Shown here in pieces: positions 1 through 35,061 of a stretch of DNA of 35,061 nucleotides. Position numbers and translations under genes: made by a program. Origin of the DNA: Candidatus Gottesmanbacteria bacterium RIFCSPHIGHO2_01_FULL_40_15 (lineage in GTDB: Bacteria > Patescibacteriota > Microgenomatia > 2-02-FULL-39-11); the NCBI GenBank assembly GCA_001779115.1, contig MFJF01000010.1, positions 1 to 35,061 of the forward strand. Direction: 5' to 3'. Below the pieces are notes generated by a model, which did not search any database, had not been told where the DNA came from, and saw only the letters and a program-made list of their open reading frames with translations. The number at the start of each line of letters is the position of its first letter. The first letter of the stretch is position 1.

Positions 1-288
1 TCTATCCGGTGCAAGCGTTGGATACTTGAGGGGAGCTCTTGCTAGTACGAGAGGACTGCGAGGGAGGAATCCCTGGTGTGCCAGTTGTGGGACAGAGTGC
101 CTGCAGCAAGCTGGATAGCTATATTCCTACGGGATAAGCGCTGAAAGCATCTTAAGCGCCAAGCCCACCCCAAGATAAGGTATCCTTATGAGACCCCTGG
201 AAGACTACCAGGTTGATAGGCGGAAAGTGTACGCACCGTGAGGTGTTTAGCTTATCCGTACTAATTGGTCCAGAGTAAATTTTAAGGT
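1..288 (+). rRNA. rrl: 23S ribosomal RNA, 3' end (partial)
   Basis: This is the last ~290 nt of 23S rRNA, cut by the left edge of the window. The sarcin-ricin loop is unmistakable (AGTACGAGAGGAC at about 44-56), and the usual domain VI landmarks follow, including a GTACTAAT segment near 258-265 just before the 3' end. The 3' end is placed at the AAGGTT that matches the terminal CTTAACCTT of other bacteria, so it is uncertain by about 10 nt. A 5S gene follows within 100 nt in the standard 23S-5S order. Confidence 0.95.
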
Positions 289-382
289 TAAGATCATCCT
301 TTAACGGATATTACATTTCTATTCACTTTTCAGAGAGTCATTTTCCCGATATAATCGGGATCAGGATAATAATTTGCGTTTG

Positions 383-508
383 AGTCTTTCGGTCTTTGGA
401 GCGGAGTGGAACTACCTTTTCCCATTCCGAACAGAGAAGTAAAACACTCCAGCGCCGACGATAGTAATTCCGCAAGGAACTGCGAAAATAGGCCAAGGCC
501 GAAGGATT
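383..508 (+). rRNA. rrf: 5S ribosomal RNA
   Basis: The loop segment CCCATTCCGAACAGAGAAGT at 421-440 is the 5S hallmark. Helix I is formed by TCTTTCGGTCT (385-395) with AGGCCGAAGGA (496-506), including G-U pairs. A further outer stem (ATTTGCG near 372 with CGCAAAT near 513) probably belongs to the precursor and is a processing site. Ends are judged from helix I, ±5 nt. In the 23S-5S spacer a TATAAT at 350-355 lies inside a small CCCGAT/ATCGGG hairpin. It has a weak TTTTCA 17 bp upstream and might give the 5S its own transcript, but that is unproven. Confidence 0.9.
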
Positions 509-590
509 TAAGCGCAAATATTCTAAGCGAGATAATTGTAACCCCGGAAAAGAAGGTGTTACAATAATTCTAACAAAGAAAGGCGGTTAA

Positions 591-620
591 ATGAAAAGTG
601 CCCCGAATATCAAAATCTAA
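591..620 (+). other. possible 9-codon leader ORF overlapping the rpsA start
   Basis: ATG at 591 with a well-placed AAAGGCGG upstream reads MKSAPNIKI and stops at 618-620, in a frame different from rpsA, whose GTG is at 598. It could be a real translational leader, a sign that rpsA is initiated by re-entry, or chance. An inverted repeat ATTGTAAC/GTTACAAT (535-542 / 558-565) lies just upstream and could form a leader stem. Confidence 0.25.
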
Positions 621-1767
621 AACTAACAAAAAGGAAAGCAAAAAAGCTACTTCAAAGCCAGCAACAATCAATCCAACTTTAACAGTAAGTCCGACCAGAG
701 TAAAAGGACGGGAACCCCAATCGATGGATGAACTTTTAAGGGAAAGCGGTATTACTTCTTTTTCTCTTAAAAAAGGAGATACGATTAAAGGCACTATTAT
801 TTCAATTTCATCAAAAGAAATACTTGTTGATATCGGAAAAAAAAGTTTCGGAATTATTGCCGAGTGGGAATTGGATCAGGTTAGAGATTATGTCAAACAA
901 TTGAATGTAGGAGATCAGGTAACAGCCCAAGTTATTAATCCGGAAAATGAATACGGCTATACGGTATTGTCTTTAAGAAAAGCCAGCATGGAGACACGAT
1001 GGGAGATGCTTGATGAGATTAAAGAGAAAGGAACAGATATTGAAGTGTTGGTAATTGAACCTGCTAAAGGCGGAGTTTTAGTTGATTGGCAAGGACTGAG
1101 AGGTTTTATTCCTTCTACTCAAATAGAAAGCAATCTGGTGGTAAACCCTTATCAATTAATTAATAAAAAATTAAAAGTCAAAGTAATTGAACTGGACAGG
1201 AGTATCAACAGATTGGTTTTATCACAGAAAGCTTCAGCTTTAGGAGTAACACCGAGTGTCCAGAGAGAGAAATTGCAAAAAATCAAACCTGATGATGTTT
1301 TGGAAGGAACTATATCGGGAATTGCTCCGTTTGGCGTATTTGTTGATGTTGACGGTATTGAAGGATTAGTCCACATTTCCGAAGTTGCCTGGGAGAAAGT
1401 AGAGAATTTGTCTTCCTTATTTAAAGTAGGCAATAAAACAGAAGTTATGGTGTTGGATATAAACGAAACTGACGGTAAATTGAATTTATCCATTAAAAGA
1501 TTAACCCCCGATCCATGGAAAAATATTCTTGACCGATATCCTATCGAATCAGCGGTATCAGGTAAGGTTGTCAGAAGCGCGCCGTACGGAATTTTTGTAC
1601 AATTGGAACCCGGTATAGAAGGCCTACTTCATATCAGTAAAATAACTCCCGGTGAAGAACCACAGGTGGGTGAACCGGTTGAATGTCTGGTTGAAAAAAT
1701 CGATACCGCCAAACGGAAAATTTCATTAACACTGGTCCCCAAAGAAAAACCGGTAGGATACAGATAA
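598..1767 (+). CDS. rpsA: 30S ribosomal protein S1 (four S1 domains)
   Basis: This S1-repeat RNA-binding protein of 389 aa binds mRNA on the 30S subunit and helps it load. Four OB-fold S1 domains are visible at roughly residues 58-125, 140-210, 229-304 and 318-384. The last two are the most canonical (…GVFVDVDGIEGLVHISEV and …GIFVQLEPGIEGLLHISKI). The first ~55 residues are Lys/Ser/Thr-rich and probably disordered. At four repeats it is shorter than the six-repeat E. coli S1 and nearer to the Gram-positive form. The start is unclear: the frame opens with GTG at 598, but the Shine-Dalgarno-like AAAGGCGG (about 578-585) is better spaced for the ATG at 591, which opens a 9-codon out-of-frame ORF overlapping the S1 start. 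The gene lies just downstream of the rRNA operon. Confidence 0.9.
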   Translation: MPRISKSKTNKKESKKATSKPATINPTLTVSPTRVKGREPQSMDELLRESGITSFSLKKGDTIKGTIISISSKEILVDIGKKSFGIIAEWELDQVRDYVKQLNVGDQVTAQVINPENEYGYTVLSLRKASMETRWEMLDEIKEKGTDIEVLVIEPAKGGVLVDWQGLRGFIPSTQIESNLVVNPYQLINKKLKVKVIELDRSINRLVLSQKASALGVTPSVQREKLQKIKPDDVLEGTISGIAPFGVFVDVDGIEGLVHISEVAWEKVENLSSLFKVGNKTEVMVLDINETDGKLNLSIKRLTPDPWKNILDRYPIESAVSGKVVRSAPYGIFVQLEPGIEGLLHISKITPGEEPQVGEPVECLVEKIDTAKRKISLTLVPKEKPVGYR

Positions 1768-1821
1768 TAAAAAATCAAAACTCAAATTTCAAAAATCAAA
1801 ATCCCAAGGTAATTATTATAG

Positions 1822-1827
1822 TATAAT
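1822..1827 (+). promoter_or_regulatory. -10 box (TATAAT) for radA
   Basis: A perfect TATAAT ends 9 nt before the radA ATG at 1836, so the transcript would start within a few nucleotides of the start codon. No good -35 is visible: the upstream 50 bp is a low-complexity run of CAAAA/TCAAA units between rpsA and radA. Confidence 0.45.
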
Positions 1828-1835
1828 TCCAGGAA

Positions 1836-3203
1836 ATGAAAACTCGTTCGCAATTCGTCTGCCAGCAGTGCGGATATAAAAGTCCGTCTTTTTTGGGAAG
1901 ATGTCCCAATTGTGATTCCTGGAATTCCCTGGTAGAGACAGTTGAGGCTGATAAGATAACTCCTTGGGCTAAAGTGAATAGAAGAGAGAGGAAAGCGGGA
2001 GCTAAGCTTTTTAAATTGAGCCAAGTTAAATCGGCAGATTTCAAGAGGATTTCTTCCGGGATCGGAGAAGCGGATCAGGTATTGGGCACTTCGACAGGCT
2101 CAGTGCAAGCGGGGAATTCATTAGCTGGATTTGTGCCCGGTTCGGTAGTGCTTCTGGCAGGGGATCCGGGAATCGGCAAGTCAACTCTGGCACTTCAGAT
2201 ATTAGCCAATATCGGCGGTCTTTATATATCAGGGGAAGAATCGCAGGAACAGGTCAGCCTTCGGGCATCACGACTGAAGATTGCAACACACAATATATTT
2301 ATCTTAAATGAGACGAATATTGAAGCCATAATAGAAAGTTATGATCCGAATAATGAAGGAGTCAGACTGATAGTTATTGATTCCATTCAAACTGTATGGA
2401 GCCAGGAATTGACGGGCGCACCGGGGAGTGTCGGACAGGTGAGAGAATGTGCTTTGAGACTTTTGGATTTGGCAAAGTCAAAAAACATCCCGATTATCCT
2501 TATCGGTCATGTTACAAAAGAAGGTACAATCGCCGGACCGCGTATTCTTGAACACATTGTGGATACAGTTTTGTATCTGGAGGGCGAACGATTCCAATCA
2601 TTACGAATTTTAAGGAGTTCCAAAAACCGTTACGGTGCAGTTGATGAGGTAGGAGTGTTTTCCATGGAAGAGAAGGGAATGACCGAGGTTTCCAACCCGT
2701 CGGAATTGTTTTTGGGTGAGCAGCCCTCCTATGCTAAAGCTTCGGCGGGCAAAGCCGGTTCCGTAATAGTTGCAACCATGGAAGGATCGCGGCCCCTTCT
2801 GGTTGAGATTCAAGCTTTGACTGTATCGACTCAAATGCCAATCGCCAGACGGGTTGGGACGGGAATTAATTCCAATAGGCTGCAGATGCTGGTAGCTATA
2901 CTGCAGAAGCATTTACGCTTACCTTTGGGGAATTTTGATATTTTTGTTAATGCGGCATCGGGAATAAAAGTATTTGAGCCGGCGGCGGATTTGGGAATCT
3001 GTTTGGCAATTGTTACTTCATTTAAAAATAAACCTTTGCCAGCCAAAACCGCAGCTTTGGGAGAAGTGGGATTACTGGGGGAGATTAGAAACGTAATCGG
3101 TCTTGAAAGAAGAATAAAAGAAGCAAAAAAACTTGGTTTTACGAATATTATTTCAGCTAAAAATTATCATCACATAAGCCGTATAACTGCAGATTTATTC
3201 TGA
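1836..3203 (+). CDS. radA: DNA repair protein RadA, with two repeat-derived insertions
   Basis: RadA/Sms is a RecA-like ATPase that drives branch migration in recombinational repair and transformation. Visible features in order: a four-cysteine zinc finger (C9, C12, C23, C26), Walker A GDPGIGKST at 109-117, the RadA signature KNRYG near residue 268, and a C-terminal Lon-protease-like domain. Two stretches do not belong to the family. One is about 12 residues between VLG and FVPGSVVLL (around 84-97). The other is PSYAKASAGKA just before GSVIVATMEGSRPLLVEIQ. Both are encoded by GC-rich repeat-like DNA and leave the frame and ATPase motifs intact. The start ATG is supported by the TATAAT just upstream. 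The 3' end converges with the caspase-like gene, leaving an 8-nt gap. Confidence 0.93.
   Translation: MKTRSQFVCQQCGYKSPSFLGRCPNCDSWNSLVETVEADKITPWAKVNRRERKAGAKLFKLSQVKSADFKRISSGIGEADQVLGTSTGSVQAGNSLAGFVPGSVVLLAGDPGIGKSTLALQILANIGGLYISGEESQEQVSLRASRLKIATHNIFILNETNIEAIIESYDPNNEGVRLIVIDSIQTVWSQELTGAPGSVGQVRECALRLLDLAKSKNIPIILIGHVTKEGTIAGPRILEHIVDTVLYLEGERFQSLRILRSSKNRYGAVDEVGVFSMEEKGMTEVSNPSELFLGEQPSYAKASAGKAGSVIVATMEGSRPLLVEIQALTVSTQMPIARRVGTGINSNRLQMLVAILQKHLRLPLGNFDIFVNAASGIKVFEPAADLGICLAIVTSFKNKPLPAKTAALGEVGLLGEIRNVIGLERRIKEAKKLGFTNIISAKNYHHISRITADLF
2087..2123 (+). repeat. in-frame repeat insertion 1 inside radA
   Basis: CACTTCGACAGGCTCAGTGC and flanking bases interrupt the conserved VLGGG-(I/L)VPGS segment of RadA, adding residues TSTGSVQAGNSLA before the Walker A strand. 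The core resembles short dispersed repeats that end in GACAGGCTCAG in many genomes. The boundaries are estimated from the protein alignment I know for RadA, not from a computed alignment. Confidence 0.55.
2724..2758 (+). repeat. in-frame repeat insertion 2 (SYAKASAGKA-coding) inside radA
   Basis: This stretch encodes PSYAKASAGKAG between NPSELFLGEQ and SVIVATMEG, where other RadA proteins have only a short linker. Related DNA (CCTACGCC…GCTTCGGCGGACAAGCC) occurs at 33411-33490, and a divergent relative sits in the glycosyltransferase gene at 11301-11366. This supports a propagating repeat family. Confidence 0.65.
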
Positions 3204-3211
3204 TGAATAGG

Positions 3212-3835
3212 TTAAGATTCCAGGCAGACCTGGTGGCGCATATCCCAGAGGAGATAGCGGACAAGATAAAGCTCTTTGGATTTTGAGGAAATAAGCGAAT
3301 CAATATTCTTTTTGAACGCTTTTTGGGAATTGCGGTAAGCAGTTTTTGGAGATGATTTTCTGAGCAGGGAATAAGAGACTTCAAAGGCCGGCTCTAAAAA
3401 TTGACCGGCACGCTTATCTTTCAGAGGATAATTCTCTTGGCCTTCTGTTTGGTAAAAGACAAAAACCTCATCATAACCAATGTAACTTTTCGCGCCCTTT
3501 TTGATTGCAGCCGGACCTAATTCTTTTCCTGTTTCGCAGGAGAAAGCATAAGTCCGGGTGTCTTTAAGCAGATGTTCGTTTTTGCCTTTTTCCAAAAGAA
3601 TTTCCTCATTCTGGCAAGTGATGGAGGAATAATTGCCGTGTCCGTGGAGTAAAACCAGATCAAGAGAATTTATGTTTATCAGAGCCGTAAATTTCCTGAG
3701 GGTAGCAGCGGTTTTTTTCAGATCAAAAACAGTCCACTTATACTCATCGGCAAATTTAATGAGTTTTTGACTAAAGGCATAAAGGTAACGGGTTACGGTT
3801 TCGTAGGAAGGGCGGGTAAGAAGAACTTTAGGCAT
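3212..3835 (-). CDS. caspase-like (clan CD) cysteine peptidase candidate
   Basis: This 207-aa protein has a hydrophobic strand ending in HGHG (VLLHGHGN, H64/H66) and a second strand ending in Ser-Cys (TYAFSCETGKELGPAAIKKGAKSYIGY, C100). That His-Gly … Ser-Cys pattern, followed by a Gly-Ala-X-X-X-Ile-Gly segment, is typical of CHAT/caspase/clostripain-type cysteine peptidases. H64 or H66 with C100 would be the catalytic dyad. No signal peptide or membrane helix is seen, so it is probably cytoplasmic. It is the last gene of a three-gene operon and its ATG overlaps the end of the preceding small gene by 8 nt, indicating translational coupling. The substrate is unknown. Regulated proteolysis or an abortive defence role is possible, but only by analogy. 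The fold call is from motifs alone. Confidence 0.6.
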   Translation of the reverse strand: MPKVLLTRPSYETVTRYLYAFSQKLIKFADEYKWTVFDLKKTAATLRKFTALININSLDLVLLHGHGNYSSITCQNEEILLEKGKNEHLLKDTRTYAFSCETGKELGPAAIKKGAKSYIGYDEVFVFYQTEGQENYPLKDKRAGQFLEPAFEVSYSLLRKSSPKTAYRNSQKAFKKNIDSLISSKSKELYLVRYLLWDMRHQVCLES

Positions 3836-4037
3836 AGAAAACGCCTTTTTTAAGGGATTTCAGATATTCAAGTTCTATCTCGATAATTTTTTTACCCAAA
3901 TCATCGTCTTTTTTAACATGTGAAATCAATTGGTGCTTGTTAAATGTGCCAAAACCTACTATAGCGAGTTTGGCATTTTCAGGCCATATTTCAAGCCGGG
4001 CAGTAACTAAACGGATTATTTTTTCCCTTTTTTTCAT
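3828..4037 (-). CDS. small conserved-type protein upstream of the caspase-like gene
   Basis: This 69-aa protein (MKKREKIIRLV…GVFYA) starts at the ATG at 4037, 1 nt after the stop of the preceding gene. A longer upstream in-frame start would overlap that gene almost entirely and is unlikely. I do not recognise the family with certainty. The segment HVKKDDDLGKKIIEIELEYL (residues about 40-60) resembles ISQNTDLGKQILQELDEM in the neighbouring 67-aa protein, so the two are probably diverged copies of one domain. It is charged, has no membrane helix, and overlaps the caspase-like gene by 8 nt. A regulator or substrate of that peptidase is a reasonable guess from coupling only. Confidence 0.65.
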   Translation of the reverse strand: MKKREKIIRLVTARLEIWPENAKLAIVGFGTFNKHQLISHVKKDDDLGKKIIEIELEYLKSLKKGVFYA

Positions 4038-4038
4038 A

Positions 4039-4242
4039 TCAGATGATCTCCATTTCATCAAGTTCCTGGAGAATCTGTTTACCCAGATCGGTATTTTGGG
4101 AGATCTCAATATACGCCGAATTCCAAGTGACGGGTCCGATTTCTGTCAGAGAAGCAATTATTTCCTGTCTGACAGCGACAGGCAGATCAGCATAGATTTT
4201 AAGAAATTTTTCCCGGGGATTCAGATCAGACAAGTCCAGCAT
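4039..4242 (-). CDS. small protein, first gene of the caspase-like operon
   Basis: This 67-aa protein begins MLDLSDLNPREKFLKIYADLPVAVRQEII and is probably largely helical. Its C-terminal SAYIEISQNTDLGKQILQELDEMEI matches the 69-aa product of the next gene in pattern (DLGK-x-I-(I/L)). No known domain is recognised. A good promoter (TTGATT-17 bp-TATAAT) lies immediately upstream inside the end of the GT87 gene, with the -10 only 9 nt from the ATG, so this operon is transcribed on its own. Confidence 0.65.
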   Translation of the reverse strand: MLDLSDLNPREKFLKIYADLPVAVRQEIIASLTEIGPVTWNSAYIEISQNTDLGKQILQELDEMEII

Positions 4243-4250
4243 ACAGATTG

Positions 4251-4279
4251 ATTATAACCAAATTTTTCTAGGCAATCAA
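4251..4279 (-). promoter_or_regulatory. promoter of the caspase-like operon
   Basis: On the minus strand TTGATT (4279-4274) and TATAAT (4256-4251) are separated by exactly 17 bp. The predicted start falls about 2 nt before the ATG at 4242, giving an almost leaderless mRNA. Its -35 lies in the last codons of the upstream glycosyltransferase gene. Confidence 0.6.
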
Positions 4280-5374
4280 AAGAAGGCCGAATAGAATGAG
4301 GCTGCCAATCAATGCGTGAGAGATAATAAAGGGATTTGATGTCGGCGGACGGGTAATATCCCGGAAATGCATACCGACCAGGACAGCTGAGACGAGAGTA
4401 AGAAGAAAACGGATTCTATATCCGGGAGAAAGGAATCGGGTGCGGTAAATTCTTATTGAAGCGGCAATAAAACCCGGGAAGGTAAGAATATAGTGATGCT
4501 GCCAGGCAAACGGAGTTCCAATAACAGTGGTGATCAGTATCAGGGAAAAAAAGGAAAGATTGCCAAGTGAGGTGAATTTGCGAATTATAAGAATAAACAG
4601 TAAAACGATTAAAAGAACTGACCAATAAAGATTGCCGGAAAATCCTACGCGGGCCAAAAAAGCCCGCAAAGAGTGATCATATAGCGTTGTAACAGAACCT
4701 GTTTTTGTCAAAAGAACCGGAAGATGAACGGTTAAATAGTAGAGGGAGCGGGGTGATAGAAAAAGGAAAAAGACATTGGCTCCAGCAAAGATAAATAACC
4801 CTGAAAGGAGAGTCAGATATTTTTTACGGAGAAGAAAATACAGTGATAAAGTTACCGGCGTCAGTTTAAGCATACAGGCCAAGCTCCAATAAATTGAGGA
4901 TAAAAACGGTTTATTTTTCCGGTCATTTAAGAAAGCCAGAAAAAGAAATGACAGAACAAAAAGATTAACCTGGCCGGTGACCAGGGTAAATTTCAGCGGA
5001 AAATTCTGAAAAAGGAGTGCCAGAATAAGGAATCTGACCGGTTTTGACGGAAAATAGTTTTTAAGCACAGAATAGGCGGTTAGAAGAAAAAAAAGAATTG
5101 AGCTTCCGGTAAATAAAAGTGAGGCTGAAAGCGGATTTATGAAACTTAGAGTTGCAAAAAGAATAAATGAGGAGGGAGGGTAATTAAACGGGATGCCTTG
5201 GGTAAATTCGGGGCCATACGGAGAGCGGCCGGAAGTTAATATCTTCCCGTAACGGTAATAAACTTCAAAATCAATCAAACCGTTTCTTAATTGCACTTCC
5301 AATCCAAATATAATTTGGAGTATAGCCAGATAGAGAAACAGAGCAGACAAGATTTGGACGAGATGCCTCTTCAT
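4268..5374 (-). CDS. GT87-type polyprenol-phosphate-mannose glycosyltransferase (DUF2029)
   Basis: This 368-aa integral membrane protein has about nine to ten hydrophobic helices. The N-terminal loop DFEVYYRYGKILTSGRSPYG (residues about 36-55) followed by FNYPPSSFIL is the signature of DUF2029/GT87 enzymes, which transfer mannose from polyprenyl-phosphate-mannose to acceptors outside the membrane. The Asp in DFEVYY corresponds to the conserved catalytic-loop acid. The length fits the family. It stands alone on this strand, upstream of but separately transcribed from the caspase-like operon. The exact sugar and acceptor cannot be read from sequence; other glycan genes are 1-17 kb away. Confidence 0.75.
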   Translation of the reverse strand: MKRHLVQILSALFLYLAILQIIFGLEVQLRNGLIDFEVYYRYGKILTSGRSPYGPEFTQGIPFNYPPSSFILFATLSFINPLSASLLFTGSSILFFLLTAYSVLKNYFPSKPVRFLILALLFQNFPLKFTLVTGQVNLFVLSFLFLAFLNDRKNKPFLSSIYWSLACMLKLTPVTLSLYFLLRKKYLTLLSGLFIFAGANVFFLFLSPRSLYYLTVHLPVLLTKTGSVTTLYDHSLRAFLARVGFSGNLYWSVLLIVLLFILIIRKFTSLGNLSFFSLILITTVIGTPFAWQHHYILTFPGFIAASIRIYRTRFLSPGYRIRFLLTLVSAVLVGMHFRDITRPPTSNPFIISHALIGSLILFGLLLIA

Positions 5375-5660
5375 TTAAAGTCCAGGCTATAACAGCATGG
5401 TTATGTTACAGGATAGATCATTTAACCTGCCAAAACAATTTTATACTATTTCCAAAATATCCTCTTTTTGACATACAGTTTGGAGACGATACTTATCCAC
5501 ATTATTTTACACATTTAATACAGACCGTTTTACAGCTCCATAACTACTATTAATTATTATAGGTTATTACTATTTTGGGATTACTATAACTATAGGCTCT
5601 TGACAAAGACTTTTCCACATGCTAGCTTTGATATAGAAATAAGTTTTATCAAAAAACAAA
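5375..5660. other. AT-rich intergenic stretch with DnaA-box-like sites
   Basis: No gene is seen. The stretch is AT-rich with stuttering TTATTACTATT/ATTACTATAACTATAGG runs. A perfect TTATCCACA lies at 5493-5501 and a one-mismatch TTTTCCACA at 5611-5619. Two boxes are too few to claim an origin. The right part holds the promoter for the small downstream unit, and leftward it must contain the promoter of the GT87 gene. Confidence 0.4.
5600..5628 (+). promoter_or_regulatory. extended -10 promoter for the 48-codon ORF unit
   Basis: A perfect TTGACA at 5600-5605 is followed after 17 bp by TAGCTT at 5623-5628, preceded by TGC (extended -10). Predicted start about 5635, about 26 nt before the ATG at 5661. 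A near-match DnaA box (TTTTCCACA) sits in the spacer. Confidence 0.6.
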
Positions 5661-5807
5661 ATGAAAAAAATAATTGAGAAAATATTCGGTAAAAGAAGAA
5701 AGACAAGCCCAAGAGATTTTGAATGGGAAAGGTTTCAGGAATCAGCGAAGAAACAATTCAAGATACTGAAAGATAAGGGATTAAGCATTCCGGTAATGAC
5801 AATCTGA
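5661..5807 (+). CDS. 48-aa basic small protein, unknown
   Basis: This ORF of 48 codons begins MKKIIEKIFGKRRKTSPRDF and ends LSIPVMTI. It is rich in Lys/Arg and amphipathic at the N-terminus, with no recognisable domain. A strong promoter lies just upstream, and a tail with four copies of GCGGGCTACGACT and a hairpin follows. No clear Shine-Dalgarno is present, only A-rich sequence. It could be a real small nucleic-acid-binding or membrane-associated peptide, or an incidental ORF in a regulatory RNA. The clean promoter spacing favours expression of the region; translation is uncertain. Confidence 0.45.
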   Translation: MKKIIEKIFGKRRKTSPRDFEWERFQESAKKQFKILKDKGLSIPVMTI

Positions 5808-5834
5808 GAAAAATAATATAAGTTAACAATTCAA

Positions 5835-6015
5835 GCGGGCTACGACTACGATTAAAAGATATATAAAAGCTGCGGGCTACGACTCTAAGAGAGGAGGAGA
5901 CCGTAAAAGCAAAATAAAATAAAAAATTCTTAAGCAGGCAAAAAAAAGCGGGCTACGACTACAAAAACTGATACAAAAATAAAGAGCATCACTAACGCTA
6001 GCGGGCTACGACTAC
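5835..6015 (+). repeat. four copies of GCGGGCTACGACT(AC) in an A-rich tail
   Basis: Copies start at 5835, 5872, 5948 and 6001. All share GCGGGCTACGACT; copies 1, 3 and 4 share 15 nt, and copies 1 and 4 extend to GCGGGCTACGACTACGATTA. Starts are 37, 76 and 53 bp apart, and linkers are A-rich and differ from one another. Three copies lie in sequence expected to be single-stranded; the fourth is the loop of a 13-bp hairpin. The motif is GC-rich in an AT-rich region, so identity by chance is very unlikely. It is not a CRISPR: spacing is irregular and no cas genes are near. A set of RNA binding or antisense sites is the simplest reading. Confidence 0.75.
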
Positions 6016-6033
6016 GATTAGTAATGCTCTTTT
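5983..6033 (+). terminator. hairpin ending the repeat-bearing transcript
   Basis: AGAGCATCACTAA (5983-5995) pairs with TTAGTAATGCTCT (6018-6030) with one mismatch. The loop carries the fourth GCGGGCTACGACTAC copy. It is followed by only a short T tract (TTTT), so termination may be partial. Confidence 0.5.
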
Positions 6034-6302
6034 ATTATGGAGTTGATCAAATGTGATGAGCAGGTTTGACCAACACCTGTTTAAAAGCTATACCATTGAC
6101 AGTAAATCAATGTCAAGAAAAAATATTAATCTTAAAATCTTCAGTTTATCCTTTCATATCAATATCAAACAAACACTATCTTTATAGTGTCAAAACTAAT
6201 CAGATAACACTAGTCCTAGTGGTTAACACCTGATTAACTCCCTAAAAATACAGCTAATTAAAATCTCAAAAAACAAAGAAGAGTAAAAAAGAGCTCCAGA
6301 AC
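6034..6302. other. gene-free stretch with several small inverted repeats
   Basis: No ORF of substance is seen. Hairpin-forming sequences include TTGACA…TGTCAA (about 6097-6117), ACACTAT-CTTT-ATAGTGT (about 6173-6190) and CACTAG-TC-CTAGTG (about 6207-6220). They may be regulatory sites or part of an untranslated RNA, and none matches a motif I can name. Confidence 0.3.
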
Positions 6303-6331
6303 TTGACAAAGAGACTATACGATGATAGAAT
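6303..6331 (+). promoter_or_regulatory. strong promoter of a short RNA
   Basis: TTGACA (6303-6308), 17-bp spacer, TAGAAT (6326-6331): a near-consensus sigma-70 promoter. The predicted start is about 6338, and a rho-independent terminator follows 60-105 nt later, with no gene of normal size between. Confidence 0.75.
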
Positions 6332-6337
6332 GGCCCG

Positions 6338-6443
6338 CTAGAATAAGCTATGCCCGATTCAGCCCTTTTGAGTTCACAATTTTGGGTATTTCAATTTAAC
6401 TTCGGTTAATTCCGGGTAGTGCCGGTTGGGGCCGAAGTTTTTT
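6338..6443 (+). ncRNA. candidate ~106-nt small RNA (or leader encoding a 19-aa peptide)
   Basis: The unit is bounded by a near-consensus promoter and an intrinsic terminator and contains no standard gene. Landmarks of SRP RNA, RNase P RNA or tmRNA are not seen. It does contain a 19-codon ORF (6350-6409, MPDSALLSSQFWVFQFNFG) rich in aromatic residues and ending inside the terminator stem. That is reminiscent of an attenuator leader peptide, but there is no downstream gene on this strand and no clear ribosome site. An independent sRNA is therefore the more likely reading. Confidence 0.5.
6398..6443 (+). terminator. rho-independent terminator
   Basis: AACTTCGG (6398-6405) pairs perfectly with CCGAAGTT (6432-6439), with an inner CCGG/CCGG pairing, then a T tract at 6438-6443. 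It acts on the plus strand only, since no T run exists on the other side. Confidence 0.75.
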
Positions 6444-6464
6444 ATTACTTGTCTTTTCCAGGGG

Positions 6465-6511
6465 GTAGATAAGATGTAGGGCAGGCGTCTTATCTCCCCG
6501 CTAGAGGAGAT
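6465..6511 (-). terminator. hairpins beyond the sugar-transferase gene
   Basis: Between the sRNA unit and the gene ending at 6522 are two overlapping inverted repeats: AGATAAGATG with CGTCTTATCT (about 6467-6493), and TATCTCC with GGAGATA (about 6490-6511). They could stop transcription from the right, but no proper T tract is present, so the call is weak. Confidence 0.3.
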
Positions 6512-6521
6512 AGAAACGCAA

Positions 6522-7274
6522 TTAATTACTTTCTCTTATTTCTTCCAATTTACTTACCGCTTTATCTAACATCATCAGCCCGGTTCTAAGAAGAATATAG
6601 GTATCCATATGGATGTTTTGGTTTTCCGGCATTGACTGGAATAGATCCAAGCGGATTCTGGTTAAGGGGTCTTTTCGATGAGGATTAACTGCTGAATTGA
6701 GGCTGAAGATTCCTAAAGGAGTTGTAAAGTAAGTTTGGTCCCATTGAGAATAATTTTGAGGTTTATATTTGTCGATATCCTCTTTTGTTTTAGGACTGGC
6801 AGGTCTTCTGCCGATCAAACCGAATTCAGTGTTTCCATTCGCCAGATCTTCCAGCTCTGGTAACTCGTCAAGTTCAAACATACGAAGGAATCTTTTTAAT
6901 TTTCCGTTAACCCGGGGGTCATCTTCGGGTGGCAACCGCCTTGTTAGAAAATTCAATTCTTCATTATTTTTGGTACCCGCGGGCATTGTTCTTATTTTTC
7001 TGATATAAAATATTTTGCCGATGTTTCCGACTCTTGGTGATTCAAAATAACCTTCATGACCGTCTTTTGAAATTTGCCGGGCGGCATATCCGGTCAGGGG
7101 ACGGGTAAAGATAACCGCTGTTTTGGGAATGATTGATTCCATTTTTTTCTTAAAAGCACTATTTAAATATTCTTGACCCGATTTTGGGCAAATTTTATCC
7201 AAAGTTTTAGCAAAAACAGTATTATTATTTCTGAAATACCTGTCTATTTTTCTCAAAAACCGGTGTTCCAACAT
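6522..7274 (-). CDS. bacterial sugar-phosphate transferase family protein, without the usual membrane anchor
   Basis: This 250-aa protein has the core of initiating polyprenyl-phosphate glycosyl-1-phosphate transferases (PF02397): RVGNIGKIFYIRKIRTM (residues 81-97), DDPRVNGKLKRFLRMFELDELPEL (118-141) and GLIGRRPAS (152-160). Members normally start with a hydrophobic re-entrant helix before the GPVFF/QxRxG motif. Here that segment (KTAVIFTRPLTGYAARQISKDG) is short and polar, and the N-terminal ~50 residues are charged. The Asp-Glu pair usually found shortly after the K-x-R-(T/S)-M motif is replaced by NNEE. It may be a divergent, soluble or regulatory paralogue rather than an active initiating enzyme. 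It is next to the DUF2298 gene in the same direction, with a 225-bp AT-rich gap. Confidence 0.7.
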   Translation of the reverse strand: MLEHRFLRKIDRYFRNNNTVFAKTLDKICPKSGQEYLNSAFKKKMESIIPKTAVIFTRPLTGYAARQISKDGHEGYFESPRVGNIGKIFYIRKIRTMPAGTKNNEELNFLTRRLPPEDDPRVNGKLKRFLRMFELDELPELEDLANGNTEFGLIGRRPASPKTKEDIDKYKPQNYSQWDQTYFTTPLGIFSLNSAVNPHRKDPLTRIRLDLFQSMPENQNIHMDTYILLRTGLMMLDKAVSKLEEIRESN

Positions 7275-7499
7275 ATTATTGATACTCCAATAAGGTTTTT
7301 TTAAATCAGTATATTTACTTACGGTTATATTTTAATAAGAAGAGGTATTATAATAAATAACAGAAATTTTTAAAATAATTATTAATGACGATCCAAACAT
7401 TAATATTTGAACAATAAAAATATTTATTTATTGCAAACGTAAAAATTAAAAAAAAGCCGCAGAATTTTAAATTAGGAAAGAAAGCATCTTTTTGCCTTT

Positions 7500-9902
7500 T
7501 TAAATTGAAGAATGTACTTTGAAGATTTTAGTTCCGCTGTTTTCATAGGCAACTTCAGCCAGATCATTAAATTTCTCAATAAAAATTTGCGGGTATTTTT
7601 CCCTTTCCAGCTGACCGACAAAAATGTAGCTGATATTATATTTCTTTATAATATTTTTTGCTTCTTCCGGATCCTGTGACTGATAAAGCATTTCCACTTC
7701 GGGAATCCGTTTTCCAGCTTCATCATATGAGCCCCTCCAGAGCCATTCATGGACAGGCCAGCCGACTACGGTCGGAAGTCCGGTATAGGCGGAAACTCTG
7801 GCATAATCAGTATAGGAATCTCCGACAGCTTCAGCGACAACAGGCTGGTTAGGACAGTCGGCAAACGCTCCTTCCGGACAGCGGACGTTTTCCCTCAACC
7901 AGAGTATAGCCTGATAATCATCATTGTACTGATCACGCATCCACATAATTCCGTCAAGTCCCCGGTAAGATTTCAATTTTCCATAGTAAGAAGTAATGGC
8001 AAAATAAGGATAAATTGCTACCAGGGTCAAAAGAAAAATGAGAACAGTGTTATAGATAGTGAATAATACTGTTTTTTTGATTTTATCGCGGTCGAGGCGC
8101 AATTTGATGATAACGTAAGATGAGACTAGAGCAAGCATCATAAAAGCCTGATAACCGAGTTTAAACATGGTATTGGCACGGTAATGGGCAGGATAAATAT
8201 CTTTTATATAGAAAAATTCAGGGAAGATAAGAAGTAGAGTTGACAGAAAGATCAAAATAACAATAAAGACATCAACGGGATTTAAATCCTGCAGCGACTT
8301 TTTAAGAATATTAATAGAACGGGTAATTTCTGTCCGGATCCGGTTAAAGATGTTATTTTTTTCGGAAACAGATCCGATTTTGGCATAGAGTGAACCGATA
8401 AAGGGATTTATGGAAAAAAGGAATAAACCGGCAACATTATAATAGAAAAATCCCCAGAGAAGCGACATCATCCAGAGATCAGATTTCTGGCATTTACCCG
8501 TTTCAAAAAGAAAGGGACCGATTTTTTTCTCAAGCAGAAACGCGGGAGCACAAAGAACTCCTATTCCTGATACAAAGGGCCGGAAATTAACCATAAAAGG
8601 GAAGTTAGCCAAAAGGAAAAAGAAGATGAGAAACAAGGAAGAGGATGCGGTTTTGTAGAAGACAGTAAATAAGGAATCGGATGCTTTTTTTATTTTAAAA
8701 TTCAGATAAAGGAAAGTTAAACCGGTCAGGATCAGATAGATAAGCCCGTCCCAGGCGTTGGTCATGTACATGACGGCAATGAGAACACCGAGAAAAAACA
8801 ACATCTGAAGCGGGATTGGACTGTTTTCATGATAATCATTTAAAAACGACATCCATAAAGACGGTTTTTCCGTTTTAATATCTTGCCGGGTTTTTTTAAT
8901 AAGAACAGAAATTATTAAATTGAGAAGGAGAGCAATAATCAAAAGGACAAAAGGGATGTCAGAAACATGCCCGTGAAGGTCAGCGACAACATAAGAATAA
9001 ATCGGAAACTCATGAATTGTATTGGGGATAAAACGGGTAGCGTTGGGGTACCAGTACCTTTCCGGGTGAAAACCAAAATCAAGCTGCCAGAAGGGTTTAG
9101 GGCTCTCATTAGGGTATCCTGATGTGAGGACGTAGACGGTATGAAGATTACCGGCCAGTGTTATCAGAAAAGCCGATAACAGACCAGTTATTATCAGTTT
9201 AAAACGCATTGAGACAGGATTTAACTGGAAAATTTTTCCGGCCTGGAGTTTTAAAGAATAGAGAAGATAGACCAGGTTTATTCCGATTGAGAATGAAAGA
9301 GCAAAATTAAAAGCAAACAGCGTTGCCAGCATTAAATTGTAGGTGACAGCCGAGTCTATTGCCGATAGTTTGGTTAGGAAAGCCGATATGTAGTGTCCGA
9401 AATAATAGTAGTTAATAAAATACCCTCCGGTATAATCAGGCGATTTGGTCAACCACATATCAAGCGGGGGAAAGTAAGATGCCTTTAAAATGGAATTAAC
9501 AAATCCGTAATCCATAAATTTTTCCAAACCCCTGATTGAAGGTTCATTACCCCTAACAAAAGCCCAGAATGATAAACAGGCAAGAAAGATAACTTCTTCT
9601 AAGAGGAGCCATTTCCAGGGGAGAGTAATTCCCTGCTTTTGATTTTTTTTAATGAAAACAAGCATATTGATAATAGCCAAAAAAATAAGAATTATAAAAA
9701 TAGAGATTTTGGTAAACGGCATAATGTGAAGACTTCCCAAAAGCCACATCAGGTAAGAAGCCAGAAATATTCCGATTATTTTGGAAAATATATAACCCCG
9801 GTCAACAAATATTCGAAATATATTGAGCGTAAGAGGCAGGACAGAAAGGCCGATAATGAGAATTGTCAGATACCAAATGAAGATGTAGGAAATATCGGGC
9901 AT
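7500..9902 (-). CDS. DUF2298 (YYY family) large membrane protein
   Basis: This 800-aa protein has roughly 16-18 hydrophobic helices. The motif GGYFINYYYFGHYISAFLTKLS (about residues 158-180), preceded by DYGFVNSILKASYFPPLDMWL, is the hallmark of the DUF2298/Chlor_Arch_YYY family of presumed GT-C-like glycosyltransferases. The C-terminal ~150 residues form a soluble domain (…QAILWLRENVRCPEGAFADCPNQPVVAEAVGDSYTDYARVSAYTGLPTVVGWPVHEW…). This is shared with other members and likely sits outside the membrane. The biochemical activity of the family is not established, and the fold suggests transfer from a lipid-linked sugar. It is upstream of the sugar-transferase gene and divergent from the HAD-GT operon, consistent with a surface-glycan locus. 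Confidence 0.8.
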   Translation of the reverse strand: MPDISYIFIWYLTILIIGLSVLPLTLNIFRIFVDRGYIFSKIIGIFLASYLMWLLGSLHIMPFTKISIFIILIFLAIINMLVFIKKNQKQGITLPWKWLLLEEVIFLACLSFWAFVRGNEPSIRGLEKFMDYGFVNSILKASYFPPLDMWLTKSPDYTGGYFINYYYFGHYISAFLTKLSAIDSAVTYNLMLATLFAFNFALSFSIGINLVYLLYSLKLQAGKIFQLNPVSMRFKLIITGLLSAFLITLAGNLHTVYVLTSGYPNESPKPFWQLDFGFHPERYWYPNATRFIPNTIHEFPIYSYVVADLHGHVSDIPFVLLIIALLLNLIISVLIKKTRQDIKTEKPSLWMSFLNDYHENSPIPLQMLFFLGVLIAVMYMTNAWDGLIYLILTGLTFLYLNFKIKKASDSLFTVFYKTASSSLFLIFFFLLANFPFMVNFRPFVSGIGVLCAPAFLLEKKIGPFLFETGKCQKSDLWMMSLLWGFFYYNVAGLFLFSINPFIGSLYAKIGSVSEKNNIFNRIRTEITRSINILKKSLQDLNPVDVFIVILIFLSTLLLIFPEFFYIKDIYPAHYRANTMFKLGYQAFMMLALVSSYVIIKLRLDRDKIKKTVLFTIYNTVLIFLLTLVAIYPYFAITSYYGKLKSYRGLDGIMWMRDQYNDDYQAILWLRENVRCPEGAFADCPNQPVVAEAVGDSYTDYARVSAYTGLPTVVGWPVHEWLWRGSYDEAGKRIPEVEMLYQSQDPEEAKNIIKKYNISYIFVGQLEREKYPQIFIEKFNDLAEVAYENSGTKIFKVHSSI

Positions 9903-9982
9903 AAACGGTTAATAATTAAAAGTTATATAAGATTAACAACAATAAGATATTATAATGAGTTTCAATTAGGTTGAGAAGAGAC

Positions 9983-9988
9983 TATAAT
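9983..9988 (+). promoter_or_regulatory. -10 box abutting the HAD gene start
   Basis: A perfect TATAAT ends exactly 7 nt before the ATG at 9995, so transcription would start at the A of the start codon (leaderless). A second TATAAT at 9951-9956 also fits a start further upstream. No strong -35 is seen for either. Confidence 0.5.
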
Positions 9989-9994
9989 TTCCGC

Positions 9995-10591
9995 ATGAAG
10001 AGGAGAATCAAGCTGGGACTTGATTTTGACGGTGTGGTAGCATATAACCCTTTCCGTTTGGTCAGAGCTCCCTGGGCATATTTTAAAAGAAGAATATTGA
10101 AAGTCAGGAAACTGACTTTTTTTTATCCGAAAAACAATTTGGAAAAATATATCTGGAAGATATTGCATGACTCGAGTATTTTACCGGCGAACGGAACGGA
10201 AATACTCGAGGAGTTAGTAACCGGGAAATCTGTTGAAGCACACCTTATTACCGGGCGGTACAGATTTTTAAATAATCATCTGTACAATTTTCTGGACAAA
10301 TATGAGATGAGGAATATTTTTAAAAGCATAAACTTTAACAAAAGAGACATACAACCGCATATTTTTAAAGAAGAGCTGATCAGGAAGCTCGGGATTGAAG
10401 TATTCGTTGAGGATAACTGGGATATTGTGGAATATTTGTCGGATAAGAAAAGAAAATATCCTAATAAAGTTAAGATTTTCTGGATTTATAATCTGATTGA
10501 CCGATACCGGGAATACAAATATAAATATCCTTATTTGGAAAAAGCTTTGAGGGAGATTATAAAAATATACGGATACCCCATATCTAAATGA
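9995..10591 (+). CDS. HAD-superfamily hydrolase-like protein
   Basis: This 198-aa protein opens with LGLDFDGVVA (D10 and D12 of the HAD motif I). LITGRYR further on acts as a motif II-like Thr, and FVEDNWDIVEYL is the motif IV acidic pair. It resembles 5'-nucleotidase/NagD-like small HADs that act on phosphorylated sugars or nucleotides, but the substrate is not clear. I chose the ATG at 9995 over the TTG at 9971 because the -10 box overlaps the longer form and the HAD motif starts right after MKRRIK. First gene of a five-gene plus-strand operon with a GT4 transferase, methyltransferase and two GT-C enzymes. A role in polyprenyl-linked sugar supply is an inference. Confidence 0.7.
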   Translation: MKRRIKLGLDFDGVVAYNPFRLVRAPWAYFKRRILKVRKLTFFYPKNNLEKYIWKILHDSSILPANGTEILEELVTGKSVEAHLITGRYRFLNNHLYNFLDKYEMRNIFKSINFNKRDIQPHIFKEELIRKLGIEVFVEDNWDIVEYLSDKKRKYPNKVKIFWIYNLIDRYREYKYKYPYLEKALREIIKIYGYPISK

Positions 10592-10609
10592 GCTGATTTA
10601 AACCATAAA

Positions 10610-11854
10610 ATGCGTCTGCTTTTTTCCATAACTTACTATACTCCATATGTTTCCGGCCTGACTTTATACGTAAAAAAATTGGCAGAAGCATTGGTGAAAA
10701 CGGGATACAAAGCAACAGTTCTTTCCATGCAACACAGCCGGGATACGGCATCGGAAGAGAAGATAGACGGAGTATCAGTTGTCAGAGCCAAACCTCTTTT
10801 TGCCATTAATAAAGGATTTATTTCATATGATTTTTTAATCAAGAGTCATCATTTGGTTAAAGAAACTGATTGTGTTGTTATAAATCTGCCGCAATTCGAA
10901 GGGTTTATAGCCGCTCTCTGGGCCGGTATTTTTAATAAAAAAATAATAGCTGTTTACCATTGTGAAGTAGTAATGCCTGCGGGAATCGGAAATAAGCTGG
11001 CAGAAATCGCCCTAAATGCGGCTAATATTCTGACGCTCCTTTTTGCCGAGAGTATTGTAACTTACACAGAAGATTTTGCCAGAAATTCGGCGATATTACC
11101 ATATTTCAGAAAAAAAATAAGGATTGTTTATCCTCCTATAAGTGTTTCAAAACCTGATAAAAGAGTACAAAATTTGATCATAGACAAAACTCAGACTTCG
11201 GGAAAGTTTATCATCGGAGTAGCCGCCCGGCTGGCAGCAGAAAAAGGAATGGAGTATTTGCTTGAAAGTATTCCTTTAATAAACTCAAAACTCAAAGTTC
11301 CCGCCTCTACCACGCCACCGGCAAAGCCTATGGCGATGCACAGCAAGGCTAGGGCGGGCAGGCAAATGTCAAAACTTAAAGGCAAGATTGACAGAAAGAA
11401 TATACCCGTTTTTAAAATTATTATTGCCGGTTCGATGGATCCGGCGGGAGAGGAAAAATATAAAAGTAAAATTCTTAAGCTTTTAAGTAAATACCGAAGA
11501 TATGTGGTTTTTTTGGGAAACCTGGAAGAAAAAGACATGGGATCTTTTTATTCACTATTGGATGTATTGGTACTTCCCTCGATTAACCGAACGGAAGCAT
11601 TCGGAATGGTTCAAGCAGAAGCGATGCTGTCGGGAGTTCCGGTTGTGGCAACCGATTTACCGGGAGTGAGAATTCCCGTAAATACCACCGGAATGGGAAT
11701 AATAGTCCCGGTAAAAAATCCGCAAAAGACTGCTGATGCAATTGCCCGCATTTTGGTTAACCGCGAAAAATACGTAAAAGAAAAGTTAAAAATCCGAGAT
11801 ATATTCAATATATCCAAAACAATTAAATTTTATAAAGAGTTAATTGCAGTTTAA
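10610..11854 (+). CDS. GT4-family glycosyltransferase with an internal repeat insertion
   Basis: This 414-aa cytoplasmic GT-B enzyme has an N-terminal Rossmann half with YYTPYVSGLTLYVKKLAEAL, the donor-domain strand GVAARLAAEKGMEYLLESI, and the signature EAFGMVQAEAMLSGVPVVATDLPGV (E-x7-E) near residues 326-350. It probably transfers a nucleotide-sugar to a lipid or glycan acceptor. Residues about 228-258 (VPASTTPPAKPMAMHSKARAGRQ) are foreign to the family. They are encoded by GC-rich, repeat-like DNA flanked by low-complexity CTCAAAACTCAAAG / GTCAAAACTTAAAG, and lie in a loop between two strands of the donor domain. The frame is kept, so the protein may still be active. It sits 18 nt after the HAD gene and 2 nt before the methyltransferase gene. 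Confidence 0.85.
   Translation: MRLLFSITYYTPYVSGLTLYVKKLAEALVKTGYKATVLSMQHSRDTASEEKIDGVSVVRAKPLFAINKGFISYDFLIKSHHLVKETDCVVINLPQFEGFIAALWAGIFNKKIIAVYHCEVVMPAGIGNKLAEIALNAANILTLLFAESIVTYTEDFARNSAILPYFRKKIRIVYPPISVSKPDKRVQNLIIDKTQTSGKFIIGVAARLAAEKGMEYLLESIPLINSKLKVPASTTPPAKPMAMHSKARAGRQMSKLKGKIDRKNIPVFKIIIAGSMDPAGEEKYKSKILKLLSKYRRYVVFLGNLEEKDMGSFYSLLDVLVLPSINRTEAFGMVQAEAMLSGVPVVATDLPGVRIPVNTTGMGIIVPVKNPQKTADAIARILVNREKYVKEKLKIRDIFNISKTIKFYKELIAV
11287..11384 (+). repeat. repeat insertion inside the GT4 gene
   Basis: A GC-rich block (11301-11362, ending GGCTAGGGCGGGCAGG) is flanked by similar A-rich runs ACTCAAAACTCAAAG and GTCAAAACTTAAAGG. The block resembles the repeats at 2724 and 33411 (CCTA-GCC…AAGGCT…GCGGGCA). 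The flanking runs resemble the filler upstream of radA at 1770-1800. It adds about 30 residues to the protein. Confidence 0.55.
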
Positions 11855-11856
11855 GA

Positions 11857-12630
11857 ATGAGCAGCCTTGATGATTATTTGAAGGCTTATTTAAGGGAAAG
11901 ACCGTTATTCTTATCACTACTGCGGGCAAAAGAAGCATATTTATACCGGAAATATTTGCCACTTGCGCGGCCTTCTATGGATTTTGGTTGCGGGGACGGG
12001 TTTTTTGCGGGTGTAGCCATCGGAAAAAATAAAATTGATCTAGGTTTGGATGTTAAAGAAAGCAGAATAGGAGAAGCAATCAGGGAAGGAATATATAAAA
12101 AAACAGTTATTTATGAGGGTTTGACAATTCCTTTTGAAAAAAAAAGCATTACAACTTTGGTATCCAATTCAGTCTTGGAGCACGTTTCCGATTTGGACAG
12201 AGTAATATTTGAAATCAGCAGGGTAGTTGCGCCCGGAGGCAAGGTATTAACCACGGTAATGACCCGTAAATGGGAAGATTATTTGTTGGGCACAAAGATA
12301 ATCGGCAAGTCCTATCAAAATATATTGAGAAAAAAACAGGTTCATGTAAACTTACTGACGAGGAAAGAATGGGACAGGAAATTTGAAAAAAACGGATTTC
12401 TTATAAAAAAGTGCATCGGTCACATGGACAGAACATTTTGCCGGTTCGTTGAGGTCTTTCATTATCTGTCGATTCCTTCTCTTATCTCTTTCAAAGTTTT
12501 TAATAAATGGGTGCTGTTTTCCCAGCTGGCAGATTTTCTTTATCCCAGAATGTTTTTAACCGGAATCATTTCAAAAGACGTCAACCCCGATGAATCGGGA
12601 GCTCTTTTTTATGAGCTTTTGAGAAAATAA
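11857..12630 (+). CDS. class I SAM-dependent methyltransferase
   Basis: This 257-aa protein has motif I MDFGCGDGFFAG (residues 41-52), a motif II acidic strand LGLDVKE (62-68), SNSVLEHVSDLDRVIFEISRVVAPGGKVLTTV as the motif IV-VI region typical of Methyltransf_11 enzymes, and a C-terminal helical extension. The target is not evident. In this operon a methyl group on a glycan or lipid-linked sugar is plausible. It starts 2 nt after the GT4 stop, with a weak AAGA as the only ribosome-site hint, so it is probably translationally coupled. Confidence 0.82.
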   Translation: MSSLDDYLKAYLRERPLFLSLLRAKEAYLYRKYLPLARPSMDFGCGDGFFAGVAIGKNKIDLGLDVKESRIGEAIREGIYKKTVIYEGLTIPFEKKSITTLVSNSVLEHVSDLDRVIFEISRVVAPGGKVLTTVMTRKWEDYLLGTKIIGKSYQNILRKKQVHVNLLTRKEWDRKFEKNGFLIKKCIGHMDRTFCRFVEVFHYLSIPSLISFKVFNKWVLFSQLADFLYPRMFLTGIISKDVNPDESGALFYELLRK

Positions 12631-12641
12631 ATCCGGTGACA

Positions 12642-14186
12642 ATGAAGACAGTTTTATTTCTCCTAACAGTTATTACGGCGGTATTTTCCAGGCTATATCT
12701 TTTGGACAGTCTGCCGGGTGAGTGGTTCGGGGATATTTCCAATGTACATGAATATATGATGCTGATTTTGGCGGGAAAATGGCCGTTTTATTTTTTCCAA
12801 AGCCCGGGACCTGTATACCATTATCTGATCGCACCTCTGGTTATAATTTTTAAAAATAACGGATATTTAACTTACAAAATCTCCTCAGTTATTGTCAGTT
12901 TAGCCGGTTTAGTATCGGCTTATTTTTTTATTAAGGCAGCTTCAGACAGAAAAACCGCAATGACAGGCATTCTTGTTATGGGAATTTCCTTCTGGTATCT
13001 GATTTGGAGCAGAATAGGCAATTCGCAGATTGTTATTGTGTTATTGTCCTGTTTATTGGGATATTTTCTTCTGATATATACCGACAACCGGAAATTGACC
13101 CATCTTTATTCCGGAGCGATGGCAGCATCATTGGGACTTTACACTTATCCGCAAACTTTTATATTTCCGGTTATTTTTACAGCCGTTATCTTTTTTGTGA
13201 ATATTTATTCAAACCAAATAGATTCCAAAGGCACGGCCGTCTTTACAGGAAGATTAAACAGCAGAAGTTTTCATATTATTTCGGCTTTTATTATTATTTT
13301 AATTTCGGCTTTGCCTTTCCGGAATCTGCTTATTAAGCAGAATGATCTTTTTACAAACGGATACGTCGGGGAGAAAGTGTTTTCAGATGAATTAAAGAAA
13401 CCGGAAAAATTCATTATCAAATTTATTGAAAATTATAAAAAAACTCTTCTTATGTTCCATGTTAAAGGTGACGGAATTTTCCGGGTTAACGTACCGGGAA
13501 TGCCGGCGGTTGACCGGATCAGCGGATTTTATTTGCTTATAGGGATTCCCGGACTTTATATAATCAGCCGGAAAAAATTACTGATAATCCTTTTTCTGAC
13601 ATTATTCCTTCTTATTCCAACTGCTGCACCGGCAATTAACCCAAGCGAAATTCCCTCAAGCAGCAGGACAGTGGCGGTTATCCCTTTTATAATTTTATTT
13701 ATTGCCGTGGGTATCCGGAAAATCGAAGAATTGATGAGAGTACCATGGGGAAAGGCCGGTACCGCACTAATATCAGTTTTATTTATCCTGTCCGCATATA
13801 TTAATTATAAAAATTATTTTATCAGTTATCCGCAGGAACTTCCCGACAGAAATTTTCCGGCAGGGAAAATAATCGCAACTCATATTGACCGTAATATAAG
13901 TCCAGATACCAGCATATATTTCGGTTCCTGCTGTTGGGGGGCGTGGGGACAGCCTGAGCCAAAATCAATTGCCTACCAGATGAAAAAAGAAAAAAAATTT
14001 ATCGAATACGGACATTTTTTAAATTCCTGCAAAGAAGTCAGATCATTACCGGCAGCAGTAATAGTCGGACCTAAAGATCTGGGGCTTATAGAAGAATACA
14101 GGGAATGTTTTCCAGACCTGACCAACTCTGAGGTTAAGGATGAAAATGATAATAATATTTTTATGATAATAAGCGTAAACAGATAA
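12642..14186 (+). CDS. GT-C (GT39/PMT-like) membrane glycosyltransferase
   Basis: This ~514-aa protein has about 11-12 membrane helices. After the first helix the loop SLPGEWFGDISNVHEYMMLILAGKWPFYFFQSPGPVYHY carries the acidic residue expected for GT-C catalysis. The C-terminal ~120 residues (…FPAGKIIATHIDRNISPDTSIYFGSCCWGAW…) form a soluble outside domain. It resembles PMT/ArnT-type enzymes that use polyprenyl-phosphate sugars. The start is ATG 12642; an in-frame GTG at 12636 is possible. The stop overlaps the next start (TAATG). Confidence 0.75.
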   Translation: MKTVLFLLTVITAVFSRLYLLDSLPGEWFGDISNVHEYMMLILAGKWPFYFFQSPGPVYHYLIAPLVIIFKNNGYLTYKISSVIVSLAGLVSAYFFIKAASDRKTAMTGILVMGISFWYLIWSRIGNSQIVIVLLSCLLGYFLLIYTDNRKLTHLYSGAMAASLGLYTYPQTFIFPVIFTAVIFFVNIYSNQIDSKGTAVFTGRLNSRSFHIISAFIIILISALPFRNLLIKQNDLFTNGYVGEKVFSDELKKPEKFIIKFIENYKKTLLMFHVKGDGIFRVNVPGMPAVDRISGFYLLIGIPGLYIISRKKLLIILFLTLFLLIPTAAPAINPSEIPSSSRTVAVIPFIILFIAVGIRKIEELMRVPWGKAGTALISVLFILSAYINYKNYFISYPQELPDRNFPAGKIIATHIDRNISPDTSIYFGSCCWGAWGQPEPKSIAYQMKKEKKFIEYGHFLNSCKEVRSLPAAVIVGPKDLGLIEEYRECFPDLTNSEVKDENDNNIFMIISVNR

Positions 14187-15763
14187 TGTTTAAAAGGTTT
14201 TTACCGGCATTATTTTTATTCCTTATTTTAACTTCGGCGACTTTTGTTTTTTATTTAAGCGATATTAACAAATACGGACCAACCTGGGACGAGCTGATTT
14301 TTCACAGGGAGACAGGGAAGAGATATTATAATTTTTTGAAAACGAAAGATCTGGCACCGATTATGAATTACGGTGAATCATCCTGGTTTCCGCCGATAGC
14401 CCCGACTTTGGGTCATTTTTTTGTTGAATCATCTTATATTGAAAAATTTTTTCCGGACGCAAATGACCGCTTTCATATTGCGGGAATAATATTCGGCAGT
14501 CTGACTGTCGGGATAGTGTTTCTGATTTCATTCATTCTGACAGGAAGTTATTTGTCAGGAATTTTTGCCAGTGTGCTTTTAGCTTTTCAGACCCAATTTA
14601 TAACATTTTCCCATAATAATATACGGGATGCGGGATTGGCTTTTTTTTATTCGATAACAATACTGTCGTTTTTAATTACCGCCTATACGGGCAAATATAC
14701 CGCCGGTTTTCTAATTTGCGGATTTCTGACCGGTTTGGCAACCGCGACAAAACAAAACGGGGCGTTTTTAGTATTTATCGGTACAGTTTATTTTCTTAAC
14801 TTGAGATCTACCGGATTTATAAAAAAAACGGCGGGAATCATTTATTATATTTTTATTGCCATATGGACTTTTATTTTATTTTGGCCTTACTTTTGGGTTA
14901 ACACCATAAATCATTTTCAACAGGCATGGCATTTTCTGACCGATCCCAAAATAATTGCCGGCAATACGGTTTTTTTTGATAAAGAATATTCTTCAATGAA
15001 AAGTATTCCCGTTTTTTATCCCTTTATTATGCTTTTTCTTTTGCATACTCCGTTGTTATCACTGACAGCATTTTCCGGACTTTTAAAAACTTTTATTGAT
15101 TTCTTAAAGGGGAAAAAAAGCGGAATTATATTTTTATGGATATTTTTGCCTTTAGCCCGATTCTTTATTAAGACTTCATCCATTTCATATGACCAGATCA
15201 GACATTTTTTCGAAGTAGTGCCGGCCATTCCGGTACTGGCAGTTTTATTTGTCCATTTTTTGGTTAAAAGAATTTCATTTAAAAGTTTAGCAGTCAAAAA
15301 AGCGGCATATATCGCGGGAACCGGTTGGCTTTTGATAACGACTTTTTATAATATTTATCTTGTTTTTATTTACAGGCCATACGGCACCGCTTATTTTAAT
15401 ATGCTGGCCGGACCGCCGGATTACGTAAACCATGCGTTTGATGTGGAGTATTACGGAAACGTATACCGCGCCGCCGCCGGTTATTTGAGATCCAATTATC
15501 CGAAAACAGTCCGTTATTATACAGCCGGTTTAGGAGCACATATATTGGTTCAGAACGGACTTCAAAATCCCATGACAGATGATATAGGGAATGATTTTGA
15601 GTATGTTATTTTTATGAACAAGCAAGCCTGGCTGAGATCCAATTCATACGCCATGTGGCTTTTGAAAAATAAGAAACCGATTTTTACCATTGAACGCGGG
15701 GGAAAAATACTGTTTTACCAATTTTTGCCTTATAAAGATGAATATTTAAAGGCGGGTGGGTAA
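14186..15763 (+). CDS. GT39/PMT-like membrane glycosyltransferase
   Basis: This 525-aa protein has an N-terminal helix, then the loop KYGPTWDELIFHRETGKRYYNFL with the Asp-Glu pair (D/E near residues 34-35) characteristic of GT39-type GT-C enzymes. The loop FSHNNIRDAGLAFFYSITI, with a second conserved acidic residue, and about ten further helices follow. The C-terminal soluble domain includes RAAAGYLRSNYPKTVRYYTAGLGAHILVQNG. It is probably a transferase of lipid-linked sugar to an extracellular acceptor. It overlaps the preceding gene by 1 nt and is last in its operon, converging on the minus-strand operon with a repeat element between. Confidence 0.78.
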   Translation: MFKRFLPALFLFLILTSATFVFYLSDINKYGPTWDELIFHRETGKRYYNFLKTKDLAPIMNYGESSWFPPIAPTLGHFFVESSYIEKFFPDANDRFHIAGIIFGSLTVGIVFLISFILTGSYLSGIFASVLLAFQTQFITFSHNNIRDAGLAFFYSITILSFLITAYTGKYTAGFLICGFLTGLATATKQNGAFLVFIGTVYFLNLRSTGFIKKTAGIIYYIFIAIWTFILFWPYFWVNTINHFQQAWHFLTDPKIIAGNTVFFDKEYSSMKSIPVFYPFIMLFLLHTPLLSLTAFSGLLKTFIDFLKGKKSGIIFLWIFLPLARFFIKTSSISYDQIRHFFEVVPAIPVLAVLFVHFLVKRISFKSLAVKKAAYIAGTGWLLITTFYNIYLVFIYRPYGTAYFNMLAGPPDYVNHAFDVEYYGNVYRAAAGYLRSNYPKTVRYYTAGLGAHILVQNGLQNPMTDDIGNDFEYVIFMNKQAWLRSNSYAMWLLKNKKPIFTIERGGKILFYQFLPYKDEYLKAGG

Positions 15764-15835
15764 ATCCACCTTGGCTGTCACCTTCGCTATAGCTATGGTG
15801 ACCAAGAAAGCTATGGTGACCAAGAAAGCTACAGC
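15755..15835 (+). repeat. hairpin and tandem repeat between convergent operons
   Basis: GGTGGG/TCCACC (15755-15770) forms a stem over the stop codon. CTTGG-CT-GTCACC pairs with GGTGACCAAG downstream. The 18-bp unit AGCTATGGTGACCAAGAA occurs twice in tandem (15791-15808 and 15809-15826). The GC-rich block is unlike the AT-rich flanks. It may serve as a two-way terminator, although no T tract follows, or be another dispersed repeat. Confidence 0.6.
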
Positions 15836-15848
15836 TTATAAATTAAGA

Positions 15849-17720
15849 TTATTGAACCGGAACAGCAGATATTACGGACCGATAGAGGTAATAAAAATAG
15901 TCAACAGGCTTTACTTTTTGGAAAATCAGGACTTTCGGATGATCATAAACGGTAAAAGTTTCGTCGGAATAGTCGTCGTTAAAACTTATTCCCGGTAACA
16001 GACACCGCTGGTCTTTGACAGCAATGTTACCGTAACGGGACAAGGGCGGGGTTAAACAAATACTAATTGATTTTGGAAACGGGATGTTAGGCCGTGAAGT
16101 AAATTCGGCAATTTTATTAAAACCTAATGAACCGTCAAAAAGAGACCTGTAAAAATTGTAAGTCAGGGGATATTTTTCAGGAACAGTCATTATAGAACCG
16201 TAGAGCCGGTTGCTGGTCAGAATAATATAATCAGTCCGGCGAAGCCTTTCGTCCATTAACCGCCATTTATCCTCGTTGTCTTCGTTATACAAGGGAAATT
16301 CAATACTGTTATATCTTTCGCGAAGCATACCCGGTTGGGACAAGGATACGGGAAGGAAATCATCCCAGTGTTCACCTGAGAGGTTGGAACCCGACGGAAT
16401 ATTTTGATATATCCAGGAGGATGCCTGAACACGGGTATGAGGCCGGGAATAAATAGATATAAATGAAACGGGATAGATCAAAATTAGTAGCATGAAGATG
16501 AAAACCGACACGATAAACAATTTCCTTTTTTGACTGACCCAAGATATAATCCGGGAGAAAAACAGGGCGGTTAAAACAGCCAGGAAAGGATAAAGCGGAT
16601 AAAAATACCTTAATGCCTTAACGAACTGACGCCCCTGATAACCGAAAAGAATTAATACCCATAAAAGGGCAAGAAACAGCGAGAAAACATTTTGTTTTTC
16701 CCAAAATGTAAATTTTCTTTTATAAACCTGCCAGGTAAATTCCTTAAGAAAGTATATAACAGCCGCCAGTGCAGTTATGCCCAATGGTAATCCCAATCCC
16801 CAAAGCATTATGTTTTTAAGAGGGAAAAGATACGGCCTGGTTTTTATCCATTGAATTGAGGGGGGGAAATAAGAGTCCGGGTTATCAAATGATTTTAACT
16901 GTTTCCAATTATCAATAATTTTAGGATTTAAAGAAAATGAAATAATTTTACTATCGGAAAAAAGATAAGGGTATGAGAGTCTGACAGTAAGATAAGCGGA
17001 GACGGAAATTAGAGTAAGAACAAGAATTACCAAAGACAGATTTTTTGAGCGTAAAAAAATCCTGAATAAACCAAGGGCAATAACAGGCAAAAAAAGAAGG
17101 GCTGATATTTTGGAAGAAACGGACAAACCTAAGGAAATACCGAGAAGTAATACGATAAGGGTAAATATTTTGGAATTTTGCGGGTTTTTACCAGATAAAC
17201 TGAGTAATACGGTAAGAAGTAGAAATGAAAAAGCGGTATAAAATGTCAGATAAGAATCAACCGCATAATAATGCGAAAGCTGGATGGGTAATACCATTGA
17301 ACCGTAAAAAAACATAGCCAGGTAGGGAAAAAATCGGGATTTATTTATCCTTTTGGCGATAAAAAAGACGACTATTACGGTCAAGGTATCCATCAGAGCA
17401 GACAGAAACCGGCCGGTTAAGGTCAAATTAGTGTAGTCGGCCTTATTTAAACCTTCGGCAATCATTTTAGTAAAAAAAACTGGAAATGAGCCGTAAACAA
17501 AGAAGTTGTAACCCCGATTTTGAGGATTTAAGGGAGACGACTTTGTATCCAAATACTGCCAGAGATTTTCAGGCCAGGATATGGCACCTGAAACCATAGT
17601 GAGAAACCTTTCGTCAGGATGGAAATGCTGATCCTGGTCCCAATTGATCCCGTAAAATCTGAAAATAGAGGCCAGTATTAATATACAGAAGAATAACAGT
17701 AAGTTTATTTTTCCAATCAT
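15849..17720 (-). CDS. GT39/PMT-like membrane glycosyltransferase
   Basis: This 623-aa protein has a first helix, then NWDQDQHFHPDERFLTMVSGAI (residues about 29-50) with the HPDER motif of a GT39-like catalytic loop, and about a dozen helices. A ~200-residue extracytoplasmic C-terminal domain includes RVQASSWIYQNIPSGSNLSGEHWDD. The C-terminal part ending …ETFTVYDHPKVLIFQK closely parallels the enzyme encoded at 19253-21178 (…ETFTVFDHPVIRIYKK), so these two are paralogues. The ATG overlaps the upstream stop as ATGA. Last gene of the minus-strand glycan operon. Confidence 0.77.
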   Translation of the reverse strand: MIGKINLLLFFCILILASIFRFYGINWDQDQHFHPDERFLTMVSGAISWPENLWQYLDTKSSPLNPQNRGYNFFVYGSFPVFFTKMIAEGLNKADYTNLTLTGRFLSALMDTLTVIVVFFIAKRINKSRFFPYLAMFFYGSMVLPIQLSHYYAVDSYLTFYTAFSFLLLTVLLSLSGKNPQNSKIFTLIVLLLGISLGLSVSSKISALLFLPVIALGLFRIFLRSKNLSLVILVLTLISVSAYLTVRLSYPYLFSDSKIISFSLNPKIIDNWKQLKSFDNPDSYFPPSIQWIKTRPYLFPLKNIMLWGLGLPLGITALAAVIYFLKEFTWQVYKRKFTFWEKQNVFSLFLALLWVLILFGYQGRQFVKALRYFYPLYPFLAVLTALFFSRIISWVSQKRKLFIVSVFIFMLLILIYPVSFISIYSRPHTRVQASSWIYQNIPSGSNLSGEHWDDFLPVSLSQPGMLRERYNSIEFPLYNEDNEDKWRLMDERLRRTDYIILTSNRLYGSIMTVPEKYPLTYNFYRSLFDGSLGFNKIAEFTSRPNIPFPKSISICLTPPLSRYGNIAVKDQRCLLPGISFNDDYSDETFTVYDHPKVLIFQKVKPVDYFYYLYRSVISAVPVQ

Positions 17721-19186
17721 ACAGAGATACTTTTTTTACTTAATCGAATAAGGGTAAAGCCGTTTTGGACAGGCCAAGTTTTATCAATATTATATTTTCC
17801 AAATGATGATAATTCCCAAATTTTAATTTTTTCCAGAAGAATTCCCGGTTGACTTAGAATATAGAGATATTTTGCTTTATCGTACTGATTTACAGATAGA
17901 GGAGCAATGTTCCAGATGTTTAAGAAGTACCTTATAGGCAAACCCTGGTTTTGAGCATCAACGATCATGACTACATTATAATTTTTTTCATTTTGTTTTT
18001 TTATATCAGTGAAGATGATTTCTGCTGATTTTTTCGTACCGGGAAGATTCCATCCTTCTGTCATTGTCCAGCCGTGATTTTCTAAAAGACCGTAAGCGGA
18101 TAAATTATACAGAAACAAAAACAGCATAGTAAATATTACAAGGGGGTAGATTGGTACAAATTTAAAAGTATTTCTTAACTTTTCAATAAAACTGGCAGTT
18201 AATATAAACAGGGGGATAAATGAAGTTATCAGATAATGAGATACATTTTCCCTTACGATGAGCGCAGTAAAAATAAAGGTTGATATTATCTGGAGAACAG
18301 ACAGTTTGTCAAATATTTTTAATTTATTTCTGTATATCAGAAGAGCCGGAAGAAGCGCCGTCAAATATATGATACTCAGATAACCATTTCCGGCAAAAAA
18401 AAGTTGCGCAATTGAATTACGCCAATAATTTAACAGATTGAATTGGGAGTGGGGACCGGGTTGGTTGAATGAAGAGATAAAAGAAAAGAGCATTTTAGTC
18501 TGAAAAAATTCATGGCGCAACTCAAATATAATCATCGGAAGAAAACCGATGAAGAAACCGAAAAGTATAAAAATGAAATATTTAAGAATTAATTTTCTTT
18601 CTATAAAAAGCCACGGAATCAGAAAAGCATAAATAATTAATGCCAGCGCTGAGTAGTGAATTTGAAGAGTAAAACCCAAGAGAAAACCGAAAATAAGACA
18701 TAATGTCTTTTGGAAATGCTGAACCAGTTTTAGGGAGACAAAGAATGTAAATGTTGAGAAAAAAAGAGGAAAATAAGCTAACATAGTTTGGCGGGAATAT
18801 CTAACTAAAAGCGGTGATAAGGCCATAAACACAACTGAAAAGAGACCGATATTTTGATTGTCCGAGTATTTAAAAAGCAGATAAATCAGTAAAATTGCGC
18901 CAAGTTGAAGAACGGTTTGAAATACACCTCCGGCAACCGGATCGAATTTCAATAAATAAAGGATTGGGGCCATTAGATAGTACATAACAGCTCCGTTTCT
19001 AATCTCTGATACAGATGTTTTAATACCGATGAGAGTAAATTTACCCTGCAATATTTGATAAGTTCCTTCCAGTTCAATTGCCTGATCAGCCAGAAAAGTT
19101 CCTAATTGGTTGATTCTGTATAATCTGAGGGAAGCGGCTATCAATATAATCGCGATAAATAGTATTAAAGTTTTATATTTATTCAT
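17717..19186 (-). CDS. GT39-like membrane glycosyltransferase
   Basis: This ~489-aa polytopic protein has an N-terminal helix ILFIAIILIAASLRLYRI, then the loop TFLADQAIELEGTYQILQGKFTLIG with the conserved acidic residues of a GT39/PMT-type catalytic loop, and about ten more helices. Its C-terminal domain is shorter than that of the neighbours. I give the ATG at 19186. An in-frame TTG at 19207 has a GAAGG-like ribosome site 4 nt upstream and cannot be excluded. It overlaps the following gene by 4 nt. Confidence 0.72.
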   Translation of the reverse strand: MNKYKTLILFIAIILIAASLRLYRINQLGTFLADQAIELEGTYQILQGKFTLIGIKTSVSEIRNGAVMYYLMAPILYLLKFDPVAGGVFQTVLQLGAILLIYLLFKYSDNQNIGLFSVVFMALSPLLVRYSRQTMLAYFPLFFSTFTFFVSLKLVQHFQKTLCLIFGFLLGFTLQIHYSALALIIYAFLIPWLFIERKLILKYFIFILFGFFIGFLPMIIFELRHEFFQTKMLFSFISSFNQPGPHSQFNLLNYWRNSIAQLFFAGNGYLSIIYLTALLPALLIYRNKLKIFDKLSVLQIISTFIFTALIVRENVSHYLITSFIPLFILTASFIEKLRNTFKFVPIYPLVIFTMLFLFLYNLSAYGLLENHGWTMTEGWNLPGTKKSAEIIFTDIKKQNEKNYNVVMIVDAQNQGLPIRYFLNIWNIAPLSVNQYDKAKYLYILSQPGILLEKIKIWELSSFGKYNIDKTWPVQNGFTLIRLSKKSISV

Positions 19187-19252
19187 AAAGGACGGGACTT
19201 TTTCCAATTATCCTTCAATATTGCGCATGACAAAATGAGTTTTTCAACAAAC

Positions 19253-21178
19253 TCAATTATCGTTTTGGAATAATGAGTGATATTTGTTTATACTCAGAGG
19301 TCTTATTTTTTTATAAATTCTTATGACAGGATGATCAAAAACGGTGAAAGTTTCTTCCGCATCTTCATCAGGAAATACAAGATTAAACGGACCTAAAGTT
19401 AAACCGGGATAAGATGAAAATTCCATTATTTTTTCAAATCCCAATGCTCCGGAAAACAATAATTGATAATATTTTGTAGTCAGTTTATATTGTTGCGGCA
19501 TTCTTGTGTGATTTTTAAATATTCTTCTTGACGGAATGAAAATGTAATCAGCCTGTTCCAGATGTTTTAAAAGTTCCAGATAAAGCTGGCCCCGTTCATC
19601 CAAATGATAGAAATCGAAAGATATGACAGTAAAGTCGCGATTGGGGATAGCCGATCTTTCGGGCGGCAGACCCAATGGAATGTCAACAACATTGGCGGTT
19701 TCCGAAAGTATATAGGAGCGGGACGGAAGACTTTGGTAAATCCATTCGGAAGCTTCTTCCCTGGTGTCTTTTTCCGCATAAATACTTACAAAAGCCAATC
19801 CGGGAAGGAGACAGAGAAATGTAAGAACCGTTAAAATTCTGAAAGAGACAAATTTCTTTTCCACAAAAAAATTAAACAAAAATCCGGTAAACAGAACAAA
19901 AAAAGGAAATACCGGTGTCATAAAGCGTGTCCATTTGGCGAAAAGTACGGCATTGGGGATTATATAAACCAGAAATGAAAAGGACAAAATTATTAAGTGT
20001 ATTCCGGATTCATTTTTCATAAATTTTTTGGCGGTACGGGTAAATAATGAAGAAATCGTTACCAGCAGTAAAATAACAAATCCCAATAATCCTGATATAA
20101 AGACAGGCCAGCCAAGAGCGTAGGGGAATACTTTGCGGATCTGGAAAAGGAAAGGGACCGAATCAACAAATTGCCGGGTATAGAAAGCTTCATATTTACC
20201 CAGGGCGACGTCCCTTTCATAACCAAATACGGCCGATTTAAAATTGGTAAATTCTACCAGATTATAGGGTGATGACAGGACAAAAATAATACCGATTAAG
20301 CCGGTCAGAAATATTCCGATGAAAACAAGATTTAATAAGCATTGCCAATCAGGAGTGATTTTCCCTATATAAGGCGGCTTTTTTTTGAATTTAATCTTCA
20401 AATTTTTTATTAAAGATAACATAAGGGTCAGACAGGGGGGGAAAAGAAATATAAGACCCGTAAGTTTTGATCCTAATGACAATCCGATGGAGAGCGCAAT
20501 CAGAAAGCTGATTATGACAATTTTACCAACCGGAATTTTTTTCCCGAAATTATTAATTCTGAACAGATCAAACGACCAGTAAAGGCTGGTCAGGAAGAAT
20601 AGTGTCAGAAGTGATTCGGTTGTTCCGAAGTGGGATGACTGAATAAGTCCCGGAACGAATACAGTTATAAGTGCTACCAGAAGGGGAATATAACCGGAGA
20701 GCAGTTTTTTGGCAATAAGGTAGACCATAAGAACCGTCAAAACAGACGTAACTGCTGACCAGAAACGTAACCAGTAAACAGCTGAGGGAAAATCAGTTGT
20801 AAGACGGGAGGAATTAACAACAAGTTCGGTATTGAATAAAGAGGCTACCGGTTTAGTAATTTGATCACTAATAAAGCTGAGGTAAAGAGGAAATTGCCCG
20901 TAAGCAAAGAAATGAGGATTAAGGGAACAACCATCAGCGTCGGGAGTATAAGAGCGTCCAGCGTTTATTGTTTCCGGCGAAAATTCTGAGAGAAGACATA
21001 AGGGAATCGAGGAAAGTTTGGCCGGAAGTATGAAACGGGTTACAGCAACAGCCATATTGCGTTCATCCGGATTAAAGAAATAGGGTGAATCATGCATGAT
21101 ATTGTAGAAGCGAAGAAAAGAAGCAAGAACCAGGATTAATAAAAGGGATAAAGTTTCCGTTTTTTTAATAAATTTCAT
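19253..21178 (-). CDS. GT39/PMT-like membrane glycosyltransferase
   Basis: This 641-aa protein begins MKFIKKTETLSLLLILVLASFLRFYNI; the ATG lies 1 nt after the UbiA stop. A longer frame into the UbiA gene exists but would encode a basic non-family extension and is rejected. The loop PYFFNPDERNMAVAVTRF has the N-P-D-E-R catalytic-loop pattern, followed by about 11-12 helices and an extracytoplasmic C-terminal domain. It is paralogous to the 15849-17720 product. Its coupling to the UbiA-like gene suggests that it uses the lipid-linked sugar made by that enzyme. Confidence 0.78.
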   Translation of the reverse strand: MKFIKKTETLSLLLILVLASFLRFYNIMHDSPYFFNPDERNMAVAVTRFILPAKLSSIPLCLLSEFSPETINAGRSYTPDADGCSLNPHFFAYGQFPLYLSFISDQITKPVASLFNTELVVNSSRLTTDFPSAVYWLRFWSAVTSVLTVLMVYLIAKKLLSGYIPLLVALITVFVPGLIQSSHFGTTESLLTLFFLTSLYWSFDLFRINNFGKKIPVGKIVIISFLIALSIGLSLGSKLTGLIFLFPPCLTLMLSLIKNLKIKFKKKPPYIGKITPDWQCLLNLVFIGIFLTGLIGIIFVLSSPYNLVEFTNFKSAVFGYERDVALGKYEAFYTRQFVDSVPFLFQIRKVFPYALGWPVFISGLLGFVILLLVTISSLFTRTAKKFMKNESGIHLIILSFSFLVYIIPNAVLFAKWTRFMTPVFPFFVLFTGFLFNFFVEKKFVSFRILTVLTFLCLLPGLAFVSIYAEKDTREEASEWIYQSLPSRSYILSETANVVDIPLGLPPERSAIPNRDFTVISFDFYHLDERGQLYLELLKHLEQADYIFIPSRRIFKNHTRMPQQYKLTTKYYQLLFSGALGFEKIMEFSSYPGLTLGPFNLVFPDEDAEETFTVFDHPVIRIYKKIRPLSINKYHSLFQNDN

Positions 21179-21179
21179 T

Positions 21180-22100
21180 TCAGAGGATGTAGAGAATACT
21201 GATGACAGCAAGTCCCCAAACAATAATGGCAACCACCAGCGGTATATCTGTCGTGACAATTTTTTCAGGCTGTTCAGCTTCTTTTCCTTCATAGGCAAGT
21301 TGCGCGTACCGCATAAGTCCGAAAAGAATGAACGGAATGGTAATAACCATCCATTTGCGGTTTAAGGCCTCCGGGAAGACATCCACCAGGAATTGTCTGA
21401 ACGGGGTTGAAAATTTAGGAGGTTCTTCCAAAAAAGTAAACAGGGAATAGGCGATTATTGAAGCTGAACCGAACATGGAAGTATAAGAATCCAACAATCT
21501 ATCCCGATATTGAAAGAGGGCGGGTCTGGTTTGGGGACCCCGGCGCAAAAGCTCGGCATGTCTTTTTGTCGCAGCTACAAACAGGGCAACAAAAAGTATT
21601 GTCAGAAACAGCCAAAATGGCAGATGGAAACCGGTAACTACTTCTCCAGCATAAGCCCTTAAAATAAAAGATAAAGCTATTCCGAAGATATCAAAAACAG
21701 CATGTTTTTTAAAAAGCAGCGAATAGAAAATATGAAGCAGGATAAACATCAGGGCAACTCCAAAAAAAGACAGTGAAAGAAGCAAAGAGGCGATAAGCCC
21801 AAAAAAACCCAGAAGAAATGCTATTTCAGCAGCCCTATTTACGGGAAGTTTTCCGGAAGCCAGAGGCCTATTTTTCTTAAGGGGATGAAGCCGGTCAAAT
21901 CTGAGATCAATAATATCATTAAAAAGGTAAGATGAGCTTGACAGGGCGCAAAAAATAATAAATCCCAGAGCGCTCATCCAAAAATAATAGGGAGTAAACA
22001 ATTCACCGGTAAAAATAATAGCAGCGAAAAGTACTAGATTTTTAATCCATTGGTTAGGACGGAGAGCTCGGATTGCAGGATTATCAAACAGATTTTTCAT
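21180..22100 (-). CDS. UbiA-family prenyltransferase, decaprenyl-phosphate phosphoribosyltransferase-like
   Basis: This 306-aa protein has about nine helices. RPNQWIKNLVLFAAIIF (14-30), NDIIDLRFDRLHP (61-73) and KNRPLASGKLP (76-86) are the signatures of the DPPR-synthase branch of UbiA enzymes, including the NDxxDxxxD metal site. Mycobacterial relatives attach 5-phosphoribose from PRPP to decaprenyl phosphate, the first step to the arabinofuranose donor. Here it is followed directly by a GT-C gene and preceded by an FAD oxidoreductase gene, which fits a lipid-linked pentose pathway. That pathway is an inference; the family also contains other polyprenyl-sugar enzymes. Confidence 0.8.
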   Translation of the reverse strand: MKNLFDNPAIRALRPNQWIKNLVLFAAIIFTGELFTPYYFWMSALGFIIFCALSSSSYLFNDIIDLRFDRLHPLKKNRPLASGKLPVNRAAEIAFLLGFFGLIASLLLSLSFFGVALMFILLHIFYSLLFKKHAVFDIFGIALSFILRAYAGEVVTGFHLPFWLFLTILFVALFVAATKRHAELLRRGPQTRPALFQYRDRLLDSYTSMFGSASIIAYSLFTFLEEPPKFSTPFRQFLVDVFPEALNRKWMVITIPFILFGLMRYAQLAYEGKEAEQPEKIVTTDIPLVVAIIVWGLAVISILYIL

Positions 22101-22140
22101 TTATTCTTAATTGGAATTGTAGGGAAATAACGTTGAAGAT

Positions 22141-23388
22141 TCAAGATTTAAGAACTTCATCGGCGACTTGAAAGCCCAGTTCTATGGCATAGTTGGTTCC
22201 CCTGTCCCAAGGGTAAACCATGTCCATATTGGCAAGAAATACGTTTTTAACAGGAGTTTTAAAATCCGGTTTAATTTTTGAGTAGTTTTGAAGGACAACC
22301 GGTTGGGCGAAAGGTCCTAAGAACATGTGCAGACTGAAAGTGGGGGGTTGAAGATTAAAACGGGGATTAATTTTTTTTATGAAGGGAAAATAGATTTTAA
22401 AAAGCTTTTCCTTAGTTAATTTTGTATAAGGATGATCGGGAGGCAGATAATTTGCAAACCAAGTCAGATGTTTATTCCCATAATGAATTTTGTCAACAAA
22501 ATTAGTGTGGGCAATGACTCCGATAAAAGGAAAACTGCGGTCATTTATATTAAGCCAATACTGGTTTTCAAGAATTTTATCCGGAGTTTCAAGAAGGAGA
22601 TTAAGCGCGTGAAGATGAGGTATACTATTGAGTCTTTTTTTATAAGCCGGGGGGAGGCGGGGAAAAAGTAAAGTAAAGATTTTGGAAGGAGCAGTAAAGA
22701 TTATTTTATCAAAATCAGTAATTTTTTCCTTTTTGAAAGGAGTATTCAGTTTAACGGATCCTTTGTTTTTTTTAATTTCTTCAGCCATTTTTTCTAATAA
22801 TCTCTGGTAGCCCCCTTTGAGATAGACGAGTTTGGGAGTTCTTTTTTTTATCCTGGCCCAAAACCAGGCCATATTTACTCCGGAAGCAAAGGGACCGAAC
22901 TTTCCTTCAAAAAGAGGTTTCCATAAAATATTGAAGATGTTATTGCCGAAATATTTCGGCAGCCATTTAAACGCCGTAGTTTTTTCGAGATTTAAAGCAA
23001 GTGTGACCGGTAAAATTTTAAGATATGCCAATACAATTGCGCATCTTACTCTTTCAGGAACAGTAAGATGGGGGAAGGTAAGCACGTCTTTGGGGGAGTT
23101 GAAAGGAGAAATCCTTTTTTTAAAATAAACGGACGTTAGGGGTGAGGGTATCAACATATCTTTTTGGAAACCAAGTTCTTTTATCAGCGAGAGAGCAGAT
23201 TGATCATTGGTAAACCAATGATGGTAGTGTTTCTCCAATGTCCAATGCCAACCCTTTTTCTTAAAGCCGGCAGCCAAACCGCCAAGCGTCCTTTCTTTTT
23301 CAAAAACCGTTACCTTCTGGTTGTTGCGGCTAAGTTTTAGAGCGGCAGACAAACCGGTAAAACCGGCACCGATAACAGCAATTTTCAT
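22141..23388 (-). CDS. FAD-dependent oxidoreductase (amine-oxidase/HemY-like)
   Basis: This 415-aa protein has an N-terminal dinucleotide-binding motif IGAGFTGLSAALKLSRNNQKVTVFEKERTLGGLAAGF (residues 6-42) and a C-terminal FAD-closing segment NVFLANMDMVYPWDRGTNYAIELG. This is the NAD(P)-binding-8/amino-oxidase fold shared by protoporphyrinogen oxidases, phytoene desaturases and UDP-galactopyranose mutase relatives. No heme genes are near. Being upstream of the UbiA and GT-C genes, it may oxidise or epimerise a lipid-linked sugar, but it is not a member of the DprE1 family. A TAAAAT -10 ends 7 nt before the ATG, suggesting a leaderless transcript. Confidence 0.75.
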   Translation of the reverse strand: MKIAVIGAGFTGLSAALKLSRNNQKVTVFEKERTLGGLAAGFKKKGWHWTLEKHYHHWFTNDQSALSLIKELGFQKDMLIPSPLTSVYFKKRISPFNSPKDVLTFPHLTVPERVRCAIVLAYLKILPVTLALNLEKTTAFKWLPKYFGNNIFNILWKPLFEGKFGPFASGVNMAWFWARIKKRTPKLVYLKGGYQRLLEKMAEEIKKNKGSVKLNTPFKKEKITDFDKIIFTAPSKIFTLLFPRLPPAYKKRLNSIPHLHALNLLLETPDKILENQYWLNINDRSFPFIGVIAHTNFVDKIHYGNKHLTWFANYLPPDHPYTKLTKEKLFKIYFPFIKKINPRFNLQPPTFSLHMFLGPFAQPVVLQNYSKIKPDFKTPVKNVFLANMDMVYPWDRGTNYAIELGFQVADEVLKS

Positions 23389-23442
23389 GGATTTATTTTA
23401 TAGCTTTTTTGGTCTATAAGAAAATATTTTTATATGCGGAAG

Positions 23443-23886
23443 TTATTCAACAAATTCAACAGAGGGGATATTAACGATGTCAATATTTGATGATACTTCT
23501 TTGGCAATGAGTTTGATTTTACCGGTTTCACGGCTTGAGACAAAGAATTCCGCCTGGCCGATGGTATTTGTGTCTGATGTATCGGACGGCATGATATTCA
23601 CGATGGGCGGGTCGGCTGATAATTTAACCGTCCTGTTAGGAAGGATACTTCCGTCGACACCCCTGATATAAACCGATACTTTTATTTTGGCCGGATCAAT
23701 TCTTGAGATATCACTTATTGAAACAATTTGGGGAAATACGACGGCAAAAGATTTAAGAGGAGAAGGAGCAACATTTTTGGCTTTTAGTATACTTGACAAC
23801 GGCTGATTAAGAGTGAAAGCGCCAATACCGATAAAAAAAAGAAGGAAGAATAAAGCTGATAATGCAATAAAGGTTTTATCTTTCAT
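23443..23886 (-). CDS. membrane-anchored protein with a bacterial Ig-like (Big-1) domain
   Basis: This 147-aa protein has an N-terminal hydrophobic helix (residues 6-28, no lipobox seen) followed by an extracytoplasmic domain. The strand pattern KVSVYIRGVDGSILPNRTVKLSADPP…GQAEFFVSSRETGKIKLIAKEV is that of invasin/intimin-type Ig-like domains. It is probably anchored to the membrane with the domain outside. It lies 54 nt upstream of the FAD-oxidoreductase gene on the same strand; whether the two are co-transcribed is unclear, because that gene has its own -10 box. Confidence 0.65.
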   Translation of the reverse strand: MKDKTFIALSALFFLLFFIGIGAFTLNQPLSSILKAKNVAPSPLKSFAVVFPQIVSISDISRIDPAKIKVSVYIRGVDGSILPNRTVKLSADPPIVNIMPSDTSDTNTIGQAEFFVSSRETGKIKLIAKEVSSNIDIVNIPSVEFVE

Positions 23887-23999
23887 GATTTATCTTTTTA
23901 GTTTGAAGCCTATTGACGCCCTAAAACATCTTGATTATGATTTTGACATTATCAGACGGAAAAGTCAACTACAGGCAGCTTAGTTACAATAAAATGAGG

Positions 24000-24028
24000 T
24001 TGACAAATATTTTCATTTTTGTCACACT
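24000..24028 (+). promoter_or_regulatory. promoter-like site before the structured RNA
   Basis: TTGACA is perfect at 24000-24005. The best -10 at 17-bp spacing is CACACT (24023-24028), which is weak. The predicted start (~24035) coincides with the start of a long pairing region. On the opposite strand, a TTGGAC-17 bp-TATTAA site near 24230-24260 would start an RNA at the other end, so the strand is not settled. Confidence 0.35.
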
Positions 24029-24033
24029 ATACA

Positions 24034-24232
24034 GTGGCCCTTCGGGGATTGAAGAAAAGACTTAAGAGTTTTTTCCTCTACAACCTCGGAATTGGGTACT
24101 CTCCGATTCAATCGGAGGGAAAGGGGTTAAAGTATTCCGGTACCTGAGGGTTCGGGATCTACCCTCCCAAAAACTTTTCGGGGAAAAATCTTAAGCCGAA
24201 CTTCTTTCTCGAGGGGTTTACAAATTGGATTA
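24034..24232 (+). ncRNA. candidate rod-shaped structured RNA upstream of rho
   Basis: The two ends of this ~200-nt gene-free block pair with each other. CTTAAGA (about 24061-24067) pairs with TCTTAAG (about 24189-24195), and TTTTTCC just inside the first pairs with GGAAAAA. GAAG pairs with CTTC and CCCT with AGGGG further out. The middle holds two hairpins: CTCCGA-TTCAA-TCGGAG (about 24103-24119) and GAGGGT…ACCCTC. A long imperfect rod with an open centre resembles 6S RNA in outline only; I see no conserved landmark. It could also be a long rho leader. No T tract closes it on either strand. Confidence 0.4.
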
Positions 24233-24283
24233 ATAAAAGACCTATATTCTAAGTCCAAATTAGGTTAAAGGGAAGAAATACAT

Positions 24284-24312
24284 TTGACAAAATTAGGAAA
24301 ATCTGATTAAAT
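24284..24312 (+). promoter_or_regulatory. rho promoter
   Basis: TTGACA (24284-24289), a 17-bp spacer and TTAAAT (24307-24312) preceded by TGA. The predicted start is about 24319, leaving a ~50-nt leader before the rho ATG. Confidence 0.65.
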
Positions 24313-24370
24313 ATATTAGTAACTGTTGGTAAATTCCTCTTTCAGAAAGTAACTTTTTCCAATATCATTC

Positions 24371-25804
24371 ATGCCGTTGAGATCTAAACCAGCAAAGTCG
24401 GATATTACTATAGAAGATGTTATAGGAACACCTTCAAAAGATTCTGCAAAAACAGAATCTAAAACGGAGGAGATTAAAGAAGTGGATAAAAGAAATGCAC
24501 AAAAAAAAATTCCCGAAAGCCGGGTAAGCGAAGCCGGAAACCCCCGCCGGAATTTTATAGCGGGAAGAGAAATGTCTTCCCGAAGCGAAGTTAACAGGAG
24601 AAATGATAACAATACTCCTTTTGTTCCCGGTTTGATACATCCGTCAACATCCGCCCAAATAACAACACTTAACGGAACAGACAGATATATGGCAACACCG
24701 ACGCAAAAAGTGGCCGGTTATCTGGATATAATGCATGAAGGTCACGGTTTTTTAAGACCGAAATTTATTCCCAGTGAAAAAGACATTTATATTTCCCAAT
24801 CACAAATCAGAAAATTCCAGCTCAGGGAGGGTGATGATATAACCGGTCAGGCCAGGATGCCTAAAGAAAATGAAAGATTCCTGGGTCTTCTGAAGGTAGA
24901 GACGGTAAACGGGATTCAGGCGGAAAAGTCAGCAAACCGTCCTCAATTTGATAATTTAACACCTGTTTATCCGAATAAACAGGTAAAGATGGAAACTGAT
25001 AAAACACCCTTATCCACCCGAATTATTGATTTATTTTCACCCATCGGGTTCGGACAGAGAGGTCTTGTAGTATCTCCACCCAAGGCCGGAAAGACGACAA
25101 TACTGAAGGAAATTGCACACGGTGTAGCGGCGAATTTTCCTAAAGTGCATATTATGGCTGTTTTAATCGGCGAAAGACCGGAGGAGGTAACTGATATTTC
25201 CCGTTCAGTAAAAGGAGAAGTAATTGCATCAAATTTTGATGAAGCTCCCAATGCCCAAACTAAGGTTGCTGAGGTCGGTTTAGCAAGAGCAAAAAGACTT
25301 CTGGAGCAAGGGATTGACGTTTTTATTCTTCTTGATTCGATCACCCGACTGGCCAGGGCATATAATCTGTCAGTTGATCCTTCCGGAAGAACTTTATCCG
25401 GAGGCTTTGATCCGGCAGCCCTTTATCCGGCAAAAAGATTTCTGGGCGCTGCCAGAAGCTGTGAGGAGGGAGGATCATTAACCATCATCGGTACAGCTTT
25501 GGTTGAGACAGGTTCAAGAATGGATGATCTTATTTATGAGGAGTTTAAGGGGACAGGCAATATGGAGCTTCATTTATCAAGGTCTTTGCAGGAGCAGAGA
25601 ATTTTTCCGGCAATTGATATAGAAAAATCAGGAACAAGGCATGAAGAATTATTGCTTCCTCCCGATCTTTTGAAAAAAGTGGTTACTTTGAGACATATGC
25701 TGTCACTTCTGGGAGACGGAGCGGAAAAAACGGCCACCCTGGTGGAAAGACTTCTTAAAACTAAATCCAATAAAGAATTTCTGGAAAGTTTGGGTAAAGG
25801 TTAA
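24371..25804 (+). CDS. rho: transcription termination factor Rho
   Basis: This hexameric RNA helicase stops transcription at rho-dependent sites. The 477-aa protein has a ~100-residue low-complexity N-terminal extension (Lys/Glu/Ser/Asn-rich), then a cold-shock-like RNA-binding domain (VAGYLDIMHEGHGFLRPKFIPSEKDIYIS, 114-142), Walker A SPPKAGKTT (235-243), IGERPEEVTDI, the LLDSITRLARAYN Walker B region, and the R-loop/Q-loop region LSGGFDPAALYPAKRFLGAARSCEEGGSLTIIGTALVETGSRMDD. All catalytic motifs look intact. It is longer than the ~420 aa of E. coli Rho because of the N-terminal extension. The gene has its own promoter and may be influenced by the structured element upstream. Confidence 0.96.
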   Translation: MPLRSKPAKSDITIEDVIGTPSKDSAKTESKTEEIKEVDKRNAQKKIPESRVSEAGNPRRNFIAGREMSSRSEVNRRNDNNTPFVPGLIHPSTSAQITTLNGTDRYMATPTQKVAGYLDIMHEGHGFLRPKFIPSEKDIYISQSQIRKFQLREGDDITGQARMPKENERFLGLLKVETVNGIQAEKSANRPQFDNLTPVYPNKQVKMETDKTPLSTRIIDLFSPIGFGQRGLVVSPPKAGKTTILKEIAHGVAANFPKVHIMAVLIGERPEEVTDISRSVKGEVIASNFDEAPNAQTKVAEVGLARAKRLLEQGIDVFILLDSITRLARAYNLSVDPSGRTLSGGFDPAALYPAKRFLGAARSCEEGGSLTIIGTALVETGSRMDDLIYEEFKGTGNMELHLSRSLQEQRIFPAIDIEKSGTRHEELLLPPDLLKKVVTLRHMLSLLGDGAEKTATLVERLLKTKSNKEFLESLGKG

Positions 25805-25844
25805 ATTTACAAATTCTTCAGTCTGATGTAAGATAAGAGGAATT

Positions 25845-25873
25845 TTGTATCAAATCAGTTCCATAATTATAGT
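25845..25873 (+). promoter_or_regulatory. promoter upstream of the LysM/M23 gene
   Basis: TTGTAT (25845-25850), a 17-bp spacer and TATAGT (25868-25873). The predicted start (~25880) falls just before a terminator-like hairpin, so transcription into the gene at 25938 would have to pass it. Confidence 0.5.
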
Positions 25874-25883
25874 AAACTGCATT

Positions 25884-25933
25884 TCCCGGTATTAAAGGCG
25901 AGAGCGGCCTTTAAATAATCCGGGATTTTTTTT
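25884..25933 (+). terminator. intrinsic terminator between rho and the M23 gene, possibly an attenuator
   Basis: TCCCGG…TTAAAGGC at the left pairs with GCCTTTAA…CCGGGA at the right, with a short loop, followed by eight T at 25926-25933. It would terminate rho readthrough. The T tract ends 4 nt before the GTG of the next gene, and a promoter lies just upstream, so it can also act as a 5'-UTR switch. Confidence 0.75.
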
Positions 25934-25937
25934 ACGA

Positions 25938-27059
25938 GTGGATAAAATTATTTCCAGAACCAAGGAAAATCGGGATAAACTGATTGAGGCAGTCGGCCGA
26001 TCAGCCACGGACATTTTGGCATGGTTAAGATTTCTGTCAATTTATACCCAGAAAAAACTATTAAAAGGAGCCGTCAATTTTGAGAAAGGGAAAGACATAC
26101 TGGTTGATGTTTTATTGGTTAAAAGAGGAAGGTACAGTAAACACTTTCTAAATATTTCCTTTATTTTTCTTATTGCCGGAGCCATCATCGGCGGACCGGT
26201 TATTGCCGAATACTATCCGACTGTTGAACCGCAGGAATCAGGCTATGATGAGAATTCGGAAGATATTTTGTCTTATTCAGATGATGAGTTGTCCACAACA
26301 ACAGTTGTTTCCGATAAACCGCGTTTTGAAATTATTGATTATGAAGTAACTGCGGGTGACACTTTGGGATCAATTGCGGAAAAATTCGGAATTTCAGTTG
26401 ATACCATTAAATGGGCTAATTCATTAAAAACGGAAAAATTAATTGCCGGCCAGTCTTTAAGGATTCCTCCGGTTACCGGAATTGTTCATAAGGTAGTTGC
26501 CGGCGATAATATATATTCTCTGGGCAAAAAATATAAATCCGAACCGCAAAAAATCGTCAATTTTCCGGCTAATGATTTTGCCGACCTTGATACATTTGCT
26601 TTAAATATCGGCCAGATTCTTTTCATTCCGGACGGGGTTATACCGGAAGCGAAACCTGTTTACAGAGCGGCACCGGTTCCACAATATATTGCCGGAGCCG
26701 GCGGAAAATTCCAATGGCCGGCCCAAGGTCAGATTACCCAATATCCGGTTTCCTACCATATGGCTGTTGATATTGCCAACAGATCAGCACCCCCCATTGC
26801 AGCAGGAGATGCCGGAAGTGTTTTATATGCCGGATGCATAAGATACGGTTACGGCTGTCATGTGGTTATTAATCATGCTGACGGATATCAGACACTTTAT
26901 GCTCATTTATCCTCATTATCCGTATCTGCCGGACAAGGAGTCGGGAGAGGCCAGGTGATCGGTAAAATGGGTTCAACCGGCCGATCGTCAGGGACGCATG
27001 TCCACTTTGAAGTACGTAAAAACGGAGTTATTGTCAATCCTTTATCATTTCTTCAATAA
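25938..27059 (+). CDS. LysM-containing M23 (lysostaphin-type) peptidoglycan endopeptidase
   Basis: This 373-aa protein has a cytoplasmic N-terminus of ~70 residues, one membrane helix (about 71-90, ISFIFLIAGAIIGGPVIAEYY) and a linker. A first LysM (YEVTAGDTLGSIAEKFGISVDTIKWAN…IPP) and a second, more diverged LysM (HKVVAGDNIYSLGKKYKSEPQKIVNFPANDF…) follow. The C-terminal M23 domain has the zinc ligands in HMAVD and HVHFE, with YAHLS between. It binds and cleaves peptidoglycan cross-bridges outside the membrane and is probably a cell-division or wall-remodelling factor. The GTG start lies 4 nt past a terminator hairpin with no Shine-Dalgarno, so translation of this transcript is unusual. Confidence 0.9.
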   Translation: MDKIISRTKENRDKLIEAVGRSATDILAWLRFLSIYTQKKLLKGAVNFEKGKDILVDVLLVKRGRYSKHFLNISFIFLIAGAIIGGPVIAEYYPTVEPQESGYDENSEDILSYSDDELSTTTVVSDKPRFEIIDYEVTAGDTLGSIAEKFGISVDTIKWANSLKTEKLIAGQSLRIPPVTGIVHKVVAGDNIYSLGKKYKSEPQKIVNFPANDFADLDTFALNIGQILFIPDGVIPEAKPVYRAAPVPQYIAGAGGKFQWPAQGQITQYPVSYHMAVDIANRSAPPIAAGDAGSVLYAGCIRYGYGCHVVINHADGYQTLYAHLSSLSVSAGQGVGRGQVIGKMGSTGRSSGTHVHFEVRKNGVIVNPLSFLQ

Positions 27060-27094
27060 TACTTTTTTTATGATAAAATCCAAGGAGAGTTTGG

Positions 27095-27166
27095 GGGCCT
27101 GTAGCTTAGTCGGAAGAGCACCGCATTCGCATTGCGGAGACGGGAGTCCGATTCTCCCCAGGTCCA
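27095..27166 (+). tRNA. tRNA-Ala (anticodon CGC)
   Basis: The cloverleaf can be built by hand: acceptor GGGCCTG/CAGGTCC; D stem GCTT/GAGC; anticodon stem CCGCA/TGCGG around the loop TTCGCAT (anticodon 27128-27130); T stem GGGAG/CTCCC with loop TCCGATT. Position 3-70 is the G-U pair that specifies alanine, confirming identity. Discriminator A is followed by CACA, so the CCA end is not encoded. Confidence 0.92.
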
Positions 27167-27243
27167 CACATTTACCCGCTTCTTTCCTCAGCACAGGCAG
27201 AAAAAATTCAGCGTTTTTCCGAACTAATAGTAATTAAAGCAAT

Positions 27244-27888
27244 TTAGGGTGATATGTTAAATGAGGAAAGAATTTGATCAATTTGTGAGTTATATATTTT
27301 ACTATCTTTTCCTTCGGAAAAATAAATTACCGGGTAGATGCGGTCTTCCACTTTGGTAAACCGGTAAGTAAAACAGCCAAGATTGCAAAGATAGACTTGA
27401 ACTGCGTCAAAAACTCCCAGAGCAACGCCCTTTGTTATCCGGGGTTTTTGATTGATGCTTTCATCAGATGAAGAAAGAAATTCAGATTTCAGCCAGTCAT
27501 CCAGCGAGAGACCGGTTGAAAGCGGAATTCCAATAGTAAAATAAGCACCGTCAAAAAATTCAGTTCCTTCTGTTTGGGTTTTACCCCAAATTTGAACGGA
27601 AATTATATCGCCTGCGGAGAAATTTTGAGTGTCAGGATTGAGTTGCCAGTCAGGCGGATAGGCGAAAGTTATTCCGTAGGTTGTGTCAGTGTAAGTCAAG
27701 AAGTCCTCAGGCTTAAAAGGAGAGGTTGTTGGCAGTTCCCGGGGCGGTTGCAGCTTTCTATTTTCTTCTTCCGATAAAGTCCTATTGAAGCTTTGGCCAC
27801 CGGATTTATAAACAAAAAAACCTATTAATGTAAAAAGAGCAAAACCGGTGACAAACAGGATGATTTTGGCCTTTGATCGGAATTTCAC
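27244..27888 (-). CDS. membrane-anchored PsbP-like domain protein
   Basis: This 214-aa protein has an N-terminal hydrophobic helix (IILFVTGFALFTLIGFFVY, about 9-27). A linker and an extracytoplasmic domain starting TYTDTTYGITFAYPPDWQLNPD follow, the usual beginning of PsbP/DUF-type domains found on bacterial lipoproteins and anchored proteins. The function is unknown. A Cys pair (CNLGC) in the C-terminal half may form a disulfide. It lies downstream of yraN on the same strand and may be the last gene of the dprA-comM-yraN unit. Confidence 0.6.
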   Translation of the reverse strand: MKFRSKAKIILFVTGFALFTLIGFFVYKSGGQSFNRTLSEEENRKLQPPRELPTTSPFKPEDFLTYTDTTYGITFAYPPDWQLNPDTQNFSAGDIISVQIWGKTQTEGTEFFDGAYFTIGIPLSTGLSLDDWLKSEFLSSSDESINQKPRITKGVALGVFDAVQVYLCNLGCFTYRFTKVEDRIYPVIYFSEGKDSKIYNSQIDQILSSFNISP

Positions 27889-27935
27889 TATTGTAAATGG
27901 TAGATGAAATAACTGTAATAGGCAAGAAAACCTGT

Positions 27936-28292
27936 TTAATAGACAGCCCGGTAATGTTTAATTGATTCCGGAGTTAATTTATCAGAAAGTATTACAGTTA
28001 CAATATCAATTCTTACCGGTTGGTATGCCGATTTGAAATAAGAAGAGGCTATTTTTTGTATCCTCGTAAGTTTTTTTGTATTGATCATTTCTTCCGGGGA
28101 GCCAAAATATAAGCCGATTTTGGTTTTTACCTCAACAAAGACTGTGGTTTTATAATCCCGGCAGATGATATCGATTTCTCCCCACTTATTACCCCAATTT
28201 CTTTCAAGTATTTCATAGCCTTTGTCTTTCAAAAATTCAACAGCCAGATCCTCACCGATTTTGCCGGTGGCTTTGTTTTGTGTTTTAGTCAT
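27936..28292 (-). CDS. yraN: YraN-family (UPF0102) putative endonuclease
   Basis: This 118-aa protein is the usual family length. NKATGKIGEDLAVEFLKDKGYEILERNWGNKWGEIDII (3-40) and TVFVEVKTK (49-57) give the E…D…E-V-K nuclease core of the PD-(D/E)XK fold. The family is often found beside comM/dprA, as here, and is thought to process DNA or Holliday junctions, but its role is not firmly established. It starts after a 125-bp gap that holds a perfect 22-bp palindrome. Confidence 0.88.
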   Translation of the reverse strand: MTKTQNKATGKIGEDLAVEFLKDKGYEILERNWGNKWGEIDIICRDYKTTVFVEVKTKIGLYFGSPEEMINTKKLTRIQKIASSYFKSAYQPVRIDIVTVILSDKLTPESIKHYRAVY

Positions 28293-28349
28293 TTTCGAAA
28301 AATGGCTTCACAATCGAATTTCCGGTACTTTTTCCCTTACTCTGATCGG

Positions 28350-28371
28350 ACCTGCCTGCCGGCAGGCAGGT
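28350..28371. repeat. 22-bp perfect palindrome
   Basis: ACCTGCCTGCC followed by its exact reverse complement GGCAGGCAGGT. The same core (CCTGCCTGC-GCAGGCAGG) recurs as a 20-bp palindrome at 33498-33517 and, shorter, near 32515. It lies in the gap between comM and yraN and forms a very stable hairpin. No T tract adjoins it. Confidence 0.8.
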
Positions 28372-28417
28372 GATTACGCTCCGGAATTTTACTTGCTTTT
28401 TCCATTTAGATTGTTAA

Positions 28418-29950
28418 TTAAAAAACCCTCATACGGTATTGAAGCGCTTCGGCAAGATGCTCTATTTTTATTTTGTCTTTTTTTTCTAAATCGGCAATAG
28501 TCCTGGCAACTTTTAATATCCGGAAATAACTCCTGGTTGACAGGGAGTGTTTTTCAACTGCCATTTTCATCAGTCTTATTTCATCCTGGTCCAACTGACA
28601 ATAAAGTTTGACCATTTTATTTTTCATTTGACTGTTAGTGTAAATCTCTCCGTCTGACCCGAATCTAACGGTTTGAATCTGTCTGGCAGCGGTTACCCTT
28701 TTTCTGATTTCCGTTGAAGTTTGGGCACGGATTCCCGATCCGGCCAGTTTTTCCGCTTCAACAAAGGGCACGTTTATATGAAGATCAATCCTGTCCAAAA
28801 TCGGTCCGGAAATCCTTCTTTTGTACCTTTCAATTTGACGGATTGAGCATATGCACTGTCTTTTGGGGTGATTGAAAAAACCGCACGGACAGGGATTGAC
28901 GGCGGCAACCAGCATGAAATTGGCGGGATACTCGATCCGGCCGGCAGCACGGGAAACCACGACCTTTCCGTCTTCCATCGGCTGTCTCATCGATTCCAGG
29001 ACTGATCTTTGGAATTCAGCCATTTCATCCAGAAACATTACACCCAAATGAGCCAGTGATATTTCACCGGGTTTGGGTTTTGAACCTCCGCCGATGAGGC
29101 CGACAAGTGAAGTTGAGTGGTGGGGAAACCGGAAAGGCCTGACATTGATGATTGCCTCTCCGGGATTTAGAAGTCCCGAAGCGGAATAAATCCGGGTTAC
29201 TTCCAGTGCTTCCTTTGAGGTAAGGGGAGGCAATATTCCCGGAAGAGCCCGGGCGAGCATTGTTTTTCCCGAGCCGGGCGGACCTGACATAAGAATATTG
29301 TGACCTCCGGCGGCAGCTATGGTTAAAGCACGTTTGGCCTGCTCCTGACCGATAACTTCACTGAAATCAAATTCGGAATCCGCCTGCTTCATTAAATTGT
29401 CAATAACCACCCTTTTTTGTCTTTTAATGCTATTTTTTCCGGTAATATGGCTGATTAAAGACGCCAGATGGTCAACCGGAAAAATATGAATTTTATCGAC
29501 AACAGCAGCTTCCCGGGACGAATTTTTCGGAATGTAAACACTTTTAAAACCGTTCCTTCGGGCAAAAATTGCCACCAAAAGTACTCCTTTGGAATGGCGG
29601 ACCGAGCCGTCGAGTGACAGTTCTCCGTAAACCAGGGATTTATTCAACGTGTCATTTCCGGCGATTTCACCTCCCGCCAATAAAATTCCCAATGCTATCG
29701 GAAGATCGTAGCAACTGCCATCTTTTACCAGATCGGCCGGGGCCAGATTTATGGTAATTTTATGCCGGGGAAACGAGCAGCCGGTATTTATTATGGCTGT
29801 TTTGACCCTTTCTTTGGCTTCTTCAATGGCTTTGCTGGGCAGGCCGACGATATTAAATGAGGGAAAACCCATTTCGGCAACATCTACCTCGACTTCAACG
29901 GGAACGCTTATCAGGCCGATGTGGGCAACAGAATTGACACGGGCTAACAT
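28418..29950 (-). CDS. comM: ComM/YifB family AAA+ ATPase (Mg-chelatase-like)
   Basis: This 510-aa protein has an N-terminal Lon-protease-like domain (MLARVNSVAHIGL…). The MCM/Mg-chelatase-type AAA+ core with Walker A SGPPGSGKT (about 219-227) and Walker B VMFLDEMAEF follows, then a Cys-rich finger CPCGFFNHPKRQCIC and a C-terminal helical domain. ComM is a hexameric helicase that extends branch migration during natural transformation. Its start shares one base with the dprA stop (TAATG), indicating coupling. All catalytic motifs appear intact and length is typical. Confidence 0.93.
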   Translation of the reverse strand: MLARVNSVAHIGLISVPVEVEVDVAEMGFPSFNIVGLPSKAIEEAKERVKTAIINTGCSFPRHKITINLAPADLVKDGSCYDLPIALGILLAGGEIAGNDTLNKSLVYGELSLDGSVRHSKGVLLVAIFARRNGFKSVYIPKNSSREAAVVDKIHIFPVDHLASLISHITGKNSIKRQKRVVIDNLMKQADSEFDFSEVIGQEQAKRALTIAAAGGHNILMSGPPGSGKTMLARALPGILPPLTSKEALEVTRIYSASGLLNPGEAIINVRPFRFPHHSTSLVGLIGGGSKPKPGEISLAHLGVMFLDEMAEFQRSVLESMRQPMEDGKVVVSRAAGRIEYPANFMLVAAVNPCPCGFFNHPKRQCICSIRQIERYKRRISGPILDRIDLHINVPFVEAEKLAGSGIRAQTSTEIRKRVTAARQIQTVRFGSDGEIYTNSQMKNKMVKLYCQLDQDEIRLMKMAVEKHSLSTRSYFRILKVARTIADLEKKDKIKIEHLAEALQYRMRVF

Positions 29951-30810
29951 TATGTTAAATCCATTTTACTATAATATTTGCCCTCTTTTTCTTCCACCCA
30001 GCCTTTTAACTGCAGAAGTGAAAGCTTAACACTGACTTTATCCACAGGTTGTCCGACTGACAATGCTATTTCATCAACGGTAAGGGATTGATCGGCCAGA
30101 AGTTTTATAATGATATCTTTACTGTCATTGACAGGCTGCGATTTTTTCTTTTTTACACTTTCATGCCAGTTCATTACGTTTAAGATATCGGAGGCCGATG
30201 TTATCATAACCGCTTTACCACTCTTGATTAAACCGTTGGTTCCCTGAGAAACAGCCGATGTAACGGGACCCGGAACCGCCAATAATTTTTTCCGGAATTT
30301 AAGGGCAAAACCGGCGGTTATAAGGCTGCCTGAATTTTGGGCAGCTTCAATTACCAAAACCGCCCGGGAGAGACCGGCCATGATTCTGTTTCGCCTGGGA
30401 AACATCCAGAGCTGGGGTTTTAAGTCATTTTCAAATTCGCTTAGAATTAATCCCTTTTCTTCAATTTCCCGATACAGTTTTATATCTGAAGCTCCGACAG
30501 ACCAGTCAATACCCCAGCCTAAAACAGCTATTGTTTTTCCGCCCAATTCCAAAGCCTTCTTATGGGCAGCCTGGTCCACTCCGTACATAAAGCCGGAAAT
30601 AATGGTGATTCCGGAGTCAACCAGGGGAGGGAGGAGATTGTCAATAACCCTTTGGCCGTATTGGGTCATTTTCCGGGCTCCAACTACCGTCAGGGATTTT
30701 ATAAACAGATTTTTCGTGAAATTGCCCTTACTGTAAAGCTTTTTAACCTTGGGGGTGATCTTTTTCAGACCGGCGGGGAAGTTTTTGTCAGCCGCCTCCA
30801 AAACTCTCAT
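29950..30810 (-). CDS. dprA: DNA-processing protein DprA
   Basis: This 286-aa protein has a Rossmann core with TVVGARKMTQYGQRV, GITIISGFMYGVDQAAHKKALELGGKTIAVLGWGID and FPRRNRIMAGLSRAVLVIEAAQNSGSLITA. All are SMF/DprA signatures for binding incoming single-stranded DNA and loading RecA. The C-terminal ~60 residues (DIIIKLLADQSLTVDEIALSVGQPVDKVSVKLSLLQLKGWV) form the winged-helix domain found in many DprA proteins. With comM and radA in the same window, the cell has several genes for natural transformation. It is at the head of the minus-strand unit. Confidence 0.94.
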   Translation of the reverse strand: MRVLEAADKNFPAGLKKITPKVKKLYSKGNFTKNLFIKSLTVVGARKMTQYGQRVIDNLLPPLVDSGITIISGFMYGVDQAAHKKALELGGKTIAVLGWGIDWSVGASDIKLYREIEEKGLILSEFENDLKPQLWMFPRRNRIMAGLSRAVLVIEAAQNSGSLITAGFALKFRKKLLAVPGPVTSAVSQGTNGLIKSGKAVMITSASDILNVMNWHESVKKKKSQPVNDSKDIIIKLLADQSLTVDEIALSVGQPVDKVSVKLSLLQLKGWVEEKEGKYYSKMDLT

Positions 30811-30877
30811 AATTTAAATATACATGACTCCGGTTTATTATTATGAGAAATTAAATTACTTTTTTGAGAAATTCTGA

Positions 30878-30883
30878 TAAAAT
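30878..30883 (+). promoter_or_regulatory. extended -10 of the transglutaminase-like gene
   Basis: TGATAAAAT (TAAAAT with an upstream TG) ends 11 nt before the ATG at 30894. No strong -35 is visible. It supports the ATG rather than the upstream TTG (30864) as start. Confidence 0.4.
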
Positions 30884-30893
30884 ATTTTTTGAC

Positions 30894-31313
30894 ATGGAAA
30901 TACCAAATATTACGGAAAAATTCAGATCGCCTTTCCTAAAGAAAGTAATTTTTGCCAACCCGGAAGAATTAAAAATAAAACTTGATTGGGAAAAAATAAA
31001 AAGGGAAGCCGCAAGAGCCGCAAAAGCAATGTCTTATTTCGGCTCTCAGACAGAAGCCTGTGTTATTGAGACTGGGAAAATTGCGCAGTCTTTAATAAAT
31101 CAGGGAGTGTCACCTGAGAGAATTAAAATAATCGGCGTAAAAAAAAGCCAATCTGTTTACGAACATGTATGGCCGACTATTGACGGTAAAATAATATCAT
31201 CCGAAGAAGACCAGATGAAATACGCAGATTTTTTTGGTAAGGGAAAACCCGTAAAAGAACCCATATTGGATAATATTATCAACAGACTTCAAACAGTAAA
31301 AAAATTAACGTGA
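30894..31313 (+). CDS. transglutaminase-like/papain-fold candidate protein
   Basis: This 139-aa protein, from the ATG at 30894, has no signal peptide. A possible Cys-His-Asp triad is present: C56 in SQTEACVIETGKIAQSLINQG, H91 and D97 in YEHVWPTIDGKIISSEED. The order (Cys starting a helix; His before a Trp-containing strand ending in D-G) matches transglutaminase-like cysteine enzymes and the lasso-peptide B2 family. The N-terminal region (KIKLDWEKIKREAARAAKAM) is helical and charged. The substrate is unknown. It is followed after 78 nt by the Ser/Thr-kinase gene on the same strand. The call rests on motif order only. Confidence 0.45.
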   Translation: MEIPNITEKFRSPFLKKVIFANPEELKIKLDWEKIKREAARAAKAMSYFGSQTEACVIETGKIAQSLINQGVSPERIKIIGVKKSQSVYEHVWPTIDGKIISSEEDQMKYADFFGKGKPVKEPILDNIINRLQTVKKLT

Positions 31314-31391
31314 GTAACTAAAGCTCCATCCAGACAAAGCTGGAATGGATCCATTTCAGGCTCCAAATTTTAATCGGTAAGAAGTTTTAAA

Positions 31392-32444
31392 GTGACAGAA
31401 TTTAAAGCAAAAAAATATCAAGAAGAAACAGATAAGTATTTATTACAATTATTTGATACTGATTGGGAAAATATACCCGATGAGAATACCATCTGGTGGG
31501 AATATGAAACGGGAAAGAAAGTTCCCTTAAAAAAAGATACTTTTACTCCGATTCTTCATGTTCCGGAACTCAAAGGATATTTTCAATTTGTTCCCAAAAT
31601 AACAGAAGGCGGTCAGCACAGATATATTGAAACCGGTAGGTTAAAATCCGACGGACCGACTACCAGAGTATATAAATTTCAAGATTTGAAAACCGGAAGG
31701 ATTGTGGCCGGAAAGTTAGCTTTTTCACAACAGGATGATGAAGATACCTGGGATACCAGATTGTTATCTTTAGCCCAAGCCAGAAAACACGCAGGATTAG
31801 TTCATCCCAATATTGCCGTTGTTTTTGATTTAGCCATGACAAACAATCGCGGCAGTCCGGAAGCGGAAGAATTATTTTATATCATGGAATGGCTTTCGGG
31901 TGGAGACCTTTTTTACCGGGTCAGGGAAAAACTATCTTTGACTGAGGTTGAGGAGGTAATTAAACAGATCGGGGACGGACTCCAATTTATTCATGATCAG
32001 GGTTATATATACGCTGATTTAAAGCCGGATAATATAATTTTTTCCGGGGACGGAATTGCGAAATTAATTGATGTGGGAATAACTACCAAAATGGATAAAG
32101 CGGGTAAAGCCGTTATAAAAGGGGGTAATGATCATTTTGTTTCCCCGGAACAACGTAATTGGCAACCGGTTGATATCAGAACCGACGTATATTCATTAGG
32201 AGCAAATATCTATTTCATGCTGACCGGGAAAACTGACTTTGCCTTAAGAAATAGATGGCGGGACAGCAACGATCCGTTACCAGTTTTGGAACATTATAAA
32301 GCTGAATTTACCGAAGACACTTTATCAAGTCTTTCGTCAGTTTTACGGAAATCATTAAACCTTAACCCGGAAGATCGATTTACATCAGTCAGGGAAACTG
32401 TTTCCGAATTTACTTCTTTTTTCCCAAAAAATAGACCTTTGTAG
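31392..32444 (+). CDS. eukaryotic-like Ser/Thr protein kinase
   Basis: This 350-aa cytoplasmic protein has no membrane helix. The first ~85 residues are not kinase-like. The kinase domain then has the ATP-anchoring Lys (IVAGKLAF, K108), HAGLVHPNI, IMEWLSGGDLFYRV, the catalytic loop YADLKPDN (D199, K201, N204), the metal-binding DVG (D217-G219), SPE (241-243) in the activation segment, and DIRTDVYSLGANIYFMLTG. The usual HRD is YAD and DFG is DVG, but all residues required for catalysis are present. The last residues and stop codon lie in the 5' edge of the adjoining repeat element. Bacterial kinases of this type phosphorylate proteins of stress, cell-wall or defence systems; the target is unknown. 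Confidence 0.88.
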   Translation: MTEFKAKKYQEETDKYLLQLFDTDWENIPDENTIWWEYETGKKVPLKKDTFTPILHVPELKGYFQFVPKITEGGQHRYIETGRLKSDGPTTRVYKFQDLKTGRIVAGKLAFSQQDDEDTWDTRLLSLAQARKHAGLVHPNIAVVFDLAMTNNRGSPEAEELFYIMEWLSGGDLFYRVREKLSLTEVEEVIKQIGDGLQFIHDQGYIYADLKPDNIIFSGDGIAKLIDVGITTKMDKAGKAVIKGGNDHFVSPEQRNWQPVDIRTDVYSLGANIYFMLTGKTDFALRNRWRDSNDPLPVLEHYKAEFTEDTLSSLSSVLRKSLNLNPEDRFTSVRETVSEFTSFFPKNRPL

Positions 32445-32670
32445 TGAAGGTTTACTGTATGAAACCGTGTGCAAATAAAGATTGCAAATCCCTTCCTGCG
32501 CAGGTAGGTTGTCATCCCGATAAAAGTTGCGGACTATCTTACTTAGGTCCGTTCTCCTATGCTTTGCCATAGCTTTACGCGACGGCAGGCTCCCATAGGA
32601 AGATGCGGTTATTTCTGGCTTTCCTTGCGGAAACCCATGATGTCCGTAATCTTCCTTAAGGAAGGGTAAT
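32422..32670 (+). repeat. structured element, copy A (between kinase and higBA)
   Basis: Left edge TTCCCAAAAAATAGACCT (from 32422, overlapping the kinase stop), degenerate left arm, and intact right arm TCTTACTTAGGTC (32537-32549). Inside are hairpins GGTTT…GAAACC, TGCAA…TTGCA, CCTGCGCAGG and a decayed CCCGAT repeat. The tail holds CCTATG…CATAGG, TTCC-TTGC-GGAA and the palindrome CTTCCTTAAGGAAG. This is the most degenerate copy and the only one with a GC-rich CCTGCGCAGG inside. Confidence 0.7.
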
Positions 32671-32723
32671 TAAAATAAAGCGGGAAATTAAATGTCTTCA
32701 ATCGAGAGAAATAGCGGTAAAGA

Positions 32724-32729
32724 TATAAT
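32724..32729 (+). promoter_or_regulatory. -10 box of higB
   Basis: A perfect TATAAT ends exactly 7 nt before the ATG at 32736, giving a leaderless mRNA. No clear -35 is present at the right distance. Confidence 0.5.
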
Positions 32730-32735
32730 CGTAAT

Positions 32736-33083
32736 ATGGATACATTAAGGTGGAAGATTGTAACTTATGAGACTATTAGAGGAGATAAACCGATTGATGA
32801 ATTTTTCAAAAAACAGCAATCCTCAACCAAAGCAAAAATAGTGCATAATATCAGATTACTGCAACAATATGGAAATCAGTTAACCTTGCCGCATGCCAAA
32901 ATGCTTGGATCGGGACTGTTCGAGCTGAGAATTCGCGGCAGAGAGGAAATAAGAATATTCTTTTGTTTTGCCGGTTCGAATACCATTCATTTGCTGCATG
33001 CATTCAAAAAGAAAACTTCCAAAACTCCGCAGCGGGAGCTGGATTTAGCGATAGAACGTATGAAAAGCTTGACTATTATATAA
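32736..33083 (+). CDS. higB: HigB/RelE-superfamily toxin (phage-Gp49-like)
   Basis: This 115-aa protein, MDTLRWKIVTYETIRGDKPIDEFFKKQQSSTKAKIVHNIRLL… then LPHAKMLGSGLFELRIRGREEIRIFFCF…IHLLHAFKKKTSKTPQRELDLAIERM, has the full pattern of the PF05973 (Gp49/HigB) branch of RelE-type mRNA interferases. They cleave mRNA on the ribosome. The basic Arg residues in LRIRGREEIR and the KKKT region are typical active-site or ribosome-binding positions. An XRE antitoxin gene follows after 24 nt. Toxin-first order is usual for HigBA. The gene is in the plus orientation, between repeat copies A and B. Confidence 0.9.
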   Translation: MDTLRWKIVTYETIRGDKPIDEFFKKQQSSTKAKIVHNIRLLQQYGNQLTLPHAKMLGSGLFELRIRGREEIRIFFCFAGSNTIHLLHAFKKKTSKTPQRELDLAIERMKSLTII

Positions 33084-33098
33084 CGTTTATGTTATAAA
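33069..33098 (+). promoter_or_regulatory. separate promoter for higA inside higB
   Basis: TTGACT (33069-33074) with an 18-bp spacer and TATAAA (33093-33098), about 10 nt before the higA ATG. The -35 lies in the last codons of the toxin gene. It would let the antitoxin be made in excess. Confidence 0.6.
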
Positions 33099-33107
33099 TT
33101 ATCTACT

Positions 33108-33383
33108 ATGAGCAAATGGGAAAATCTCGAAAAAGAACTATTATCAGATAAGGCAACAAAAAAGGAATTTGACCGTCTTGCTCCCCGTTATGCAGTAATC
33201 TCCGAACTTATTGCCGCTCGGATTAAAAATAAAATGACGCAAAAAGATGTAGCGAAAAGAATTGGCACAAAACAATCTGCCATAGCCCGTCTTGAATCCG
33301 GAAATGTGAATCCGTCCCTTGAGTTTCTGCAAAAAGTGGCACATGTTATGGGATATAAACTGACTGTTCGCCTACAGAAATAA
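33108..33383 (+). CDS. higA: HigA-type XRE-family antitoxin
   Basis: This 91-aa protein has a helix-turn-helix domain in the second half (MTQKDVAKRIGTKQSAIARLESGNVNPSLEFLQKVAHVMGYKLTVRL). It is the standard HigA partner, neutralising the toxin and repressing the pair. The N-terminal part (MSKWENLEKELLSDKATKKEFDRLAPRYAVISELIAARIKN) carries the toxin-contact helix. It begins 24 nt after higB and has its own promoter. There is no Shine-Dalgarno; an almost leaderless transcript is predicted. Confidence 0.9.
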   Translation: MSKWENLEKELLSDKATKKEFDRLAPRYAVISELIAARIKNKMTQKDVAKRIGTKQSAIARLESGNVNPSLEFLQKVAHVMGYKLTVRLQK

Positions 33384-33410
33384 AGAAAAAATCTACCGGT
33401 ATTTTTCCCC

Positions 33411-33517
33411 CACCTACGCCAAGGCTTCCACCTACGCTTCCGCTTCGGCGGACAAGCCCTCCTCCGCTTCCGCTTCGGCGGACAAGCCGTCGGGAAAGCC
33501 TGCCTGCGCAGGCAGGC
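33411..33517 (+). repeat. GC-rich tandem repeat block and 20-bp palindrome
   Basis: A 24-bp unit beginning CGCTTCCGCTTCGG occurs exactly twice, at 33435-33458 and 33465-33488 (30-bp period). A related start, CCTACGCCAAGGCTTC, precedes it at 33413. The block ends in the palindrome GCCTGCCTGC-GCAGGCAGGC (33498-33517). One frame reads TYAKASTYASASADKP…, like the SYAKASAGKA insertion in radA. It abuts structured element B. Confidence 0.8.
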
Positions 33518-33715
33518 CAAAAAAATAGACCTAAGTAAGATGATGCAGACAACTGCATGCAAGCGGATGCTTGCGAAAGATGCTGTTGCATCTTGTCATC
33601 CCGATAAATCGGGACTATCTTACTTAGGTCCGTCCTCCTGATCCCATCAGAAGATGTCCATCCCGATCTTATCGGGACAGTTCATCTCCCAAAGGGGAGG
33701 GAATTTGTGAATCTT
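33518..33715 (+). repeat. structured element, copy B (between higBA and the coiled-coil gene)
   Basis: Arms GACCTAAGTAAGA (33528-33540) and TCTTACTTAGGTC (33618-33630) are perfect inverted repeats. Between them are hairpins ATGCAG/CTGCAT, GCAAGC/GCTTGC, AGATGC/GCATCT and CCCGAT/ATCGGG. The tail has CTGAT-CCC-ATCAG, AGATG/CATCT enclosing TCCCGAT-CTT-ATCGGGA (33661-33677), and CTCCC-AAA-GGGGAG. Confidence 0.8.
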
Positions 33716-33724
33716 TAGATGAAG

Positions 33725-33749
33725 GAGTAAGAAGGTTTACTCTTTTTTT
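33725..33749 (+). terminator. rho-independent terminator
   Basis: GAGTAA-GAAGGT-TTACTC followed by seven T. It stops plus-strand transcription from higBA/copy B just before the minus-strand coiled-coil gene, whose stop codon is at 33752. Confidence 0.65.
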
Positions 33750-33751
33750 AG

Positions 33752-34000
33752 TTATGTAGAATGTTTGCCCTGTGAATGGGCTTTCTCAAGAATTTCTAAT
33801 TTTTCTCCGTGATCAGATATACGATGAGCTATAATTATTTGTTCTTCACGACTGTTGGTAACTTCTTTTAAAATTTTATCCAATTTGGTAAATATATTAT
33901 CTTTAAATTTATTGAATTCGTCCTTGGTAGGGAATTTTTCTTCGAAGCGCTTTTCTAAATAATCAATATCTGCTCCAGATAAGATTCTGTTTTTCTTCAT
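33752..34000 (-). CDS. small coiled-coil protein
   Basis: This 82-aa protein (MKKNRILSGADIDYLEKRFEEKFPTKDEFNKFKDNIFTKLDKILKEVTNSREEQIIIAHRISDHGEKLEILEKAH…) is mostly helical, with heptad-like Phe/Leu/Ile spacing from residue ~15 to 75. No enzyme motif is seen. It resembles short coiled-coil proteins I associate with CPR genomes, of unknown function. It has its own leaderless-type promoter next to repeat copy C and is carried alone in its cassette. Confidence 0.7.
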   Translation of the reverse strand: MKKNRILSGADIDYLEKRFEEKFPTKDEFNKFKDNIFTKLDKILKEVTNSREEQIIIAHRISDHGEKLEILEKAHSQGKHST

Positions 34001-34006
34001 GACTGC

Positions 34007-34036
34007 ATTTTTGCATATGAAAATATAGTCGTCAAC
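34007..34036 (-). promoter_or_regulatory. promoter of the coiled-coil gene
   Basis: On the minus strand TTGACG (34036-34031), an 18-bp spacer, and AAAAAT (34012-34007) preceded by TGC. The -10 ends 7 nt before the ATG at 34000, so the mRNA would be leaderless. It lies within 10 bp of the left edge of element C. Confidence 0.55.
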
Positions 34037-34044
34037 GAGGAATT

Positions 34045-34199
34045 TTTCCCAAAAAAAATAGACCTAAGTAAGAAGATGCAGAAAACTGCATGTCACGTTA
34101 TGCGTGACCAAAGATGTTTTGCATCTTGTCATCCCGATAAATCGGGACTATCTTACTTAGGTCCGTCCTCTCCCTTTGGAAGATGCGGTCATTTCTGGA
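34045..34199 (+). repeat. structured element, copy C (between the coiled-coil gene and brnTA)
   Basis: Left edge TTTTTCCCAAAAAAAATAGACCT, arms GACCTAAGTAAGA (34062-34074) and TCTTACTTAGGTC (34151-34163). Internal hairpins are ATGCAG-AAAA-CTGCAT, GTCACG-TTATG-CGTGAC, AGATG-TTTTG-CATCT and CCCGAT-AAA-ATCGGG. The tail is short (TCC-CTTT-GGA, then GAAGATGCGGTCATTTCTGG) and runs into the brnA stop codon. Confidence 0.8.
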
Positions 34200-34481
34200 T
34201 TATTCAAAATGTTTCTCGATTTCGTACAATTTTTCAATCAACCACATACGTGATAGAGTAGAGGGATTAATCCCTTTACTTTTGGCAACCTGTTCCAATT
34301 TATTTTTGACACTTTTTTGAAGCCGTACTGTCAGTACAGTTTGTTTTTCTTTCTCAAGGGGGAGTAGTTTGGAAAGAGGTGTCTTTGGGTTTTTCATGAG
34401 TTTTGTAATATCATGTGTATCCCAAAATTTAGCCTCTTCTTCTACTGTTTTAAATGGTTTTATGGGTTTGGGTTTGTTCAT
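34200..34481 (-). CDS. brnA: BrnA-like antitoxin (ribbon-helix-helix/CopG)
   Basis: This 93-aa protein has an N-terminal toxin-wrapping arm (MNKPKPIKPFKTVEEEAKFWDTHDITKLM) and a C-terminal ribbon-helix-helix domain (TVLTVRLQKSVKNKLEQVAKSKGINPSTLSRMWLIEKLYEI). This is the arrangement of BrnA/CopG-type antitoxins that bind toxin and DNA. The ATG at 34481 has a textbook AGGAGG ribosome site 7 nt upstream. The gene overlaps the end of brnT by 32 nt. The stop sits on the edge of repeat copy C. The name is given on arrangement and partner. Confidence 0.85.
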   Translation of the reverse strand: MNKPKPIKPFKTVEEEAKFWDTHDITKLMKNPKTPLSKLLPLEKEKQTVLTVRLQKSVKNKLEQVAKSKGINPSTLSRMWLIEKLYEIEKHFE

Positions 34482-34737
34482 AGTAATACCTCCTTTCTTT
34501 TTTACTCATGTCTCGGGCTGAAACTGTGTATGGTTGTTTTTGTTTTTCAGTTGAGACAATTATAGTAAGTAGTCTGCCATTTTTAGCTCTTCCTAGAATA
34601 ATTGTTCTTCCTAAATATGATTGTTTGGTTATAACTTTTGAATTATATACTTCTTCAACTTCAGCAACTGTAACCTGATGTTTTTTAATATGTTTTTTAT
34701 TCCACTCATCCCAGACTAATTTTCCACTTAACCCCAT
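34450..34737 (-). CDS. brnT: BrnT-family toxin (RelE-like RNase)
   Basis: This 95-aa protein, using the ATG at 34737 (MGLSGKLVWDEWNKKHIKKHQVTVAEVEEVY…), has the W-D-x-x-N-x-x-H-x-x-K-H signature of BrnT (PF04365), followed by IILGRAKNGRLLTIIVSTEKQKQPYTVSARDMSKKERRYYYEQ. BrnT is a ribonuclease inhibiting translation. It is first in a toxin-antitoxin pair with brnA. A longer in-frame start at 34773 would lie in the promoter, so it is rejected. The -10 ends 8 nt before the ATG. Confidence 0.9.
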   Translation of the reverse strand: MGLSGKLVWDEWNKKHIKKHQVTVAEVEEVYNSKVITKQSYLGRTIILGRAKNGRLLTIIVSTEKQKQPYTVSARDMSKKERRYYYEQTQTHKTI

Positions 34738-34740
34738 TAA

Positions 34741-34773
34741 ATACAATGTAATACAATGTAATATCTTTGTCAA
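34741..34773 (-). promoter_or_regulatory. brnTA promoter with a tandem repeat operator candidate
   Basis: Minus strand: TTGACA (34773-34768), a 17-bp spacer and TACATT (34750-34745). The 10-bp unit ATACAATGTA occurs twice in tandem (34741-34760) across the -10 and the spacer. A ribbon-helix-helix antitoxin would be expected to bind such repeats, which suggests autoregulation by BrnA. Confidence 0.65.
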
Positions 34774-34785
34774 GTTAAGAATTAG

Positions 34786-35000
34786 TAAATTTTTCCCAAA
34801 AAAAAAGACCTAAGTAAGAAGAATTGCGGTATAAAACCGAATGCAATATAAAGATTGCAATTCTTGTCGACGAGCATAAGCTCATCTATCTTACTTAGGT
34901 CCGTCCTCCTGATCCCATCAGAAGATGTCTATCAGCCTCCTAGCTGATAAAGCATCTCCCTTGGGGGAGGGTTGAGAGAGAGCCTCATCCGAGGCTCTCT
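34786..35000 (+). repeat. structured element, copy D (right of brnTA)
   Basis: Arms GACCTAAGTAAGA (34807-34819) and TCTTACTTAGGTC (34889-34901). Inside, GAATTGC…GCAATTC encloses GGT-ATAAA-ACC and a TGCAAT/ATTGCA hairpin, followed by GAGC-ATAA-GCTC. The tail has CTGAT-CCC-ATCAG, AGATG/CATCT around TATCAG…CTGATA (34930-34949), CTCCC-TTG-GGGGAG, and a 10-bp stem AGAGAGCCTC-ATCC-GAGGCTCTCT (34977-35000). The order matches copy B but most helices have different bases. Confidence 0.8.
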
Positions 35001-35061
35001 TCTACGAGATTCAACTGTGGCGAGGTTAAAGCCCCAAACCTGATAAGTCAGGAGTTACGAC
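35001..35061 (+). other. unassigned sequence at the right edge
   Basis: After copy D the last 60 bases include a 5-bp hairpin CCTGA-TAAG-TCAGG and end in GGAGTTACGAC. This could be the start of another element, for example an end of an IS200/IS605-type insertion, which carries such hairpins. No gene is visible and the window is cut here. Confidence 0.2.

Follow-up and report, generated by a model that had tools for sequence, protein, structure and literature searches.

The window, that is, the whole stretch of 35,061 nucleotides that was analysed, contains a 48-codon ORF followed by a tail with repeated copies of one sequence, a bidirectional terminator hairpin and a predicted antisense RNA on the opposite strand. 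Some of the relevant elements lay outside the region described in an earlier note on this DNA: they are on the minus strand or reach downstream as far as about position 6515. Those relatives that carry a name are Candidatus Gottesmanbacteria, which places the window in the class Microgenomatia. The radA gene was located 2.4 kb upstream of the locus in the window and directly upstream in the relative G076. The relatives are related genomes, and the counts of loci and genomes given below are not independent samples. Promoters were called by consensus match, and all transcripts are predicted ones. The features were as follows, each with its main evidence.

5493 to 5501, plus strand: DnaA box TTATCCACA, 107 bp upstream of the -35 element (conservation).
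5600 to 5628, plus strand: promoter of RNA-A, with TTGACA at 5600-5605, a 17-nt spacer and the extended -10 element TGCTAGCTT (TAGCTT at 5623-5628) (sequence).
5661 to 5807, plus strand: 48-codon ORF MKKIIEKIFGKRRKTSPRDFEWERFQESAKKQFKILKDKGLSIPVMTI (conservation).
5834 to 5854, plus strand: tail copy 1 of the hairpin-loop sequence, identical to copy 4 at 21 of 21 positions; computed duplex with the RNA-B loop, -37.7 kcal/mol.
5872 to 5884, plus strand: tail copy 2, the 13-nt core; computed duplex with the RNA-B loop, -27.6 kcal/mol.
5947 to 5962, plus strand: tail copy 3, a 16-nt match; computed duplex with the RNA-B loop, -33.7 kcal/mol.
5978 to 6033, both strands: bidirectional terminator hairpin, whose plus-strand loop is copy 4 (6000-6020) and whose minus-strand loop is the complement (model R1 and covariation).
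5975 to 6080, minus strand: RNA-B, a predicted convergent antisense RNA of about 105 nt, with a 5' hairpin (loop CCUGCUC) followed by the terminator hairpin (loop CGUAGUCGUAGCCCGC) (fold z -7.66).
6087 to 6116, minus strand: promoter of RNA-B, with TTGACA at 6116-6111, 18 nt and TATAGC at 6092-6087 (conservation).
6303 to 6331, plus strand: promoter of RNA-C, a predicted third RNA, with TTGACA, 17 nt and TAGAAT (sequence).
6467 to 6495, plus strand: stem-loop with the loop GGGCAGG, complementary to the RNA-B 5' loop CCUGCUC (conservation).

The promoter and small ORF that the earlier note had claimed were real. TTGACA was found 5' of the ORF in 90 of 104 loci, and the ORF was conserved in 12 of the 15 genomes of the order; a profile search detected it in 62 of 280 genomes of the class. 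We infer an mRNA, RNA-A, running from about 5635 to 6036 on the plus strand and ending in the bidirectional terminator. Boxes of the form CTAT(A/G)(A/G)G were present just 5' of the -35 element in about 80 of 104 loci (5590-5599 in the window) and may be sites for a regulator. A second box of this form was frequent some tens of bases further upstream.

The motif GCGGGCTACGACT occurred four times, always exactly and on the plus strand, starting at 5835, 5872, 5948 and 6001, and none of 100 shuffles reached four matches at two mismatches. The match extended to 21 nt for copies 1 and 4 and to 16 nt for copy 3, while copy 2 was limited to the 13-nt core, so the earlier statement that the motifs are identical, with copies 1, 3 and 4 longer than copy 2, was borne out. 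Its placing of copy 4 in the loop of the closing hairpin was also correct, but its description of copies 1 to 3 as unpaired held only in part, with mean unpaired probabilities in the fold of 0.57, 0.39 and 0.63, respectively. The motif was not found elsewhere in the 1.33 Mb genome on either strand, even with one mismatch allowed; it is therefore confined to the locus and is not a genome-wide random repeat, and the complement that the earlier note had proposed to look for elsewhere in the genome was not found either. Repetition at the same locus was confirmed in other genera of the same family, with three copies each in G011 and G008 and two in G013. In G001, two copies of the variant AGCGGGTTACGAC were present. 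The copies could have arisen by local duplication.

The complement of the motif lies at the locus itself, on the other strand, as the terminator loop CGUAGUCGUAGCCCGC of RNA-B. The promoters at 5600 (plus) and 6116 (minus) converge on the closing hairpin, which is flanked by U-runs on both sides and was the most conserved part of the locus in the locus alignment. TTGACA of the RNA-B promoter was at its place in 82 of 104 loci, compared to 6 of 104 in a shifted control stretch. RNA-B folded far above shuffled sequence (z -7.66), whereas the whole RNA-A fold was scarcely above chance (z -1.57), and both RNA-B hairpins recurred in relatives. Since RNA-B from the same locus carries the complement, no trans target elsewhere is needed. 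Thus, the proposal of a sponge or multi-site antisense RNA stood as to accessible, identical RNA-pairing sites, which are complementary to a predicted small RNA on another transcript (computed duplexes of -27.6 to -37.7 kcal/mol), and fell short as to a target in trans.

The strand on which the hairpin acts was examined by covariation. In the minus orientation, 98.3% of stem cells were paired and six pairs covaried; double changes in the stem occupied 23 cells on this strand, compared to 6.8 in shuffles. One stem pair was an invariant U-G on the minus strand; its plus-strand reading would be A-C. The covariance model R1, which was built from the minus strand, scored 75.4 bits on the minus strand of the window and 39.8 bits on the plus strand. 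On this sequence evidence, the hairpin structure is selected on the minus strand. This bears on the view that RNA-A itself is what the repeats act on, or that they bind a protein, as in CsrB-like titration or an mRNA stability element, with RNA-B incidental. Because the loop and the copies have the same sequence on the plus strand, a protein or an RNA that reads both on RNA-A is conceivable, and the linkers are A-rich. We consider this view very unlikely, given selection on the minus strand and loops that vary by family over a constant stem. CsrB-type RNAs have repeated GGA in loops and CsrA as partner; the motif has no GGA and CsrA was not found in the genome. CsrA titration was therefore rejected, and the protein titration suggested by the earlier note is disfavoured.

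To compare loops with possible sites, each loop was matched to the 450 nt that precede its own hairpin and to the corresponding stretch in all loci of other families. The own locus was the best match for 26 of 104 hairpin loops, with about 1 expected (f8, 11 loops; f1, 7; f21, 3; f3, 2; f13, 2; f29, 1). In a version based on duplex energy, the own locus was best in 18% and within the top 5% in 28%. The loop sequence differed among families while the stem was constant, and loop and copy varied together: AGCGGGTTACGAC in G001, CGGGCTAAGGGCTATGATTAG over the start codon in G006 and TTAGCAACATTGGGTTTGGG in the early codons in G145. The window clade, f3 and G050 (f29) had the site in the 3' tail; in f3, the copy GCAGACGGAC lies in a separate tail hairpin. 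Elsewhere the site was on the start codon (G006), in the early codons (most f8 genomes) or in the leader (f21). Some f6 genomes (G152 and G234) had shorter, weaker tail matches. Target sites thus shift within the mRNA while loop and site stay matched. As judged from these matches, the common factor is a site on the small-ORF mRNA that fits the antisense loop; because relatives have this site on the start codon, in the early codons or in the leader, the theme appears to be antisense control and not sponging.

About three quarters of the loci had no significant copy at their own locus, especially in f6, f7, f9, f17 and f37, and the f1 genomes G004, G005 and G012 were also among them. RNA-B may therefore have other partners in these loci. 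Such families, with a conserved RNA-B whose loop has no copy at its own locus, also count in favour of a different role for RNA-A, whose tail would be a decoy titrating RNA-B, with mRNAs in trans as the true targets of RNA-B and the small ORF as secondary. This would be the sponge of the earlier note, with RNA-B as the sponged RNA. A single transcript with as many as four near-perfect sites would fit a decoy, and there are C-rich loops, CCCUUA among them, that look like anti-Shine-Dalgarno seeds. However, the genome contained no other site for the 13-mer within one mismatch, the ORF itself is conserved, and a copy lies at the ORF start or in the leader in f8, f21 and G006. We regard the decoy role as rather unlikely. 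An Hfq-dependent trans-acting small RNA was rejected, as Hfq was not found in the genome.

The locus is probably a cis-antisense RNA module that controls the small basic protein. The 3' loop of RNA-B would kiss the complementary terminator loop of RNA-A and the loop copies elsewhere in RNA-A. In relatives with a copy on the start codon, in the early codons or in the leader, pairing of RNA-B would prevent translation. The window has its copies exclusively in the 3' tail, where translation initiation cannot be blocked directly. The three additional tail copies of the window clade would each offer another landing site for RNA-B. They might nucleate a duplex and lead to decay of the mRNA by RNase III, which is present in the genome, or, equally possible, they might absorb RNA-B and let the mRNA escape above a threshold.

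The small protein is basic and without a hydrophobic stretch. Its C-terminus, KGLSIPV(F/V/M)T(L/I), was nearly constant, and the AlphaFold2 model consisted of a short helix, a long helix and an extended C-terminal tail (mean pLDDT 76.7). It matched no Pfam or NCBIfam family, and a fold search with the predicted structure gave no significant match. A match in PHROGs (E 0.003) was to an entry without function, and the best PDB profile matches, to PPR and uS15 helices, covered just 16-17 residues. The C-terminal KGLSxPxVTL looked like the terminus of a pentatricopeptide (PPR) repeat, a likeness over 17 residues (E 1.8e-4) that may be due to chance. The key residue of the clamp-binding motif of Hda is a glutamine; SIPV was considered as a motif of this kind and dropped, as an invariant glycine stands in its place. 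The only paralogue found in the family was a diverged second copy in G005 (L038 / L073, G005:C15:14689-14829), which ends in GITIPTIFLL, adjoins a membrane-protein gene and lies upstream of it; no hairpin was visible in the sequence read there. The protein represents a new family with the conserved C-terminus KGLSIPVxTL.

These properties weigh on whether the locus is a strict type I toxin-antitoxin system with the small protein as toxin and RNA-B as antitoxin. Its geometry is that of par of pAD1 (PMC7472228). However, the protein had no match to a toxin family, and a basic protein lacking a hydrophobic stretch, with a predicted short and long helix and a C-terminal tail, does not suit a toxin of this type. 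The locus is usually single, chromosomal and class-wide, with radA nearby, unlike mobile addiction modules. We judge this interpretation to be improbable.

The 5' hairpin of RNA-B has a loop of the type CUGYYY or UUGCCCA on a stem that is unrelated between families. Of 105 loci, 71 had the CUGYYY pattern in the 5' part of RNA-B, compared to 4-16 for control patterns. Downstream, a GGGCAGG stem-loop with a stem of at least 7 bp was present in 64 of 105 loci; permuted cores gave a median of 0 and at most 11, and no such stem-loop was found upstream in the same loci. The window had no other hairpin of this kind, and G021 had no other strong one. The stem-loop and the RNA-B loop pattern co-occurred (Fisher p 2.7e-6, phylogeny ignored), and every variant of the RNA-B 5' loop can pair with GGGCAGG through G-C, A-U or G-U pairs. 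A U-run follows the stem-loop in several genomes. Together with the promoter ahead of the stem-loop, this points to a third RNA (RNA-C) downstream; promoters at the same place were found in G005, G006, G011, G012 and G021. The 5' loop of RNA-B would pair with the GGGCAGG stem-loop of this third RNA, although the two RNA-B loops and GGGCAGG may instead pair otherwise or bind a protein.

Several further observations concern this region. In f9 and f5 loci (G146, G274 and G018), TGGACAG, the complement of the RNA-B 5' loop CUGUCCA, was in the terminator loop, as if the loop roles were exchanged. RNA-C (6338-6443 of the window, plus strand) would begin near GGCCCGCUAG, which is complementary to CUAGCGGGC, a part of the motif in hairpin and tail, and in the window clade it has its own terminator-like hairpin ahead of the GGGCAGG stem-loop. 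A palindrome, CACTAGTCCTAGTG, was located at 6210-6225, between the RNA-B and RNA-C promoters, and a similar sequence to CACTAGTCCTAGTG was found in the corresponding stretch of G013 (L007).

A strict DnaA box was found upstream in 62 of 104 loci, compared to 0 of 104 downstream as a control. It was on the mRNA strand in 61 loci and on the other in 1, and its distance to the -35 element had a median of 107 bp (quartiles 106-108). An mRNA promoter with a putative DnaA site at a fixed distance suggests a link of RNA-A to replication or the cell cycle. A conserved box at fixed spacing could also mean that it belongs, together with the repeats, to a replication origin or another DNA element. However, the repeats follow the RNA loops, and G021, a closed genome, has its GC-skew minimum (about 470 kb) at dnaA (479 kb), 94 kb from the locus. 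The locus was thus rejected as a replication origin, and we consider a role as a DNA element of this kind extremely unlikely. A wider reading of the cis-antisense module, possible and put forward only tentatively, is a class-defining circuit of three RNAs, in which a DnaA-responsive small-protein mRNA would be controlled by an antisense RNA whose loops pair with the mRNA and with the GGGCAGG RNA, coupling the protein to replication. As part of this tentative circuit, the mRNA-pairing loop would evolve fast and match its own locus, and the GGGCAGG-pairing loop would stay constant.

Of 280 Microgenomatia genomes, 191 had the R1 hairpin, most often at a single locus; second matches, where examined, were the same hairpin on the other strand. 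In a sample of the phylum, it was found in 18 genomes of the class, and the approximately 260 genomes outside the class gave two marginal matches (E 2e-4 and 5e-4), both plain short hairpins. No Rfam 15 family matched the RNA at its gathering score, as the earlier note's failure to name a family had anticipated; in the window only rRNA and tRNA matched. The best match below threshold was RefA9 (26.4 versus 49 bits), and identity with ctRNA_pT181 was rejected as a chance match (24.9 bits versus a cut-off of 56). A plasmid collection contained no relative of the hairpin. Viral contigs matched one hairpin arm by chance, in a different context and without a match to the model, so a viral and, more generally, a mobile origin was rejected. 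A literature search returned no account of such an RNA in Microgenomatia. Regulatory RNA is little described in this class, and this hairpin RNA, without an Rfam entry, occurs in about two thirds of the sampled genomes. In these bacteria, which cannot be cultivated so far, the locus offers a directly testable case of RNA-RNA pairing and a promoter that may be under DnaA control.

Among known systems, RNA sponges and multi-site target RNAs carry several accessible sites complementary to one small RNA. RNA-A shares this property, but the RNA that it could sponge is encoded opposite to it at the same locus, and the carrier of the sites is a conserved mRNA. CopA, RNA I and ctRNA are compact antisense RNAs with kissing loops that control plasmid replication. 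The present locus is similar in its compact, predicted kissing-loop antisense RNA, its small-protein mRNA target and the DnaA box nearby; unlike them, it is chromosomal, has no Rep protein and lies 94 kb from oriC in G021.

The known system that comes nearest is the par locus of plasmid pAD1 (Fst / RNA I - RNA II, type I toxin-antitoxin), which has convergent promoters, a common bidirectional terminator, kissing of terminator loops and a repeated pairing site (PMC7472228). Convergent promoters and a shared bidirectional intrinsic terminator were likewise found here in the sequence. In par the repeats are at the translation start; the window clade has several copies, all in the 3' tail, and copies at the start codon were seen only in the relative G006, with early-codon copies in f8. 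Fst/Ldr toxins are hydrophobic membrane peptides with PXXXG, whereas the protein here is basic, with a helical, soluble model, and its locus is usually the one chromosomal locus of its kind in a genome across the class. Also unlike par, the repeated sequence is the terminator loop itself, and the additional RNA-B 5' hairpin, the GGGCAGG RNA and the DnaA box are present. As in par, a very small protein mRNA and an antisense RNA, here predicted transcripts, converge on a common bidirectional terminator, the terminator loops would start pairing, the repeat would give a second pairing region and, in several relatives, this region lies over the ORF start.
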